A stretch of 64,000 bases of DNA from a gamma proteobacterium symbiont of Ctena orbiculata (GTDB lineage: Bacteria; Pseudomonadota; Gammaproteobacteria; Chromatiales; Chromatiaceae). Where the stretch lies: positions 1 to 64,000 of the forward strand of contig NATV01000113.1 in the NCBI GenBank assembly GCA_003094535.1, written 5' to 3'. Of this stretch, positions 1 to 64,000 are shown one piece after another (position 1 is the stretch's first letter; every line of letters begins with the position of its first letter). The notes under the pieces are model-generated. The model was not told the origin of the DNA and searched no databases. It saw nothing but the letters and a program-made list of their open reading frames with translations. The translations under genes were made by a program, and so were the position numbers.

Positions 1-95
1 TCGATAGATGATAACTATCGCCATTCACATTACTTTGTAACTTATTGAATTAATTCTTAATTAAATTTTTAAAAAGACAAATTGCCCGATAAGGG

Positions 96-101
96 TATAA
101 T
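96..101 (+). promoter_or_regulatory. Probable -10 element of the typA promoter
   Basis: A perfect TATAAT lies about 34 bases before the typA start and is followed by a GC-rich discriminator. No convincing -35 hexamer is visible at 17 bases spacing, so only the -10 is called. The sequence upstream (positions 1-90) is AT-rich and holds a short hairpin (2-7 with 15-20). Confidence 0.45.
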
Positions 102-134
102 CCGCCCTCTTTTTCTCTCTCTTAAGGCCGTTCA

Positions 135-1946
135 GTGATTGAGAACCTCAGAAATATCGCCATCATCGCCCATGTCGATCATGGCAAGACCACCCTGGTC
201 GATGAACTGCTGAAGCAGTCGGGAACCCTTGGCGATCGTTTTGGCAATGTGGAACGGGTCATGGATTCGAATGACCAGGAACGGGAGCGGGGTATCACCA
301 TCCTCTCAAAGAACACCGCGATCCGCTGGAACGACTATCGGATCAACATCGTCGATACGCCAGGACATGCCGACTTCGGCGGCGAGGTGGAGCGCGTGCT
401 CTCAATGGTCGATTCCGTGCTGCTGCTGGTCGATGCCCAGGAGGGGCCGATGCCACAGACCCGATTTGTCACGCAGAAGGCATTCAAGCATGGTTTAAGG
501 CCGATCGTGGTAGTGAATAAGATCGACAAGCCGGGCGCGAGACCCGACTGGGTCATAGATCAGGTGTTCGAACTCTTCGACCGTCTCGGTGCTACCGACG
601 AGCAGCTCGATTTTCCCATCGTCTATACCTCCGCGGTTAATGGCTATGCCGGGCTCGACAACGAGGTGAGCGATGGCGATATGCAGTCGTTGTTCGAAAC
701 CATCGTTGATCACTGCCCGGTTCCCGAAGTCGATCCCGACGGACCCTTCAAGATGCAGATCTCCAACCTCGATTACAGCAGCTATGTCGGTGCGATCGCC
801 GTGGGCAGAGTGACCCGGGGCACCGTGAGGCCGAATCAGCAGGTGACGGTGGTTAAATATGACGGTGAACTACATCGCGGCAAGATCGGTATAGTCTACG
901 GCTACCTCGGCCTGGAGCGCTTCGAGGTAGATCAGGCGAGTGCAGGCGACATCATCGCGATCACCGGCCTGGAGGCCCCCAATGTCTCCGATACCCTCTG
1001 TGATCCAGAGGAGGTGGAGGCGATGGCGCCGCTGACGGTGGATGAACCCACGGTGTCGATGACCTTCCAGGTCAACACCTCGCCCTTTGCCGGGCTTGAA
1101 GGCAAATATCTTACCTCAAGGCAGCTCAAAGAGCGCCTCGAACGGGAGCTGATACACAATGTGGCGCTACGGGTTGAGGAGGGTACGGATCCCGAGAAAT
1201 TCAAGGTCTCCGGGCGCGGCGAGCTGCACCTCTCGGTGTTGATCGAGAGTATGCGCCGTGAAGGATTCGAACTGGCGGTCTCGAGACCGGAAGTGATCTT
1301 TCGCGAGGTGGAGGGTGAGGTCTGCGAACCCTATGAGCAGTTGACCGTGGATGTGGAGGAGAAGGATCAAGGCAGTATCATGGAGGCATTGGGCACCCGC
1401 AAGGGGGAACTCAAGGATATGGTACCTGACGGCAAGGGTCGGGTGCGCCTCGATTACCTAATCCCTTCCAGGGGGTTGATCGGATTTCAGACCGAGTTTA
1501 TGACCACCACATCGGGTACCGGCCTGATCTATCATGTATTCGATCACTATGGCCCGACCCAGCCGGGCGGGATTGCGCCGCGGAAAAATGGCGTCCTGAT
1601 ATCAAATGGCCAGGGCAAGGTGCTGGGTTACGCCCTTTTCAATCTTCAGGAGCGGGGCAGGCTCTTCTCATCCCCCGGTGAGGAGGTCTACGAGGGACAG
1701 ATAGTCGGGATCCACGCCCGGGAGAACGATCTGGTGGTCAATCCTCTGAAAGGCAAGCAGCTTACCAATATACGGGCCGCCGGCAAGGATGATTCGATCA
1801 TTCTAACCCCTCCGCTGCAATACAGTCTCGAGCAGGCGCTGGAATTCATCGAGGATGATGAACTGGTGGAGGTGACGCCCAGTGCCGTCCGCTTACGCAA
1901 GAAGCATCTCAAAGAGCATGAACGCAAGCGGGCATCAAGGGAGTAG
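135..1946 (+). CDS. typA: Translational GTPase TypA/BipA
   Basis: Ribosome-associated GTPase of the elongation factor family that helps large-subunit assembly and growth under stress. The 603 residues match the usual family length. The N-terminal G domain has G1 (AHVDHGKT), G3 (DTPGHADF) and G4 (NKID) motifs, followed by EF-Tu-like domain 2, EF-G-like domains III and V and the BipA-specific C-terminal domain. The start is GTG at 135, with a TAAGG ribosome site about 8 bases upstream; the protein then begins [10 protein letters not shown] as in other BipA proteins. It is a single gene with its own promoter; the next gene on this strand begins 312 bases later. Identification is firm. Confidence 0.97.
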
Positions 1947-2021
1947 CGGGGCGCGCGGGGGTGCGCAGATCCCTCGCTTCACACTGGATTGGCTGAATGG
2001 TCTAAGGTATTGTCTGTGGCA

Positions 2022-2148
2022 CAAAAAGAGAAGCCCAACTGCAATCCATGCAGTTGGGCTTACAGTCGTCGGCTTGGTTGGCTAAGCTACTCGTCCCTGT
2101 GCTCTCCTGAGCTCTGAGTCCTGGGGGTACATCCCTGATGACGACAAC
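2022..2148 (-). ncRNA. Candidate RsmX/Y/Z (CsrB-like) small RNA sequestering CsrA/RsmA
   Basis: Read on the minus strand, about 127 bases end in a perfect 11-bp hairpin (2032-2042 with 2050-2060, 7-base loop) followed by CTCTTTTT, a Rho-independent terminator that faces away from both flanking plus-strand genes. The RNA carries five GGA motifs, each preceded by CA or CAN: at 2130-2137 (CAGGGATG), 2119-2123, 2105-2109 (an AGGA tetraloop closed by GCTC/GAGC), 2094-2099 (ACAGGGACGA) and 2044-2050, in the terminator loop. Two match the RsmA/CsrA consensus (A/U)CANGGANG(U/A) exactly. GTCGTC near the 5' end can pair with GACGAC before the terminator (2140-2145 with 2065-2070), closing the domain. 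A TATTAA -10 lies at 2149-2154. Size, motif spacing and terminator loop fit RsmZ-type RNAs. The exact 5' end is inferred. Confidence 0.72.
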
Positions 2149-2222
2149 TTAATATTGACACAAAATGTAACTTTTACTGTGGGATTCTGCACACATTATT
2201 TGTGAGATTTTTCTCTAATCCT

Positions 2223-2240
2223 TGTAGGATTTTTCCTACA
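2223..2240 (-). promoter_or_regulatory. GacA/UvrY-type upstream activating palindrome for the small RNA
   Basis: TGTAGGATTTTTCCTACA is an 18-bp perfect-armed palindrome with 6-bp arms and a 6-base spacer. It matches the known GacA box TGTAAG-N6-CTTACA at five of six positions in each arm. It is centred about 84 bases upstream of the inferred 5' end of the Rsm-like RNA, a sensible place for an activator site. It lies just before the true pip start. Confidence 0.6.
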
Positions 2241-2258
2241 CGGCGGTTGAAACAGACG

Positions 2259-3209
2259 ATGAAAGACCTCTATCCACCCATTGAGCCGTTCAGCACCCAA
2301 CTGCTAGCAGTGGATAGGGGCCATCGGCTCTACCTCGAACAGGTAGGCAGGCCAGGCGGGATCCCGGTGCTGTTTCTACACGGTGGGCCGGGGGCGGGCT
2401 GCGAACCCTACCACCGCCGTTTTTTCAATCCCGAACACTATCGTGTTGTACTCTTCGATCAGCGGGGTTGCGGTCGCTCCACACCCCACGCCTCGTTGCA
2501 GGACAATACCACCTGGGACCTGGTGGATGATATCGAGCGGATTCGCCGGCAGCTGAATATCGAGGATTGGTTGCTGTTCGGGGGTTCCTGGGGATCGACC
2601 CTCGCCCTCGCCTATGCACAAGCCCATCCGCAGCGGGTCAAGGGGATGATCCTCAGAGGTATTTTTCTCTGCCGCGATGAGGAGATTCAGTGGTTCTACC
2701 AGCAGGGGGCGAGCCGTATATTCCCCGATTATTGGCAAGATTTCCTGGCGCCGATCCCGCAGCGGGAACGGGAGGACCTGCTACATGCCTACCACCGCCG
2801 CCTCACCGGCGAGAACGATATCGAGCGTATGGCGGCGGCCAAGGCATGGTCGATCTGGGAGGGACGTACTGCCAGCCTCCATCCCAATCCCTCTGTGGTC
2901 AATTTTTTTTCCGATGCCCACACAGCCTTGAGTCTGGCTCGGATTGAGTGCCACTACTTTGTCAATCATGCCTTCCTGAGCCCCAATCAACTGCTCGCGG
3001 AGAGCGGCAAACTGGCGGATATACCCGGTGTCATTGTCCAGGGACGCTACGATCTTATCTGCCCCATGGCCTCCGCCTGGGAACTGCATAATGCATGGCC
3101 GGGGAGCGAGCTCAAGGTAATTGGGGACGCGGCTCACTCCGCGGCTGAACCTGGTATCCGCAGTGCCTTGATCGAGGCGACGGACAACTTTGTCAAGACA
3201 TTGGGATGA
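2259..3209 (+). CDS. pip: Proline iminopeptidase (alpha/beta hydrolase)
   Basis: Removes N-terminal proline from peptides in the cytoplasm (peptidase family S33). Visible motifs are the oxyanion-hole region FLHGGPGAG, the DQRGCGRS segment, the nucleophile elbow GGSWGS, the acid loop GRYDLICP and the catalytic histidine in GDAAHS near the end. From ATG 2259 (MKDLYPPIEPF) the protein is 316 residues, the usual family size. An in-frame ATG at 2202 would add 19 residues that resemble no Pip N-terminus and would cover the GacA-like palindrome, so 2259 is preferred. The stop overlaps the dtd start by four bases (ATGA), so the two are translationally coupled. Confidence 0.93.
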   Translation: MKDLYPPIEPFSTQLLAVDRGHRLYLEQVGRPGGIPVLFLHGGPGAGCEPYHRRFFNPEHYRVVLFDQRGCGRSTPHASLQDNTTWDLVDDIERIRRQLNIEDWLLFGGSWGSTLALAYAQAHPQRVKGMILRGIFLCRDEEIQWFYQQGASRIFPDYWQDFLAPIPQREREDLLHAYHRRLTGENDIERMAAAKAWSIWEGRTASLHPNPSVVNFFSDAHTALSLARIECHYFVNHAFLSPNQLLAESGKLADIPGVIVQGRYDLICPMASAWELHNAWPGSELKVIGDAAHSAAEPGIRSALIEATDNFVKTLG

Positions 3210-3643
3210 TCGGTCTTCTGCAACGGGTGAATGAGGCAAGCGTTCACATCGACGGTGCCTGTGTTGCCGCGATCGAGCGGGGACTTGCCGTGTTAGTGGG
3301 TGTCGAGCGGGATGACAATGAGCGCAGGGCCGACCGTCTGCTAGAAAGAGTCTTGGGATACCGTGTATTCAGCGACGCCAACGGACGTATGAATTTGAGC
3401 CTCGGGGAGATAGAGGGTGGATTGCTGCTGGTTCCCCAGTTCACCCTGGCGGCGGATACCGGCAAGGGGATGCGGCCGGGATTCTCCTCTGCCGCTGAAC
3501 CGGAACTTGGCAAGGCCCTGTTCAACTATCTGAAGGAGCGGGCAGAGGCGCAATATCACCCGGTAGCTTGCGGTGTTTTCGGTGCCGATATGCAGCTGGC
3601 CTTGGTCAATGATGGTCCGGTCACTTTTTGGCTGGAGAGTTGA
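3206..3643 (+). CDS. dtd: D-aminoacyl-tRNA deacylase
   Basis: Hydrolyses the ester between D-amino acids (and glycine on tRNA-Ala) and tRNA, keeping D-residues out of proteins. The 145 residues align end to end with the bacterial DTD1 family, beginning MIGLLQRVNEASV and ending with the cross-subunit Gly-Pro motif NDGPVTFW. The usual SQFT active-site segment reads PQFTL here. The start overlaps the pip stop, so the pair forms a short operon. Identification is firm despite the serine-to-proline change, which other proteobacterial sequences may also carry. Confidence 0.95.
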   Translation: MIGLLQRVNEASVHIDGACVAAIERGLAVLVGVERDDNERRADRLLERVLGYRVFSDANGRMNLSLGEIEGGLLLVPQFTLAADTGKGMRPGFSSAAEPELGKALFNYLKERAEAQYHPVACGVFGADMQLALVNDGPVTFWLES

Positions 3644-3701
3644 ATCGGAAAATACTCTTATACTGTCGCTTGTGGCGCCGCATAGAGGTGTATACAACAT
3701 C

Positions 3702-3983
3702 ATGATTGATCGCTGTCTGCCACGACTGCTGTTTATCTCGCTTCTTTTCACTTTACCCGCGATGGCCGCGGAACGTGGTCCCGCAGTATCGGACTATCCC
3801 GCAGAGCGCATTGCGGAGGATGTCTATGTCATACATGGACCCCTGGGCGTGCCCTCGGTAGAGAACCAGGGCTTCATCAACAATCCGGGATTTGTCATTG
3901 GCCGGGATGGGGTGATCGTCATCGATCCGATCCCGGATTCCCGGCGCGAATCCGGCACTGTCTTTTTAGACGATTTCCACTAG
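3702..3983 (+). pseudogene. Truncated metallo-beta-lactamase-fold hydrolase, N-terminal fragment
   Basis: The 94 codons encode a signal peptide (hydrophobic segment ending AMA, cleavage near residue 22) and the first strands of an MBL-fold enzyme like those in the quinoprotein-relay/SoxH-like group, which run VYVIHGPLGVPS, NQGFINNPGFVIG, then an IDP turn. The full family is about 300 residues. The similarity stops after the IDP turn and the frame ends 17 codons later, before any zinc-binding HxHxDH motif. The following bases lead straight into hisB. This looks like a gene whose 3' two thirds were deleted, so no enzyme can be made. Confidence 0.7.
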
Positions 3984-4077
3984 AATAAGCTGTTTTTGAC
4001 GGGTGAGAACCCATTAATGCCGTTTATTGAACTACTGGCGAATCGATATCAAGGCCATTTATACCGGAGCTATCAGT

Positions 4078-4668
4078 ATGCAGCGTACCGCGCAGATTGA
4101 GCGCAATACCCTGGAGACCCAGATCAGCCTATCGCTGAACCTGGATGGGAGCGGCGATGCCAGGCTTGATACCGGCGTCCCCTTTCTTGATCACATGCTG
4201 GATCAGGTTGCCCGCCACGGTCTGATCGATCTCAGCATCAAGGCCAAGGGAGATCTGCATATCGATGCGCATCACACGGTGGAGGATGTGGGTATCAGCC
4301 TGGGCCAGGCCATCGCCAAGGCGGTTGGTGATAAAAAGGGTATCAATCGTTACGGACACGCCTACGTGCCGTTGGACGAGGCACTGTCACGGGTGGTGAT
4401 CGATTTTTCAGGACGGCCGGGACTGGTCTACGAGCTGGCATTCAGCCGCGCGCGCATCGGTGATTTCGACGTCGACCTGTTTCAGGAGTTTTTCCAGGGA
4501 CTGGTCAATCACGCCGGGCTCACCCTGCAGATCGACAATCTGCGTGGGAGTAATGCCCACCACCAGGCGGAAACGGTATTCAAGGCCTTTGGTCGGGCCC
4601 TGCGCATGGCGCTGCAGCCCGACCCGCGGATGGTTGAGCAAATACCCTCCACCAAGGGTAGTCTGTAA
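4078..4668 (+). CDS. hisB: Imidazoleglycerol-phosphate dehydratase
   Basis: Sixth step of histidine synthesis: dehydrates imidazoleglycerol phosphate to imidazole acetol phosphate with a di-manganese site. The two HH repeats that bind metal are visible ([10 protein letters not shown] and [11 protein letters not shown]), as is the [12 protein letters not shown] segment. The chosen ATG at 4078 gives 196 residues, the standard size of the monofunctional enzyme; an upstream in-frame ATG at 4027 would add 17 unrelated residues. There is no fused histidinol-phosphatase domain, unlike in enterobacteria. It is the first gene of the his cluster. Confidence 0.95.
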
Positions 4669-4686
4669 CGCTTCACAGGTATAGAG

Positions 4687-5328
4687 ATGGCACAACGCAT
4701 CACCGTGATCGACTACGGTATGGGGAATCTGCGTTCCGTCGCCAAGGCGGTGGAACATGTGGCGGATGATAAAGACGAGGTGCTGGTTACCGACGATCCC
4801 CGGCTGATAGAGGCGTCCGACAGGGTCATATTCCCCGGACAGGGTGCCGCCAGGGACTGTATGGCGGCGATCTCCCATCACCATCTCAACCGCGCGGTCG
4901 TGGATGCCGCTGAGAGCAAACCCTTTCTCGGCATCTGCATGGGGCAGCAAGTACTGCTCGAATTCAGCGAAGAGAACAACGGTACCGAGTTGATGGGTCT
5001 GATCGCGGGTCGGGTGCGGCGCTTCCCAGGTGGGACCGCCCCCGATGGGGAGGCCTTGAAAATACCCCATATGGGATGGAATCGGGTGCATCAGGGTTAC
5101 GAGCATCCTCTGTGGCGGGGGATAGAACAGGAGAGCCGCTTCTATTTCGTCCACAGCTACTATGTGGATCCGGCGCAACGGGAGCTGGTGGCGGCGACGA
5201 CGGATTACGGTGTCAGCTTCGCCAGTGCGATCGCGGAAAAAAACCTGTTCGCGGTGCAGTTTCACCCGGAAAAGAGCGCCGACGCGGGTTTGCGACTGTT
5301 GCAGAATTTTCTAGATTGGGCTGTCTAA
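4687..5328 (+). CDS. hisH: Imidazole glycerol phosphate synthase, glutaminase subunit
   Basis: Class I glutamine amidotransferase that feeds ammonia to HisF. The nucleophile cysteine lies in GICMGQQ and the His-Glu pair in QFHPEKS near the C-terminus; the N-terminus IDYGMGNLRSV is typical. 213 residues is normal. It follows hisB by 18 bases and precedes hisA by 24. A functional HisH-HisF complex is expected since both subunits are intact in this cluster. Confidence 0.96.
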   Translation: MAQRITVIDYGMGNLRSVAKAVEHVADDKDEVLVTDDPRLIEASDRVIFPGQGAARDCMAAISHHHLNRAVVDAAESKPFLGICMGQQVLLEFSEENNGTELMGLIAGRVRRFPGGTAPDGEALKIPHMGWNRVHQGYEHPLWRGIEQESRFYFVHSYYVDPAQRELVAATTDYGVSFASAIAEKNLFAVQFHPEKSADAGLRLLQNFLDWAV

Positions 5329-5352
5329 CCTTACTGTTTCGGGAAATTTATC

Positions 5353-6090
5353 GTGCTGTTAATACCTGCTATTGATCTCAAGGATGGCCAGTGCGTGCGC
5401 CTGCGCCAAGGCCGCATGGAGGATGATACCGTGTTTTCGGACAACCCGCTGGAGATGGCGGCACGCTGGATCGATGCGGGTGCACGGCGACTCCACCTGG
5501 TCGATCTCAACGGTGCCTTTGCCGGTGAGCCGGTGAACGGCAACGCGATCCGCGCCATCGCCGGCGCCTATCCGGATGTGCCGATTCAGGTGGGAGGCGG
5601 GATTCGCGACGAGGCTACCATAGATGCTTATCTGCGGGCGGGTGTCAGCTACTGCATCATCGGTACCCAGGCAGTGAAAGAGCCGGCGTTTGTGAACCGG
5701 GCCTGCAAGGCATTTCCCGGGCATGTAATCGTCGGTCTCGATGCGGTATCGGGTATGGTCGCGATCAACGGCTGGGCCGAAGTCACCGATCAGGAGGTGA
5801 TCGAGCTGGCAAGACGCTTTGAGGATGACGGCATCTCCGCCATCGTCTACACCGATATCGGGCGTGACGGTATGCTCTCCGGCCCCAATATCGAAGCCAC
5901 AGCCGCTTTGGCGAATGCGGTCTCCACGCCGGTGATCGCCTCCGGCGGCATCACCCATATCGGTGATATCGAGATGCTGTGCAGGGCGGAGACGACCAAT
6001 ATCATGGGTGCGATAACCGGCCGGGCCATCTATGAGGGAACCCTCGACCTGGCCGAGGGCCAGAAGCTGGCGGACGAATTATCTGGATGA
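5353..6090 (+). CDS. hisA: ProFAR isomerase (phosphoribosylformimino-5-aminoimidazole carboxamide ribotide isomerase)
   Basis: Fourth step of histidine synthesis, an Amadori rearrangement on a TIM barrel. The start is GTG at 5353 and gives the typical N-terminus [12 protein letters not shown], with catalytic Asp8 in AIDL; the second catalytic Asp is in VGLDAVSG. Phosphate-binding loops QVGGGIR and ASGGIT are present. 245 residues is the family size. A 185-base gap with a palindromic repeat separates it from hisF. Confidence 0.96.
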
Positions 6091-6101
6091 AGAATTATTG
6101 T

Positions 6102-6225
6102 CTGCAAATGGACGCAAATAGACGCAAATGTAAATAATGCTGCATGCTACGCCCTTTTTCCAGGGTTTGGGGAAAGCAGAAATTACATTTCTCTTTATTT
6201 GCGTTCATTCGCGTTCATTTGCGGA
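6102..6225. repeat. Palindromic intergenic repeat between hisA and hisF
   Basis: Left arm 6102-6134 and right arm 6181-6225 form an imperfect inverted repeat built from short GCAAAT/ACGCAAAT units: the left arm reads GCAAATGGACGCAAATAGAC and the right arm, on the minus strand, GCAAATGAACGCGAATGAAC. About 46 bases lie between the arms. It has no coding capacity and looks like a non-autonomous palindromic element (REP or MITE-like) lodged inside the his operon. Confidence 0.65.
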
Positions 6226-6275
6226 CTAATCTTATGAGGCATCTCCACCCAATAGAGATACAGAGTTAGGAGCTT

Positions 6276-7046
6276 ATGTTAGCCAAACGCATTATCCCCT
6301 GCCTCGACGTCGATGCCGGTCGTGTGGTGAAAGGCGTGAAGTTCGTCGATATCCGCGATGCCGGTGATCCGGTGGAGGTAGCCCGGCGCTATAACGAGGA
6401 GGGTGCCGATGAAATCACCTTCCTCGACATTACCGCCAGCTCGGACGACCGCGAGACCATCGTTCATGTGGTCGAGGATGTGGCCAGCGAGGTCTTTATT
6501 CCCTTGACCGTCGGCGGTGGCATTCGCACTGCGGACGATATCCGGCGCATGCTCAATGCGGGCGCCGATAAGGTGGCCATCAATACCGCGGCGGTGTTCA
6601 ATCCGGAGTTTGTCAAAGAGGCCACCGAGCGATTCGGTTCACAATGCATCGTGGTCGCCATCGATGCCAAACAGGTGAGCGCGGAGGGCGAGCCGCTGAA
6701 ATGGGAGATCTTTACCCATGGCGGACGCAAACCGACCGGACTCGATGCCATCGAGTGGGCGCGGCGGATGAGCGACTACGGGGCGGGGGAGATCCTGCTC
6801 ACCAGCATGGACCGTGACGGCACCAAGATCGGATTCGACAATGCCCTTACCCGGGCAATCGTCGATGCAGTGCCGATTCCGGTGATCGCATCGGGGGGGG
6901 TCGGCAATCTGCAGCATCTGGTGGAGGGTGTGAAACAGGGTGGCGCGGATGCGGTCTTGGCGGCGAGCATTTTTCACTTCGCCGAATATACGGTCGGTGA
7001 AGCCAAGCACTACATGCAGGATAACGGAATCGAGGTGAGATTGTGA
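6276..7046 (+). CDS. hisF: Imidazole glycerol phosphate synthase, cyclase subunit
   Basis: TIM-barrel partner of HisH; uses ammonia to close the imidazole ring and release AICAR. Catalytic aspartates are in IPCLDVD (Asp11) and VAIDAKQ (about Asp130); VGGGIRT and ASGGVG are phosphate loops. 256 residues, full length. ATG 6276 has a good TAGGAG ribosome site five bases earlier. Its last bases overlap the hisI GTG start (GTGA), so the two are translationally coupled. Confidence 0.97.
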
Positions 7047-7426
7047 GTTGGCTCGATGCAGTGAAATGGGGCCCCGACGGTCTGGTGGCGGCTATCGCAC
7101 AGGAATCCGGCAGCGGCAAGTTGTTGATGATGGCCTGGATGAATGAGGAGGCGCTGCGTCTTACCCGGGAGAGCGGACATGTCGTCTACTGGTCTCGCTC
7201 CAGACAGAAGCTTTGGCATAAAGGCGAGGAGTCGGGGCATCAGCAGCAGGTGAAGTCGATCCGCATCGATTGCGATGGTGACGTGATCCTGCTGGAGGTG
7301 GAGCAGAAGGGGGGCATCGCCTGCCATACCGGCAGGCATAACTGCTTCTTTCGTGAACTGCGGGGCGATGAGTGGGTGGAAATCCTGCCGGTGCTCAAAG
7401 GTCCTGGGGAGATCTATGATAAGTAG
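7043..7426 (+). CDS. hisI: Phosphoribosyl-AMP cyclohydrolase
   Basis: Third step of histidine synthesis, opening the adenine ring of PR-AMP; zinc- and magnesium-dependent. The metal-binding segments are visible: [12 protein letters not shown], the CDGD aspartates, and the C-terminal [10 protein letters not shown] cysteines. 127 residues, cyclohydrolase domain only; the pyrophosphohydrolase HisE is a separate gene downstream. It starts with GTG overlapping the hisF stop. Confidence 0.96.
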
Positions 7427-7431
7427 GTATT

Positions 7432-7586
7432 TTATAACGCAAAGCTCGCAATGAGGCGCAAAGAACGCCAAGCAGATTAAATAAGCGATTGATATCATGC
7501 CAAGGTGTGTTTTGCGGTCATAAATCAATGCGACCGACGACAAATTGATCAAATTTCGCGTTCTTTGCGCCCTTTGCGTTATAGAA
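7432..7586. repeat. Palindromic intergenic repeat between hisI and hisE
   Basis: The arms 7432-7470 and 7555-7586 are inverted copies sharing TATAACGCAAAG and GGCGCAAAGAACGC; the left arm has about 10 extra bases between these two blocks. Around 85 bases of unrelated AT-rich sequence lie between the arms. Units of the form ACGCAAAG/GGCGCAAAG recur in many proteobacterial intergenic regions. It is a second, different palindromic element in the same operon. Confidence 0.65.
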
Positions 7587-7622
7587 CAACACAGTCCAGA
7601 TTCAACGGTCCAAGGATTCTAA

Positions 7623-7940
7623 ATGAGTGATGTATTGCAACAACTGACCCAGGTGCTGGAACAGCGAAAACAGGCGGATCCAGACAGCTCGTATGTGGCG
7701 AAACTCTACGCCAAGGGTCTCGACGCCATATTGAAAAAGATCGGTGAAGAGGCAACCGAGACGGTGATGGCGGCGAAGGACGGGGATGCAGAGAAGGTTG
7801 TCTATGAGACCGCCGATCTCTGGTTTCACACCTTGGTGCTGTTGGCTCATCAAGGATTGGGTCCGGAGCATGTGTTACGGGAGCTTGAACGTCGCTTCGG
7901 CCTCTCCGGGCTTGAGGAGAAGGCGCGAAGGGTCGATTAG
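7623..7940 (+). CDS. hisE: Phosphoribosyl-ATP pyrophosphohydrolase
   Basis: Second step of histidine synthesis: converts PR-ATP to PR-AMP and pyrophosphate. An all-alpha MazG-like fold is indicated by the [15 protein letters not shown] helix and the [13 protein letters not shown] segment, whose acidic residues bind magnesium. 105 residues, normal length. It lies beyond the palindromic repeat and is followed by tatABC, the order seen in Pseudomonas and relatives. Confidence 0.95.
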
Positions 7941-8096
7941 TGCGGGAGACAGGGAGTCGCTATCTGGGGTATGATCCCAGACATGGTAAAGCTCTGGAGA
8001 GTCCCCTACAGGGCTGATTGACAAACAGAATAGGGCCTGAAGCCGCGGTTTCAGGCAGCAGTGAGAAACCGGTCTGGCCGGTGAGTGGAGAAGATT

Positions 8097-8339
8097 ATGG
8101 GTTTTGGTGGTATCAGTATCTGGCAATTGTTGATTGTTCTCGTCATTGTCCTCCTGTTGTTCGGTACCAAGCGACTGAAAAACATCGGCGCCGATCTGGG
8201 CGGTGCCATCAAGGGCTTTAAGAAATCGATGTCTGAAGGTGAAAAGGCCAACGACAAGCAGCAGGAACAGATTGAAAAGTCCGAGTCAGGCACCGTGGTC
8301 GATGGCGAAGTCACCTCCAAGGAGAGTGACAAGAGCTGA
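8097..8339 (+). CDS. tatA: Twin-arginine translocase subunit TatA
   Basis: Forms the size-variable conduit for export of folded proteins. It has one N-terminal membrane helix (about residues 4-21), the [10 protein letters not shown] hinge and an amphipathic helix ([11 protein letters not shown]), then a charged tail. ATG 8097 is chosen over GTG 8085 because GGAG lies six bases before it and the protein then begins [10 protein letters not shown] like other TatA proteins. 80 residues. Confidence 0.94.
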
Positions 8340-8378
8340 AGCGTGCGGTCTCGATAACTATACGGATGGATAGACGCC

Positions 8379-8723
8379 ATGTTTGACGTCGGTTTTTGGG
8401 AACTGACAATCATCGCACTGGTGGCATTGATAGTGATCGGTCCTGAGCGCCTGCCAAAGGTTGCGCGTACCGCCGGCCTCTGGTTGGGTCGTGGGCGCCG
8501 TTTCATTGCCAATGTGAAGGCGGATATCGATAGAGAGATCAAGGCCGAGGAGCTCAAGGAGATTATCGAGAAACAGGCCACCCTTGCCAATCCGGTGCAC
8601 GAGATCGTTGAAGAGACCCGGAGTGATCTCGATGAGATCAAACAGGAAGCGAGCAAACAGGTGAAGGAGGGTCAGGAGGCTCTCGAAGATCAACCCAACT
8701 CCGACAGCAAAACCAGTCAATAG
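8379..8723 (+). CDS. tatB: Twin-arginine translocase subunit TatB
   Basis: Receptor partner of TatC that binds twin-arginine signal peptides. It starts MFDVGFWEL with one membrane helix and the conserved [12 protein letters not shown] hinge, followed by a long charged helix. 114 residues, within the usual 90-170 range. It lies 39 bases after tatA and two bases before tatC. Confidence 0.95.
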
Positions 8724-8725
8724 CG

Positions 8726-9850
8726 ATGTCGGCAGAACAGATCCCCGATTCCACAACCAAGGAACAGCCCCTGGTCTCTCATTTGATCGAACTGCGTGAC
8801 CGGGTATTGCGTATGGTCCTGGTTGTGCTGGCTGTGTTCCTGGTGCTGTTTCCATTCGCCAACGATCTCTACAGCGCCATTGCGGGACCGATGCGGGCAG
8901 CGCTGCCGGAAGGCAGCACGATGATCTCCACAAAACCCATCGATCCCTTTCTCATACCCTTTAAACTGAGCCTGCAGCTGGCGATCTTCATCGCCGTACC
9001 CGTTATCCTCTATCAATTCTGGGCCTTTGTGGCCCCCGGCCTCTACCGCCATGAAAAGCGCTTGGTGATACCCCTGCTGGTCTCGAGCACCCTGCTCTTC
9101 TACCTCGGCATGGCCTTCGCCTATTTCGTGGTCTTTCCCCTGGTATTCACCTTTCTCGCGGGTACAGCCCCCGATGGTGTCGAGGTGGCGACCGATATGG
9201 GGAGTTATCTCGACTTTGTGATGACCCTCTTTTTTGCCTTTGGTGTCGCCTTCGAGGTGCCGATAGCCACCATTATTCTGGTCTGGATGGGGGTCACCAC
9301 ACCGCAGAAGTTACGCCACAAGCGTCCCTACGTCATCGTCGGCGCATTCGTCATCGGCATGTTTCTGACCCCACCGGATGTGATCTCCCAGACCCTGCTG
9401 GCACTGCCCATGTGGGTGTTGTTTGAGCTTGGACTCATCTTTTCCAAGGGCTTTGTAAAAAAACCCTTGCAGGATTCCGATGATGGTTCCGATGCGGCGC
9501 TGGCCGTGTCGGCAGCGACTGAGGCAGATGGGCAGCAGGAGATGGCGGCGGAAGAGGCGGTGGGCAGCGATATCGATCCCGCCCGTGACGATGTGGATCC
9601 GGATCGTTTCGTACCCATGACGGATGATGAGATGGAGGCGGAGCTGGATGCCATTGAGGCCCTGGAGCAGGAAGAGGGCGATGCAGAGATCGACAGGGTA
9701 AGGATAAAACTCGAACAGGTGCAGAAGTTGCGTGACAACGGGGACGTGGATGGTGCCCGGGAACTGCTCTATCAGATTCTCGAGGAGGGCAATCCCGATC
9801 AGCGGGTGGTGGCGCGAAACATTCTCGCCCAGCTCGATTCGGACGACTAG
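8726..9850 (+). CDS. tatC: Twin-arginine translocase subunit TatC with a long acidic, FimV-C-like tail
   Basis: The six-helix TatC core (residues 1 to about 247) recognises twin-arginine signals; HLIELRDRV and the conserved periplasmic and transmembrane segments are present. E. coli TatC has 258 residues; this one has 374. The extra 127 residues are cytoplasmic: first very acidic (rich in D, E and A), then from about residue 323 a helix-turn-helix pair ([20 protein letters not shown], followed by [10 protein letters not shown] and RNILAQLD) that resembles the C-terminal TPR-like domain of FimV. The tail is in frame with no sign of frameshift. TatC itself is certain; the tail resemblance is by eye. 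Confidence 0.95.
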
Positions 9851-9900
9851 TCCTTCTCCCTTAACAGCCTGTTTACACCCCGTTCGGCAGTTTGAGCCGA

Positions 9901-10239
9901 TCAGCGATTGCGCAGACGGGTGCCGTGCACCAGAGACAGGGTGATCTCCTCGGCGGAGAGAGAGGAAGCAAAGTAGGTGCCGGAGATCTTTGCGCTGTTG
10001 ATGCTTGCGCCCTCGAGATTGGTCTCGCTCAGGTCTAGCCCGCGCAGGTCGGCATGGCGCAAATAGGCCCCGCTTAGATCCAGGTTTCGCGCATCCAGGT
10101 CCCTTAAATCGACACCTCTCAGGTCGGCATTGCGTAGATCGCAGGGCTCACCCGCGGCCCTGCGTTGATTAAACTCCTCAATTTTTCCCTCTTTTAGCAG
10201 TTGATACATCGGGTTCTGTTTCAGCTGGGGCTTCTGCAT
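9901..10239 (-). CDS. Small pentapeptide-repeat protein
   Basis: 112 residues. Residues about 34-85 are tandem pentapeptide repeats of the form A(D/N)LxG ([20 protein letters not shown] and onward), predicted to fold as a short right-handed quadrilateral beta-helix. The N-terminus ([20 protein letters not shown]) is a predicted helical cap. There is no signal peptide or catalytic motif. It faces tatC and is divergent from the LysR gene. The function is unknown; such small proteins are often binding scaffolds. Confidence 0.85.
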
Positions 10240-10435
10240 GGATACCTCTTTTACTTTATATCAAGAAGATTAAGTTGGAACGATCCCTCCATCCTGATAT
10301 GCCGGGTGGCTGCCGCTCAGGGTAAGAATAACGAAATGTCCGGCATGATTGCGAGTCGATCTCCCAGGATAGATGTATTTATTATTGATATTGGTGACTT
10401 ATGCATCTAGTATTGATTTACTTAATACTCACTGG

Positions 10436-11356
10436 ATGGCTGAAATGGCTGGAACTCCACAGATTCACTACAAGCAAAATCGCTTGAAGCAACTGCGCGC
10501 CTTCTGTCATGCGGCACAGACGGGTTCGATCAGTGAGGCGGCAGATAGGCTCTACCTGAGCCAACCGACGGTATCGTTGCAGATCCAGGCACTGGAACGC
10601 GAACTGGAGACTGTTCTTTTCGAACGGCGCGGGCCGAAGATCAAGCTGACGCCGGAGGGGGAGACCCTCTACAAGCTTTCTCAGCCCTTGGTGGAGGGTA
10701 TGGATAAACTGCAGGAGACCTTTGCCGCCTCCTGTGGAAAACTCGAAAGCGGTGAATTGAATATCGCCGCGGGTGAATCCACCATTCTCTATATCCTTCC
10801 CGAACCCATACGTCTTTTCGCCGAACGCTATCCAGGGATAAGGGTGAAGCTCCACAATGTAACCGGGCGGGACGGCATGGCGATGTTGAGGGCGGATGAA
10901 ACAGATCTCGCGATCGGTTCGCTGCTGGAGATTCCCGACGATGTCACCTACCAGCCTGTGGTCAATTATGCGCCGGTACTGATTACTCCGCTGGATCACC
11001 CTCTGGCAAAAAAAGAGTCGATACAGCTGCATGATATCAGCCCCTACGGACTGATACTGCCGCCCCACCATCTGAGTACCTGGCGCATGGTCGACCTGGT
11101 CTTCAAGCAATACAATGCCAACTACAACGTTACCCTGGAGGCCGGCGGTTGGGAGGTGATAAAAAAATATGTTGAGATCGGTCTCGGCATATCCATCGTG
11201 ACAGATGTCTGCCTTACCGGGGAAGAGCAGATCGCGACAATCCCCCTGGGTGAGTATTTCCCCGATCGCAGCTACGGCATCGTGCTGCGTCGCGGAAAGT
11301 TTCTCTCTCCCCAGGCAAAGCGGTTTCTTGAGATCGTGAAGGAGGTATTTGAGTAA
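10436..11356 (+). CDS. LysR-family transcriptional regulator, CysB-like
   Basis: An N-terminal winged helix (LKQLRAFCHAAQTGSISEAA, then SQPTVSLQIQALE) is followed by a two-lobed substrate-binding domain, 306 residues in all. The effector domain has the CysB/CbbR-like LESGELNIAAGEST start. Start choice is uncertain: in-frame ATGs at 10436 and 10445 are both plausible, while the upstream ATG at 10373 would add residues unlike LysR N-termini. None has a strong ribosome site. No operon partner is visible, so the target cannot be read from context. Confidence 0.9.
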   Translation: MAEMAGTPQIHYKQNRLKQLRAFCHAAQTGSISEAADRLYLSQPTVSLQIQALERELETVLFERRGPKIKLTPEGETLYKLSQPLVEGMDKLQETFAASCGKLESGELNIAAGESTILYILPEPIRLFAERYPGIRVKLHNVTGRDGMAMLRADETDLAIGSLLEIPDDVTYQPVVNYAPVLITPLDHPLAKKESIQLHDISPYGLILPPHHLSTWRMVDLVFKQYNANYNVTLEAGGWEVIKKYVEIGLGISIVTDVCLTGEEQIATIPLGEYFPDRSYGIVLRRGKFLSPQAKRFLEIVKEVFE

Positions 11357-11473
11357 AATCTGTACAGTCGCATGACCCGATAGGTGGTTGTTTGAAGAAC
11401 CTCATTCCCAGGCTTATTTTCCTCAATTAAAAAACTGTTTTACAATGGCGCTGGATTTAATGTGGAGACGGTT

Positions 11474-12430
11474 ATGTTAGGAAAGGCCCCTGAATTCCAG
11501 TCCTTGCTAAGGGCGATGCGCATAGTGTCGGCGACGGATGCCACGGTACTGGTTAGCGGAGAGAGCGGAACGGGAAAGGAACTGCTGGCGCAGGCGCTGC
11601 ACCGGAACAGCCGTCGTCGGGACAAGGTCTTCATCACCGTCAACTGTGCGGCACTACCGACCCAGCTGGCCGAAAGTGAACTCTTTGGTCACCGTAAGGG
11701 TGCATTTACCGGTGCTGCCAGCGACAGCCTGGGCAAAGTACAGGCGGCAAATGGAGGTACCCTGTTTCTGGATGAGATCGGCGAGCTTCCGCTGTCGGTT
11801 CAGGCAAAACTGCTACGTTTTCTTGAGACCGGAGAGTGCCAGACCGTCGGCAGGGCGAACAGCCAACGGGTTGACGTGCGGGTGATTGCCGCCACCAACC
11901 GTGATCTCGGCCAATTGATCGAGGAGGGTGGCTTTCGCCGCGACCTCTACTATCGCCTGCATGTCGTGCCCCTCGAATTACCACCCTTGAGGCAGCGTCA
12001 GGGCGATGTGAATCTGCTCCTCAAAGGCCTGACGACAGAGCTTGCGGCGAGCTATAAGCTGCAGCCGCCCACCTATGGCAAGGCTGTTCTCAAGGTCCTG
12101 AACAGCTATCATTGGCCGGGAAACGTGAGAGAACTCAAGAATTTCGCCGAGCGCATGCTAATCCTGTTTTCAGGCAGAAACGTCGAGCCGGAAAACCTGC
12201 CTCAGGAATTTCGCCGTTCCGCGGAACATCAGCACTCCGCCAGGCATGCATCCAAGAACAGCCGTTTTCTGCTCCCGGATCAGGGCCTTAACATGGATGA
12301 ACTGGAAGCCAGTTTGATAGAACAGGCGCTGGTGAAAACCTTCGGCAACCGCAGCAAGGCTGCAAGATTACTGGGACTCAGTCGCGATACCCTTCTCTAC
12401 CGCATGAAAAAATACGCCATCGAGTGTTAA
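11474..12430 (+). CDS. Sigma-54-dependent activator lacking a receiver domain (PspF-like)
   Basis: 318 residues containing only the AAA+ core and a C-terminal Fis-type helix-turn-helix (NRSKAARLLGLSRDTLLYRM). Walker A is GESGTGKE, the sigma-54 loop is an intact GAFTGA (about residues 76-81), Walker B lies in GGTLFLDEIGEL, and the arginine-finger region is RRDLYYRL. ATG 11474 is chosen because GGAG sits six bases upstream; GTG 11462 is in frame but has none. With no input domain, it is probably controlled by a partner protein, as PspF is by PspA. It converges on the SH3 gene with a six-base gap. Confidence 0.9.
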   Translation: MLGKAPEFQSLLRAMRIVSATDATVLVSGESGTGKELLAQALHRNSRRRDKVFITVNCAALPTQLAESELFGHRKGAFTGAASDSLGKVQAANGGTLFLDEIGELPLSVQAKLLRFLETGECQTVGRANSQRVDVRVIAATNRDLGQLIEEGGFRRDLYYRLHVVPLELPPLRQRQGDVNLLLKGLTTELAASYKLQPPTYGKAVLKVLNSYHWPGNVRELKNFAERMLILFSGRNVEPENLPQEFRRSAEHQHSARHASKNSRFLLPDQGLNMDELEASLIEQALVKTFGNRSKAARLLGLSRDTLLYRMKKYAIEC

Positions 12431-12436
12431 CAGGCC

Positions 12437-13060
12437 CTAGTAGATTCGGTAACCGCCGTGGCGTCTTCGACTGATGTAGTCGAATAATGCAATTCCGGCA
12501 GTCAGGCCCAGTACAAAGCTGATACCCGCCGCGATCAATCCCCAGTTAAATGGAATGGCGGTACTCATGCGGTTTTGGCTGTTGCGCAATGCCTCGTTTT
12601 CTTGCTGAATCCTATCGAGTGCAGCTACTACACCTTCAGTGTTTGCGAGTTGATCCTGCAACTCTGCATTGGCTTGTTGCTGCTGCTGTTTGAGTGTCGC
12701 CAAAGCAGCCTGGGACCGCTGCAGCTCGGCCTTGCTTTGTTCCAGTTTCTGGGTCTGTGCGTCATGCTGCTGCTGAAGTTCGGTCAATTGAGTGCGCGCG
12801 GGTTTATCCTTAATCAGAAAGCCGGCCTTGGTCCAACCTTCCGTGCCATCTGTGGCGCGTACCTTGGCGAAGAGACCCTCCTGTTCCAACAGTTCGAGTT
12901 GATCACCGCTATTCAAGCGTTTCAGGAGCTTTCCCTTGGAGTTGATCAGTTCATAAAGGGAGAGTTGCAGTTCGTCCGTGACATATCGTGTTTCCGCCAT
13001 CAGGGTGGAACTGGAGCCGAATAGGAAGAGGCTCAACAAACAGAATCTAGCGTACTTCAT
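12437..13060 (-). CDS. SH3-domain protein with C-terminal membrane anchor (TIGR04211/YgiM-like)
   Basis: 207 residues. A signal peptide (ends LMAETRYV, cleavage near residue 22) leads to a bacterial SH3 domain (about 24-88, with DELQLSLYELINSKGKLLKR and GTEGWTKAGFL), then a glutamine-rich coiled coil (about 90-165) and one membrane helix (about 172-193) with a positively charged end (SRRRHGGYR). This order matches the periplasmic SH3-anchor family. The role is unknown; family members are thought to act in envelope integrity. Confidence 0.88.
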   Translation of the reverse strand: MKYARFCLLSLFLFGSSSTLMAETRYVTDELQLSLYELINSKGKLLKRLNSGDQLELLEQEGLFAKVRATDGTEGWTKAGFLIKDKPARTQLTELQQQHDAQTQKLEQSKAELQRSQAALATLKQQQQQANAELQDQLANTEGVVAALDRIQQENEALRNSQNRMSTAIPFNWGLIAAGISFVLGLTAGIALFDYISRRRHGGYRIY

Positions 13061-13326
13061 TCAAACCGTCCCTCGGATCATCGGTAAGCAAGGAAAGCCT
13101 ATATCGGTGTGTTATCAGGTGTGATCGGCACTTCGATCCGTTCCCCGCTATATATCATCCGGCATGAGGATAGCGAATAGAGTGGCTCTATGCCAGTATC
13201 GAATTGGCACTTTTTAACCTGGCAGATTGTTTTTTCGATAATTTTTATCCATTCAGTTTTTGTTCAGCATTCACTGCATATCCTGTAATTGAGTTTTGGT
13301 GAAATTCGAACACAGGAGAAACCTGC

Positions 13327-13737
13327 ATGAATACTGTCAGTACTACACTTGTTGCCCTATCCCTCAGTCTTGTTATGGTCTCGCCTGTATTTGCGGACCA
13401 TCGCTATAAGGGTGAATATTGCCATGAACGAAAGATAGACAAAATAGAACGGCGCCTGCATCGTCAATATCACAGAATCGAACGTGGCATCGACAAAGAC
13501 AGATTGACCCACAAAGAGGCTAGAAAACTGAAAAAGCGCTACCGCAAGATAAGTCGACTATCCAGGGAATACCGGGAAGATGGCTATCTGTCGAGAAGTG
13601 AGTATCGGCATTTGACCCGTAAGCTGGATAAAAACAGTCAGTTGATCAGGGAATTCATGAGAAACGGAATCGATCGCTATATTGCCTATCACGATGCATA
13701 CTCCAGTCAATATCACGATAGGTATTTGAGAGATTGA
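13327..13737 (+). CDS. Secreted basic helical protein of unknown function
   Basis: 136 residues. A clear signal peptide (cleavage after VFA, residue 23) leads to a mature protein that is very rich in Arg, Lys, His and Tyr and repeatedly predicted helical (RRLHRQYHRIERGIDK, EARKLKKRYRKISRLSREYR, RSEYRHLTRKLDKNSQ). It resembles small periplasmic helical proteins annotated only as hypothetical. A CACAGGAGAAAC ribosome site precedes ATG 13327. It stands alone, divergent from the SH3 gene. Confidence 0.75.
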   Translation: MNTVSTTLVALSLSLVMVSPVFADHRYKGEYCHERKIDKIERRLHRQYHRIERGIDKDRLTHKEARKLKKRYRKISRLSREYREDGYLSRSEYRHLTRKLDKNSQLIREFMRNGIDRYIAYHDAYSSQYHDRYLRD

Positions 13738-13788
13738 TGGTCTTTCCTCACCTTTTGCCGGTGTCGTTTAGCCTGTCGATCAATCGGG

Positions 13789-13814
13789 AAAGTCCCGGTG
13801 ATAGCCGGGACTTT
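13789..13814. terminator. Hairpin between convergent genes
   Basis: AAAGTCCCGG (13789-13798) and CCGGGACTTT (13805-13814) form a perfect 10-bp stem with a six-base loop. It lies between the 3' ends of the secreted-protein gene (+) and the hybrid kinase (-). The A/T ends of the stem read as a short T tract on both strands, so it can serve as a bidirectional terminator. Confidence 0.55.
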
Positions 13815-13888
13815 GACGTTGTCTGGTCGATCATTATGCAAAATCGTCAGCGGGATGGAGTCTGGTTTGGAGCATTTTCCCCGGTTGG

Positions 13889-16240
13889 TTAATTGGTCTT
13901 GGTTTTGGTGGAGAAATAGTCCTTGAATTTGCCTGTCTCCTCAAGTAGTGCTTGAATTCTTTGCTCGATATCATTTGCATCCACTGGTTCTTGAGTTAAG
14001 GATTCTTTGAGTGAGACCGCGCCAATGTATATAGAGGTGGCGCCGCTCGAACCGGCTGAGCCCGCTAGTTTATGAGCTGCCTGGTATAGCGCGGCTCGGT
14101 CACCTTTCTCGAGGGCGTCGCGCATGGCCCCTTCACAGCTTGGGAGCATATCGAGAAATTCCTCGAGTATCAGGCCAGCGGTTTTATTGTCATTCTCCAC
14201 ACTGGCGAGTGCGGCCTGCTGATTATACATGGCCGATTCATCTCCAAGCTTGGAATCGACTGTTTTTGCAGCGGCGGAGTCGTAACACTCACCGGACCAC
14301 TTGCGTATGATTGAATAGAGCTGGTCGGGTAGATAGGGTTTGGCCAATAGGTCCACCATACCCGCAGCGAAGACATCCTGTTGTTTCTGCGGTAGGATGT
14401 GCGCGGTAACGGCAATGATCGGCAATTCTTCCGACTTATGAACCGTGCGAATTCTTCTGGCCGCCTCAATACCGCTCATTCCCGGCATTTCAAGATCCAT
14501 AAGGATAAGGTCGAACGTCTGTTTCTGGATCACCTCCAGGGCTTCATATGCGCTCGATACGGCTACCATATTCGCACCCTTTTTGCTCAGCAGCGTGCTG
14601 GCGAGTGTCAGGTTGACTTGGCTGTCATCGACAACGAGGATAGTCAATCTGCTGAACAGGGGATCTCCGTTTTCCTCCTTGTCCTGAGACTCGGGCGAGG
14701 AGGGCGTTTTTTGCGGCACGATTGCCGTCAGGCCGGACTCGTTTACAGATTTTGCTTTTTCAAGACGTAGGCGGGTAATAAATGTTGAGCCCCTGCCTGG
14801 CGTGCTTGTCAGCTTGATATCACCGCCCATCAGATCTGCAAGGCGCTGAGCGATGACAAGACCGAGACCCGTACCTCCATAGCTGCGTGTTAGCGACCCG
14901 TCACACTGTTGAAAGGGTTGAAACAGCATGGATTGCTGTTCCGGTGTGATGCCGATGCCTGTATCAGAGACGGTAATCTTAAGTACTACCTGTTCGTCCC
15001 TTTGATCCTCCATTTCGAGCTTGACATTGACGCTTCCGGTGTCAGTGAACTTGATCGCATTCCCAACCAGGTTGATAAGCACTTGCCGAAATTTGGCGGG
15101 GTCACCAAAAAGTATCGCCGGGATATCATCCTCAACTGAGGTTGTGAGCGTAAGGCCCTTCTCCATCGCCTTTGGAGTAAAAAGCACTTCGACTCCATGA
15201 GTCAGGGTTTGCAATGCAAAGTTGCTGCAGTCCAGGGACAATTTTCCAGCTTCCATTTTGGAGAAATTCAGGATGTCATCAATAATCTGAAGCAGGCTCT
15301 GAGCTGAGCTGATAATGATCTCTGTATACTCATCTTGTTGATGGTCCAAAGTTGTTTTCTTCAAAAGATGAGCAAATCCGATAACTCCGCTCATCGGTGT
15401 GCGGATTTCATGGCTCATGGTGGCGAGGAAGTCACTTTTTGCCTGGCTCGCGGCCTCGGCTTCATTCTTCGCCGTATTTAATTCCCGGGTGCGTTCCGTT
15501 ACCTGACGCTCTAAATCCTGATGATAAGCGGCAAGTTTGCTGTCATGTTTTTGAATGCGGTCAAGCATGGCATTGAAGCCATCCACCAGGCTTCCAAGTT
15601 CATCATTGCTTAGGCGTTTTGCTCGATGTGTGAAATCCCTCCTTACCGCCACCTTTTTCATGGTGCGAAGCAGTTGCTGAACTGGTTTGGAGATCAATCG
15701 TTGGAAGCGGTTGGAGAGCCAGAATGCGAATACCATGGAGACGATGTAGACGCCAAGTACAAGAAGCGACTGTTGAAGCAGAATCGATTTGGCTCTACTC
15801 ATATCGCCGACAATATGCAGCATGCCGATGCTTTCGCCGTCGAGTAAGATAGGCTCCTTGACGGTAATCAGTCTGAAGTAGGATCCGACCGAGGTGCGCT
15901 CTCGATCGAGCTTGCTGGTCGCTTCGAATTTGGCGGAGGCGTAGCGGGCAAACCTGTCGCCATTAGTCAGAACGATCGTCGCTTCAATAACATCTTGTTG
16001 TGTCGACAAGGTTGCCAAAATGTCGTTTGCGGTATCCTGGTCGCTGAAGGTGATTGCAGCGCTACTGTTCGCTCCAAGCAGCAATGCCAGCGATTGCAGG
16101 CGGGTTGCCGCTTCACTGCGCGCCGAGTTGATCTCAAAGACCATGAACAATAGCAGGCTGAGTAGCAGAACCGTCGCTGTTATCATCAGTATGATGGCTT
16201 CAAGCTTGTGTTTTATTGAGGCGTTGCGCAACAGATCCAT
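13889..16240 (-). CDS. Hybrid sensor histidine kinase (CHASE8-HAMP-HisKA-HATPase-REC-Hpt)
   Basis: 783 residues: membrane helix (15-35), periplasmic CHASE8-like sensor (about 38-145), second helix (155-177), HAMP, coiled coil, HisKA with phospho-acceptor His277 in [15 protein letters not shown], HATPase with N, G1 and G2 boxes ([22 protein letters not shown]), receiver with Asp582 in [10 protein letters not shown], and Hpt with His723 in [10 protein letters not shown]. The layout is that of BarA/GacS, but the CHASE8 sensor and the neighbouring YfiR and TonB-receptor genes point to a different input. It is the last gene of a three-gene minus-strand operon, nine bases after yfiR. Confidence 0.92.
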
Positions 16241-16248
16241 TATTGTTG

Positions 16249-16788
16249 CTACCTCTTTACGTCAACGGCCAGCTTGAGAAGGCGGGAACTGAGGTCGAGC
16301 CCTGCCTCGCGTGCAGCCTGCAAATTGATTTTAAAGCGTATCCTGCTATTTATACGGTAAAGCTCGATCATGCCCCCTTGCTTGGAAAAGTCGGTAATTT
16401 CACTGACGGTAAGCACTGGCTTGGTGCGAATGGATTTATTGATTTCTAGCATTAGATGCTGCATGGAACGGGCAAGATAGAGGAGATGGCAATTGTCTAG
16501 ATTATTGCTCTCTTCCCTGTGCTCGATGGTAACCGGAAGTTCCCTGACTTTTCTGCCGTTCAGCCGAACAAGCGCCTGGGATAATTCATCATTTCCGATA
16601 GAGCAGATCCTCAGTGAAGTTCCATTTTTGGTCCATGTTTCGGAGGGCCAGCGTGTGAACTTGGCAAAATTATAGATAAAGACCGCTTTCAAAATATTCT
16701 CGTCACTCCGTTGCTCAACGCCATTTGCCTGAGGTGGAATGCACCAAAGCATTAATAGGGTGAAATGTATCAACAGCCTTGTCGTCAC
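16249..16788 (-). CDS. YfiR-family periplasmic protein (DUF4154)
   Basis: 179 residues with a signal peptide (cleavage after QANG, near residue 23). The mature part carries the family hallmarks: FIYNFAKFTRWP, the ICSIGNDELSQAL strand, the paired CHLLYLAR segment and TVSEITDFSKQGGMIELY near the end. In Pseudomonas, YfiR is a periplasmic repressor of the YfiN diguanylate cyclase. Here the neighbour is a CHASE8 hybrid kinase, so by analogy YfiR would bind that periplasmic sensor; this is inference. Confidence 0.88.
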   Translation of the reverse strand: MTTRLLIHFTLLMLWCIPPQANGVEQRSDENILKAVFIYNFAKFTRWPSETWTKNGTSLRICSIGNDELSQALVRLNGRKVRELPVTIEHREESNNLDNCHLLYLARSMQHLMLEINKSIRTKPVLTVSEITDFSKQGGMIELYRINSRIRFKINLQAAREAGLDLSSRLLKLAVDVKR

Positions 16789-16855
16789 TTCTATCTAACC
16801 ATTCAGCGAGAGTTAACTTATGCAAATATCATACAGCTCTACTTTACATATGCTC

Positions 16856-18937
16856 TTATGAACCGGCGGGAAACTTATACAGAATCTCCGCATACACATT
16901 TCGTTCCGGAAGAGGTAGGTCCTTGGCGACGGAGGGTGCCGTGTGTTCTCTTGCATCCTCATCGAATAGGTTGCGAACTGAAAATCCAAATTCCCATCCA
17001 TTCACGCCGGAATAACGTAAGGTGGTGTCGGTTATGATGTAGTCGTCGAGTGATTCCCTCGAATCACTATTGCCGCGGGTCCTTCCGCCAATCCAATTGG
17101 CCTCAACATTCCAGTTCCAATCGGAGCTAAAATGCCAATCGGCACGCAGGTAGGCATCCTGTTTGGGTTGATCGACGGCGCGAAACTCACTGTCGTCCGA
17201 GTCTCTTACGGTATAGTTTGCGGAGAATCTCAGGCTCTCTGTCGCTTGCCATTTTGTTTCGAGTTCAATCCCGTGAATGGTGTGGTTGCCCGTATTGAGA
17301 AATTGACGATCGCTCTGACCCGGTGCGGTTACCGCGCGGATAATATCGGACTGCTCCAACCGATAGAGATTGATACCGAAGGTCAAATCACTGTTCGGGA
17401 TGAAGGATAGAATCAATTCAACCGTTTCAGAGCGCTCAGGATCGAGATCCGAGTTGGGTTTCGAAAATGAGGTTTCAGCAAAAAGTTCCTGAAAGGATGG
17501 CGGGCGAAATGCCCTGCCGTAAAGCAGTTTCGTGGTGATTTTGTCGCTGCTCTGCCAAACCAGTGCCAATCGAGGGTTAAGGGTATCGCCGAAATCCGAG
17601 TAGTCGTCATACCTGATGCCGGCAGTCAGCTGCCAATCATCCCTCAATGACCAGTCATCCTGAAGAAAAAGATAGCGAATCGTTCGGGTTTTTTCAGGCG
17701 CGAAAGCAAAGGGTGTGTCTGATACATCCACAACTGGGCTTCCCGGGGGGAGAAGGTTGCCATCCGGGCCAATGCCTCGATTGATCAACTGCTTGACGTA
17801 ATGGAGGTCCTGCCAGGTGTAGCCTACGCCCAGGCGCAGAGAATGGGCACTGAAACCGGTATAGAGACCGCTGAGCTCGAAGGCAATCCTGCGTTCAGCC
17901 GAACGCATCTGATTGATCACGCCCTGTGGATAGTCACCGTTGAAGGCACCGGGAGGTCGTTCCAGAAAGCCGTTGCCCGATGAATAGTCAAGGTCCTGGT
18001 AGCGAAGCTCCGCATCTACGCCCCAGGCATCGCTAAGAGCAGGATTGTTGTAAAGTAGATCGAGGTTGAAACGGCTATCCTCGGCACGGGTCATGGGATC
18101 TAGAATGCCTGCGCCGGTGAGTCCGATTTCGACGTCGCTGTGATGCATGTAGTCCAAATGAAGGCGCCAACCGCGGTTGGCTACAGAGAAGCGTATATCC
18201 TGATTGTTCCAGCCGAATTGTGCATTGGCGGGTGCGAGTGATACATCAGTGTTCAGTGCGAGATCCTGTTGCGTCTGGCCATCGGTTTCGACGAATGGAT
18301 CGTGGCCGTCGGTGCCGGAGAGATCGATGGTGAGGCCGATATCAAACCCATTCCAGCTATCACCATACTGCAACCAGCCACTGTTGGTGTTGAAGCTGCC
18401 GCTCCTGATGCCTGCTTCTGTGTGGTCTATTATCCCGGCGGTTTTCGTAATCACATTTACTACACCTGCTGAGGCGTCGGCACCAAACATTGCGGATCCG
18501 GGGCCGCGGATAATTTCCACTCTATCGATGCTGCTGCTTGGTATACCTTTCCAAAAGATGCCGAAACCCCACATCAAGTCCCGCATCGAAACACCGTTGA
18601 TCATCAACAAGGTCTGAATGGCGCTGGTGCCGCGGAACTGGACCAGCGGGCGGAAGGCAAATTGGTTGGCTCTGATGTGGATTCCCGGGACACTCTCCAG
18701 GATATCTACAAGGTTGGTGGCACCGGTAGCCTTGATATCTTCCTCAGTTATCACGGTTACAGCTGCAGGTGCCTGGGAGAGTGGCTTCTTGGTATCGGTG
18801 GAGATCGTTACTTCCAGCTCTAACAGCTCTTCAAGGCTTAGGGAGAGGAAGTGATCCAACTGCCGTTCATGGGCCGCATGCGCCGAGAGGCTGATGGCTA
18901 AACCGAAAATTAGGAGGATGAGTCTGATTTTAGCCAT
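16856..18937 (-). CDS. TonB-dependent outer-membrane receptor
   Basis: 693 residues. A signal peptide (cleavage after AHA, about residue 22) leads to a plug domain (about 50-165, with PAAVTVITEEDIKATGA, and VEIIRGPGSAMFGADASAGV) and a 22-strand barrel ending in the usual aromatic-rich last strand (NVYAEILYKF). The substrate cannot be told from sequence; its size and plug resemble small receptors for cobalamin or siderophores. It is the first gene of an operon with yfiR and the hybrid kinase, suggesting a receptor-coupled signalling unit. Confidence 0.92.
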   Translation of the reverse strand: MAKIRLILLIFGLAISLSAHAAHERQLDHFLSLSLEELLELEVTISTDTKKPLSQAPAAVTVITEEDIKATGATNLVDILESVPGIHIRANQFAFRPLVQFRGTSAIQTLLMINGVSMRDLMWGFGIFWKGIPSSSIDRVEIIRGPGSAMFGADASAGVVNVITKTAGIIDHTEAGIRSGSFNTNSGWLQYGDSWNGFDIGLTIDLSGTDGHDPFVETDGQTQQDLALNTDVSLAPANAQFGWNNQDIRFSVANRGWRLHLDYMHHSDVEIGLTGAGILDPMTRAEDSRFNLDLLYNNPALSDAWGVDAELRYQDLDYSSGNGFLERPPGAFNGDYPQGVINQMRSAERRIAFELSGLYTGFSAHSLRLGVGYTWQDLHYVKQLINRGIGPDGNLLPPGSPVVDVSDTPFAFAPEKTRTIRYLFLQDDWSLRDDWQLTAGIRYDDYSDFGDTLNPRLALVWQSSDKITTKLLYGRAFRPPSFQELFAETSFSKPNSDLDPERSETVELILSFIPNSDLTFGINLYRLEQSDIIRAVTAPGQSDRQFLNTGNHTIHGIELETKWQATESLRFSANYTVRDSDDSEFRAVDQPKQDAYLRADWHFSSDWNWNVEANWIGGRTRGNSDSRESLDDYIITDTTLRYSGVNGWEFGFSVRNLFDEDAREHTAPSVAKDLPLPERNVYAEILYKFPAGS

Positions 18938-19427
18938 GGTTGGGGGGAATTAAAATCCTGGTGCGGAATTGCGAGGTCCCGATTAGGCAGCAACTGCACC
19001 ATAGCCGGGTAAACCTGCCCTGACCCGTACTCTTCCAGCAGGCAGGTTGAGAGGAGTGAATTGTGAATTGTTTATGACTAAAAGGTCTGTTCACATTACT
19101 TCCTTGTAAATCCATCCTGTTATCAGTTTGGAGTCTGTGTCGTTGTCACCAAGCCTACGTAATATATGTCATCCGCTTTTAAAGTCGCTGTTGCAGACTG
19201 CGTGGTTATGAGATTACTCAAGCTAGATTAAGGATATCGGCTGGTGTTGGTGCCGCCGATAATTGGGTTGTTAGCCATAATCCGCATGGGGGTATTCCGG
19301 GGCAGGCACCTGCCTGGCTGTAATATAACTAGATAATAGCATTTATTGCGGGGGTGAACTTGAATCCATGTCGATTTGATTTTCTCCAGAGGGGGTTGGC
19401 AAGCCACCCTTGATGAGCAGGCAGTTG
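18938..19427. other. Intergenic region upstream of the TonB operon
   Basis: Nearly 490 bases without a credible gene. It holds the leader of the TonB operon (read on the minus strand), with an 8-bp inverted repeat (19012-19019 with 19041-19048) around a 21-base loop, and a short palindrome at 19303-19316. No cobalamin, c-di-GMP or other riboswitch consensus was recognised. Confidence 0.5.
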
Positions 19428-19841
19428 CTAATCCCAGAGTGCAAGTATTGCCGCCACGGCTCGGGTGAATTCATCAAACGAGTGCGGCTTGACGATATAG
19501 TCGTCAACCTCATATTCGAATGCGGCGGCTCTGTCCTTTGGTTCATTGGACGATGTAAGCACGATAATATGGAGCGACGAAAGTTCCGCATCCTTGCGCA
19601 GCTCCTGAAGAAATTCGATGCCACTCATTTTGGGTAAATTGAGATCCAAAAGTATGAGTGCGGGCAGGGGATTAATTTTTAGCACACCATTTGTGCCTCT
19701 CAGCATGTCCAGGGCTTGCAGTCCGGTTCTGGCGACATGCAGGGGGTTGCTTACATTGTTCTTTTGCAGAGCGCGCTGAACGGTCATGATGTCGACCCTG
19801 TCATCTTCGATCAGCAGAATGGTTTCGTTGTTGCCTAACAT
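19428..19841 (-). CDS. Single-domain response regulator (Rcp1-like)
   Basis: 137 residues, receiver domain only. Acidic pocket IEDDRVD, phospho-acceptor Asp66 in LILLDLNLPKMSG, Thr in VLTSS and Lys in YIVKPH are all present. The NNETILLIEDD start and the length are typical of receivers paired with phytochrome-like kinases. ATG 19841 is chosen; an upstream start would run into the kinase gene. It follows the CHASE kinase by 14 bases in the same direction and is almost certainly its partner. Confidence 0.9.
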   Translation of the reverse strand: MLGNNETILLIEDDRVDIMTVQRALQKNNVSNPLHVARTGLQALDMLRGTNGVLKINPLPALILLDLNLPKMSGIEFLQELRKDAELSSLHIIVLTSSNEPKDRAAAFEYEVDDYIVKPHSFDEFTRAVAAILALWD

Positions 19842-19855
19842 TTGTAGGATTCCTG

Positions 19856-21949
19856 TCACCCAGAGAGAAGTGTTTGGAATAGGGTCTCTTCCTCGCTTTG
19901 TTGAGACAGGTTGGTTTTCGGCCAGGTAAAATAGAAGCATGCTCCTTCACCAGGTTCCGACCTTAATTTTATTGTGCCTCCATGTTCTTCCACAATCTTT
20001 TTTACCAACGCTAGGCCGATACCGGTGCTGCTTTCATAATCACTCGACTCGAGGGTTTGGAACATCAGGAATATTTTTTGATGATATTGCGGCGGGATTC
20101 CCTGGCCGTCGTCACAAACCGAGAACTGATAAAAACGGTCACCATCTTCACACCTGATGCGTATCTTTCCATTCTTGCCGCCATGGTGTTTCAGACTGTT
20201 AACGATAAGGTTTGAGAATACTTGATCCAGTTGTAGACGGTCAGCCGTTAACCTGGGCATCTTGCCCTTGACCTTGATTGAGAATCCAGCGGCAGGTGAT
20301 AGGGTATCGATTATCTCTTCAACCAGCTGCCGGCTATCAATACTGGTTTCCTGAGCGGATGTTCTGCCTACTCTTGAATATTCCAACAGGCCCTCAATCA
20401 GGTCATGCATTCTTTTCACACGATCGCGGAGCAGGGCAAGCTGCTCCCTCGAGGCGTCATCAAGCTTATCCTTGAGATCCTCTTCAATCCACTGTGCAAG
20501 ATTCGAGACCGCCCTCAATGGTGCTTTCAGGTCGTGCGAGGTCACATAGGCAAACTGTTCGAGGTATTGCGCCCTGCGCTCGGCTTCGGCGGTACGGTTG
20601 GCGATATGGTGTTCAAGGGTTTCATTCAATCGCTGCAACTGCTGCTCAGCCGATTTGCGCTCGACCACCTCCTGGTTGAGGGCCTGCACCACCTCCCATA
20701 ACTGAGAAGTTCTCTCCTCGACTTCAAGCCTGACCTGTCTTGCGCGGCCTACGAGGGTGGCCACATAGATGGTAAAAAGTAGAGTAAAGGCCATGCCGCC
20801 GAAAAAGATGACCCAGCTGCTCCAGGTGTTGACGGTGAATTTACCTGATGCGCTGTTGCAGATAATTTGCCATTTCTGGGTTCCGACGCTGATCTCCTGG
20901 GTATAGGAAATGGCTGCGCTCCCCTCGCCGGAACCGACATGAGACCCATCAGCAAGCCTGGTGCGGTGACTGTAGAGCAGGCGTTCATCCTCGCCTCCGT
21001 GATTTTGGTAGAAATGGATATCGATACCGGCAGGGCGCAGGCTCTCCAGAGCCCGCTCGATTATCTCACCAACAAAGAAAGTGCCGATGGCAAAACCTTT
21101 AATGGAAGCAGCGGACAGAGATGGCTGTTCCTTCGTACTCTCGTCGGCTTTAAAAAAGACCGGGGCCGCGACCATGATGCCGGATTTGCGCTCTCCGTCG
21201 TCATTGAGATAGAGGCCGGGAGATACCCGCATCTCCCCTGACGACTCCGCGTCGCTCAATAGGCTGTAAGCGGTAGGATCTGTGCCGATGTCGAGTCCAA
21301 GTAGCTGTTTGTTGAATTGATAGGGTTGTATATAGAGTACCGGGTAGTAGACAGGTCGTTTTGAACTTTTGGCAAGTGCTCCGGAGTCATCCCGTTCCAG
21401 GATCTCAAAGGGCGGGAAGCTCTCGCGGGCCTTCTCTGTGAAGCGGCTGCGCATCTCGCTAGACACCACAGGCACCCACTCCAGGGATTTGATCCCGGCT
21501 TGGTTCTTCAGCGCTGGCCCGACGAACTTGCGAAATTCGCGTCGACCGACCGTTTCAGAAGCCTCGAAAAAACTGGCAATATCGATAACGATGCGAAGAG
21601 AGTGTTCGATCTCCCGCTGAATGACAAGGATTCTGTCCTGGGATGCCTCCCTGAAAGCGATTTCAACCTGGCTTTTTTCCCATCGTATCGACTGTACGAA
21701 AAGTGCAAGGGTGATCGCGAGACCCATTAGCGCGACCAGTACTACCGGATAGTAGCCCCACCATATCGACCTGGGATCGGGGCTCTTCTCCGTTGTTTTC
21801 TGCTTTGCGATCTTTGTAAGATACCGATCCGACAGGCGCTGTTTGATGCGTGCAGTGGCAGCCTGCAAGTTGTCTACGAGATGATTGAATTCGTTTGCCC
21901 TAGCCATGTCTGCAGGAGTGGTGTTGGCAGGCCCTACTGTTGGTGTCAC
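19856..21949 (-). CDS. CHASE-domain sensor histidine kinase
   Basis: 697 residues from GTG 21949: a short cytoplasmic N-terminus, membrane helix (about 67-87), extracytoplasmic CHASE domain (about 105-310, with ASFFEASETVGRREFRKFV), second helix (about 365-390), coiled coil, HisKA with His472 in YVTSHDLKAPLRAV, and HATPase (SNLIVNSLKHHG, DDGQGI, TGIGLALVKKI). The HisKA type is the bacteriophytochrome-like class that pairs with Rcp1-type receivers. ATG 21907 is an alternative start. CHASE domains often bind small ligands; the ligand here is unknown. Confidence 0.9.
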   Translation of the reverse strand: MTPTVGPANTTPADMARANEFNHLVDNLQAATARIKQRLSDRYLTKIAKQKTTEKSPDPRSIWWGYYPVVLVALMGLAITLALFVQSIRWEKSQVEIAFREASQDRILVIQREIEHSLRIVIDIASFFEASETVGRREFRKFVGPALKNQAGIKSLEWVPVVSSEMRSRFTEKARESFPPFEILERDDSGALAKSSKRPVYYPVLYIQPYQFNKQLLGLDIGTDPTAYSLLSDAESSGEMRVSPGLYLNDDGERKSGIMVAAPVFFKADESTKEQPSLSAASIKGFAIGTFFVGEIIERALESLRPAGIDIHFYQNHGGEDERLLYSHRTRLADGSHVGSGEGSAAISYTQEISVGTQKWQIICNSASGKFTVNTWSSWVIFFGGMAFTLLFTIYVATLVGRARQVRLEVEERTSQLWEVVQALNQEVVERKSAEQQLQRLNETLEHHIANRTAEAERRAQYLEQFAYVTSHDLKAPLRAVSNLAQWIEEDLKDKLDDASREQLALLRDRVKRMHDLIEGLLEYSRVGRTSAQETSIDSRQLVEEIIDTLSPAAGFSIKVKGKMPRLTADRLQLDQVFSNLIVNSLKHHGGKNGKIRIRCEDGDRFYQFSVCDDGQGIPPQYHQKIFLMFQTLESSDYESSTGIGLALVKKIVEEHGGTIKLRSEPGEGACFYFTWPKTNLSQQSEEETLFQTLLSG

Positions 21950-22189
21950 TCCCTTGAGCCTAGTGAGCTGCCGTCACAAGGTCAAATTTCTTTTCCTTCA
22001 CAAACTTGGCCGTTCTCTTATTCAGGGAGGCATCCTCTCAATGTCACAACTGAATAACGACCTGAATGCCTGTGTCCAGCTACAGGAACCATAGGGGGAG
22101 GCGCTGTTTTCTATCAGCTGCTTCAATGTTTTAATTCAGTTATTCTTAGCCAAGAAACGCTTCGGTTGTTAAACCGGAAGGAAGAGAGT

Positions 22190-22858
22190 ATGAAACCAAT
22201 CGAGTCTGTGTTGGCGGTAAATCTGCTTATTGTGCTGTTATCGGCGGCACAATATGTTTCCGCTTTGGAGGTCATGATTACACCGCAGATCGGAGAGTTC
22301 AGTGTCGGGCATGCCGGCAAAGATCTTTCGATAAAACGTAACCAGGATACCGACGCCCTGCTTGAGTTCGACTTCGCGCGCACCTCAAGGCCCTGTCCAC
22401 CCTTTTGCGCACAACCGATGCAGGTGGCGGAGGGTGTGGAAACCCTTGGTGAGGTGGAGCTGATTGCGTTCATGCGAACGGCACTGGACGACAACATCGG
22501 TCTGCTCATCGACGCCAGAACTCCGGATTGGCATGAGCGCGGCACCATCCCGGGATCGATCAACGTTCCCTTTACCCATCTCAATCCACAGCAGGGGGCG
22601 GACGAGATAACCCTGGAGGAGTCATTGGCGCTCTTCGGGGTGACCAAAACAGGGGATAAGTGGGATTTTACCGCCGCCAAAATCTTGGTGTTGTGGTGCA
22701 ACGGACCCTGGTGTGGTCAATCACCCACGGCTATCCGCGGTTTGCTTGACATCGGGTATCCCGCGGACAGGCTTCGCTACTACCGTGGTGGTATGCAGTT
22801 GTGGCAGGTGTTCGGTTTACCTGTGGTCAGCCCCGACGGGAAGTTGATGGACCAGTGA
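22190..22858 (+). CDS. Periplasmic rhodanese-domain protein
   Basis: 222 residues. A signal peptide (cleavage after VSA, about residue 24) leads to an N-terminal segment with the cysteine pair PCPPFC, then a rhodanese domain (about 95-215) with IDARTPDWHERGTIPGS and the active-site loop WCNGPWCGQSP, whose first cysteine is in the catalytic position and a second lies four residues on. ATG 22190 is preceded by a GGAAGGAAGAG ribosome site. Periplasmic rhodaneses carry sulfane sulfur; a role in sulfur oxidation is plausible but not shown. Confidence 0.85.
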   Translation: MKPIESVLAVNLLIVLLSAAQYVSALEVMITPQIGEFSVGHAGKDLSIKRNQDTDALLEFDFARTSRPCPPFCAQPMQVAEGVETLGEVELIAFMRTALDDNIGLLIDARTPDWHERGTIPGSINVPFTHLNPQQGADEITLEESLALFGVTKTGDKWDFTAAKILVLWCNGPWCGQSPTAIRGLLDIGYPADRLRYYRGGMQLWQVFGLPVVSPDGKLMDQ

Positions 22859-23181
22859 ATGGTTTCTAGTTGCCCCGAAAACCCGCCAGTTAGTAATGGA
22901 TTTCTCCTAGAGAAGATCCCGATCGGCGCTAAGCTGGGCAGCTGCACAAGTTGGGCGGACCAGTCTAATTTAACCCATAAATTTTATAGTCCTTTTATTT
23001 TTCTATCCCTTACATATACTCCATGCTATGCCTTTTAATTCCTATTTACTGCTGTAGATGTCAGAAAACTTAGCTGCTTAATAGGATCACATCCGTTGAA
23101 TATCGACAGCCTGGATGTTGCTGGATCGCCGTTCAATAGCATATGCGACAAGCTGATGGGATTGCAGCAAGGAGAATCGTC
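22859..23181. other. Intergenic region between rhodanese and activator genes
   Basis: About 320 bases, AT-rich in the middle (around 22975-23045). A small hairpin (TTCTC/GAGAA) sits near 22901. No gene, no sigma-54 promoter and no clear vegetative promoter could be supported; it presumably contains the promoter of the downstream activator. Confidence 0.4.
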
Positions 23182-24516
23182 GTGCAGCTCATTGTAGTGG
23201 ATTGTGGGTACGGGACAATCGCTGCAGCGTTTCGGCAGCAGGTGGCTTCGCTGGGCAGAACCAGTTCCCTTGTCATGTGCGAGGATTGGCTCCAGAGCGA
23301 TCAAGCCGGCCCCACCGCCCTGTTGGTTTCGCCACACTCTTATCCTCGGGATGCGGTAATCACTCGCTTGCGCGACTGCGCCGAGCAGTCCGTGCTGGTG
23401 GTTCTGAACCGCAGCAAGAGAGGCTGGGATGACGTCATCGCGACCAATTGCGGCGACTTTGTCGTCTGGCCCTGTGCCCAGCAGGAGCTTGAACTGCGTC
23501 TGCAGCGGATAATGGACACCGCCGATGAGTCTCAAGAAACGGCCGATTGTGCGCAGTCGCTAGGCATGATCGGCAGGTCTGCGAAGTTCAACCAGGCCTT
23601 GGTGCTGCTGAAAAAGATGTCCAGCAGCGATGCACCTGTGCTGCTTGAGGGTGAAACCGGCACCGGCAAGGAGATGGCGGCCCGGGCCCTGCACTATCTC
23701 AGCCTCAGGAGACAGCATCCATTTATTCCGGTTAACTGCGGGGCGCTGCCGGATGAGCTGATAGAAAATGAACTGTTCGGCCACCGGCGCGGCGCCTACA
23801 CCGATGCCCGCGACAGCCAGCCCGGACTCGTGGAGCAGGCCGCCGGGGGGACTCTGTTTCTCGACGAGATCGGAACCCTGAGCCTGAAGGCCCAGAGTTC
23901 ACTGTTGCGGTTTCTGCAAAATCAGGAGTTCAGGCGCCTCGGGGATGACCGGGTCCAGCAGGCCGATATCCGTGTGGTAAGCGCCACTAACGAGTCGCTG
24001 GATGCATTGGTGGAGCGCGGTAAATTTCGCTCCGATCTCTACTATCGGCTCAATATACTGACCTTGAATCTTCCGCCGCTGCGGGAAAGGGTAGGGGACA
24101 TCAGCCTATTGGCGCAGGCCTTTCTGGAGCGTTTCCAATCCTGCTACGGTGGGGCAAAACGCCATTTAACAGCAGCTTCGCTGGATAGGCTCAACCGCTA
24201 CCATTGGCCGGGGAATGTCCGTGAGATGGAGAATCTGATTCATCGCGAATTCCTACTTACGGAGGGATCTGAACTGGCGTTCGATTTTCTGGCTTCCGGC
24301 GGCTGCAGCGAGGGATGCGATCAGCAACTCGGCGATGGCGGTTTTCAACATGCCAAGGCAACGGCGATCGAGCACTTCGAGCGTCGCTATTTGGAGGTGT
24401 TGATGACCCGTAGCGGCGGCAATGTCTCGTTGGCGGCACGTTTGGCCGGCAAGGAGCGACGCTCACTCGGCCGGATGTTAAAAAAATATGGAATTAATAA
24501 GCAGGCCTTTTACTGA
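23182..24516 (+). CDS. Sigma-54-dependent activator adjacent to the eCIS cluster, with GAYTDA loop
   Basis: 444 residues: a degenerate receiver-like N-terminal domain (about 1-115; no clear phospho-acceptor Asp), AAA+ domain (about 130-365; Walker A GETGTGKE, Walker B GGTLFLDEIG) and a Fis-type helix-turn-helix (NVSLAARLAGKERRSLGRML). The loop that contacts sigma-54, normally GAFTGA, reads GAYTDA (residues 204-209). GTG 23182 is chosen because AAGGAG lies eight bases upstream. The gene ends 405 bases before a sigma-54 promoter that drives the eCIS genes, so it is the obvious candidate for their activator. Confidence 0.9.
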   Translation: MQLIVVDCGYGTIAAAFRQQVASLGRTSSLVMCEDWLQSDQAGPTALLVSPHSYPRDAVITRLRDCAEQSVLVVLNRSKRGWDDVIATNCGDFVVWPCAQQELELRLQRIMDTADESQETADCAQSLGMIGRSAKFNQALVLLKKMSSSDAPVLLEGETGTGKEMAARALHYLSLRRQHPFIPVNCGALPDELIENELFGHRRGAYTDARDSQPGLVEQAAGGTLFLDEIGTLSLKAQSSLLRFLQNQEFRRLGDDRVQQADIRVVSATNESLDALVERGKFRSDLYYRLNILTLNLPPLRERVGDISLLAQAFLERFQSCYGGAKRHLTAASLDRLNRYHWPGNVREMENLIHREFLLTEGSELAFDFLASGGCSEGCDQQLGDGGFQHAKATAIEHFERRYLEVLMTRSGGNVSLAARLAGKERRSLGRMLKKYGINKQAFY

Positions 24517-24842
24517 TTTCCCGCAGCCTGTAGTCCGGCTGCCGGTTTAGCCGACAGTTCCAATCTCAAACCCTGCCCGGTTGACTACACTTCACTGCTG
24601 CTTCCGCAATCGGCCGAGCCAGCCGGTAGTGATGGCGCGGCCCTCCTATCATGGTCTTGTTGCCGTTTTGCTTGGTTTTATAGCCTTCGCGTGAAGCTGG
24701 AATCCGCAGTTCAATCAATAGTTCTCTGTCAACCTTTCAAGCTGATCGGCACTGGATGTCGCCTGGGTCCTGAATGACCCACTTGGGTGAAAACAGCCCC
24801 GGCAGGCATGCCCCGGTCTGAACCTGTTATCACACTGTTTCA

Positions 24843-24862
24843 CTGGGTAATTTTTCACCCAG
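24843..24862. promoter_or_regulatory. Candidate binding site of the sigma-54 activator
   Basis: CTGGGT and ACCCAG form 6-bp inverted arms around eight AT-rich bases. The centre is about 80 bases upstream of the -24 element, a usual distance for an enhancer site. A related half-site (TGGGTGAAAA) recurs at 24784-24793. Confidence 0.45.
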
Positions 24863-24920
24863 GCAAGGAGGTTGATGAAAAATATGTCTGAAAAAACATA
24901 AGGTTAATTTGTTGTTTGGA

Positions 24921-24937
24921 TTGGCATCAGAGTTGCT
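24921..24937 (+). promoter_or_regulatory. Sigma-54 (-24/-12) promoter of the eCIS operon
   Basis: TTGGCATCAGAGTTGCT matches the consensus TTGGCAC-N5-TTGCW with one change. The GG (24923-24924) and GC (24935-24936) doublets are exactly ten bases apart, as the sigma factor requires. Transcription would start near 24948, 25 bases before the first eCIS gene. The nearby activator gene supports the call. Confidence 0.8.
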
Positions 24938-24972
24938 GATTTAAATCACTGAGACTACGAAAGGCCGGTCCA

Positions 24973-25224
24973 ATGCCGGGAAATCCTACCTACACGCCCG
25001 CGGAGCTGGCGCAGCAGATTCAGCAATATCTGCGTAGGAATCCGGATGCTGCGGATACCATCGAAGGAGTCACCCGCTGGTGGCTGCAGGCTCTGGCCGG
25101 GAGGATTTGTCGCCAAGATGTATTGAAGGCGTTGAAACTGCTCGAAGAACAGAAAGAGATAAGGACTTACTTGGTCCCCGGGAGTAATCGGATATATGAA
25201 AACTGCAAACGCACCAGGCGTTGA
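24973..25224 (+). CDS. Small winged-helix-like protein, first eCIS gene
   Basis: 83 residues, mostly helical (AELAQQIQQYLRRNPDAADT, RQDVLKALKLLEEQKEIRTY) with a short strand and a basic C-terminus (ENCKRTRR). The helix-turn-helix-strand pattern fits a winged-helix fold. Small proteins of this kind often open eCIS clusters, but their role is not known; DNA binding or a structural role are both possible. It sits right behind the sigma-54 promoter. Confidence 0.65.
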   Translation: MPGNPTYTPAELAQQIQQYLRRNPDAADTIEGVTRWWLQALAGRICRQDVLKALKLLEEQKEIRTYLVPGSNRIYENCKRTRR

Positions 25225-25278
25225 ATTGGCATGGGATACCGGTGATTGTGCCGTTCATCGACGGCGGGGTCCGACGCG

Positions 25279-25845
25279 ATGAGCATCGCAGGTTCCAGCG
25301 CCTCTCTGGTCAACCTCCTGCAGCGCCAGTACTTCGAAACCCATGGCGACCTGGGCGGCTTTACCTTCAGCATCTTCACTACCGCGGATTTCAGCGGCGA
25401 CATTACCGATTACATCACCCTATTTCTCTACCGGGTCGATGTGGATCGGACCAAACGTCACTTCGACCTGCCGCGAGATACGCCGCAGTCACCGAAAAGG
25501 ACATCTCTGGCATTGGAGTTGCGCTATTTGCTGACCGTATGGGGAACAACCGCGGAGCGGGAGCAGGAGGCCCTTGCAGATTGCATGGAAATATTCGATC
25601 GGTACGCCCTGCTTTCGGGTGAACTGCTCGACCCGAACTACACATGGGAGGAGGGCACCGAAATCAAGATCTCCCTGGAATCGATCAGCAATGAAGACAT
25701 GCTGAGGCTGTGGGACTCGTTGGAACCCGCTTACCACCTTTCGGTTCCCTATCTGGTCCGAACCGTGCTTTTACGTCCGCTTTCCCGGGACGAAGCACCG
25801 CTGGTGGATACTCGAACCAACCTTTGGACACCGGCGTTGCCATGA
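25279..25845 (+). CDS. eCIS tail terminator/cap protein (Afp16/Pvc16-like, DUF4255)
   Basis: 188 residues from ATG 25279. The family ends the tube and sheath and joins them to the last sheath ring. Characteristic segments are VNLLQRQYFETH, ITLFLYRVDVDRTKRHFDLP, SLALELRYLLTVWG and the PYLVRTVLL stretch towards the C-terminus. A TTG 33 bases upstream is in frame but has no family similarity. Its stop overlaps the next start (ATGA). Confidence 0.85.
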   Translation: MSIAGSSASLVNLLQRQYFETHGDLGGFTFSIFTTADFSGDITDYITLFLYRVDVDRTKRHFDLPRDTPQSPKRTSLALELRYLLTVWGTTAEREQEALADCMEIFDRYALLSGELLDPNYTWEEGTEIKISLESISNEDMLRLWDSLEPAYHLSVPYLVRTVLLRPLSRDEAPLVDTRTNLWTPALP

Positions 25846-26720
25846 CCGATATCATTGCCTTCGCAAATCGACATGCGCCGGACCGGATCACAATCGCCGG
25901 TGTCCTGGCGGTACGCTGTCTTCGCTATGTCAACGAAACACCGGTTGCGCCGTTGAAGACACTGCCCAACCTGCATGTCCGCTCGACCCGATGCGAAGAG
26001 CGACCGGTCTTCCACCAAAGCACGGGGCTTTACGGCTTTCTTCAGCTGCAGCCCGGCAGCCATCGGGTGGTCATCAACGACCCGGAACAGCGCTACCTGT
26101 CGCGGGCAATCGAGGTGGAGGTGCCCGATCGCAGCGGGGTACGGGCAATCCTCGAGAAGGGGGGTGTGCCGGCGCCGGGTTCCGCCGCTCCCCTGTTTAC
26201 CGACGCCGCCATGCGACCCTCGGTGAACTATCCCTTGTTGCCAGGGGAAAGCGCCATTTGGGGGCAGGTCAGCGACAACAGTGGCAGCCCCCTCGCCTTC
26301 TGTCGATTGCAGTTGGCGACGCGTTATGACGACAGCGACACCAGCGTCGTCAGTTATTCGGACAGCAGCGGCAGTTATCTGCTGCGTCTCTCCGGTGAAC
26401 GCGCCAGTTTCGTGGAGCCGGTAGACACGGATGCCGATGGCGTGACCGATACCAGCGGAGAGCTGACCACAACCTTCGACCGCGAGTTGAGGGTTCATGC
26501 ACTGAAACAGAATCCACTCGGGCTGGTACACCCCATCGACGCCTTCCCGGTGGATTTCGACAGCCTCGATCCGGATGATCCTGCCGGCCCTTACCAATTG
26601 GAATCATTTAGTTTGTACAACCCGGCGACGGATGAGCAGCGCTTACCGGCCGGTAGCCTGATGCCTCAGCCCTCGATCCAGGTTGGTCGACGGATTCGCT
26701 GGGACATCACTCTGACTTGA
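25842..26720 (+). CDS. eCIS accessory protein with carboxypeptidase-regulatory-like domain
   Basis: 292 residues from ATG 25842, coupled to the cap gene. The middle (about residues 130-200) reads IWGQVSDNSGSPLAFCRLQL followed by a strand-turn-strand with DSSGSYLLRL, the pattern of a carboxypeptidase-D regulatory-like beta-sandwich. There is no signal peptide or catalytic site. Genes of this type occur next to the cap gene in several eCIS clusters; the role is unknown, possibly a surface or cap decoration. Confidence 0.65.
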   Translation: MTDIIAFANRHAPDRITIAGVLAVRCLRYVNETPVAPLKTLPNLHVRSTRCEERPVFHQSTGLYGFLQLQPGSHRVVINDPEQRYLSRAIEVEVPDRSGVRAILEKGGVPAPGSAAPLFTDAAMRPSVNYPLLPGESAIWGQVSDNSGSPLAFCRLQLATRYDDSDTSVVSYSDSSGSYLLRLSGERASFVEPVDTDADGVTDTSGELTTTFDRELRVHALKQNPLGLVHPIDAFPVDFDSLDPDDPAGPYQLESFSLYNPATDEQRLPAGSLMPQPSIQVGRRIRWDITLT

Positions 26721-26811
26721 ACCTGAATATGAACCGGCACAGTGACAATTTCGATCTATCGCTAATCGGCCGCGCATTCAGGTATTAGCCATTAACCAGA
26801 CGGAGAGGACC

Positions 26812-28686
26812 ATGCCCGAATATTTGTCACCTGGGGTATATGTAGAAGAAACCAGCTTCCGTGCCCGCTCCATCGAGGGTGTGGCCACCTCGACCGCGGG
26901 ATTTGTCGGCCAGTGCCGCTTTGGGCCAATCGAAGGCGAGCCGCAGCTCATCACATCCTTCGATGAGTTCGAGCGCTACTACGGCACCCTGAACGATCTC
27001 AATTTCAGCGGTGTGCCTGCGGTCAACTATCTAGCGCACGCGGTGAATCTTTTTTTCGAAAACGGCGGCAAACGGGTCTACATTTCGCGTATCTTCGAGC
27101 CCGCCGCCACTGCCACCGTGGATGATTCAACGGCCACGGGAGATGATCTTATCGTGGCGCCGAATCAGACCCGGTTCCGGGCGCGTTTTCCCGGCCATGC
27201 GGGCAATCTCAGCCTCCTGGTGGACGGCACTCGCAGCGGTAACCTGCTGACCGGTATCGCCGGTAGCCGCGTGGTTAACGGGCTGCGCCCCGGTGATATG
27301 GTGGAAACCAACAACGGGCCGGCAAAGAGCCGCCAGATCGGGGTTGCCAGCACCAATAATCCCATCACCGGTGACGCCCTGGCAGTCAACGATGTCTACT
27401 ACGCCCATTTCGATGACCAGGGCGATCTGACCCTCACCAACAACGCGAACATCGATCTGGATATCCAGGCTCCGGCACTGGAGAGCGTACAGAAAGTCAC
27501 CCTCTCCGTACGCGCGGTTTCGGTTGTCGACGGTCGCGAAGATGCCTACCAGGGGCTTTCCACCCATCCGGCGTCGGACCAGTTTATCGGGCGTGTGCTG
27601 CGTCACCAGGATCCGGACAATGGCGTCGAACCGCCGGTCGATCGCACGGCACGTATCTATCTGCAGACGACGACCGTTCCGGCCATCGAACCTGCCCGTT
27701 ACAGCTATGCCAGCGAACTGCTGCTTGCGCTGCTGTCCGATCCCAATCACCGCCAGCTGATGCGCGATGGCGACGACGGTATTCAGGCACCGCCGGATGC
27801 CTTCGCCGGGGGCGGCGTCGATCACACCGCCACCGGCCTGGTGGCCATCGGTGATGTGGAGGATGTGGCCATCGTTGCCGCTCCCGGCGCAGCCGCCTTG
27901 GGCAGCGCCGACGACCGCCAATCGGTACGCAACTTTCTGATCGCCCACTGCGAGAATCTGCGCTATCGCTTCGCGATTCTGTCGGCGGATCAGAATCACG
28001 ACACCGCCGGTATCCGTGAGGTTCGCGGCCAGCACGACTCCAAATATGCAGCGCTCTACTACCCCTGGCTGGTGGTGCGTAATCCGTTCAACTCCATCGG
28101 CCAGGGGCGCGACACCCTGTTGCTGCCGCCGGATGGGGCGATGGCCGGGGTCTATGCGCGTTCGGATATCGAGCGTGGCGTGCACAAGGCGCCGGCCAAC
28201 GAAGTGGTGCGCAACGTGCTGCGCTTCTCGCGCAATGTGAACAAGGGCCAGCAGGACACCCTCAATCCCGAAGGCATCAACTGCCTGCGATTTTTCGAGG
28301 GGCGTGGCTACCGGGTCTGGGGGGCGCGCACCATCAGTTCGGACCCCGAGTGGACCTATCTCAACGTGCGGCGGCTGTTCATTTTCATGGAGCACTCCAT
28401 CGACAACGGCACCCAGTGGGCGGTGTTCGAACCCAACAACGAGACCCTCTGGTTGAAGATCCGCCTGACCATCGAGTCCTTTCTCTACGACGTCTGGCGA
28501 ACCGGCGCGCTGATGGGAACCAAGCCGGAGGAGGCCTATTTCGTCCGTTGCGACCGCACCACCATGAGCCAGGGCGATCTGGACAACGGCCGCCTGGTCT
28601 GCCTGATCGGCGTCGCGCCGACCAAGCCGGCGGAATTCGTGATCTTCCGCATCGGCCAGTGGACCGCCGATGCCTCCATTCTCTGA
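26812..28686 (+). CDS. Contractile sheath protein 1 (Afp2-4/Pvc2-4-like)
   Basis: 624 residues. The N-terminus MPEYLSPGVYVEE and the C-terminal domain (WGARTISSDPEWTYLNVRR, then WAVFEPNN, and PAEFVIFRIGQ at the end) are hallmarks of phage-tail sheath proteins; the C-terminal arm joins neighbouring subunits. The middle insertion domain (about 100-300) is surface-exposed and variable. A GGAGAGGACC site precedes ATG 26812. This is probably the main sheath. Confidence 0.95.
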   Translation: MPEYLSPGVYVEETSFRARSIEGVATSTAGFVGQCRFGPIEGEPQLITSFDEFERYYGTLNDLNFSGVPAVNYLAHAVNLFFENGGKRVYISRIFEPAATATVDDSTATGDDLIVAPNQTRFRARFPGHAGNLSLLVDGTRSGNLLTGIAGSRVVNGLRPGDMVETNNGPAKSRQIGVASTNNPITGDALAVNDVYYAHFDDQGDLTLTNNANIDLDIQAPALESVQKVTLSVRAVSVVDGREDAYQGLSTHPASDQFIGRVLRHQDPDNGVEPPVDRTARIYLQTTTVPAIEPARYSYASELLLALLSDPNHRQLMRDGDDGIQAPPDAFAGGGVDHTATGLVAIGDVEDVAIVAAPGAAALGSADDRQSVRNFLIAHCENLRYRFAILSADQNHDTAGIREVRGQHDSKYAALYYPWLVVRNPFNSIGQGRDTLLLPPDGAMAGVYARSDIERGVHKAPANEVVRNVLRFSRNVNKGQQDTLNPEGINCLRFFEGRGYRVWGARTISSDPEWTYLNVRRLFIFMEHSIDNGTQWAVFEPNNETLWLKIRLTIESFLYDVWRTGALMGTKPEEAYFVRCDRTTMSQGDLDNGRLVCLIGVAPTKPAEFVIFRIGQWTADASIL

Positions 28687-28721
28687 TCGCTTGACGGCAA
28701 CCTGATTGAGGAGATTCAGAT

Positions 28722-29177
28722 ATGGCCACAATACGTGAAGATCCCTACGGCCCCTTTAATTTCAAGGTGACGATCACCCCCGATTCCGGCAACGAGGTCC
28801 TCGGCTCGTTTTCCGAGGTCTCGGGATTGAGTACGGAAATTACCTACGCCGAATACCGCGACGGCACCGATCCGACCAATCGCAACCGTAAGGTGCCGTT
28901 GGCGTACAAGGGCGGCGACGTCACCCTCAAACGCGGCCTGATCGGTAGTCTGGACCTCTGGGCCTGGACCGACCTGGTGCGCCAGGGCGACATGAGCGCC
29001 CGCGCCACGGTGGTGATCGAACTGCTCTCCGAAGACAACAGCGAAACCGTCGCCACCTGGAAACTGACCAACGCCCGGCCCAACAAATGGACCGGTCCAA
29101 CCCTTGCGGCCAAGGATGGCAGCGAGGTTGCGATGGAGGAGCTGGGCCTGGTCTGTGAAGACATCAGCTTTGAATAG
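28722..29177 (+). CDS. Inner tube protein 1 (Afp1/Afp5-like, gp19 family)
   Basis: 151 residues, the usual size. The beta-barrel fold is marked by NFKVTITPDSGNEVLGSFSE, the GLSTEITYAEYRDG strand, NRKVPLAYKGGDVTLKRG and the final EELGLVCEDISFE. Hexamer rings of this protein form the channel that is driven through the target membrane. It lies 36 bases after sheath 1. Confidence 0.94.
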   Translation: MATIREDPYGPFNFKVTITPDSGNEVLGSFSEVSGLSTEITYAEYRDGTDPTNRNRKVPLAYKGGDVTLKRGLIGSLDLWAWTDLVRQGDMSARATVVIELLSEDNSETVATWKLTNARPNKWTGPTLAAKDGSEVAMEELGLVCEDISFE

Positions 29178-29186
29178 AGGGTGGTT

Positions 29187-31412
29187 ATGGCGCTTAGCGG
29201 ACTGGCAATAGGAGCCCCCTGGAGACCCGATGCTCCCCCCGGCGTGTACGAGGACAGCATCCGCCAGCGGACGCTCCGTAACGTACGCATGGACGTTGCC
29301 GCCTTTATCGGCCTGAGCGAGCGTGGGCCGGTCTCCACGCCTGTTCCCATCGACAGCTGGCACGACTACCTGAGGGTATTTGGTGAGCCGGGAGGGGGCC
29401 GTCTGCTGGCCGACAGCGTCTACCTGTTTTTCGCCAACGGCGGGCGTCGCTGTGTGGTGGTGCGGGCACTCAGCTATGCCGAGCCAACCGAGCCTGAAGG
29501 TGCCGCGACCGCACGCTGGACCTTCGAGGGAGTGACTCGGCGGGATGGCACGCCGATCGAGATCTCGGCGCGCAATCCGGGTTCCTGGGGCAATCGACTC
29601 GAGGTCGAGGCCGGGTTCCGCAGCCATCCCCTGCTGTTGCAACTGCCGGATGCCGCTGAGCTTGCCCTGATTGAGACCTCGCTCCAGGACCGTGTCGCAT
29701 TGAGTCTTCCCCATCCGCAACTGCTTCCCGGCGCCCTGGTGCGTGTACTCGCGAACGAGGCCGGCGCACTGGTGGAGGACTATCTGTTCGTCAGCGAACT
29801 GCGAGAGAGGTCGGATGCGTTCATGCTGCTGGTTTTCGATCAGGTGCTGGAGAGTAGATTTCATATCCCTGATGGCGCTGGGGGCCAACTCCTCGAAGCG
29901 ATGGTCGTCAACCTCGATCTGAACATCTCCCTTACCCAATCCGATGGTGATGATATCCAGGAACAGTGGCGTGAATTGGGATTGCATCCCCTGCATCCAC
30001 GCTATCTCAGTCAGGTGACAGGCCGGCGCGCTGCGAGTGAGAACCTGCTGGTCGAGGAGGCATTCAATCCCCTGTTGCCGGATATCACACAGTTCGAGCC
30101 CACCCAGACCGATCAGCAGCTGGCGGCAGTGGATGTGCGCCGTACCGGGTCGGAACTGATACGTCTGCCCTGGTCGGACTGGACCACCGAATTTCTCCCC
30201 GCGGTCGATATGCTGGCCGGGGAGACCCGCCGTCGCAGCGGTCCCACCCTGAACGAATCGGGCCTGATCGACGCCGGTTCGGATGGCGAGCAGCTGACCC
30301 TGCGCGAACACTTCTTTACCGCCCCGGGGGATGCCCTGGGATCGGGTGTCTATGCGGCCGACCGCCAGGGACCGGGACGTTATCCCCATGGTGCTCAGCC
30401 GGCACCGTTGGCCGCGCTCGCGGAGTATGATGACCGCAACGAAACCCAGCCTGTCTCCCTGCTGCAACTGCCTGATCTGGCACATCCGCTACAATTCGAC
30501 CAGTATTCTTCGGCGGTCGAATCCCCGCCTCCCGTTACAACCCGATTCGGCACTTGTGTCCCAACTCCCATCGATAGCGCCAATCAGACATTGCGTTATC
30601 CACACCTGACTTTGTCGGATGCGGAGGACTTTGACGAGGTGCAAGGGTGGCAGCGGGAACTGGTGGCGTACTGTGAACAGCATGGGGACCGGCTTGCCCT
30701 GCTCGATCTGGCCCCGGGACTGCAGGCCGGTGAAATCATCAACTGGCGCCGCGCAATGGTATCGAAACGGGCGGCGCTCTTCACGCCCTACCTGCGGATG
30801 CGATCGATCGCCGGTGACCAGGCCAATCCCCGTGTCGTTCCTCCCGGAGGGGCCGTTTGCGGGTTGCTGGCACGACGGGAGGCACAGCTGGGTGTGCATG
30901 CCTCGCCGGCGAATCTGATCGTCGAGGGGGTTGGCGCGCTGGACGATGATCCACAGCTGCCGGATCCCGGGTTTCTCCATGCCGAACGTATTAACCCAAT
31001 ACGCCCGACCCCGGGTGGCCTGTCGCTTCTTGGGTCGCGAACCACCGCCCTCGATAGAGACTGGACCCATATATCGGTCAGGCGCTTGATCGATTATCTG
31101 CAGCGTCAACTGGCCCTGGATATCCGCTGGGCCCCGTTCGAGCCCAATAATCCCGCCTTGTGGAATCGGCTGATCGACGTCGTGGAAGCCCGCCTGCGAC
31201 CACTCTACGATCGCGGTGCCTTTACGGGCGCAACGCCGCAACAGGCCTACTTCATCCGCTGTGACGCCGAGCTCAATACCACCCAGGTACTCGATCAGGG
31301 TCAGGTGATTCTGTTGCTCGGTGTCGCCCCGTCGGTACCGGCCGAATTCATCATCTTTCGCCTCATCCAGCACAACGACGGTGCAGTGAGCCTGGAGGAA
31401 GCCGGTGGCTGA
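29187..31412 (+). CDS. Contractile sheath protein 2 (large)
   Basis: 741 residues from ATG 29187 (TAGAGG ribosome site six bases before; GTG 29181 is in frame but closer). N-terminal sheath domain (PPGVYEDSIRQ, VYLFFANGGRRC) and C-terminal domain (LLGSRTTALDRDWTHISVRR, WAPFEPNNPALW, PAEFIIFRLIQ) flank a long central insertion larger than that of sheath 1. It is likely a minor or baseplate-proximal sheath. It overlaps the next gene by eight bases. Confidence 0.94.
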   Translation: MALSGLAIGAPWRPDAPPGVYEDSIRQRTLRNVRMDVAAFIGLSERGPVSTPVPIDSWHDYLRVFGEPGGGRLLADSVYLFFANGGRRCVVVRALSYAEPTEPEGAATARWTFEGVTRRDGTPIEISARNPGSWGNRLEVEAGFRSHPLLLQLPDAAELALIETSLQDRVALSLPHPQLLPGALVRVLANEAGALVEDYLFVSELRERSDAFMLLVFDQVLESRFHIPDGAGGQLLEAMVVNLDLNISLTQSDGDDIQEQWRELGLHPLHPRYLSQVTGRRAASENLLVEEAFNPLLPDITQFEPTQTDQQLAAVDVRRTGSELIRLPWSDWTTEFLPAVDMLAGETRRRSGPTLNESGLIDAGSDGEQLTLREHFFTAPGDALGSGVYAADRQGPGRYPHGAQPAPLAALAEYDDRNETQPVSLLQLPDLAHPLQFDQYSSAVESPPPVTTRFGTCVPTPIDSANQTLRYPHLTLSDAEDFDEVQGWQRELVAYCEQHGDRLALLDLAPGLQAGEIINWRRAMVSKRAALFTPYLRMRSIAGDQANPRVVPPGGAVCGLLARREAQLGVHASPANLIVEGVGALDDDPQLPDPGFLHAERINPIRPTPGGLSLLGSRTTALDRDWTHISVRRLIDYLQRQLALDIRWAPFEPNNPALWNRLIDVVEARLRPLYDRGAFTGATPQQAYFIRCDAELNTTQVLDQGQVILLLGVAPSVPAEFIIFRLIQHNDGAVSLEEAGG

Positions 31413-31884
31413 ATTCTTGACTTCATACAATTTCGCCGTGCACCTGACCATCTCCGGTCTGGGGGGTGACGAAGGATTGATTCGCGATCCGGAAGGCGCA
31501 TTCAGTGAAGTCGCCGGCCTGGAATACCAGATCGAAATGACCGCCCTGCGCGAAGGGGGATACAACCAGGGGGTACGCAAACTGGTTACCAAGAGCTCCC
31601 AGCCCGAGCTGGTGCTGAAGCGGGGCATGACAGCCGATGCGGCATTCTGGGAGTGGGTGCAGCGCTGCACCGACGGCAGCTATCCCTTGCCCTACATCAA
31701 TGGCACCCTGGAGGTCTACGGAGCGGCCAGTGATCGGAAGAAGAACAAGCCGGCCAAATGGCGATTTGCCAACGGCATCGTCACCAAGGTAACCGCAGCG
31801 AACCTGAACGCTGCTGAAACCGGTGCCGTGGCCATCGAGGAGCTGCACATCTCCCACGAGGCGTTGTGGCGGGAGGTGTCATGA
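31405..31884 (+). CDS. Inner tube protein 2 (baseplate-proximal tube, Afp5-like)
   Basis: 159 residues from GTG 31405, overlapping sheath 2. It belongs to the same gp19 fold as tube 1 (FAVHLTISGLGGDEG, EVAGLEYQIEMTALREGG, PELVLKRGMTADAAFWEW, VAIEELHISHEALWRE) but is clearly divergent, as expected for the ring that joins the tube to the hub. Its stop overlaps the next start (ATGA). Confidence 0.92.
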   Translation: MAEFLTSYNFAVHLTISGLGGDEGLIRDPEGAFSEVAGLEYQIEMTALREGGYNQGVRKLVTKSSQPELVLKRGMTADAAFWEWVQRCTDGSYPLPYINGTLEVYGAASDRKKNKPAKWRFANGIVTKVTAANLNAAETGAVAIEELHISHEALWREVS

Positions 31885-33197
31885 GCAGCCAGCTGACGCC
31901 TGCACTGCTGATTCCCTATGATGCCGCCGGCGAGGAGCTCGACGACAGCAACACCATTGCACTGGATTTCAACCCCGAAACCCTGACCCTGAAGGTACAG
32001 GTAGGCGAGGAGGCCGATCGCGGCCGTTCCGGTCGTCAGCAGTCCCAGCATGTTGCCAAGAGCACGGCAACCCTCTCATTCGATGCCATATTCGACACCA
32101 CCCGTCCCAATCCCGCCCGGGGTGGCAGTGCGGATGAACCGGCGAGTCCCGAAAAGCTCGATGTGCGGGTCAAGACCGCGGCCATCGCCGGTTTCCTGCA
32201 AGCGGAGGGGGAGGGTGAAAACTCCGCGCCGCGGCGGGTGCGTTTTCACTGGGGCAACGTCATCTTCGACGGCCTCATCAAGTCGTTTAGCGAGACACTG
32301 GACTATTTTTCCCCGGAAGGTGTACCCCTTCGGTCGAAACTCTCGTTGTCGATTACCGAGCAGGATTTTCGCTACAACGTGGACGCCGATCAGGTACAGC
32401 GCGCCCCTACCACGCCGAACGCGAATCAGGCCGGCGACCTGGCGGCGAACAATGGCCTCGATTCCCTGTTTGACCTGTCGGCGGGTGCCGGATTCAAACT
32501 CGATCTGTCACTGGATCTGGATCTGCAGGTCGGCTTGTCCCTGGATCTGGGTTTCGATGCCGACCTGAAGCTGGGTGCGGAGCTCGGTTTAAACGCCAAC
32601 TTCGATATCGGCATCAATGCCGGTGTCGATTTTGATATCTCCGCAGGCGCCGCCCTCGACCTGTTCGGGACAGCCGCCATCGAAAGCAGTCTCGGGGTGG
32701 GTTGCGACGTCGATCTCGGTGCCGCCCTCGGCAGCAAGGCGGTGCAGGCGGTGACCTCACCCGCGGTTCCCGCCGATGCCGCCCGCCCCCCCAGCGCCTG
32801 GGCAACCGAAGGGCCGGAGCCCGGCAGCCGTGCCAGCAAGCTGGCGGTGCAGGTGCAGCAGTCCCGTGCAAGATCCGCCAGCAGCAGCCGCGACCGGTTG
32901 CAGAGCGGCTCCGATTCCGGCAGTCCGGCAGGCAGCGGTGGCGATACGGCCCATCTGGGTCTGGTCACACCCTTGCCAATTCGAGGTTCACCGCCGACCC
33001 GCCCGGCGAGTTTCGGGTCGGCACAGAGCCGGGGATTGTTCCCCAAGCGGCAGCAGGCGATAGCGGTTGGTGGTGGGGACCAGTCCGGCCGGCCCGCCTG
33101 GGAGATATTGCCCGCGGAGTCAGAAGATCGGGCGCTGCAGACCGGTTTGGTACAAACCTGTTGCGTCCCGCAGAGGAAAACCTATGGTTCATATTGA
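31881..33197 (+). CDS. Tube-to-hub connector (Afp7-like) with strand-repeat tail
   Basis: 438 residues from ATG 31881. The N-terminal 170 residues (LTPALLIPYDAAGEELDDSN, FNPETLTLKVQ, SITEQDFRYNVD) match the eCIS tube-connector domain that precedes LysM in Afp7. No LysM is seen. Instead residues about 205-265 are a run of alternating hydrophobic and Asp/Gly residues (LDLSLDLDLQVGLSLDLGFD and onward) that would form regular beta-strands, followed by a disordered Ser/Pro/Arg-rich tail of about 170 residues. The tail overlaps the start of the next gene by 14 bases. Confidence 0.82.
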   Translation: MSSQLTPALLIPYDAAGEELDDSNTIALDFNPETLTLKVQVGEEADRGRSGRQQSQHVAKSTATLSFDAIFDTTRPNPARGGSADEPASPEKLDVRVKTAAIAGFLQAEGEGENSAPRRVRFHWGNVIFDGLIKSFSETLDYFSPEGVPLRSKLSLSITEQDFRYNVDADQVQRAPTTPNANQAGDLAANNGLDSLFDLSAGAGFKLDLSLDLDLQVGLSLDLGFDADLKLGAELGLNANFDIGINAGVDFDISAGAALDLFGTAAIESSLGVGCDVDLGAALGSKAVQAVTSPAVPADAARPPSAWATEGPEPGSRASKLAVQVQQSRARSASSSRDRLQSGSDSGSPAGSGGDTAHLGLVTPLPIRGSPPTRPASFGSAQSRGLFPKRQQAIAVGGGDQSGRPAWEILPAESEDRALQTGLVQTCCVPQRKTYGSY

Positions 33198-33378
33198 CGA
33201 AGTGCATAGCGAAGTCCTGGTCGATTCGCCCCCCGGTACGCCGCAGCGCAGCGATGCCGATGACAAGCCAGCCGAGGTCCGAGTCGAGGAGCTCCGGGAG
33301 ATTGTGCGCATCCTGCTGGCCGAGGAGTTCGAGCGCGCGTTGCGCACCGCCAGCGTCGACAGCGGGTGGCAGGGATGA
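33184..33378 (+). CDS. Small eCIS protein in the Afp6 position
   Basis: 64 residues, beginning MVHIDEVHSEVLVDSPPG with an acidic linker and a C-terminal helix (VEELREIVRILLAEEFERAL). Small proteins with this layout sit between connector and hub genes in many eCIS clusters. It starts inside the connector gene in another frame and its stop overlaps the hub start (ATGA). The function is unknown. Confidence 0.75.
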   Translation: MVHIDEVHSEVLVDSPPGTPQRSDADDKPAEVRVEELREIVRILLAEEFERALRTASVDSGWQG

Positions 33379-34475
33379 GCGGCGGATTGAAATCGGAGCG
33401 CCTCATCCTCCACGGCCGGCCGCGGTTCGCCCTCGACGGCGCCGACGAGGTTCGTCTCAACGAGGATCTGATCCGTCTCGAGGTGCGCGCCGATGAGGAG
33501 ACGCCGGCCTGCCTCGAAGCCGTGTTCAAGAACTGGGGCCAGTCCCGTGCGGGGAGCGGGCCCAACTATCTCTATTTCGATAATGAGATCCTCGAACTGG
33601 GCAGGTCGCTGCGTGTTCTGGCCGGCGATGCCGACAACGAGGCGGCGCTGTTCAGCGGCCAGATCACGGCGATCGAGGGTATCTATCCGGAATCCCGTGC
33701 CCCGGAAGTCCGTGTCTGTGCCGAGGACCGCTTGCAATGGCTGCGCATGACGCAGCGCAGCCGGCTCTTCGAGGACGCCGGCGACCAGGAGATCGCCCAA
33801 CGGCTTGCCGATGACGCCGGGATGCGTGCCGACAGCGAAGCCGAGGGCCCAAGGCACGTGGAACTTCTCCAGGTCAACCAAAGCGAACTGGATCTGCTGC
33901 GGGAGCGGGCAAGGGCGGTCGACGGTCGGATCGCCGAAGAGGAGGGCGTACTGCAGTTTCGACCGCGACGTGAAGAAGCCACTGAGCCGGTGTTGCTGAC
34001 ACGCCAGAACGAGTTGCTCAACGTGGCTGTCTGTGCCGATCTCGCACACCAGTGCAGCGAGGTGCGGGTGCATGGCTGGTCGGTCGCCGACAAGGCGGCG
34101 ATCCACGAGTCAGCCGGTGTCGATACGGTACGGGGCGAGGCCGACAACAATGGCCGCCTGGGAGCGGAAATTCTCGACGAAATCCAAGCTGGACTGAGCG
34201 AGGAACTGCACCTGGAAGCACCCGCCAGCGCCGAGGAGGCGCTGAAGCTGGCCGAGACCCGCATTAAACGCCGTGCCAGGCGGTTCGTTATCGCCAGGGG
34301 CGTCACCGCGGGTACCCCGGGACTTTCGGTCGGCGACCGGGTCGATCTGGTCGATCTCGGCGATCTGTTTGCCGGCATCTACTATCTGACGGCGGTGCGT
34401 CACACCTTCGACATGCGCGATGGCCTGCGCACCTGGTTTACCGGCGAACGCAACGATCTGGGGGGACGCTCGTGA
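33375..34475 (+). CDS. Baseplate hub protein (Afp8 N-part, gp27/gpD-like)
   Basis: 366 residues from ATG 33375. The gpD/gp27 hub fold is indicated by the sequence of strands and loops, with FSGQITAIEGIYPES, DRLQWLRMTQRSRLFEDA, DQEIAQRLADDAGM, and the C-terminal HTFDMRDGLRTWFTGER. It anchors the spike to the tube. In Afp8 hub and spike base are fused; here they are two overlapping genes, the spike starting at GTG 34472. Confidence 0.88.
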   Translation: MSGGLKSERLILHGRPRFALDGADEVRLNEDLIRLEVRADEETPACLEAVFKNWGQSRAGSGPNYLYFDNEILELGRSLRVLAGDADNEAALFSGQITAIEGIYPESRAPEVRVCAEDRLQWLRMTQRSRLFEDAGDQEIAQRLADDAGMRADSEAEGPRHVELLQVNQSELDLLRERARAVDGRIAEEEGVLQFRPRREEATEPVLLTRQNELLNVAVCADLAHQCSEVRVHGWSVADKAAIHESAGVDTVRGEADNNGRLGAEILDEIQAGLSEELHLEAPASAEEALKLAETRIKRRARRFVIARGVTAGTPGLSVGDRVDLVDLGDLFAGIYYLTAVRHTFDMRDGLRTWFTGERNDLGGRS

Positions 34476-35194
34476 GGCCCTGGTCACCCACCCTGATAGC
34501 GCCGGGGCCGGCGAGTGAGCCTTCGCGGCAACGGCTGTTCGGTCTCTATCCTGGCGTGGTCACCGATCTGGTCGATCCCGATGGTCAGGGGCGGGTGAAG
34601 GTGCAACTGCCCTGGGTAGGCGAGGATGATTCCCTACAGGCGACGGCATGGGCGCGGCTCGCTACCTTCATGGCCGGCGCCGATCGGGGCAGCTGGTTCA
34701 TTCCCGAAGTCGACGACGAAGTGCTGTTGGGGTTCGTGGCCGGAGATCCACGCCGCCCGGTGGTGCTTGGGGCGCTCTGGAACGGCGTCGATGCGCCGCC
34801 GGAAAGCATGGACGGCAGTGGCGAAAACAACATCCGATCGATCACCTCGCGCGCGGGACACAAGCTGACCTTCGATGACTCGTCCGGGAGTGAGAAGATC
34901 ACCCTGCTAACCCAGGGAGGGCACGAGCTGGTGCTCGATGATGCCAGCGGCGGCACGATTACCCTTCATCATAGCGGCGGTGCCGAAATCGTTATCGAAT
35001 CCAGCGGCACCGTCTCCGTAACCGCGCTCAACCAGGTGAATATCGACGCTCCCTCCGGGCTCAACGTTAGCGCGGCGATGGTCTCGGTCGACTCCGCATT
35101 CTCCAAATTTTCCGGCGTGGTAAAGGCCGACACCGTGATTACCAACGCCGTTGTCTCCTCCTCCTATACGCCCGGCGCGGGCAATGTGTGGTAA
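34472..35194 (+). CDS. Central spike protein (gpV/gp5/VgrG-like)
   Basis: 240 residues. An OB-fold (GLYPGVVTDLVDPDGQGRVK, WARLATFMAGADRGSWFIPE, DEVLLGFVAGDPRRPVVLG) is followed by a triple-stranded beta-helix made of short repeats (SGSEKITLLTQGGHELVLDD and so on). It forms the piercing needle below the hub. GTG 34472 overlaps the hub stop (GTGA). No separate PAAR tip gene was found in the cluster. Confidence 0.92.
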   Translation: MRPWSPTLIAPGPASEPSRQRLFGLYPGVVTDLVDPDGQGRVKVQLPWVGEDDSLQATAWARLATFMAGADRGSWFIPEVDDEVLLGFVAGDPRRPVVLGALWNGVDAPPESMDGSGENNIRSITSRAGHKLTFDDSSGSEKITLLTQGGHELVLDDASGGTITLHHSGGAEIVIESSGTVSVTALNQVNIDAPSGLNVSAAMVSVDSAFSKFSGVVKADTVITNAVVSSSYTPGAGNVW

Positions 35195-35197
35195 GCC

Positions 35198-37699
35198 ATG
35201 AACGCACCGAGCCATAAGCTGTTCATCCCGCTGGTCAGGCAGCCGCCGCGCGAGACCCTGCTATTGTCGCACCCTTGGTTCCTGCGACATCCGGGAGCGG
35301 TCCCGGTCACCGCATCCCCGCGCCTGTTGCAGTTCACCAGCGACAGCTTCATGGAGGATTTTCTCGACGGTGTCGAGGCGAGCGGTGAGGCCCGGGATAT
35401 CGATGTGTTCGAGCGCCTGTTGACCTTCCGCGACTATGCGGAGCCGCCGGCAGCGATGCTCGATGAGCATGGCGATCCGCTCTATCCTGGCAGCCTGAGC
35501 CGCGACAGCGATCCCGCCAACGCCCTGGCGGAAGGCGAGGAGGTGCCGGCGGAGGATTGGCTGCGCAAACTCTATCTGCCGCTGCACTGCCATTTCCATA
35601 TCGTCTCCCTCGCACTCCATTGCCGACGCGCCGGTTTTCCCCGGGTTGGATCGGCGCGGGTGCGCGAAGCGGGGATGGTGATCCGCCGCCTGGTGGCGGA
35701 CCGCGACCAGGAACGTTGGGAAGACTGGATTCCGGTCACTGCGGAGAAGGGGGTGTGGCTCGAAATTGCAGACCGCGATATGCGTCCATTGGGACTGGGT
35801 CCGGAAGCGTCGCTACTCGATCCGCAGGCGATCGCCGAGCGCTTGCCGGCGCTGGCCGAAACCGAACTGCGCGCCCGGGCCGGTCTGGCGCTGGATGATC
35901 CGCTTCCCGATCGGCTGCAGCTTGACCGTTTGAGCCCCCTCTCATCCGCAATCGGCGAGGCCGGCAAACACAGTGTGATGTTCGGCTACCTGCCCCTCAG
36001 TGCGGGAGCCTTCCAGTTACCGCCCTTTGCCGATCCGGCCGATCTGGATGAGACCGCAATCGCCGCGCTGCTACAGCAGCGTGCCCGGGACCACTTGCGG
36101 GCTGAATGGCTGGACGATCGGCCGCCCAATCCAGGGGATGCGGCTGCATTCGTCGGCCGCTTGCAGGGTTCGATCCAGGCGCCATTGCGGGAGCTGGTGG
36201 AACTGCTGGTGCTGCCGAATCCGCCCGCGGCTGATGTGAATAGTGCCCGCACCCGCCTGGAGAGCGACTGGGTCGATGGTTCGCTGGTGTTTCACCAGAA
36301 GGCGACCGGCGATGCGGACGCATCGGTGCGGATCACCCTGCAGCGCGCCCTCTGGCTGGAGGCCGACTCCTTTGCAAGCCTGGCAAACTGGACCGCCTCG
36401 CTTGAAGACCGGGTGATCGCAGAGGCGAGGGCCCGGCGTCCGTCGGAGGCCGGTTGGAACAATGACGATCACCCCCAGTTCGGCGCCGATGTGGGGACGC
36501 TCTTCAGATACCATCTGCGTGAAATCATCGATCTCGGCATCCCCGCGACCGGTACGCCGGACGCCGGCGCAAACGGCGACACCGATCTGCGGCACCTGCT
36601 CGGTGCTTTGCTGCTGCGCGTACGCGCCTGCCGCAAGGAGTTGCTGCGGCAGATCAATCAGCAGGTACTGCCTGCTGACGAACAGCCCGATCTGGACCGC
36701 ACAATGCCGGAATCGGAGTTCGCTGACGCCGATGACTATCCTATCGTCACCGCCGGCTCGCTGAGCGATGAGATCGAGGCCTGGCTGGAAGCCGATACCC
36801 CCGAGGCGCGCAGCGAGGTGCCGCGTCCCTGGCCTCCCCTGGTCCTGGATGGCACTCTGCTTGCCGTGCACCAGGAATCGCGCAAGCTGGAGTTTGCCTG
36901 TACGGAGGTCGATGAGCGGGGCGCGGCCGCCGGCAACGCCTACCTGGAAGAGTGTGCGGGCCGGCGCCAGGCGGCGAACGATCTGCTGCATCACCGGGTG
37001 GACGATGCCCTGCTGCCAAGCGGATCGCTGCCGCGAAGCCCTGGCGACGAACTGCGCATCATCGGCCTGGATCTTGTCGCCCAGCCGGAGATGGGACTGC
37101 TGGTGTTCCCCGGGCCCGCGCCGACGCAGACAAGCGTGGAGACGATGATCAACGATGTGGCCGGGCGCTATACAACCAGTGGCAATCCCGTACCGTCGGT
37201 GGAGGGCCAGCGCGCGGAGGCGGCGCAACTGCTCAACCTGGTGCGGCCGCGCTTCGACGCCGACAGCCTCTATGCCGTCTGGTGTTACGCCCGCATCGCC
37301 GGCCATGACGCCTGCGAAGCGGAACAGCTGCTGTGGACGCCGGGGAGCGAACCCTTCTCGCTGGCCGAACCGACTGACATCCTCGGCATGAAACCGGTCG
37401 CCATGCAGCTCCCCGACCTGAAAAAACTGGTGCGCGACATCCCGCGTATTCCCAAGGCGAACGCCAATCCCTTCGCGGCGGTCAACATCCCCCCCGATTC
37501 CGGTGTAACCACCGGCGAGGAGATGGCCGATACCGCCCGCCAATGGGGCATCCAGATGATCTGCTCCTTTGGCATCCCGGTATTCACCATCTGCGCCTGG
37601 GTGCTCTTCTCCATCATCCTGAGCATCCTGCTGATGATTCCGGGATTCGGCTGGCTGTTGCTGCTCAAGTTCTGTCTACCGGTACCAGTGAAGAAATAG
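35198..37699 (+). CDS. Large eCIS protein with C-terminal membrane segment, function unknown
   Basis: 833 residues. The first 780 are soluble, mixed alpha/beta, rich in Ala, Leu, Asp and Arg and matched to no family I recognise. Residues about 787-829 are strongly hydrophobic (FGIPVFTICAWVLFSIILSI, LLMIPGFGWLLLLKF), enough for two membrane helices or a hairpin, ending PVPVKK. There is no signal peptide. It sits between spike and gp25. By analogy with the Streptomyces CisA protein it could link the particle to a membrane or be a membrane-active cargo; both are inference. Confidence 0.75.
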   Translation: MNAPSHKLFIPLVRQPPRETLLLSHPWFLRHPGAVPVTASPRLLQFTSDSFMEDFLDGVEASGEARDIDVFERLLTFRDYAEPPAAMLDEHGDPLYPGSLSRDSDPANALAEGEEVPAEDWLRKLYLPLHCHFHIVSLALHCRRAGFPRVGSARVREAGMVIRRLVADRDQERWEDWIPVTAEKGVWLEIADRDMRPLGLGPEASLLDPQAIAERLPALAETELRARAGLALDDPLPDRLQLDRLSPLSSAIGEAGKHSVMFGYLPLSAGAFQLPPFADPADLDETAIAALLQQRARDHLRAEWLDDRPPNPGDAAAFVGRLQGSIQAPLRELVELLVLPNPPAADVNSARTRLESDWVDGSLVFHQKATGDADASVRITLQRALWLEADSFASLANWTASLEDRVIAEARARRPSEAGWNNDDHPQFGADVGTLFRYHLREIIDLGIPATGTPDAGANGDTDLRHLLGALLLRVRACRKELLRQINQQVLPADEQPDLDRTMPESEFADADDYPIVTAGSLSDEIEAWLEADTPEARSEVPRPWPPLVLDGTLLAVHQESRKLEFACTEVDERGAAAGNAYLEECAGRRQAANDLLHHRVDDALLPSGSLPRSPGDELRIIGLDLVAQPEMGLLVFPGPAPTQTSVETMINDVAGRYTTSGNPVPSVEGQRAEAAQLLNLVRPRFDADSLYAVWCYARIAGHDACEAEQLLWTPGSEPFSLAEPTDILGMKPVAMQLPDLKKLVRDIPRIPKANANPFAAVNIPPDSGVTTGEEMADTARQWGIQMICSFGIPVFTICAWVLFSIILSILLMIPGFGWLLLLKFCLPVPVKK

Positions 37700-37701
37700 C
37701 C

Positions 37702-38100
37702 ATGCGAGACCCAGACACAATCTACGGAACCGGCATTCAGCTCCCACTGCTGCGGCAGCCCGGGTTTTCCTGGATCAGCGGCGGTGATGCCGTGACCCAG
37801 TCGCTGCGTGCGGTGCTGCTCACCGAACCGGGGGAGCGCATCGGCCGGCCGACCTTCGGTGTCGGCCTGCGCCGCTATCTGTTCGCACCCAACAACCTCG
37901 CCACCCGCGCCGCCATGCGCCAGGACATCGTCGATGCGGTTGCCCGTGACGAACCGCGGGTACGCCTCGACGAGGTTGATATCCGGGTTGATGCCATCGA
38001 ACCTACCCTGCTGCGCATCGAACTCCACTATCACCTCAAGGACGATCCGGGTCCGCGCAGTCTGGTGCTGCCTTTCTATCTTGATCAGGGAGCGGCATGA
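37702..38100 (+). CDS. Baseplate wedge protein (Afp9, gp25-like)
   Basis: 132 residues from ATG 37702. It has the gp25/lysozyme-like-fold signature AVTQSLRAVLLTEPGERIGR, FGVGLRRYLF and the DEVDIRVDAIEPTLLRIELH strand pair. It nucleates sheath polymerisation at the baseplate. It follows the 833-residue gene by two bases and overlaps the next start (ATGA). Confidence 0.93.
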   Translation: MRDPDTIYGTGIQLPLLRQPGFSWISGGDAVTQSLRAVLLTEPGERIGRPTFGVGLRRYLFAPNNLATRAAMRQDIVDAVARDEPRVRLDEVDIRVDAIEPTLLRIELHYHLKDDPGPRSLVLPFYLDQGAA

Positions 38101-40403
38101 ACATGGCCAGTCTGCCCGATATCCGACTCGACGACCGCAACTGGGAAGAGCTGCGCGACGAGCTTGTACGCCGCATTCCGGTGCACAGCGAGGCATGGAC
38201 CGACCACAACCCGTCCGATCCCGGCATCGTGCTGCTGGAGCTGTTTGCCTATCTCGGCGAGAATCTGCTCTATCGCATGAACCGGGCGCCGGAAAAGGCC
38301 CGCCGGGAATTTCTCAATCTCCTCAATATCCCGCTGCAGACAGCCGCCCTGGCAAAGGCGCTGGTGCGATTCGAGCTGCCCAAGGGGCAGGACGCACCGG
38401 TCAACCTGCCCTTCGGAGGCAGCGCCCCCCGCCCCCTGGTGAGCGCCGGCAAGATCGAGTTTCAGGTCAGCGACGAACTGACCGTGCTGCCCCTTGAAAC
38501 CCGTGCCTATGTGAAGCAGCCGGTGGCGGAGCCGGCATCTGAGATCGTCGGTGCCGAGGGCATGGATTTCCTGCTGCAGGACCATTACGCCGCAGCCGGC
38601 AAGAGCGCACCGTCCATGAGCAGCCACGGTTACTACCAGAGCGTGCCGCTGCCGGAGGTGGAATCCGGCATCCTGCCCCCCGTCACCGCCATCGCCGCCA
38701 CCCTCGACAGGACCCTGTGGATCGCCCTGCTGGCGCCGCAACCCCTGATCAAGGGATTCGAGGACGGGACCCTGCTGTCGCGCATGCAGCAGTTGCGACT
38801 CGCCATCGCCGGCAAATCGCTCTCAATCGGGGTGCGCGTGGACGATGCGCTCTGCGGTGCCGAGGATCACCGGGCATGTCCCGAGCCCGGCAGCGAGGCC
38901 GACCGTCTGCCCCTCGACTGGCATATCGGCACCGGGCGTTTCAATCCCGCCGACCAGCCTTTGGTCGAGAACATCGTCTACCAGCGGCTCACGGTCGTCA
39001 GCGACCAGACCGAGGGGTTGACCCGCAGCGGCGTGGTGCGCTTGCAGTTGCCCCCGGCGCAACCGGGGGGCGTGACCCAGTTCAATGACTGGGCCGGATT
39101 GCTCGATCCGGACCTGCTGGGTGTCGGCGAGTTGCCGCCGCGGCTGGAGCAGGCCGACGACCAGGCCCGGGTATTGACCTGGATTCGGGTGCGTCGGCCC
39201 GGTGAGGACGCTCCGCAACCGCGCCTGCATCACCTCGCCGGCAATACGGTGGCAGTGGAACAGGCAGTGACCGCGGCGGGCGAACTGCTCGGCTACGGAA
39301 GCGGGCAGACCGCCCAGCAGGTCCAGGTCAGCAAGTCGCCGCTGCTCGCGGATACTTTGCTGCTGCAGCTGCGCGAGGCCGGGCAGTGGGAGAACTGGCA
39401 GCAGACCGAGAGCCTGACTTTGTCACTGCCAGACGACCGCCATTACGAGCTCGATCTGAACAGCGGCGTGATTCGTTTCGGTGACGGCATCCACGGCCGT
39501 ATCCCACGCCCCGGGGAGGCGATGCGTTGTCTCAGTTACCGCTATGGCGGTGGTGTCGCCGGCAATGTTCCCGCCGAGGCCATCAACAAGGTACGGGCCG
39601 AAGGTTCGGCCTCCAGCCTGAAATGCAGCAATACCTTTGCCGCCAGCGGCGGCGCCGACGGCGAGACGATACCCGATGCTATCGATCGCATCCCGCGCTG
39701 GATGCGTCACCGCGAGCGGGCGGTGGCAGCGGAGGATTTTGTCGAGCTGGCGCAAAACACCCCGGGAGTCGACATCGGGCGGGTGCATGTGCTGCCGCGA
39801 CACAAGCCCCATGAACGCATTGATCAGGTGCCCGGTGTGGTTACCCTGGTGATCGTGCCCGCCTACGATCCGCTCCATCCCGATGAACCGGTGCCGGACC
39901 AGATGATGCTGCGGCGGGTCTGCGAGGAGCTGGAATTCCGCCGCCTGGTGACCACCGAGCTCTATGTCACGCCACCGCAGTATGTCCCTCTCTGGGTATC
40001 GGTGGCCTTCGAAATCGAGGCGGGATACGGCTTCGAAACCGTTCGCCGCTGGATCGAGCTGGCCGTCCGTCAATACCTGGCACCGCTGCCGCCCTATGGT
40101 CCGGCGGGGGAGGGCTGGCCCTTCGGGCGAGCGGTCAGCGCAGCCGATGTGGAGGCCGCGGTGCTCAAGGTCGAGGGCGTCAGGCTGGTTGCGGAAGTGC
40201 TGCTGGAAGGCGACGAGATAGACGCCACTGGGGAGGTGACGACACGCAACGGAAAAATTCGTCTGCATCCATGGCAATTGCCTGTCCTGCGCGGGGTGCA
40301 GGTCGCCGCTGCCGAAAAGGCCGAACCCATCGAACGCGAGGAGCCGGCCGCCGGCGGCGATCCGGACCAGTTCCCAGTACCTGTGGAGCGGGAAGAATGT
40401 TGA
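38097..40403 (+). CDS. Baseplate protein (Afp11, gp6/gpJ-like)
   Basis: 768 residues. The N-terminus (DDRNWEELRDELVRRIPVHS, WTDHNPSDPGIVLLELFAYL) and the middle strands (GVIRFGDGIHGRIP, YRYGGGVAGN, ERAVAAEDFVELAQNTPGV) are typical of gpJ-type baseplate wedge proteins. A C-terminal 40-residue acidic tail is extra. It forms the iris ring that opens on triggering. Confidence 0.93.
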   Translation: MNMASLPDIRLDDRNWEELRDELVRRIPVHSEAWTDHNPSDPGIVLLELFAYLGENLLYRMNRAPEKARREFLNLLNIPLQTAALAKALVRFELPKGQDAPVNLPFGGSAPRPLVSAGKIEFQVSDELTVLPLETRAYVKQPVAEPASEIVGAEGMDFLLQDHYAAAGKSAPSMSSHGYYQSVPLPEVESGILPPVTAIAATLDRTLWIALLAPQPLIKGFEDGTLLSRMQQLRLAIAGKSLSIGVRVDDALCGAEDHRACPEPGSEADRLPLDWHIGTGRFNPADQPLVENIVYQRLTVVSDQTEGLTRSGVVRLQLPPAQPGGVTQFNDWAGLLDPDLLGVGELPPRLEQADDQARVLTWIRVRRPGEDAPQPRLHHLAGNTVAVEQAVTAAGELLGYGSGQTAQQVQVSKSPLLADTLLLQLREAGQWENWQQTESLTLSLPDDRHYELDLNSGVIRFGDGIHGRIPRPGEAMRCLSYRYGGGVAGNVPAEAINKVRAEGSASSLKCSNTFAASGGADGETIPDAIDRIPRWMRHRERAVAAEDFVELAQNTPGVDIGRVHVLPRHKPHERIDQVPGVVTLVIVPAYDPLHPDEPVPDQMMLRRVCEELEFRRLVTTELYVTPPQYVPLWVSVAFEIEAGYGFETVRRWIELAVRQYLAPLPPYGPAGEGWPFGRAVSAADVEAAVLKVEGVRLVAEVLLEGDEIDATGEVTTRNGKIRLHPWQLPVLRGVQVAAAEKAEPIEREEPAAGGDPDQFPVPVEREEC

Positions 40404-40539
40404 GAGTAAACCGAGCCGAAATCAGCGACAGGGCCATCCAGGCCGCTGATTTTCCGCTTGTGGAAATGGACTTGAGGACAATAGCACCCTGCAGTGGTTG
40501 GTGCCATGCAGGCAGACCCCTTTGCCTGGAGTCGCCGTC

Positions 40540-43002
40540 ATGAAAACGCCAGCATTCCAACATCTTTCCGGTGTCGATCAATGGCAACGCTGCGACTTCG
40601 AGAATCTGCAGCTGCATCTGCCGACAGCCAGTGTTCAGCTCGCTACAGTGGAACAGGTCGACGGTATGACGGAAGGGCTGCGGATGCCGGATGCCGAGTT
40701 CCATGAACTACGCCGACTCCGTGGCGGGGCGCAGTTTATCTGCTGCCAACCGGATCGCTGTATCCCCGGTTACACTTTGTTGGCCGATCCCAACAGTGAC
40801 CTGCTTTGGCTGGCGGATGACGGTTGGCGGCCGCTACCGGTGCCAAGGGTTGAATCCACCAGCCACGAAACCGAACCGACTCGTTTTGCCAGCCTTGCCA
40901 CGGCGGGCAGCAGTCGCCTCTTCAATCAACCCGTCAGCTTTTCGGCGGATCCCTACGGGCGTCTCTGGCTGTTGGAGAGGGGTGCGCAGCGAATTCGCCT
41001 GCTGGCGGCAGAGGATCTGCGCCAGCTGGCCATACTGTCACCTCCATCCGGCGCACTCTTCGATGATCTGACTGCCAGCAGTTGGGGTCTACTGGCCTGT
41101 GATGTGGATAACGCCAGGCTTTGGCGCCAGGCCTATGGAGGGGAGTGGGAGTGTGTCGATCTCGGCAGCGACGGGCGTCTTCCGATCGCGGTGAGCGGCC
41201 ATCCCGAAGGGCCGGCGGCGGCCCTGCTGCGTGCCACCGACAACGAGGCTCTGCACGGCCTGCTGCGCCTGACCGCCGACGACATCACAAGCTTCGACAT
41301 AACCGATCTCGACGATCCCCTGCATCTGTTGCTGGCCGAGCCCGAGCGTCTCTACCTGGGGGAGGCACAAGCGGATGTCGGACGGCCGACGGTATTCCTC
41401 TTCAGCAGCTACCTGTTCGACGCCACACGCCTGGCGGTCGAGGCGCAGTGGGAGTCACGGGGTTTCGACAGCCGCGGACTCTTTGTCGGCACCGACTGCC
41501 GGGTCTGGGCGACCACGGCGGCGACTGTCCGCCCTTTGACCCCGGCGACCGCCGATCGGGTCACCAGCGGCCAGGTCGAAACCTTCGCCCTGGATTCGGA
41601 GACGATCGCCTGTCAGTGGCATCGGGTCTTCATCGATGCCTGCCTGCCGCCGGGTACGGAATTGGAAGTCAGCGTGCGCTGCTCCGACCTGTTGCCGGCA
41701 CAGGCCGTGCAACGCGCGGCGCGTCCACCCCATGGCTTGAGCGACTTGTCGCTGGTCGATGAGGAGGCGGTGGCCGCTGCCTGGATGAGACGGCCGTTGG
41801 CATCGCGCACACCACTGGATCAGGAGGGTTGGCTGTCGCTGGGCGTGCTCGATCGGCGCAGCTATCAGGCGGATGTGGCACTGCCCCCGGTGGGACGTGA
41901 ACTGCCATCCGAGGACCAGTATGGTCCTCGCGGGATTGCCGAGGTCGCGGACAACATGTTGACCCTGGAGGGATTGATTCGCAATCCGCCCGGCCGCTAT
42001 CTGTGGCTGCGCATAGGCCTTCGCGGCAGCAGTCGACGCAGTCCGGTGGTGCGCGCGCTGCGTGTCAGCCATTGCCGGCCTTCCCTGTTCGATCATCTTC
42101 CGGCCTATTGGTCTGCGGATGCCGCGGTTGCCAACCAGGCTGACCAGGCCCTGGCGCTGTTCGAAGGGCTCTACACTGAACTCAACCAGCGCATCGATCA
42201 GTTTCATCAACTGCTCGATCCCCGTGTTACTCCGCCGGAGGCGCTGGAATGGCTCGGCTGTTTCCTAGCCCTGAGCTTCGATTCCCGCATCGGTGAACCG
42301 GTGCGGCGCCAGCTGCTCTCGGAGTTGTTGACGCTCTATCGCCAGCGCGGCACCCAGACGGGGCTTGAAAGACTCTGCGCCATCCTCACCGAAGGGCGGG
42401 TTGCGGTTGTCGAGTCCTTCCGATTACGGCGTACCAGCCCGTCGACACTGGGTGCCATCGGTGGCGGCAAAGAGAGTCACCTCGGCAGTCTGCAACTGGC
42501 AGGCAGCGAGGCAGGCGGATTGCCGGTGGCTGGCTGGGAGAGCGAGCTGCTGACAGCGCGTTCCCGCTTGCTGCGGCGCCGGGATGAGATTCTTGAGCAG
42601 GGCGGTATGCCCTGTCCGCCCGGCGAGCTTCCAGCGCCATTGAACAGGGACCCGACCATCAGCTTCTATCGCCAGTATGCCCACCGCTTCAGCCTGGTGA
42701 TCTTCTCCCCCTACGAGGCCGATCTGGCGGCCGTGGTCGAGGAGGCGGTGGAGGCATGGAAACCGGCCCACACCCTGCACACGATCTGCTGGCTGGACGC
42801 CGGATTGGTGGTGGGTAGCAACAGCTATGTCGGTCTCGGGACCAGCCTGGCCGGCAGCGATCGCTGGCAACCGGCCCTGCTGGGGAGCGCCCCACTTGGA
42901 CGCGACCGCACCCTGTCCCAGGCGCGGCCGGCACATCCCGGTGAAGTACGGCTTGATGCCAGCAGGTTATCGAACAACGAGTGCACGCCCAGGGCGTGCT
43001 GA
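40540..43002 (+). CDS. Baseplate protein (Afp12-like) with gpI-type C-terminal region
   Basis: 820 residues from ATG 40540, with GGAG seven bases upstream. The N-terminal half looks like a beta-propeller (repeated DPYGRLWLLERGAQRIRLLA, SSWGLLACDVDNARLWRQA) and the region about 520-650 matches phage P2 gpI-type tail proteins (FDHLPAYWSADAAVANQADQ, LERLCAILTEGRVAVVESF). It completes the wedge with gp6. A 136-base gap before it contains only a weak 48-codon frame (40397-40543). Confidence 0.9.
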   Translation: MKTPAFQHLSGVDQWQRCDFENLQLHLPTASVQLATVEQVDGMTEGLRMPDAEFHELRRLRGGAQFICCQPDRCIPGYTLLADPNSDLLWLADDGWRPLPVPRVESTSHETEPTRFASLATAGSSRLFNQPVSFSADPYGRLWLLERGAQRIRLLAAEDLRQLAILSPPSGALFDDLTASSWGLLACDVDNARLWRQAYGGEWECVDLGSDGRLPIAVSGHPEGPAAALLRATDNEALHGLLRLTADDITSFDITDLDDPLHLLLAEPERLYLGEAQADVGRPTVFLFSSYLFDATRLAVEAQWESRGFDSRGLFVGTDCRVWATTAATVRPLTPATADRVTSGQVETFALDSETIACQWHRVFIDACLPPGTELEVSVRCSDLLPAQAVQRAARPPHGLSDLSLVDEEAVAAAWMRRPLASRTPLDQEGWLSLGVLDRRSYQADVALPPVGRELPSEDQYGPRGIAEVADNMLTLEGLIRNPPGRYLWLRIGLRGSSRRSPVVRALRVSHCRPSLFDHLPAYWSADAAVANQADQALALFEGLYTELNQRIDQFHQLLDPRVTPPEALEWLGCFLALSFDSRIGEPVRRQLLSELLTLYRQRGTQTGLERLCAILTEGRVAVVESFRLRRTSPSTLGAIGGGKESHLGSLQLAGSEAGGLPVAGWESELLTARSRLLRRRDEILEQGGMPCPPGELPAPLNRDPTISFYRQYAHRFSLVIFSPYEADLAAVVEEAVEAWKPAHTLHTICWLDAGLVVGSNSYVGLGTSLAGSDRWQPALLGSAPLGRDRTLSQARPAHPGEVRLDASRLSNNECTPRAC

Positions 43003-43028
43003 ATTAAGACAACGAGGGAGAGACTGCA

Positions 43029-44288
43029 ATGAGCAACTCTCATGGCGATGCGCAATTCATGCACTGCGATGGCACTGACCCTGCCCTGCCCGGTGATCCC
43101 TGGTCTCGCTTGCGTTACCACTACGGCCAGCTTCTTGGAGCCGATGATTTTCAGGCCGAACAGAACGCATTGGTGTTGCGAAGACGACTGCACAATACCC
43201 TGTTGCACGGCCTGGGCACGGTCTGCGGCCTGCGCGTCAGCGCCGAGCCTTCCGATCCTCCACAAACACGGCTGATTGTCGGCGAAGGGCTGGCCATCGA
43301 CGCCTATGGTCGCGAGATCTACGTCAATGAAACCCAGTGCCTCGACATCATCGGTCTGCATGCCGGCGACATCTGGGAAACATTGGCGCTGTCACCATCA
43401 GCCATACCGGAGGACCCGGACGGCGAACCCCTGTCCGACACCCGCCGCGCCTATGTCACCCTCTGTTACGAGTCCTGCCTCAGCAACCAGGTGCCGGCGA
43501 TCACCCCGCCCTGCGGGGATGCCAGCGAGGCGTTGGCCTTTTCCCGTGTCAACGACCGCTTTCGTATCGACCTGGTGGCCGAGGCGCCGCTGGATCCGCA
43601 TCCCCTGCAGCGCGACTGGTGGCCTCCCGGCACTGCCGGCGGGCAGGGCGACCTGCGTGTCCGTCTGCTCGATTTTCTGCTCGACTACCCGGGTGCCGGA
43701 TTGAGCCTGCAGCAGCTCTGGAATGCCACTGAGAAGGCACCGCTGCTGCTCGCCGTGGTTGATCTGCTTCACGAGGAGGGCGCCAGCGGTGAAATCACAA
43801 GCGTCGAGGCGATCGACAATAGCCCGCGGGCGCTGCTGCCTGCGATGCAGATGAGTGCCGAGCAGGCATTTCGCCAGCGCCTTGCAGGGGCCGACACGAC
43901 CCCGTCACTGAAGCTGCTGGCAATCAGCGACAACAGCGAAACCGCCGATGCAGCGACGCCGCCCGAATACACCCTGCAGTTCTCCGGCGATCTTGAGGCC
44001 GCAACCGTCACCACCGATTCGATCAGGGTCCATGCCCTGGAAGCCACCGGCTGGTCAGCCCCACTGTCTTCAAGCCTAACCGCGTCGGGTGACCAGGTCA
44101 GCGTCACCCTGGATGCCGCGCCGGTCGCCGATACCCGGCTGCAACTCCATCTGATCGGCGGTGGCCATCAGCCGGTCATGGGGGCTGCCGGCCAGCCCCT
44201 CGATGGCTGGTGGGACGAACCGGTCAGCGGCGCCGGTCGCGGCAGGGATATCAACCTAATCCGCGTCTGGACACCGGGCGCCGCCTGA
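43029..44288 (+). CDS. eCIS protein with GQLL-module and Ig-like C-terminus
   Basis: 419 residues. An N-terminal module (about 25-110; LRYHYGQLLGADDFQAEQN, RRRLHNTLLHGLGTVCGLRV, VGEGLAIDAYGREIYV) is conserved at this place in many eCIS clusters and recurs in the next gene. Residues about 290-385 look like an immunoglobulin-like sandwich (YTLQFSGDLEAATVTTDSIR). The position after the baseplate suggests a baseplate accessory or short fibre. The function is not established. Confidence 0.78.
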   Translation: MSNSHGDAQFMHCDGTDPALPGDPWSRLRYHYGQLLGADDFQAEQNALVLRRRLHNTLLHGLGTVCGLRVSAEPSDPPQTRLIVGEGLAIDAYGREIYVNETQCLDIIGLHAGDIWETLALSPSAIPEDPDGEPLSDTRRAYVTLCYESCLSNQVPAITPPCGDASEALAFSRVNDRFRIDLVAEAPLDPHPLQRDWWPPGTAGGQGDLRVRLLDFLLDYPGAGLSLQQLWNATEKAPLLLAVVDLLHEEGASGEITSVEAIDNSPRALLPAMQMSAEQAFRQRLAGADTTPSLKLLAISDNSETADAATPPEYTLQFSGDLEAATVTTDSIRVHALEATGWSAPLSSSLTASGDQVSVTLDAAPVADTRLQLHLIGGGHQPVMGAAGQPLDGWWDEPVSGAGRGRDINLIRVWTPGAA

Positions 44289-44307
44289 ACAACCGAGGAG
44301 AGCAGAT

Positions 44308-47190
44308 ATGAGCGTCGACAACCCATCATCCGGCGACAACGCTTTCAGCACCGAGGCATTGAATCAGGCGTTGTTCGAGAGCGTGCGGAATCAGAAGCTT
44401 GGCTACAATTTTTCCAGTCCGTTGGGGAATAATCTGCTGGGTGCCTACAGCCGCGACCAGGTCATCGGGATGCTTGCCGATCAGCTGGCCAAGGCCCCCC
44501 CCGGGTCGGCCAGCATAACCGGCAAGAATGGTCTGTTTCGCATCAACTGGTTCGATGGCCGCTTTCTCACCGCCCAGGCGTTTCGCCAGCAGGATACCTA
44601 TTGGGATCAGCGCCTGCGCCTGCTGGCGCAGATCTTTCCACCGGGCATCAGCTGGGGACTGGGACTGAGCGGGCTGGAGGCAACCCTGCAGCCCTATCCG
44701 CCGCCCGGCAGTGACACCGGCCCTACCACGGGTGGAACATCCCTCGACACCCAGTTTACCCTGCAGCCCGGTGTCGCCTTCGATGGTATCGGCCGGCCGA
44801 TCGTGGTTGGGCAGGCGTACTGCTTCTGCTTTAGCGATCTGATTCCACGCTTCCAAAACGAACCGCGCCAGGTCGCCGCCAGCGGTCAGCGGTTTCAGTC
44901 GTGCCTCTGTCTCGAACCGTTCAACGGCGGCGCCGGTACGCCCGGTTCAGCGCTGCCCCCAGGCCCCTATCTGCTGATGATCGAGCCTAGGGAGAGCCCG
45001 GAGGGGGATGCCAAGGTCTATGGCGAGGCCTGCGCCGGCGAGGGGCCGGCACGCTGCGAAAGCCACGGCTGGCGCGGCGGCTTCGGGCTGTCGCTGGTAC
45101 GCTTCCCCGCCGAGCCGCCGGCCGGGATGAACATCGCCCACTCCTGGGCGCTGCGCGGCATTCTCTCTGCCTACTACTACGATGTCTTCGAACATTCGCT
45201 GATCGAGCGCTGGGATCCGGAGTTCCTCCGCGACGACGGATTGTGCGAGGCGGTTGGCAACGGCTGTCAACAGGCAGGGGCAATACCCCTGGCAATGGTC
45301 TACATCGGCTTCGACAGCAGTATCATCTTCCTCGACCAATGGATACCGCGACGGGGGCTTACCGCGACCAACGCCGCCAACTGGACCCGAACCCATATCG
45401 GCGCACCGGCACAATCCGCCGCCGACGCACGCCTGCACCAGTTCCAGTGCATGCTCAAGCAGAGCCTGTCGAAAGCGCCCCTTGTCGACCTTGGGCAACA
45501 GGTCGCGCCTGCGATGAATCTATATGAGCGCGGCTTCAGGCATATCCCGCCGGTGGGATTCCTGCCCTTCGACCCCTTCACCACCCTGTACGATTTGATC
45601 GATCCGGATACCGATTTCAGTGGCAACCTGCTAGAGCAGATTCCTGGATTTGCCAATATTCATCATGTGGAGCGGCAGATCGACAGATACTTCTGCGGCA
45701 CCAGTGTGATTCCCTACTATGTTGTAGCCCTGCACGATGACGATGTGCTGGAGGACATCAACAATGTCTTCGACAAGGACCCGGTGCGGGTGGATCGCCT
45801 GTCCGCTATCGATGACAGAGTTAGTAGCATCCTGTCCAATCTCTGTGAGGAGAGTGACCAACAGTTCTCCGCCATCACCGGGTTGTTTACCCGCTTCATC
45901 AGGGTGTTCGGCTCGATGATCGTGCTCATGACGCGGGACACGGATCTGCTGGTGAACCGCGATGTTGAACTGGTCAAGGTGATCATTCCGCTGCAGGGAC
46001 TGCGCCGCCGCCATCCGGTGGTCGGGGTCACGGAAACGGATAGCTCTGCATCGCTGGATGACTGGTACAGTCGCCCGCCAGGCCAGTCAGGCGGTTCCAT
46101 CTCCAATCTCGCCCGCGACCGATTGATAGGGTTTATCCGCGAGACCTTTGGCATGGATGCCCTGCCTCGCCATTTCGCCGTCTATGTCAAACAGCGCATG
46201 GTGCTGCTCGACGTGATCTATGTGCTGTTCGAGCTGTTCAACCAGTTCCTGGTCTTTATCGACAGTTTCGATAGGGCCAACTCCGCAATAGCTCCGCTGT
46301 CGACCCAGACCTTCCGTGACCAGCATCTGGCCCAGGCACAGGCGCAGCAGGTGGCGGCACAGACGGCACTGGGTACCCCGCTGGTGCGGGAGGTGATTGC
46401 CTACAGCGCCGTCACCGCCAATCCCCAACTCGCCAGCCCGGAGATGTGGGACGGCTTTTTCACCCAAGTCGACGCCGAGGAGGCCAGGCTTGCCGATCAG
46501 ATCGATGATCCGGCACTGCGCCGACAGCGGGCGTTTGACCTGGTCGCCGACGCGCAGGGGATGGAGGTCGAGGGTTTCGACACCATTAAGGTGCTGATCG
46601 CGACCCAGACTCCCCAGGCGGCCGAGGCCAGCCTGCGCAGCATCCAACGGGCCGCCAAGACGATGCCGGCACTCAACGAACGGGGTCTGCCCCGGGGGGT
46701 CAGCCTCAATCAGGAGCTTGTGCACGACGGTTCGGTGCGTGTCTACGAGCGGGGCAGCTCCCGCGAACTCTGGCAGGCGGTCAATCGGGGGCTGAAACAA
46801 CAACCGGCCACCAACCTGGTCGGTGGCGCGAGAACCGATGTCACCATCGGAGAGGTGCTTAAGCAGCCCGCCGATGAGGCTGGGAAGCTGTTGGGAGGCA
46901 GTGAGGGGGTTGATGAGCTACGCAAGGCGATTGCACCCAAGCTCACTAAGATCGCCAAGGAGATCGACACCATTGCCGCCAATCCCCCAGCTGCTAAGGT
47001 AATCGACGGTTTCAGGAAAAACCTGGTCGAGACCGGTGGCGATCCGGTCAAGGCACTGGTGAAGACCCAGACCCAGTTCAAAGACGATACCGCCGCGACG
47101 GCCAAGTTGAAGCGCATCAAGCCGATCGCCGATCTGCTCGGCAGGGATGGCTTCCGGCCGGTCGCGGATGTTGTGTTCCGGGCGCCCTAG
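44308..47190 (+). CDS. Large eCIS protein sharing the GQLL-module
   Basis: 960 residues. The same module as the previous protein is at about residues 78-175 (INWFDGRFLTAQAFRQQDTY, IFPPGISWGLGLSGL, LQPGVAFDGIGRPIVV). The rest is long, cysteine-containing in its first third (CFCF, CLCLEP) and helical towards the end (LRKAIAPKLTKIAKEIDTIA). It has no known enzyme motif and no signal peptide. It may be a large baseplate or fibre-like component. Confidence 0.78.
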   Translation: MSVDNPSSGDNAFSTEALNQALFESVRNQKLGYNFSSPLGNNLLGAYSRDQVIGMLADQLAKAPPGSASITGKNGLFRINWFDGRFLTAQAFRQQDTYWDQRLRLLAQIFPPGISWGLGLSGLEATLQPYPPPGSDTGPTTGGTSLDTQFTLQPGVAFDGIGRPIVVGQAYCFCFSDLIPRFQNEPRQVAASGQRFQSCLCLEPFNGGAGTPGSALPPGPYLLMIEPRESPEGDAKVYGEACAGEGPARCESHGWRGGFGLSLVRFPAEPPAGMNIAHSWALRGILSAYYYDVFEHSLIERWDPEFLRDDGLCEAVGNGCQQAGAIPLAMVYIGFDSSIIFLDQWIPRRGLTATNAANWTRTHIGAPAQSAADARLHQFQCMLKQSLSKAPLVDLGQQVAPAMNLYERGFRHIPPVGFLPFDPFTTLYDLIDPDTDFSGNLLEQIPGFANIHHVERQIDRYFCGTSVIPYYVVALHDDDVLEDINNVFDKDPVRVDRLSAIDDRVSSILSNLCEESDQQFSAITGLFTRFIRVFGSMIVLMTRDTDLLVNRDVELVKVIIPLQGLRRRHPVVGVTETDSSASLDDWYSRPPGQSGGSISNLARDRLIGFIRETFGMDALPRHFAVYVKQRMVLLDVIYVLFELFNQFLVFIDSFDRANSAIAPLSTQTFRDQHLAQAQAQQVAAQTALGTPLVREVIAYSAVTANPQLASPEMWDGFFTQVDAEEARLADQIDDPALRRQRAFDLVADAQGMEVEGFDTIKVLIATQTPQAAEASLRSIQRAAKTMPALNERGLPRGVSLNQELVHDGSVRVYERGSSRELWQAVNRGLKQQPATNLVGGARTDVTIGEVLKQPADEAGKLLGGSEGVDELRKAIAPKLTKIAKEIDTIAANPPAAKVIDGFRKNLVETGGDPVKALVKTQTQFKDDTAATAKLKRIKPIADLLGRDGFRPVADVVFRAP

Positions 47191-47193
47191 CAG

Positions 47194-48792
47194 ATGAGCC
47201 TGCCGGCGCTGCAGATTCGCAGAATGCATAACCGCTACCGTGTCGGCGGTGGGGATAACGCCGATGGCTTGCAGCAGCAGTTGGATCGCATGGTCAGTGA
47301 TCGATTGCCTGCCGTGCTGGATCGGAACATCGGCGGCCTCTACCAGCGTCTGGGTTTGAGTGCTGACACCCTGGTCGCCGTTCGCCGGCTGAACATCCGC
47401 ATAGAATTGGCCGGCTTCTCGGCCCCAGCCGAACCGGGGCTGATTGATCATATTGGGGAGTCCTGGGGCAGGGCGCTGTTGCAGGGGCTGGAGCGGGTCC
47501 TCTCGACATCGGGCATCACACCCGGCCAGGCAGTTGTGACCGATACTTTTGCCATTTTTCCCGACTTGATGAGCGCACGCCGCCGGCAGATTCTGCAGCT
47601 TGCTCGTAGCCCTGCGCCCCCCTGGTGGTCAGCGGCATTGCTCGGTGCCGATGCGGATGCCGAGGCACTGCCTCGACTCCTCGTCGCGCTGGCGACCACC
47701 GACCCGGAATCGGCAGCCCGATGCATCGTCGAACTGGCAGACGATCCAGGCCCGGCATGGCTGACAGCCATGGCTGCGCCGCGAATCGCAGCGGTTGCGA
47801 GGGCGCTGATTGCAGCTGCGGGCAGTGTCGGCGAGGCAGTGGAGGAGAGTGGGGATCGGCAGGGCGGTTCAGCGTTGTTGGACTCACTATCGACACCTCA
47901 GCGCGCTCAGCTGAGCCGCTGTGAGGATGGGGACTCGGCGACCCTCTTGTTCGCCGCCTTTCAACACCTGGAAGGGCGGCCGGTGCTGGCCGACTACGCA
48001 CTGCTGAAGGCCCGACTCGAACCGGTATGGGCGCAATCGCAGCGGCATTCTGCGAAGCGGGCGTCAGAGGGGAGTGATCAGCCTGCCACGCCAGCGAGGG
48101 TGGTTGCAAAGGATGCCGGGGCGGCCACGCCTGAGTTGCTGGAGCATCCCCTCGATTCTGAACCCCTCGTTGTGGATATCGAAGCTGTACGGGTACCTGA
48201 TTCGCTCTCATCGGATGCCGATGAGGAGGATCCGATGGTGACCGGCCCGACCTGGGTGCCGGTTGGATGCGGCGGCCTCCTGTTCCTGATCCGGTTTGCC
48301 CTGCGGGCGTGGGAGCAGGGCGGCGATCTCAACCAGGGGATGCTGGCATTGGGTACCCTGGCGTTGAATTCGGTGTTCGATCGCCTGTCACCGTCAGCCC
48401 GCCGAGCCGCCTGGCGACGGGATGCACCTTTACTCCAGGTCTTCGCGGGCCTGCATGAACCACTCGAGCTTGATGGGCCGTGCCGCCATCCTTCCAATGC
48501 ACTCAGTTGGGCGAGCGGTGTTATCGAGGCCATTGCCATGTCGCTGGATGACGACTTAACCGCGGCTCCCCGGGGCAGTGAGTACGTGTTCGGCCATGCC
48601 GATGAATCCCTTTCAGCCCTGGACAGACTGCTGTTGAGGCCGGGTCGTCTGCGGGTGACGGAGAGCGAGGCGCGCCTGATCCTCCCTGCGGATGGGGTGG
48701 ATATGGGACTGCGTCGCGGCGGTTGGGATATCGATCCGGGCTGGGTGCCGCCACTCGGTAGGGTCATTCGCTTTGAGTACCGGGAACAATGA
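47194..48792 (+). CDS. eCIS tape-measure protein (Afp14/CIS_TMP-like)
   Basis: 532 residues. The N-terminal segment (MHNRYRVGGGDNADGLQQQL, DRMVSDRLPAVLDRNIGGLY, VRRLNIRIELAG) matches the contractile-injection-system tape-measure family, which sets tail length. The C-terminal 200 residues (GCGGLLFLIRFALRAWEQGG, PSARRAAWRRDAPLLQ) are also typical. It overlaps the ATPase start (ATGA). Confidence 0.85.
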   Translation: MSLPALQIRRMHNRYRVGGGDNADGLQQQLDRMVSDRLPAVLDRNIGGLYQRLGLSADTLVAVRRLNIRIELAGFSAPAEPGLIDHIGESWGRALLQGLERVLSTSGITPGQAVVTDTFAIFPDLMSARRRQILQLARSPAPPWWSAALLGADADAEALPRLLVALATTDPESAARCIVELADDPGPAWLTAMAAPRIAAVARALIAAAGSVGEAVEESGDRQGGSALLDSLSTPQRAQLSRCEDGDSATLLFAAFQHLEGRPVLADYALLKARLEPVWAQSQRHSAKRASEGSDQPATPARVVAKDAGAATPELLEHPLDSEPLVVDIEAVRVPDSLSSDADEEDPMVTGPTWVPVGCGGLLFLIRFALRAWEQGGDLNQGMLALGTLALNSVFDRLSPSARRAAWRRDAPLLQVFAGLHEPLELDGPCRHPSNALSWASGVIEAIAMSLDDDLTAAPRGSEYVFGHADESLSALDRLLLRPGRLRVTESEARLILPADGVDMGLRRGGWDIDPGWVPPLGRVIRFEYREQ

Positions 48793-50867
48793 ACGCACCG
48801 GTGGCGAAACAGCAACAGAAGGTTTCGATGGAACGGGAGCCGTCCCTTCGCGGCGAGGAACGGATTGGCGAAAGGCTCCTCGCCTCTCTTGCCGGCCGAC
48901 TCTTACTCCACTTCCCTGAATCCGATTTTTTGCGGCGTCAGTGCGAGGGATTGTTCGCACCGCTGCCTAAGGATCCCTGCGAACTTGCCGAGCGTCTGGC
49001 GCAAACCGGTGACCAGCTGCTAGCGGCCATGGATGACCCCCGCTTCAGTGAACAGCCGCTGGTGCGGGTAGTGCGCGCGTTCGGTCTTTCGCCTTTCGAA
49101 CTCGATCTGATGCTGGTCGCCTTGGCACCGGAGCTGGACGAGCGCTATGGCAATCTCTATGCGGGAATCAACGGCGGGTTGCGCCGACTGTCGCTGCATC
49201 AGGCCATACCGTTGTTGGTCGCGGACAGTACCGAGCGTGGATTGATTCGCGAGAGTTTGGCCGACAGTGCCCTGTGGCGCTGTGGCTTGCTCGTCGATAC
49301 CCCTTCCACACCGCTTTTTGAACGCCGCCTGCAGGCAGCGGCGGCGCTCAGCGACTATATTGGCGATCGCCCATCCCTCTCGTCCCGCGGCGCTGTACTG
49401 CACCTGCCGGCGAACGATCCCTCCACGGCTCTGGTCATCGAGCTGCTGGTCTCGGTCAACGCCGAGGCACGGGAATTGGCGAACTGGGCCGCAGCCGAAA
49501 GGCCTCTGCTCATCCACCTGGTGGACCGAGATGGCACGGGATCGGGTTGTCATGCCGATGCCCTGGCGCTGGCACTGCAGCGTCCCTGGCTTGAATTGCG
49601 TTCCACGGGCGAGGAGATCGCTGGCGATTGCTGCCAGCTGTTGATCGCTGCGAGACTCGCCGGTCTGCTGCCGGTATTGCGCCTGGAAGGCACAGCGGGA
49701 GAGGTCGAGTTGGCAGCGGATGCGCTGGCCGCGCTGGCGGGGCCTCTGCTGGTGATAGCTTCCGATTCCGTCGCACTGAGGATTCCCGAGACCGCCCCGT
49801 TACGACGCTGGTTGGCTCGAATTCCACGTCCCCTCGAGATGGTGGCCGTTTGGCACCATTACCTGGCGGGGGCCGGTGCCCAGGCCGATGTGGACCTGCT
49901 GGCCAACCAGACCCGCCTCCCGGTCGCTCTCATCGCCAGGGTCGTCGAACAGGCTTCGGCGCGGGCCCTGTCGGCGGGGCGCGCCGGTGTGGAGCACAAG
50001 GATATCGTGCAGTCGTTGCGCGAGAACCAGCCGGAGCTGGTGTCGCGGCTGGCGAGCAGCCACCGCCCCCGGGTTCCCTGGTCGGCGCTGGTTCTCGAAA
50101 ACAGGTATAAGGCGAGTCTGGAGAGCCTGGTCGAGCGGGTGCGCTACCGGGTTGAAGTGCAGGATCGCTGGGGCCTCGGCAGGGCCCGTTTCGGCAATCG
50201 CGGCAACGGCCTGGTGGCGCTCCTGCACGGCGAGTCCGGTACCGGCAAGACCTTCGCCGCGCAGGTAATCGCCAGTCGCCTGGGACTCTCCATGCTGAGC
50301 GTGGATCTCTCCCGGGTCGTCTCCAAGTACATCGGAGAGACCGAAAAGCATCTCAATGAACTGTTCGACTTGGGTGAAGGCTTCAGGGCGCTGCTCTTTT
50401 TCGACGAGGCGGATGCCTTGTTCGGCAAACGCACCAACGTCAAGGATGCCCACGACCGCTACGCCAATATCGAGGTCAATTTTCTCCTGCAACGCCTGGA
50501 ATCCTTCGAGGGTATTGTCCTGCTGTCGAGCAATTTTCAGCAAAGCATGGACGACGCCTTCACCCGCCGCATCGGTTTTTCGGTCTTCTTCCCGCGGCCG
50601 ACACCGGGTCAGCGTCTGGCATTGTGGCGCCAGCATCTGCCCCGGGAGCGGCTGGGCGAGGATCTCCGGCTGGAAAAGATCGCCGAGCGTTATGACCTGG
50701 TCGGCGGTGAAATCCGCAACTGCGCCCTCACCGCCGCCTATGCCGCCGCGGCCGACGGAGGCGTCGTGTCACAACAAATGGTGGAAGCGGCGATCGCTTC
50801 CGAATTCAACAAAATGGGTCGTCCCCTGCCGCGGGGGCTCGGACCAGCGAAATCATTTTCATCATAA
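48789..50867 (+). CDS. AAA+ ATPase of the eCIS (Afp15/Pvc15-like)
   Basis: 692 residues. A helical N-terminal region of about 430 residues is followed by one AAA+ domain: Walker A GESGTGKT (481-488), Walker B LLFFDEADALFG with Asp539-Glu540, and sensor/arginine region (FTRRIGFSVFFPRP). The homologue in Afp and PVC is needed for particle assembly or cargo loading rather than for disassembly. Its stop codon is inside the ribosome site of the next gene. Confidence 0.93.
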   Translation: MNAPVAKQQQKVSMEREPSLRGEERIGERLLASLAGRLLLHFPESDFLRRQCEGLFAPLPKDPCELAERLAQTGDQLLAAMDDPRFSEQPLVRVVRAFGLSPFELDLMLVALAPELDERYGNLYAGINGGLRRLSLHQAIPLLVADSTERGLIRESLADSALWRCGLLVDTPSTPLFERRLQAAAALSDYIGDRPSLSSRGAVLHLPANDPSTALVIELLVSVNAEARELANWAAAERPLLIHLVDRDGTGSGCHADALALALQRPWLELRSTGEEIAGDCCQLLIAARLAGLLPVLRLEGTAGEVELAADALAALAGPLLVIASDSVALRIPETAPLRRWLARIPRPLEMVAVWHHYLAGAGAQADVDLLANQTRLPVALIARVVEQASARALSAGRAGVEHKDIVQSLRENQPELVSRLASSHRPRVPWSALVLENRYKASLESLVERVRYRVEVQDRWGLGRARFGNRGNGLVALLHGESGTGKTFAAQVIASRLGLSMLSVDLSRVVSKYIGETEKHLNELFDLGEGFRALLFFDEADALFGKRTNVKDAHDRYANIEVNFLLQRLESFEGIVLLSSNFQQSMDDAFTRRIGFSVFFPRPTPGQRLALWRQHLPRERLGEDLRLEKIAERYDLVGGEIRNCALTAAYAAAADGGVVSQQMVEAAIASEFNKMGRPLPRGLGPAKSFSS

Positions 50868-50873
50868 GGAGGT
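50865..50873 (+). promoter_or_regulatory. Perfect Shine-Dalgarno for the 297-residue gene
   Basis: TAAGGAGGT is fully complementary to the 3' end of 16S rRNA and lies six bases before ATG 50880. No other gene in the cluster has such a strong site, which predicts high translation of this product. Confidence 0.75.
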
Positions 50874-50879
50874 AATGTC

Positions 50880-51773
50880 ATGTCTCACCTCACACATGAC
50901 CTGGAAGCCGTTGTGGCCGACGCCAATGCCCATCTAACGGCGATTGCAGGCGGCGCCACCGACGCGCATCTGAACGCAATCGGTGTAATATCCGCCACCG
51001 CGGAACAGGCCCGCCTGAGTGCTGAAACACTTGAAGGCGGATTGGCCGCTCTAGACGCTGCCGCGACTGCCGCCGCGGACGCCTACTTTGACGCCATCGC
51101 CTGGGTGCGCGACGCCATCACCAGCGGCGGAGAGATGTCCCCGTCCCAGTTTGGTGATCTGGGCACGCAGTTGGAAGATGCCCTCGGGGAAGGAACGGAC
51201 CTCGATGCCCTGCTGGCGGAGGTCGTCAGCTATGACAGCCTGGGCAGCGACGCCGTTGCCGCGGCGCAAACGGCGGTGGATGAGGCATCGGCCGCACTGA
51301 AGACAGCCGAAGAGGACTTTGCGATTCGGCAGGCGGAGTTGGAAGCGGCCAGCCAGGCAGTCACGAGCTGGGCGGTGCAGGCCATCGACAAGGGCAATCT
51401 TGTCTATGATCTGACCGCAGCGGTTGAGACCGCCATTGCCGCGGGGCGTCTCTACGAAGCCGTCGTCCATATGCAGGACCTGACCTACGCCAGAAACGAT
51501 CTGAACGGCGAAATTTCCTTTGACGGCCACCAATTTGACGCCAACAACAGCGACGCAGATGCAGTAACCACGGCAATGAATAGCGCCTGGGATACGGTTC
51601 ATGGCAACTATGAGGCGGCCCTCACCGCCCTGGTCGACAAACAGGACGACCTCTATGCGGCACAGTTGGCGCTGGCGGTAGCCGTGGCCGATGCCGATGA
51701 GCGCCGGGCGCGGCGCCTTGTGGATGCGGCCGCGCTGGTTCAGGTCCTGCACGATGCCCAGATAGAGGATTAG
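50880..51773 (+). CDS. Alanine-rich helical eCIS protein, function unknown
   Basis: 297 residues, extremely rich in Ala, Asp and Glu and predicted almost wholly alpha-helical with coiled-coil stretches (about 125-175: DEASAALKTAEEDFAIRQAE; and 225-295). No cysteine, signal peptide or known domain was seen. It lies between the ATPase and the two DUF4157 genes and has the strongest ribosome site of the cluster. It could be a fibre, a cargo chaperone or a filling protein; the sequence does not decide. Confidence 0.72.
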   Translation: MSHLTHDLEAVVADANAHLTAIAGGATDAHLNAIGVISATAEQARLSAETLEGGLAALDAAATAAADAYFDAIAWVRDAITSGGEMSPSQFGDLGTQLEDALGEGTDLDALLAEVVSYDSLGSDAVAAAQTAVDEASAALKTAEEDFAIRQAELEAASQAVTSWAVQAIDKGNLVYDLTAAVETAIAAGRLYEAVVHMQDLTYARNDLNGEISFDGHQFDANNSDADAVTTAMNSAWDTVHGNYEAALTALVDKQDDLYAAQLALAVAVADADERRARRLVDAAALVQVLHDAQIED

Positions 51774-51785
51774 GACTGACCCTCC

Positions 51786-53036
51786 ATGAGCCGAACCCAG
51801 ACGAGACAGGCGCTGGCAACTACCTCCGGATCCGAGGGCCAGAGAGGGAAGGCGGCAAACCTGCGCATCAGTCAGCCCGGTGACAGGTCGGAACTCGAAG
51901 CTGATCGGATTGCCGACGAGGTTTTACGCATGCCTGAGCCGAATACCGCGTTAGGCGACGTCGAGGGTGTGCCCATTCAGCGCAAGTGCGCCGCCTGCGA
52001 GGCAGGCGGCGCACCCTGTCGGGCCTGCTCCCTGTCTGCTGCCCCGTTGCCGGTTTCACGCACGCATGGAATGCTACAGCGCCAACCGATCGAAGAGGAA
52101 GAGGAACTGCAGCTGAAATCACAGCCGGAGGCGAAAGCCGACCCGACCACCGGAGGAGGGCTGAAGGCTGTGGAGACTATTCGCCGTGGCGGTTCACCAC
52201 TGCCGGATCCGGCCCGGGGCTACTTTGAACCACGCTTCGGCAGGGACCTGAGTGATGTCCGTGTGCATACCGGCCAGGCTGCGGCTCAAGCGACAGAAGC
52301 GGTCAACGCCCGTGCATTCACCTTGGGGCGTTCCATCGCCTTCGCGCCCGGCCAGTTCGATCCCGGTGGTGCACGCGGGCGGAAACTGCTGGCACACGAA
52401 CTGGCGCATGTCGTACAGCAAGGGGGAGTCCCACGGCATAGCGGTGAACCTGTTGCGATCAACACTCTACCGGCGGGAGACCGCCCCCCGATATTGCGCT
52501 CCGCCTTTGACCGGGGACAAGAGGAGCTGGAGAGGCAAGAGGAGTTTCTGCGCGAGCGAAGAGCCCGGGAACGGACGTTGCTCGGTCCGGATCTGGGGCG
52601 TCTAGTCGGGCGGCGCCGGGGTCTCCGTCCCTACCGTCCCGGTACGCCGGGGCAGGCGGCGCCTCCGATGAGCGCGCAGGACACAGAGGCGCTACTGCAA
52701 CAGAACATCGCCAAGATGCGGCCGGATATTCCCGAGTGGTGGGATGCCACGGGCATGTCCGAATTCGACAGCGACTTTTACGGAATGCCCGGCCGTTTCA
52801 TTTTTCGCGGCGTGGAGATGTCCAGCTGGGAGGTCAATTATTACTTCGTGAGCATGGCATTCGCCCACCAGGGCTGGGACTGGAACGAAGCGCAGGCGAT
52901 GATCTGGGCGTGGAATAAATCCCAGGAAGTCGGCATCAACCCCTATGGAGGCGGCGGGGACATGACACCCGAAATGTGGTTCGTCGCGGAGACGGCCTAC
53001 TACGAGGAATTGGCGCGGATGGCGACGGAGCTGTAA
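51786..53036 (+). CDS. DUF4157 protein A, probable eCIS cargo
   Basis: 416 residues. A disordered, Cys-containing N-terminus (KCAACEAGGAPCRACS) and a Glu-rich linker precede the DUF4157 domain (about 125-215), with DVRVHTGQAAAQATEAVNAR and the zinc-metallopeptidase motif HELAH (204-208). The C-terminal 190 residues (WWDATGMSEFDSDFYG, VNYYFVSMAFAHQGWDWNEA) have no recognised family and would be the payload. DUF4157 is strongly associated with eCIS clusters. The N-terminal half is paralogous to the next protein. Confidence 0.82.
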   Translation: MSRTQTRQALATTSGSEGQRGKAANLRISQPGDRSELEADRIADEVLRMPEPNTALGDVEGVPIQRKCAACEAGGAPCRACSLSAAPLPVSRTHGMLQRQPIEEEEELQLKSQPEAKADPTTGGGLKAVETIRRGGSPLPDPARGYFEPRFGRDLSDVRVHTGQAAAQATEAVNARAFTLGRSIAFAPGQFDPGGARGRKLLAHELAHVVQQGGVPRHSGEPVAINTLPAGDRPPILRSAFDRGQEELERQEEFLRERRARERTLLGPDLGRLVGRRRGLRPYRPGTPGQAAPPMSAQDTEALLQQNIAKMRPDIPEWWDATGMSEFDSDFYGMPGRFIFRGVEMSSWEVNYYFVSMAFAHQGWDWNEAQAMIWAWNKSQEVGINPYGGGGDMTPEMWFVAETAYYEELARMATEL

Positions 53037-53140
53037 CAACGAATGCCTGTCACCAAACAGGTCTCCCCCCAAATCCCTGTGTGTGGACTGACTGGAGCGG
53101 TATCGATGAAGCTGAAAATCAAGATATTGGCATTCTCGCC

Positions 53141-55837
53141 ATGAGCGATCTCTCCAACCAGGTCTCGAAGCGTCATGGGACCAATTCGAGTCTCGGTAAG
53201 TACAGGATCAGCCAGCCCGGTGACAAGCTGGAACTGGAAGCCGATCGGGTAGCGGACGAAGTTTTGCGCCTGGCGCAGCCGATTGGCGTGGACGGAATCT
53301 CAGGTGCGCCAAGACCACCTGATAAATGCGCCGCCTGCGAAGCGGGGGGCGCACCCTGTCCGCTCTGCTCGCAAGCTGGGGGAACGGCCTCCCGGTCTCG
53401 ATCGAATGCGCCGCTGTTACGGCAGCCGGTCGAGGAGGAGGCAGAGGAGCTACAGCGCCAGGCAATCGAAGAAGAGGAACTGCAACGGGAAGCAAAGCCT
53501 GACACGGTTTCCAGACCGCGGACCGATGCTTCACTCGGGGCCGTTGAGTCGGTCCGCGGCGGCGGTGTGCCGCTACCGGAGACGGCACGGAGCTATTTCG
53601 AGCCGCGCTTCGGCACCGACCTGGGCGATGTCCGCGTACATACCGGGGAGGCTGCAACAAGGGCCACCGCCGCGGTGAACGCCAGGGCATTCGCCCTGGG
53701 GAACACCATCGCCTTTGCACAGGGTCAGTTCGATCCTGCCGGCCCGGGGGGGCGCCGGTTACTCGCACATGAACTGGCGCATGTAATGCAGCAGGGTGGA
53801 GCTGCGAGTCGGGGGGACAGTAGCGTGCAATCGTTGGCACGTGAACCCGCCGCTCCCGCCCCGCAGCGCGAGGAGATGAGCGAAGCAGGCAATGAGGGTG
53901 CGGAACCCGCAGCGGTAGAGGCGGCCATCGGCATGCTCAGCGAGGCGCTGGGGCGGGGGGCTGGTGAGGTCGAGCGGGTGGCAAGGCAGTTGCCGTTGCC
54001 CGACGTGACCGCGGCGCTGGCGCAGATGCCGTCGGCCGCGATCCTGGCGATCCTCGACGTTATTTGGCCGGACAACACCGGCTGGGCCGCACACATCAAG
54101 GTGGACGGTGACATCAACCTCGCCGCGACCGTTGTCGGTCTGCCGTTCGAAGTCGCCTTCGATGGCGCCGGCGCGATCGACGTTGCGGTCACCCGCCGCG
54201 GCGGGACCATAGCAATCTCGATAGCACCTGGTCTTACTGGAGGAGGGGAAGGCATACCATCCCTCTGGTCGATACTTGAAGGTCCGGTCGGCCTCCATCT
54301 CAGTGGCGTGCTGGGGGCAAAGCTGTCGGTTGACCTGGCCCGCGTAAAGTGGCCCGCCGCGGCCTTGGCGGAACTCTTCGCACTCGACATCAAGAACGCA
54401 CTCAGCGAATTGATGTGGACAGCGCTGTCGATCGGAGGCAACACCCAGATCGAGGTCAGCGGAGCCATCGGTGGCAAACTGGATCTTGGCATCCGAGGCG
54501 GACCGTCTTTCCTCGCCACCCTCGCAGTAAAAGCGGGTGGTCAGATCGGCGCCAAAGTGAGCGTGGTCACACCGACAGAGGCGCTTCCGGGCAAGATTCA
54601 GCTCTCCGGGCAATTCGGCATATTCGGGGATTTCGATTTCAAGGCGTTCGGTGGCCAGGGCACCGATCCCACCTTGATAATGAAAAACCTCATTTCCGCG
54701 CTCTACAGAACCAATGTCTTAGCGGCATTTGGCCTTGGCGGCCTGTCAGGATCGGCCGACATTGGCCTGCGCTATGCGATCAACTTACCGCCCTACAGTG
54801 CGGATGCGCCACCGCCGGTCGTCGAATCCAACTGGATAGAGGTGGGGATCTTCGCCATCGGCAGCGGCGCCGGAAATCTGCTCGGCCAGAAGGGTACGGC
54901 AAAAGGTCTCGCAGAGATCACCTTGCAGCTGCCTGATATACCCGCCTTCGTAGCGGCACTGGAGGACGGCATCGATGCCGGGGACATGAAACTGCTCTCG
55001 CTGGTGCACGGTTTCAATGCCAACTTCCAAGTCACCGGAACGCTGCGCAACTATCTCGGGCTCTTCCCGATGATCATTGATTGGTTTCCCGAGCTTGCCA
55101 TGATCGAGGACGCCAACTATGTACCGGTGAAGGCGACCGCGACGATGAAAGCAACCAAGGAGCAAATCGACGCCATCGATGAGCGCAACCGCAATGCCGC
55201 GATCGAGCTTATCTCCCGCATGGCGACCGGCGAGGCGCTTGAGGGGCTGCGCTCAGGCGCGGATGCGCTGCTCGAAAGCCTGGCGGACGTGATCGGCTTT
55301 ATCGACAAGGTCTCCTTCGAGCTGGCGGCCGGCACCGAGGGGATGTTTTCGGTCGATACACCGGTGCAAAAGGAGATCGGTGGCGGAGGTGTCGGCGGTG
55401 AGGCGCACTTCAGCCGCACCTACCATCACGATGCGACACCGGAGGAACTGGGCATCACGGCCATCGAGCAGTGGCTGCGCGGCCTGATCGTCGACGACCG
55501 CGAAAGTTATGTCCCCGAAGGTCCGCGCAGACCATACATCCCGGACGGTCCGCGAGAGCGATACGGCCCACGGCGGCCGGGGCCCGATGAGGGCCACCCG
55601 GTGATGGTCACGAACACGGAAAACGTGCGCATGGTCCGCGAGCCGCGACACTGGGATGACGACCGCTTCCTGGTCGAACGGCTGCCCAAGGGCACCAGCG
55701 TGAGAGTGGTGCACCAGGGTCCCAAGCGGCCATTCAACAGGACAGCACCGGAGTTTCAATGGTGGTTTGTGCGCGCCCGTGGGAATCGCGGCTGGGTAAT
55801 GCAGGTGTTGCTCGATGAAGCCAGTCAAACTATGTAG
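53141..55837 (+). CDS. DUF4157 protein B with long central region and C-terminal SH3 domain
   Basis: 898 residues from ATG 53141. The N-terminus repeats that of protein A (CAACEAGGAPCPLC, Glu-rich linker, DUF4157 with HELAH at 210-214). A long Gly/Ala/Leu-rich middle (about 290-790) looks like strands and amphipathic segments (LDLGIRGGPSFLATLAVKAG) and could be membrane-active. Residues about 821-895 form a bacterial SH3 domain (NVRMVREPRHW, FLVERLPKGTSVRVV, WWFVRARGNRGWV). A probable second cargo. The upstream reading frame to 52976 is open but overlaps protein A. Confidence 0.82.
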   Translation: MSDLSNQVSKRHGTNSSLGKYRISQPGDKLELEADRVADEVLRLAQPIGVDGISGAPRPPDKCAACEAGGAPCPLCSQAGGTASRSRSNAPLLRQPVEEEAEELQRQAIEEEELQREAKPDTVSRPRTDASLGAVESVRGGGVPLPETARSYFEPRFGTDLGDVRVHTGEAATRATAAVNARAFALGNTIAFAQGQFDPAGPGGRRLLAHELAHVMQQGGAASRGDSSVQSLAREPAAPAPQREEMSEAGNEGAEPAAVEAAIGMLSEALGRGAGEVERVARQLPLPDVTAALAQMPSAAILAILDVIWPDNTGWAAHIKVDGDINLAATVVGLPFEVAFDGAGAIDVAVTRRGGTIAISIAPGLTGGGEGIPSLWSILEGPVGLHLSGVLGAKLSVDLARVKWPAAALAELFALDIKNALSELMWTALSIGGNTQIEVSGAIGGKLDLGIRGGPSFLATLAVKAGGQIGAKVSVVTPTEALPGKIQLSGQFGIFGDFDFKAFGGQGTDPTLIMKNLISALYRTNVLAAFGLGGLSGSADIGLRYAINLPPYSADAPPPVVESNWIEVGIFAIGSGAGNLLGQKGTAKGLAEITLQLPDIPAFVAALEDGIDAGDMKLLSLVHGFNANFQVTGTLRNYLGLFPMIIDWFPELAMIEDANYVPVKATATMKATKEQIDAIDERNRNAAIELISRMATGEALEGLRSGADALLESLADVIGFIDKVSFELAAGTEGMFSVDTPVQKEIGGGGVGGEAHFSRTYHHDATPEELGITAIEQWLRGLIVDDRESYVPEGPRRPYIPDGPRERYGPRRPGPDEGHPVMVTNTENVRMVREPRHWDDDRFLVERLPKGTSVRVVHQGPKRPFNRTAPEFQWWFVRARGNRGWVMQVLLDEASQTM

Positions 55838-55874
55838 TAGTGACGCACCAGGAATGATTCGACTGAGCGGCGAA

Positions 55875-55901
55875 GCACCGGGCCGCCTTAGCGGCCGGTG
55901 C
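55875..55901. terminator. Strong hairpin at the end of the eCIS operon
   Basis: GCACCGGGCCGC and GCGGCCGGTGC pair with one bulged G and a four-base loop. It lies 38 bases after the last eCIS stop codon. No T tract follows, so it may be a processing or Rho-assisted end rather than a classic intrinsic terminator. Confidence 0.55.
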
Positions 55902-56522
55902 ATTGCAGGGTGTTGAGCGCGATTGAGTGTTTGATCTAGGCTATGCCGTATTTGCTCATGCGTCGTACATATCAGACTCTGGAGTAGTGAATTTAATCGA
56001 AGATTTTGCGCCAAGCTGGAGATATAGAGACATCCAACGAACTAAGCCTAGAAATATTACAATAAATCAAGTAATTAGTAGGAATTGGAGATGCAGTTGA
56101 CGTGCGATATGCTGTGAAACAGCTACTCGATACGACGTGTCGTTAAACGGGTGACTCCCATTTTTCCCCTCGCCGGGAACAACCACCCGGACCCAATATA
56201 AGAATGACCACTTGCCCCCTCTCCACCCGGTAGAGAGCTTGGTTGAGGGGATTTGCAAAGGTATGATTGGGGGGTATTGAGAAACAAGAGTATTGCAGGT
56301 CACGGGATTCGAACCAGTTTCGCCGACTTGGGTACCCCTTTTTGTCATTGGTATCCCACGTGAGTCCGCATACTATGTATACAAGCGTTCAACTTATTTT
56401 TGCGGTATTCTTCACATTGCTTAGCTTTAGAACTCCAATTTGATTAAGGGGGGACCACTCCCTGTTGGTATGCTTAATAGGCTAAATTTACTTAATCAGC
56501 ATTCGATAGTTCTAACACAGAG
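55902..56522. other. AT-rich intergenic region with a tRNA-like fragment
   Basis: About 620 bases without a credible gene; it is much more AT-rich than the eCIS. On the minus strand 56296-56338 contains a T-arm-like GGTTCGAATCCCGTGAC, with no matching D and anticodon arms. No insertion-sequence gene was found. The promoter of the following oxidoreductase presumably lies near 56400-56520. Confidence 0.45.
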
Positions 56523-57458
56523 ATGGATAAAATAAGAACCGCTGTAATCGGTGTTGGTTATCTCGGCCGATACCACGCCCAAAAATATGCCGCACTGGAC
56601 GATTCGGAACTGGTCGCCGTGGTCGATATCGATCCTGAGACGGCTGCCAATGTTGCCAGGGAGTGCAATACTGAGGCGCTCTCCGACTATCACGCGCTTA
56701 TGGGCAAGGTGGATGCCGTCAGCATCGTGGTGCCTACTCAACTTCACTATCAGGTCGCCAAAGAGTTACTCGGCAGCGGCATCCACGTGCTGCTGGAAAA
56801 ACCGATAACCGTGACCGTTGCGGAAGCGGATGCACTGATTGAAATCGCCCGACGCAAGCAACTGGTACTTCAGGTGGGGCATCTGGAACGCTTCAACTCC
56901 GCGGTGTTGGCGCTTGAAGGTGTTATCAATGATCCGCAATTTATTGAATCCCATCGTCTCGCTCCCTTTAATCTACGAGGCGCCGACGTCAATGTGGTGC
57001 TCGATCTGATGATCCACGATATCGATATCATCCAGAATCTGGTGGGTTCTCCCATCGCGTCAATAGATGCCAAGGGGGGGGCGGTATTGACCCACGAGTA
57101 CGATATCGCAAATGCAAGAATCAAATTCGAGAATGGCTGCGTGGCTAACGTTACCGCCAGTCGAGTGAGTATGAAACCACAGCGTAAAATGCGTATTTTT
57201 CAACCTGATGCCTACATCTCGATCGACTTCCAGGACAAGATCCTGAGTATTCATCGCAAGGGTGAAAAGGAGATATTTCCCGGGATCCCTGAAATCACCA
57301 GTGAAGAGAGTATGTTTGAGAATTCCGATGCCATCATGGCCGAGATCCGCGCATTTCTCGATGCGATTAAGAACCACACCTTACCGCCAGTTACCGGCGA
57401 GGATGGGCGAGAGGCCCTAAAGACGGCAATCGATATTAGCGAGCAACTGGGCGCTTGA
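56523..57458 (+). CDS. gnnA: GnnA-like UDP-GlcNAc 3-oxidoreductase (Gfo/Idh/MocA family)
   Basis: 311 residues. The N-terminal Rossmann fold (VIGVGYLGRYHAQ) and the family EKPIT motif (catalytic Lys) are clear, as is DLMIHDIDII in the second domain. Linked directly to a DegT-type aminotransferase and near lpxA, it matches the Acidithiobacillus GnnA-GnnB pair that turns UDP-GlcNAc into UDP-GlcNAc3N for lipid A. The linkage is the main argument; other Gfo/Idh sugar enzymes cannot be excluded by motif alone. Confidence 0.75.
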   Translation: MDKIRTAVIGVGYLGRYHAQKYAALDDSELVAVVDIDPETAANVARECNTEALSDYHALMGKVDAVSIVVPTQLHYQVAKELLGSGIHVLLEKPITVTVAEADALIEIARRKQLVLQVGHLERFNSAVLALEGVINDPQFIESHRLAPFNLRGADVNVVLDLMIHDIDIIQNLVGSPIASIDAKGGAVLTHEYDIANARIKFENGCVANVTASRVSMKPQRKMRIFQPDAYISIDFQDKILSIHRKGEKEIFPGIPEITSEESMFENSDAIMAEIRAFLDAIKNHTLPPVTGEDGREALKTAIDISEQLGA

Positions 57459-57476
57459 CGCCGCCAGGTGAAGAAC

Positions 57477-58577
57477 ATGATCCCAATGGTAGATCTAAAG
57501 CAGCAATATCTCGATCTTAAGGAGGAGATCGACAATGGCCTCCTGGCGGGACTGGAAGAAACTAAATTTATCCTCGGACCTAATGTGAGCGCCTTTGAGG
57601 AGGAGTGTGCAGAATACTTGGGTGTAGACCACACTGTTGGCGTCGCATCCGGTACCGATGCCCTTCATCTGGCGCTGATTGCCGCCGGAGTCCAGGAAGG
57701 CGACGAGGTGATTACCACTCCCTTCACCTTCATCGCAACTGCCGAGGCGATCCGTTATGTAGGCGCCACGCCGGTGTTTGTCGATATCGATCCACAATCC
57801 TACAACATGGATCCCGGCCAGGTAGAGGAGGTCATCACCGAAAGGACCCGGGCAATACTGCCCGTTCACATTTTCGGACAACCCGTCGATATGGCATCCA
57901 TCCTGTCGCTCGCCGAGAGACACAATCTCCAGGTGATTGAAGATTGTGCCCAGTCATTTGGCGCGCATATTGACGGTAGGCAGACCGGCAACATCGGTCA
58001 GACTGGCTGCTTTAGTTTCTTTCCCAGCAAAAATCTTGGGGGATACGGGGACGGCGGTCTGGTATCCACCAACTCCGACGAGCTGGCAGAGCACCTTAGA
58101 GTGTTGCGTAACCATGGCAGCTGGAAACAGTACCATCACTCCGAGATTGGCTTTAACAGCCGCCTTGATGAACTGCAGGCGATAATTTTGCGAGTCAAAT
58201 TGAAACGTATCGACAACTACAACGAGAACAGACGCCGCATTGCCCACCGTTACAGCGCGGCACTGGCGGGGATACCAGGGATTATGCCTCCCCATGAGGA
58301 TGGAATTGGCCATCACGTCTATCATCAGTACACTTTGCTGGCGGAAAATCGAGATGCCATACAGCAGGCTCTACGCGACAACGAGATCGCCTCTGCGATC
58401 TACTATCCCATCCCGCTTCACCAGCAGGAGGTCTTTGCCAGCGCGTGCCAGGGGCGTACACTTCCGGTCAGTGAGCGGATATCTCAGCAGTGCCTGTCAC
58501 TGCCGGTTTTTCCGGAGTTGAAGGATACACAGGTCGATCGGATTCTGGATGTTATTCGTGAAGTGGTGAATGACTGA
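57477..58577 (+). CDS. gnnB: GnnB-like aminotransferase (DegT/DnrJ/EryC1 family)
   Basis: 366 residues from ATG 57477, with AGGTGA upstream. A PLP-dependent sugar aminotransferase: GVASGTDALHLAL, EDCAQSFGAHIDGR, and the PLP lysine Lys185 in FFPSKNLGGYGDGG. It follows gnnA by 18 bases. In the Gnn pathway it would transfer an amino group from glutamate to the 3-keto sugar. Convergent with lpxA. Confidence 0.8.
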   Translation: MIPMVDLKQQYLDLKEEIDNGLLAGLEETKFILGPNVSAFEEECAEYLGVDHTVGVASGTDALHLALIAAGVQEGDEVITTPFTFIATAEAIRYVGATPVFVDIDPQSYNMDPGQVEEVITERTRAILPVHIFGQPVDMASILSLAERHNLQVIEDCAQSFGAHIDGRQTGNIGQTGCFSFFPSKNLGGYGDGGLVSTNSDELAEHLRVLRNHGSWKQYHHSEIGFNSRLDELQAIILRVKLKRIDNYNENRRRIAHRYSAALAGIPGIMPPHEDGIGHHVYHQYTLLAENRDAIQQALRDNEIASAIYYPIPLHQQEVFASACQGRTLPVSERISQQCLSLPVFPELKDTQVDRILDVIREVVND

Positions 58578-58595
58578 AAGCCAGGCGGGAATTGA

Positions 58596-59369
58596 CTAAC
58601 GAATGATACTGCGCCGGGACTGCCCCAGAAAGCGGGAAAATAGTGCAAGTTCCTCAACCTCATCGGCCATGGCCGCAATCTCCCGCTTTGCCTCTTCCAA
58701 TGGCAGTCCGGATCGACAGAGTACCTTGTAGGCACGCTTGATCGCCCTGATCGCTTCTGCGCTGAAGCCTCGTCGCTCAAGCCCCTTGCTGTTGATGCCG
58801 TGAGAGCGGCCCGGATTTCCACTCACCATCAGATAGGGTGGCACATCCTTTGAGATGGCGCTCCCCATTCCCGTAAAGGCGTGATCACCGACAGAACAGA
58901 ACTGATGAACCAGGGTGAAACCACTCAATATCACCTGGTTTCCGATGTCAACATGGCCTGCCAGTGAGGCGTTGTTTGAGAAAACCGTACCGTTACCAAC
59001 CGTGCAATCATGGGCGATATGGATATAGGCCATGAGTAGATTGTCATCTCCCACCCGGGTAATCCCGCCACCGTTGACCGTGCCACGGTTAATCGTGGCA
59101 TACTCGCGAATGGTGTTGCGATCGCCAATTTCCAACTGCGTCGGTTCTCCCGCATATTTCAAATCCTGAGGAGCCTCTCCGATTGAGGCAAATTGATAAA
59201 TCCGGTTCTCTTTCCCGATTCTGGTTGGTCCATTGATGACGACGTGCGGCCCAATCCAGGATTCATCCGCTATGACCACATCGGGTCCGATAATCGTGTA
59301 GGGTCCAACGGATACATTGCGACCCAGCTCAGCGCCGGCATCAACAATGGCGGTGGGGTGTATGCTCAT
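58596..59369 (-). CDS. lpxA: UDP-N-acetylglucosamine acyltransferase LpxA
   Basis: 257 residues from ATG 59369; full-length left-handed beta-helix with hexapeptide repeats (IHPTAIVDAGAELG onward) and a helical C-terminus (GFSAEAIRAIKRAYKVL). Catalytic His120 (E. coli His125) is in HIAHDC. The residue equal to E. coli Gly173, the acyl-chain ruler, is Met168, as in Pseudomonas (Met169), where it selects a C10 hydroxyacyl chain. It is not beside lpxD, fabZ or lpxB but converges with the gnnAB pair. Confidence 0.93.
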   Translation of the reverse strand: MSIHPTAIVDAGAELGRNVSVGPYTIIGPDVVIADESWIGPHVVINGPTRIGKENRIYQFASIGEAPQDLKYAGEPTQLEIGDRNTIREYATINRGTVNGGGITRVGDDNLLMAYIHIAHDCTVGNGTVFSNNASLAGHVDIGNQVILSGFTLVHQFCSVGDHAFTGMGSAISKDVPPYLMVSGNPGRSHGINSKGLERRGFSAEAIRAIKRAYKVLCRSGLPLEEAKREIAAMADEVEELALFSRFLGQSRRSIIR

Positions 59370-59576
59370 ACTATTGACTGCTCCATACAATCAGAACTGT
59401 ATTGCTAAAAATCAACGTGTCCTTTTCTTGCTTATCCGTACTCCCCGACTTTTTTTCTTTTTGTATTTCAGGGGCTAACCGATGGAGAGGTCAATCCACT
59501 AAACCAGCAGGGTGATCAAGTTTCAGGTCGCTACCTTGAGGCTACCCGAAACGTTGGCAAGGTTACCAGGGTCAAT
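59370..59576. other. Intergenic region before the tRNA-Gly remnant
   Basis: About 207 bases with a T-rich tract near 59442-59468 but no hairpin before it. No gene is visible. With the tRNA-Gly remnant and the 120 bases after it, nearly 400 bases carry no protein gene. Confidence 0.4.
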
Positions 59577-59645
59577 TGGAGCGGGCGATCGGAATCGAAC
59601 CTAAGTGTTCGGAAGCTGAGGTAATAACCATCATTCGGTGCCCGC
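59577..59645 (-). pseudogene. Degenerate tRNA-Gly(TCC)
   Basis: On the minus strand, 69 bases begin GCGGGCACCG, carry GGTTATTACCTCAG and end GCCCGCTCCA, as in tRNA-Gly. A six-pair acceptor stem and encoded CCA remain, but about six bases are missing around the anticodon 3' arm and variable loop, and the T and anticodon stems no longer pair. It cannot fold as a normal tRNA. Confidence 0.65.
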
Positions 59646-59765
59646 ATACGGATCGAATTCTAGGATAGGCCGGCCGTGTTATGCAAGTCCGGCCAGGTCC
59701 AAAGAGGTGATGCCGGCATGCTGCATTCCCAACCCTTAAGGCGGTGCCTCGACATATTCGCGTAA

Positions 59766-59960
59766 CTAAACCTCATCTTCCCGGTGAGCGCTGATTTCCA
59801 ACAATTCACCGGGGATGCAGCTCAATCGCAGGGTGATGGGGCGGCAGCAGACCGGGCAGTCTTCGATGATCTCCTGCTGCGGCTCGCTGGTATCAATCAG
59901 GAGTTCGATGCTTTCGCCGCAATAGGGGCAGTCGATGAGGGAGGAATGGAGCAGATTCAA
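59766..59960 (-). CDS. CPXCG-motif cysteine-rich protein
   Basis: 64 residues with two cysteine pairs (DCPYCGESIELLI and DCPVCCRPI) that form a zinc ribbon, followed by a short acidic tail. This is a widespread small gammaproteobacterial family of unknown function. The gene stands alone between the tRNA remnant and the diguanylate cyclase. Confidence 0.88.
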   Translation of the reverse strand: MNLLHSSLIDCPYCGESIELLIDTSEPQQEIIEDCPVCCRPITLRLSCIPGELLEISAHREDEV

Positions 59961-60330
59961 GGTTGCCTCGCTCGGGTTCGGTCAGCCCATATTCAAACCT
60001 GAAGTGCACTACCTGTCATTGAACGGGTATCCTCTATTTCTCTTCGAGAAGGGCATCACACCGCTTTTCAGACCTGGTACGGCAGACTATATTAATAAAC
60101 ATCTTATGATAAATTCACCTATTTAAACTAAGTAATTATAATTTGAACGACTGAGTTGCGATATTCATTACCGCCCATAGCAGTGAGAAAGCCTTACCCG
60201 AAAAAATACTGCTTCATGATACGGAGCTCGTAATTGCTTGGATTGTGCTTCTTAAAAGGCGGGTTCTTTCAATCAGCGAAAATTGGGGTACTTCTACAGA
60301 AAGGATTTCACTGACCCTGGAAATGCGTCT
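59961..60330. other. Intergenic region and leader of the diguanylate cyclase gene
   Basis: 370 bases, AT-rich at 60090-60160, holding the probable promoter at 60114-60142 and then a leader of about 180 bases. Two GGA motifs (AAGGATTT near 60301 and CTGGAAAT near 60319) lie in the last 30 bases before the ATG. Confidence 0.5.
60114..60142 (+). promoter_or_regulatory. Probable sigma-70 promoter of the diguanylate cyclase gene
   Basis: TTCACC (-35, 60114-60119) and a perfect TATAAT (-10, 60137-60142) are 17 bases apart. Transcription would start near 60149, giving a leader of about 180 bases. Confidence 0.5.
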
Positions 60331-61239
60331 ATGTTCAGGCTAGGTCACGAAAAGATAAAACATATAATTGAGCAGTTGGATCATGCCGTTGAAAATCACC
60401 AATTGTGGTTTCAGAATATCAATCGCTCTCTCGCTTGCCGCGTCCCCTGCAAACCAGAGGACCTAATGCCGGATTCATATCGAAAATGTGAATTCGGAGA
60501 GTGGTATTATCAATCAGACAATGAACCGTTACAGCGGCACGATGGATTTAACGCCATCGAAAATATACATATTCAGATGCACGTGCTAGCCACAGAGTTG
60601 TTATTGTCGAGTCAAAGCTCTACTTCTTCGAATATTGATAAATATGACCAATTCGCAAAATCCGTAGAACGTCTTCGCATGCAGATTATGAGCTTGCAGC
60701 ACGAGCTGCAAAGCTCCCTGTTCAACGTGGATACACTGACAAGCGCACGCACACGGTCTGGTATGCTGACGGAATTGCGCCAACAGCATGAACTGGTAAA
60801 GCGTAATGCGTTTTCATGTTGTATAGCAATGATGGATTTTGATCATTTCAAACATATCAATGACAGTCATGGTCATCAGGAAGGTGACATGGTGCTGAAA
60901 ACTGTCATCAGGTACATCCTGGACAACATACGTCCTTTCGATATGATATTTCGCTATGGCGGAGAAGAGTTTCTATTGTGTTTGCCAGGCACCGATGTCG
61001 TTACTGCGAATTACGCGGTTGAGAGACTCAGAAGTGGTATCGAAAATCTGGCCATCACAGGGTCGGACTCAGGAGAATTGCGTATTACTGTATCATTTGG
61101 TATGTCAGCATTGTCAAATGACATATATATCGAAGAATCGATTAATCGCGCCGACAAGGCGCTCTATCATGCAAAGGCATCTGGCAGGAATCGCTCAGTA
61201 GCTTGGGAGAACCTTGATACTGATTCTATTGATCCATGA
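60331..61239 (+). CDS. dgcZ: Zinc-responsive diguanylate cyclase (DgcZ/YdeH-like)
   Basis: 302 residues from ATG 60331. An N-terminal CZB domain holds the four zinc ligands His23, Cys53, His80 and His84, each exactly one residue further than in E. coli DgcZ (22, 52, 79, 83). The C-terminal GGDEF domain has an intact GGEEF active site (210-214) and makes c-di-GMP from GTP; in E. coli, zinc inhibits it. A TTG at 60283 would add 16 residues and spoil this register. The E. coli gene is repressed by CsrA, and GGA motifs in the leader here suggest the same. Confidence 0.9.
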   Translation: MFRLGHEKIKHIIEQLDHAVENHQLWFQNINRSLACRVPCKPEDLMPDSYRKCEFGEWYYQSDNEPLQRHDGFNAIENIHIQMHVLATELLLSSQSSTSSNIDKYDQFAKSVERLRMQIMSLQHELQSSLFNVDTLTSARTRSGMLTELRQQHELVKRNAFSCCIAMMDFDHFKHINDSHGHQEGDMVLKTVIRYILDNIRPFDMIFRYGGEEFLLCLPGTDVVTANYAVERLRSGIENLAITGSDSGELRITVSFGMSALSNDIYIEESINRADKALYHAKASGRNRSVAWENLDTDSIDP

Positions 61240-61333
61240 AGCGGCATACCCTGTAGTGGTCAGTCCTATCTGAATAAGGTATGGAACAGACGGATTACAG
61301 TGTTGCCTATTGAACAACCCTCCCTGAAGTTAT

Positions 61334-61410
<77 letters not shown>

Positions 61411-61483
61411 GGTATCGGCGGGATTGTAGCAGATCCCGACACAATAGCGGCACTATTGCAGTCACTGCGCGGGGATCTTTGCA

Positions 61484-63328
<1,845 letters not shown>

Positions 63329-63439
63329 CGTTTACCTTGTAGTCAGACGAGGTGTACAACACTGAGACTGAACTCACCATATTAGCACACTTTCATATAG
63401 TCATGCCAGCTATCGGTCTGATTTGAGACCTCCGGTTTA

Positions 63440-64000
63440 CTATTGCTCATCCTGGCCGGTAGTGCCGGGAAAGCGCTGTTTCAGTTCATTCAGCAGCTCA
63501 TCTGACAGTTCGCTGGGTGGTAGATTCCCCGGCTGTGGTCGGGAATTTTTATGGAACTGCGCATTCAATTTGAGGAGCGCGTCACGTAATTCTGCCTCCT
63601 GATCCATATCCGGCAGGTCAAACCTGTAGTTGGCCAGTTTATTGAGGTGAGTGAAGTGCTCCGTATCTCGCCAGCGTTCCAACAAAGCTGCTTTGTTAAG
63701 AGTAGGTTGGGAACGGATTATTTCAAGTAACTGTTTAAGAATAGATATACCGGGTGCATCCCACGCTTGCCAGGCCCTGTCCACACTCTCCGCAACGCCT
63801 AGTAGATGGGGATTGTCCAGCAACAATGCAATGGCCATGCGTACCGGTGTGGCGCGTTGGAGCTTCCCCGGCTGACGGTCTCTCCCCGTGCCGGGCTGTC
63901 TGTGTTGCGATGCCCCTTTGTCAAGGCGGCCATCCTTGATTCCCACCAGCGTCTCCAGGTGCTGAAACATCATGCGGCGAAACACCCCGGCAGGGAGCTT
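63440..64000 (-). CDS. dnaG: DNA primase, C-terminal part (gene runs past the window end)
   Basis: The last 186 codons of dnaG; the frame is open to the window edge. They cover the end of the RNA polymerase domain and the helical C-terminal domain that binds DnaB helicase (RMAIALLLDNPHLLGVAES, ISILKQLLEIIRSQPTLNKA, AELRDALLKLNAQF). The zinc and Toprim domains lie outside the window. Its stop is 111 bases before the rpoD start. Confidence 0.93.
   Translation of the reverse strand, partial: KLPAGVFRRMMFQHLETLVGIKDGRLDKGASQHRQPGTGRDRQPGKLQRATPVRMAIALLLDNPHLLGVAESVDRAWQAWDAPGISILKQLLEIIRSQPTLNKAALLERWRDTEHFTHLNKLANYRFDLPDMDQEAELRDALLKLNAQFHKNSRPQPGNLPPSELSDELLNELKQRFPGTTGQDEQ

What the first reader, a model, noticed from the sequence alone, without database searches (positions are those of the whole stretch)
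2022..2148. Unannotated RsmZ/CsrB-type small RNA on the minus strand
Seen in the sequence: five GGA motifs, all with CA or CAN before them, two exact CsrA/RsmA consensus sites, an AGGA tetraloop hairpin, a GGA in the terminator loop, a closing stem GTCGTC/GACGAC, and a 5-T intrinsic terminator facing the minus strand between two plus-strand genes. Known: RsmX/Y/Z RNAs of about 115-130 bases titrate RsmA/CsrA in the Gac/Rsm pathway. Inference: this is such an RNA.
Basis: partly seen in the sequence, partly recalled or inferred. Interest (0 to 1): 0.82.

Follow-up and report, generated by a model that had tools for sequence, protein, structure and literature searches.

The report
CsrA decoy RNA matching csrA mRNA
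A clam-symbiont bacterium and many of its relatives carry a small RNA that looks built to soak up the master regulator CsrA, and one conserved stretch of that RNA could pair exactly with the messenger RNA that encodes CsrA itself, which would be a control circuit not seen in E. coli.

Summary
The finding is real. All 22 genomes of the genus (Ca. Thiodiazotropha by named relatives) have it plus a second copy elsewhere; five have four tandem copies. Relatives occur in Sedimenticola and in Solemya, tubeworm and nematode symbionts. Rfam does not detect it (E. coli controls ring).

New: nearly all members carry GCCAACCAAGC, and the csrA mRNA leader carries its reverse complement: exact in 18 of 18 examined canonical leaders of the genus, at most one mismatch in 7 of 7 other family genomes with the sRNA, none of 13 leaders from other families. 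One distant family keeps 13 pairs through changed letters, but a permutation test over 24 genomes was not significant. I read it as a decoy that sequesters CsrA protein and pairs with csrA mRNA. Expression, CsrA binding and pairing are untested.

The parts
2022..2152 (-). CsrB/Rsm-type small RNA gene at the typA locus; predicted 5' end about 2148-2152 (inferred)
   Evidence: Covariance-model match 2022-2152 in own genome, 146.7 bits with R1 (the window copy is in the training set); copies in all 21 other genus genomes.
2223..2240 (-). GacA/UvrY-box-like palindrome TGTAGGAAAAATCCTACA
   Evidence: Only exact TGTARG-N6-CYTACA in 64 kb; a box with at most three mismatches at -73 to -75 or -95 of the closing stem in 59 of 63 relatives counted.
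2140..2145 (-). 5' half of closing stem, GTCGTC
   Evidence: Position; pairs with GACGAC; all cells paired in 38 sequences, with CG/UA covariation.
2132..2134 (-). GGA site 1 (CAGGGATG); its two G are paired with CCC in the minimum-energy fold
   Evidence: Position; G, G and A invariant in the 38-row alignment A2; fold.
2119..2121 (-). GGA site 2 (CAGGA)
   Evidence: Position.
2105..2107 (-). GGA site 3, AGGA tetraloop of a GCUC/GAGC hairpin
   Evidence: Position; MFE and centroid fold.
2094..2096 (-). GGA site 4 (CAGGGACG)
   Evidence: Position; G, G, A invariant in the genus alignment A1.
2072..2082 (-). GCCAACCAAGC motif: reverse complement of the csrA-leader element; CCAACC predicted to lie mostly in a loop
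   Evidence: Largely invariant in A1 and A2; complement in csrA leaders; unpaired probabilities.
2065..2070 (-). 3' half of closing stem, GACGAC
2031..2061 (-). Intrinsic terminator hairpin with GGA site 5 (2045-2047) in its loop, followed by CTCTTTTTG
   Evidence: stem covariation; a GGA in the terminator region of 63 of 63 relatives, against 5 of 12 chance controls.
135..1946 (+). typA (BipA-type GTPase), conserved neighbour
   Evidence: TIGR01394, 939.5 bits; near the sRNA in 45 of 63 relatives.
2259..3209 (+). alpha/beta hydrolase of the proline-iminopeptidase kind, divergent; 18 nt separate the box from its start codon
   Evidence: ORF; name by inspection, not by a family search; near the sRNA in 28 of 63 relatives.

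Best explanation
The locus encodes a roughly 127-131-nt GacA/UvrY-activated decoy RNA of the CsrB/RsmXYZ type. BarA-UvrY phosphorelay signalling turns on its promoter through the palindrome at 2223-2240. The RNA presents CA(N)GGA sites to CsrA dimers and removes CsrA from its mRNA targets. It ends at the intrinsic terminator at 2061-2031. Shown by computation: the anatomy, conservation, covariation, box with fixed spacing, and presence of BarA, UvrY and (in relatives) CsrA. Inferred: transcription, UvrY binding and CsrA binding. Second layer, inferred with less certainty (about 0.65): the conserved GCCAACCAAGC segment pairs with the GCUUGGUUGGC element in the 5' leader of csrA mRNA, so one RNA acts on CsrA twice, on the protein and on its message. 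The pairing most likely opens a hairpin at the 5' end of the leader and changes csrA mRNA stability or translation; the sign of the effect is unknown.
For: CA(N)GGA cluster unique in 64 kb, 1 of 5000 shuffles as high. A match in 22 of 22 genus genomes. Covariation of closing stem and terminator: 97.2% of cells paired, 84 double-change cells against 28.1 in shuffles, 0 of 500 shuffles as high. GacA box: of 63 relatives 31 exact, 12 with one, 11 with two and 7 with three mismatches, 2 none (one of them cut by a contig end); 12 chance matches of the same pattern in other phyla have none and only 0-1 GGA against 2-8. Box spacing falls in two main classes 20-22 nt apart, about two helical turns. 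UvrY-type regulator 270.9 bits before uvrC and full-length BarA-type kinase, 727 bits, next best 371.5. CsrA of a near relative (G019) is identical to E. coli CsrA at 51 of 60 positions. csrA is among the top transcripts of Ca. T. endolucinida in clam gills: median TPM 78,450-85,249, highest of the listed shared genes in two of three hosts and second to rbcS in the third (PMC13137333, section 24 part 1 read; the table leaves out hypothetical proteins).
Against: No RNA data. GGA count alone is near chance (p = 0.05), folding energy is modest, and in the minimum-energy fold only two of five GGA lie in hairpin loops while site 1 is partly paired. No sigma-70-like promoter by the simple scan, which would fit an activator-dependent promoter but supports nothing. 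No Rfam CsrB-clan match at the locus. UvrY and BarA score below the NCBIfam cut-offs (270.9 of 280; 727 of 890). csrA is missing from the window's own assembly, explained by a contig break but not seen directly.
Confidence: 0.9

Rival explanations
1. It is only a CsrA decoy. GCCAACCAAGC serves the RNA itself (a fold, Hfq or RNase contact), and the complementary csrA-leader element is there for another reason, for example a DNA-binding site shared by both genes.
For: The motif forms part of a small GCUU/AAGC hairpin in the fold. Permuting cognate and non-cognate leaders among 24 genomes shows no significant cognate advantage (204 of 2000 permutations as good). The 5' half of the leader element is predicted to be paired within the leader. 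30 of 55 family genomes with an sRNA hit lack an exact element at the tested distance, and 2 have the element without an sRNA hit. Leaders of divergent csrA paralogs lack it.
Against: In the 41 genomes paired the two stretches stand in complementary orientation. G049 keeps 13 pairs with a different sequence (CCCCUCCAACCAA with UUGGUUGGGGGGG; -37.1 kcal/mol against means of -28.5 and -25.7 when swapped), and G077, G029 and G032 change to G-U-compatible letters. The element tracks the sRNA across genomes (Fisher p = 3.2e-8, not corrected for descent).
Confidence: 0.28
2. The csrA mRNA is the regulator: as a very abundant transcript its leader acts as a sponge that captures or destroys the decoy RNA, raising free CsrA.
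For: csrA transcript is very abundant in hospite; the complementarity is symmetrical, so either RNA could be the target.
Against: No data on either RNA's stability; no direct support for this direction.
Confidence: 0.2
3. Not an sRNA: a terminator or 3' structure of typA, an attenuator of the downstream hydrolase gene, or a small ORF.
For: The stem also exists on the plus strand; a 16-codon ATG frame exists in the window copy (seen in the sequence).
Against: The T-run faces the minus strand. Many relatives read GACG where that ATG would be, and copy lengths of 127-134 nt are not in steps of three. Box, RNA and terminator recur together in the tandem arrays and at the separate folK copy.
Confidence: 0.03

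Closest known systems
RsmX/RsmY/RsmZ of Pseudomonas (Rfam RF00166 tested for RsmZ)
   Same: Size, GGA sites in loops, GacA box TGTAAG-N6-CTTACA upstream (at -75 bp for rsmY per PMC4950607, passages seen), tandem rsmX copies reported in P. brassicacearum (PMC7911923, passages seen).
   Different: No covariance-model match; carries GCCAACCAAGC and a csrA-leader complement; typA and folK neighbourhoods. I did not examine Pseudomonas RNAs for the motif.
CsrB and CsrC of E. coli
   Same: GGA-rich decoys under BarA-UvrY with an 18-nt inverted repeat bound by phosphorylated UvrY (PMC4682653, passages seen).
   Different: Longer (369 and 246 nt, 22 and 14 GGA), no GCCAACCAAGC even with two mismatches, and no more complementarity to their csrA leader than shuffles: longest runs 8 and 7 against shuffle means of 7.8 and 7.5; the window RNA has 12 against a mean of 7.0 and a maximum of 11 in 1000 shuffles.
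Pf1-Pf3 Csr sRNAs of Pseudoalteromonas fuliginea
   Same: Csr sRNAs found outside the model species. That paper predicts a few imperfect mRNA targets for them and a separate antisense RNA against csrA mRNA (PMC11882849, passages seen).
   Different: 9-25 GGA; the csrA antisense there is a different, cis-encoded RNA, not the decoy.
McaS, Spot 42 and similar E. coli RNAs
   Same: RNAs that bind CsrA (listed in PMC11882849, passage seen) and also base-pair with mRNAs (recalled for McaS).
   Different: One or two GGA sites or none (passage), not GacA-box genes; their known mRNA targets (recalled) do not include csrA.

Membership tests
CsrB/RsmXYZ-type CsrA-sequestering sRNAs (functional class) | Several GGA sites, some in hairpin loops, in a short RNA | tested here: met
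   Five CA(N)GGA, two in hairpin loops in the fold; sites 1, 4 and 5 largely invariant in relatives
CsrB/RsmXYZ-type CsrA-sequestering sRNAs (functional class) | GacA/UvrY palindrome upstream | tested here: met
   (sequence match only; binding not tested)
CsrB/RsmXYZ-type CsrA-sequestering sRNAs (functional class) | Intrinsic terminator, intergenic, no conserved ORF | tested here: met
CsrB/RsmXYZ-type CsrA-sequestering sRNAs (functional class) | CsrA, UvrY/GacA and BarA/GacS in the organism | tested here: met
   UvrY- and BarA-type proteins in own genome; canonical csrA in 18 of 21 genus relatives; own csrA not found, in a contig gap
CsrB/RsmXYZ-type CsrA-sequestering sRNAs (functional class) | Transcribed and binds CsrA with high affinity | not testable with these tools
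   needs RNA-seq, gel shift or CLIP
Rfam RsmZ (RF00166) and the CsrB clan (CL00106) | Score above the curated threshold | tested here: not met
   No match in the window, own genome (RF00166 only) or 14 loci of relatives and the second copy; E. coli CsrB and CsrC detected as controls
Base-pairing (antisense) sRNA | Conserved complementarity to a specific mRNA | tested here: met
   csrA leader element
Base-pairing (antisense) sRNA | Cognate covariation of the two strands | tested here: inconclusive
   Clear in G049, extended helix in G005/G013/G014/G018, but 204 of 2000 permutations over 24 genomes as good; of 41 pairs, 7 vary in the core, 4 keep the pairing and 3 do not fully
Base-pairing (antisense) sRNA | Pairing changes expression of the target | not testable with these tools
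   needs a reporter with compensatory mutations

The most novel reading that the evidence does not exclude
A dual-function Csr RNA family: the decoy that sequesters CsrA protein also base-pairs, through a conserved site of 11 to 17 bp, with the 5' leader of csrA mRNA, closing a direct RNA-RNA loop inside the Csr system. It is conserved across sulfur-oxidizing symbionts and their free-living relatives. In one group of symbiont species decoy dosage was raised to four tandem copies, largely together with a second CsrA.
Probability: 0.65. Interest if true: 0.85.

Novelty: new variant of a known kind. Interest (0 to 1): 0.72.

Why it matters
Csr/Rsm decoys are described as acting on the CsrA protein (review PMC7652899, passages seen). 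A decoy that also targets csrA mRNA would add a direct link in a well-studied global network, with a prediction that can be tested by point mutations in a reporter. In a lucinid-clam symbiont csrA is among the very top transcripts, and in the ten literature searches made here (listings, abstracts and passages of an open-access library) I saw no paper naming its RNA antagonist in these symbionts. The family and its two gene neighbourhoods give a handle on how chemosynthetic symbionts switch lifestyle.

Tried and rejected
Rfam at gathering and relaxed thresholds: a tRNA elsewhere in the window, weak matches to unrelated families, and RsmV at 8.2 bits outside the RNA; nothing at E <= 1 in 14 further loci. 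Simple sigma-70 scan: nothing. Class-wide search with R2: 36 of 369 genomes at E <= 0.01. Of 28 such loci checked for motif and box I printed 11; L114, L117, L125 and L128 (25.8-30.2 bits, as I cut them) look unrelated, L109 (33.6 bits) is GGA-bearing without motif or box; weak hits were not counted as family members. Hypothesis that the missing csrA means loss of the Csr system: rejected, the contigs break on both sides of csrA. typA-linked box-plus-GGA RNAs in other families: found in 3 of 29 non-own typA loci (one of the 29 had only 5 nt of flank); they lack GCCAACCA, and in the one whose csrA leader I read, G048, the leader lacks the element. Raw duplex energy of the whole RNAs did not separate the csrA leader from controls (30 of 75 control regions as low, 29 of 1000 shuffles). 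I replaced it by net co-folding energy and longest run, where csrA stands out: -17.5 against a control minimum of -15.6, run of 12 against at most 9 (controls are upstream regions of 75 mechanically listed ORFs of 150 aa or more). That choice came after seeing the first result. Cognate-versus-swapped permutation not significant.

Corrections to my own outputs: in scripts the letters R and Y of the box were read literally, so their substitution counts are two too high; searches use the corrected pattern. My note says 12 genus and 15 class leaders; the correct numbers for one search are 11 and 13.

Limits: G010, G012 and G000 have no canonical csrA to examine. G017 has only a divergent csrA, whose leader lacks the element, as do the leaders of the divergent paralogs in G006 and G002. 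G032 has one csrA leader with one mismatch and one without the element. The start codon in G040 was not recognised by my script, and the G030 paralogs (L325, L326) gave no row. G030 has the exact element at another csrA fragment, but that was found by searching for it, so it is not in the 7 of 7. G028's sRNA was found by R2, not by R1. The 63/12 split was made by record title after I had seen the features; one record titled Polarisedimenticolaceae (L182) was kept among the 63 because of its typA and hydrolase neighbours. needs an exact element within 64-94 nt of the csrA start, so 27 of 116 is a lower bound.

Full report
WHAT IS THERE. The minus strand of window 2152-2022 reads a closing-stem half GTCGTC, four GGA sites, a small hairpin with CCAACC in its loop, the other stem half GACGAC, and a 13-bp terminator with a fifth GGA in the loop and CTCTTTTTG after it; each GGA is preceded by CA or CAN. 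The number of GGA alone is near chance (p = 0.05), but five CA(N)GGA within 127 nt occur nowhere else on either strand of the 64 kb and in 1 of 5000 shuffles. Upstream lies TGTAGGAAAAATCCTACA (2240-2223), the only match in the window to TGTARG-N6-CYTACA. The GacA/UvrY site is printed as TGTAAG-N6-CTTACA in PMC4950607, PMC4682653 and PMC11837529 (passages seen).

CONSERVATION. A 251-base query hits all 22 genus genomes (own included) among 56 searched, plus two other genomes with scraps of 34-41 bases. I extracted 37 copies at this locus, 34 distinct: 17 genomes with one copy (one of them, G008, at a contig end) and five with four tandem copies. In the arrays most copies have an exact or near box; the copy nearest the hydrolase gene has 3 GGA and a degenerate box, and four of its five examples read GCAAAACAAGC in place of the motif. 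A model from 35 copies (R1) finds relatives in 55 of 116 family genomes at E <= 0.1. The 38-row alignment A2 keeps the first GGA, the fourth, the terminator-loop GGA, the motif and both stems nearly throughout. The two stems have 97.2% paired cells and 84 double-change cells against 28.1 in shuffles (0 of 500 as high); sliding the partner destroys this. Model R2 finds a second copy in the window's own genome (G000:C116:44024-44159), between genes that I name folK and DUF1015 by inspection, with six GGA and a degenerate box, and a second copy of 63-74 bits in 22 of 22 genus genomes (neighbourhood checked only in the own genome). These counts include sequences the models were built from.

WHO HAS IT. 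A pattern scan of named genomes gave 71 stretches (75 matches): Ca. Thiodiazotropha species and other lucinid symbionts, Sedimenticola, a Solemya symbiont, Lamellibrachia and Escarpia endosymbionts, Ca. Thiosymbion oneisti, and unnamed Chromatiales and gammaproteobacterial MAGs, among others. Of the 75 matches, 63 have 2-8 GGA before the terminator and 61 of them a box with at most three mismatches. The 12 from unrelated phyla have 0-1 GGA and no box, so they serve as chance controls (the split is described under Tried and rejected). Box position is -73 to -75 in 42 and -95 in 17 of the 61 (-71 and -86 once each), a step of about two helical turns. 45 of the 63 lie near typA, 5 near folK and DUF1015, and 13 near none of the four genes tested.

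PARTNERS. A UvrY/GacA-type protein precedes uvrC in the window's genome (best NCBIfam model 270.9 bits, cut-off 280). A full-length BarA-type kinase scores 727 bits (cut-off 890; next best protein 371.5). csrA is not in the assembly. In G019 it sits between tRNA-Ser and a 407-aa ORF (lysC by expected gene order, not tested); the matching contigs of G000 end inside the tRNA and start just short of that ORF, so csrA and its leader fall in the gap. Canonical csrA (about 90 bits) is in 18 of 21 genus relatives; G010 and G017 have only divergent csrA and G012 none above the cut-off. The CsrA of G019 equals E. coli CsrA at 51 of 60 positions.

THE csrA-LEADER ELEMENT. Looking for the meaning of the conserved GCCAACCAAGC, I found its exact reverse complement in the csrA leader. 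In csrA leaders not selected for it: genus 18 of 18 canonical csrA exact (11, 7). Other family genomes with the sRNA: 7 of 7 with at most one mismatch (G023, G024, G031 exact; G028, G029, G032, G034 one). Family genomes without an sRNA hit: 0 of 2 (G025, G027). Other families: 0 of 13 even with two mismatches, all without an R2 hit; none in G048 and G051, an irrelevant two-mismatch match far upstream in G037. As a pattern joined to the csrA start it occurs in 27 of 116 family genomes and the reversed pattern in 0 of 116. With the table is 25 both, 30 sRNA only, 2 element only, 59 neither, p = 3.2e-8 without correction for descent.

IS IT PAIRING? The window RNA and the G019 leader share 12 perfect pairs, against at most 9 in 75 control upstream regions; net co-folding is -17.5 kcal/mol against a control minimum of -15.6. 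E. coli CsrB and CsrC show nothing of the kind. The loop CCAACC is mostly unpaired in the sRNA (0.69-1.0), while the 5' half of the leader element is predicted to be closed in a 5'-end hairpin, so pairing would have to open it. Of 41 genome pairs set side by side, seven have a substitution in the core on one side or both: four keep it paired through G-U or compensated letters (G029, G032, G077, G049) and three do not fully (G028, G034, G152). G049, in another family, is the best case, with 13 contiguous pairs and a swapped-partner penalty of about 9-11 kcal/mol; G005, G013, G014 and G018 reach 17 contiguous pairs, one or more G-U included. A permutation across 24 genomes is not significant (204 of 2000), as might be expected where the core hardly varies, but it means covariation is not proven.

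MECHANISM. Shown: structure, conservation, box, partners, complementarity. Inferred: UvrY-P turns the RNA on, and the RNA sequesters CsrA. At the same time it docks on the csrA leader, 75-111 nt before the start codon, and changes stability or translation of csrA mRNA. Lowering csrA would reinforce titration; raising it would give a buffer. The data do not say which. In Ca. T. endolucinida csrA is the highest of the 36 listed shared top transcripts in two of three hosts and second to rbcS in the third (table read; hypothetical proteins left out there), so the stoichiometry of the two RNAs may matter.

DOSAGE. The genomes with four tandem copies (G002, G007, G010, G012, G016) largely coincide with those that have a second, divergent 62-bit CsrA (G002, G007, G008, G010, G016). 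G008's sRNA lies at a contig end and G012 has no CsrA hit above the cut-off. This may be shared descent rather than coupling; no tree was made.

NOVELTY. The decoy is a new family of a known kind, without an Rfam model that detects it. I found the csrA-mRNA complementarity described nowhere in the searches listed or in the passages seen. Only an open-access library was searched, and the 2006 CsrA-sRNA prediction paper I looked for (recalled) was not held.

Noticed in passing
L015, L017, L013, L014, L016 (genomes G010, G007, G002, G016, G012): Four tandem copies of the sRNA; the copy nearest the hydrolase gene has 3 GGA, a degenerate box and, in four of five, an altered motif, as if decaying or specialising.
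   Followed up: partly
L267:4868-5119, L268:4499-4750, L271:4023-4274: Second, divergent CsrA paralog (MLVLTRHLNQSLQVGEAVTL...) in genomes that also have the tandem arrays; the one leader examined (G002) lacks the GCTTGGTTGGC element.
   Followed up: partly
L269:3556-3864 and L270:3139-3474: Another CsrA variant with a long basic C-terminal tail in G006 and G017; in G017 it is the only CsrA found above the cut-off.
   Followed up: no
L241, L247, L257: GacA-type box plus GGA-rich stretch downstream of typA in three other gammaproteobacterial families, without the GCCAACCA motif: typA linkage of Csr RNAs may be older than the motif.
   Followed up: partly
window 2153-2222, minus strand: Between the box and the RNA start: a second imperfect palindrome (TGTGTGCAGAATCCCACA), an inverted repeat GAGAAAAATCTC and a recurring TGTGTCA, possibly further regulator sites.
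   Followed up: no
window 13925-15790 (minus) and 19868-20608 (minus): Sensor-kinase-like stretches that match the BarA model in part (336.5 and 149.9 bits; 68.6 bits), not the best BarA match of the genome.
   Followed up: no
L182: Record titled Candidatus Polarisedimenticolaceae carries the sRNA with typA and hydrolase neighbours like those of the gammaproteobacterial records: probably a mislabelled or mixed MAG.
   Followed up: no
L122, L106, L131: Distant families with related RNAs (GCCAACCAAGC or GCCAACCA) whose csrA leaders could not be located; they would test the pairing prediction further.
   Followed up: no
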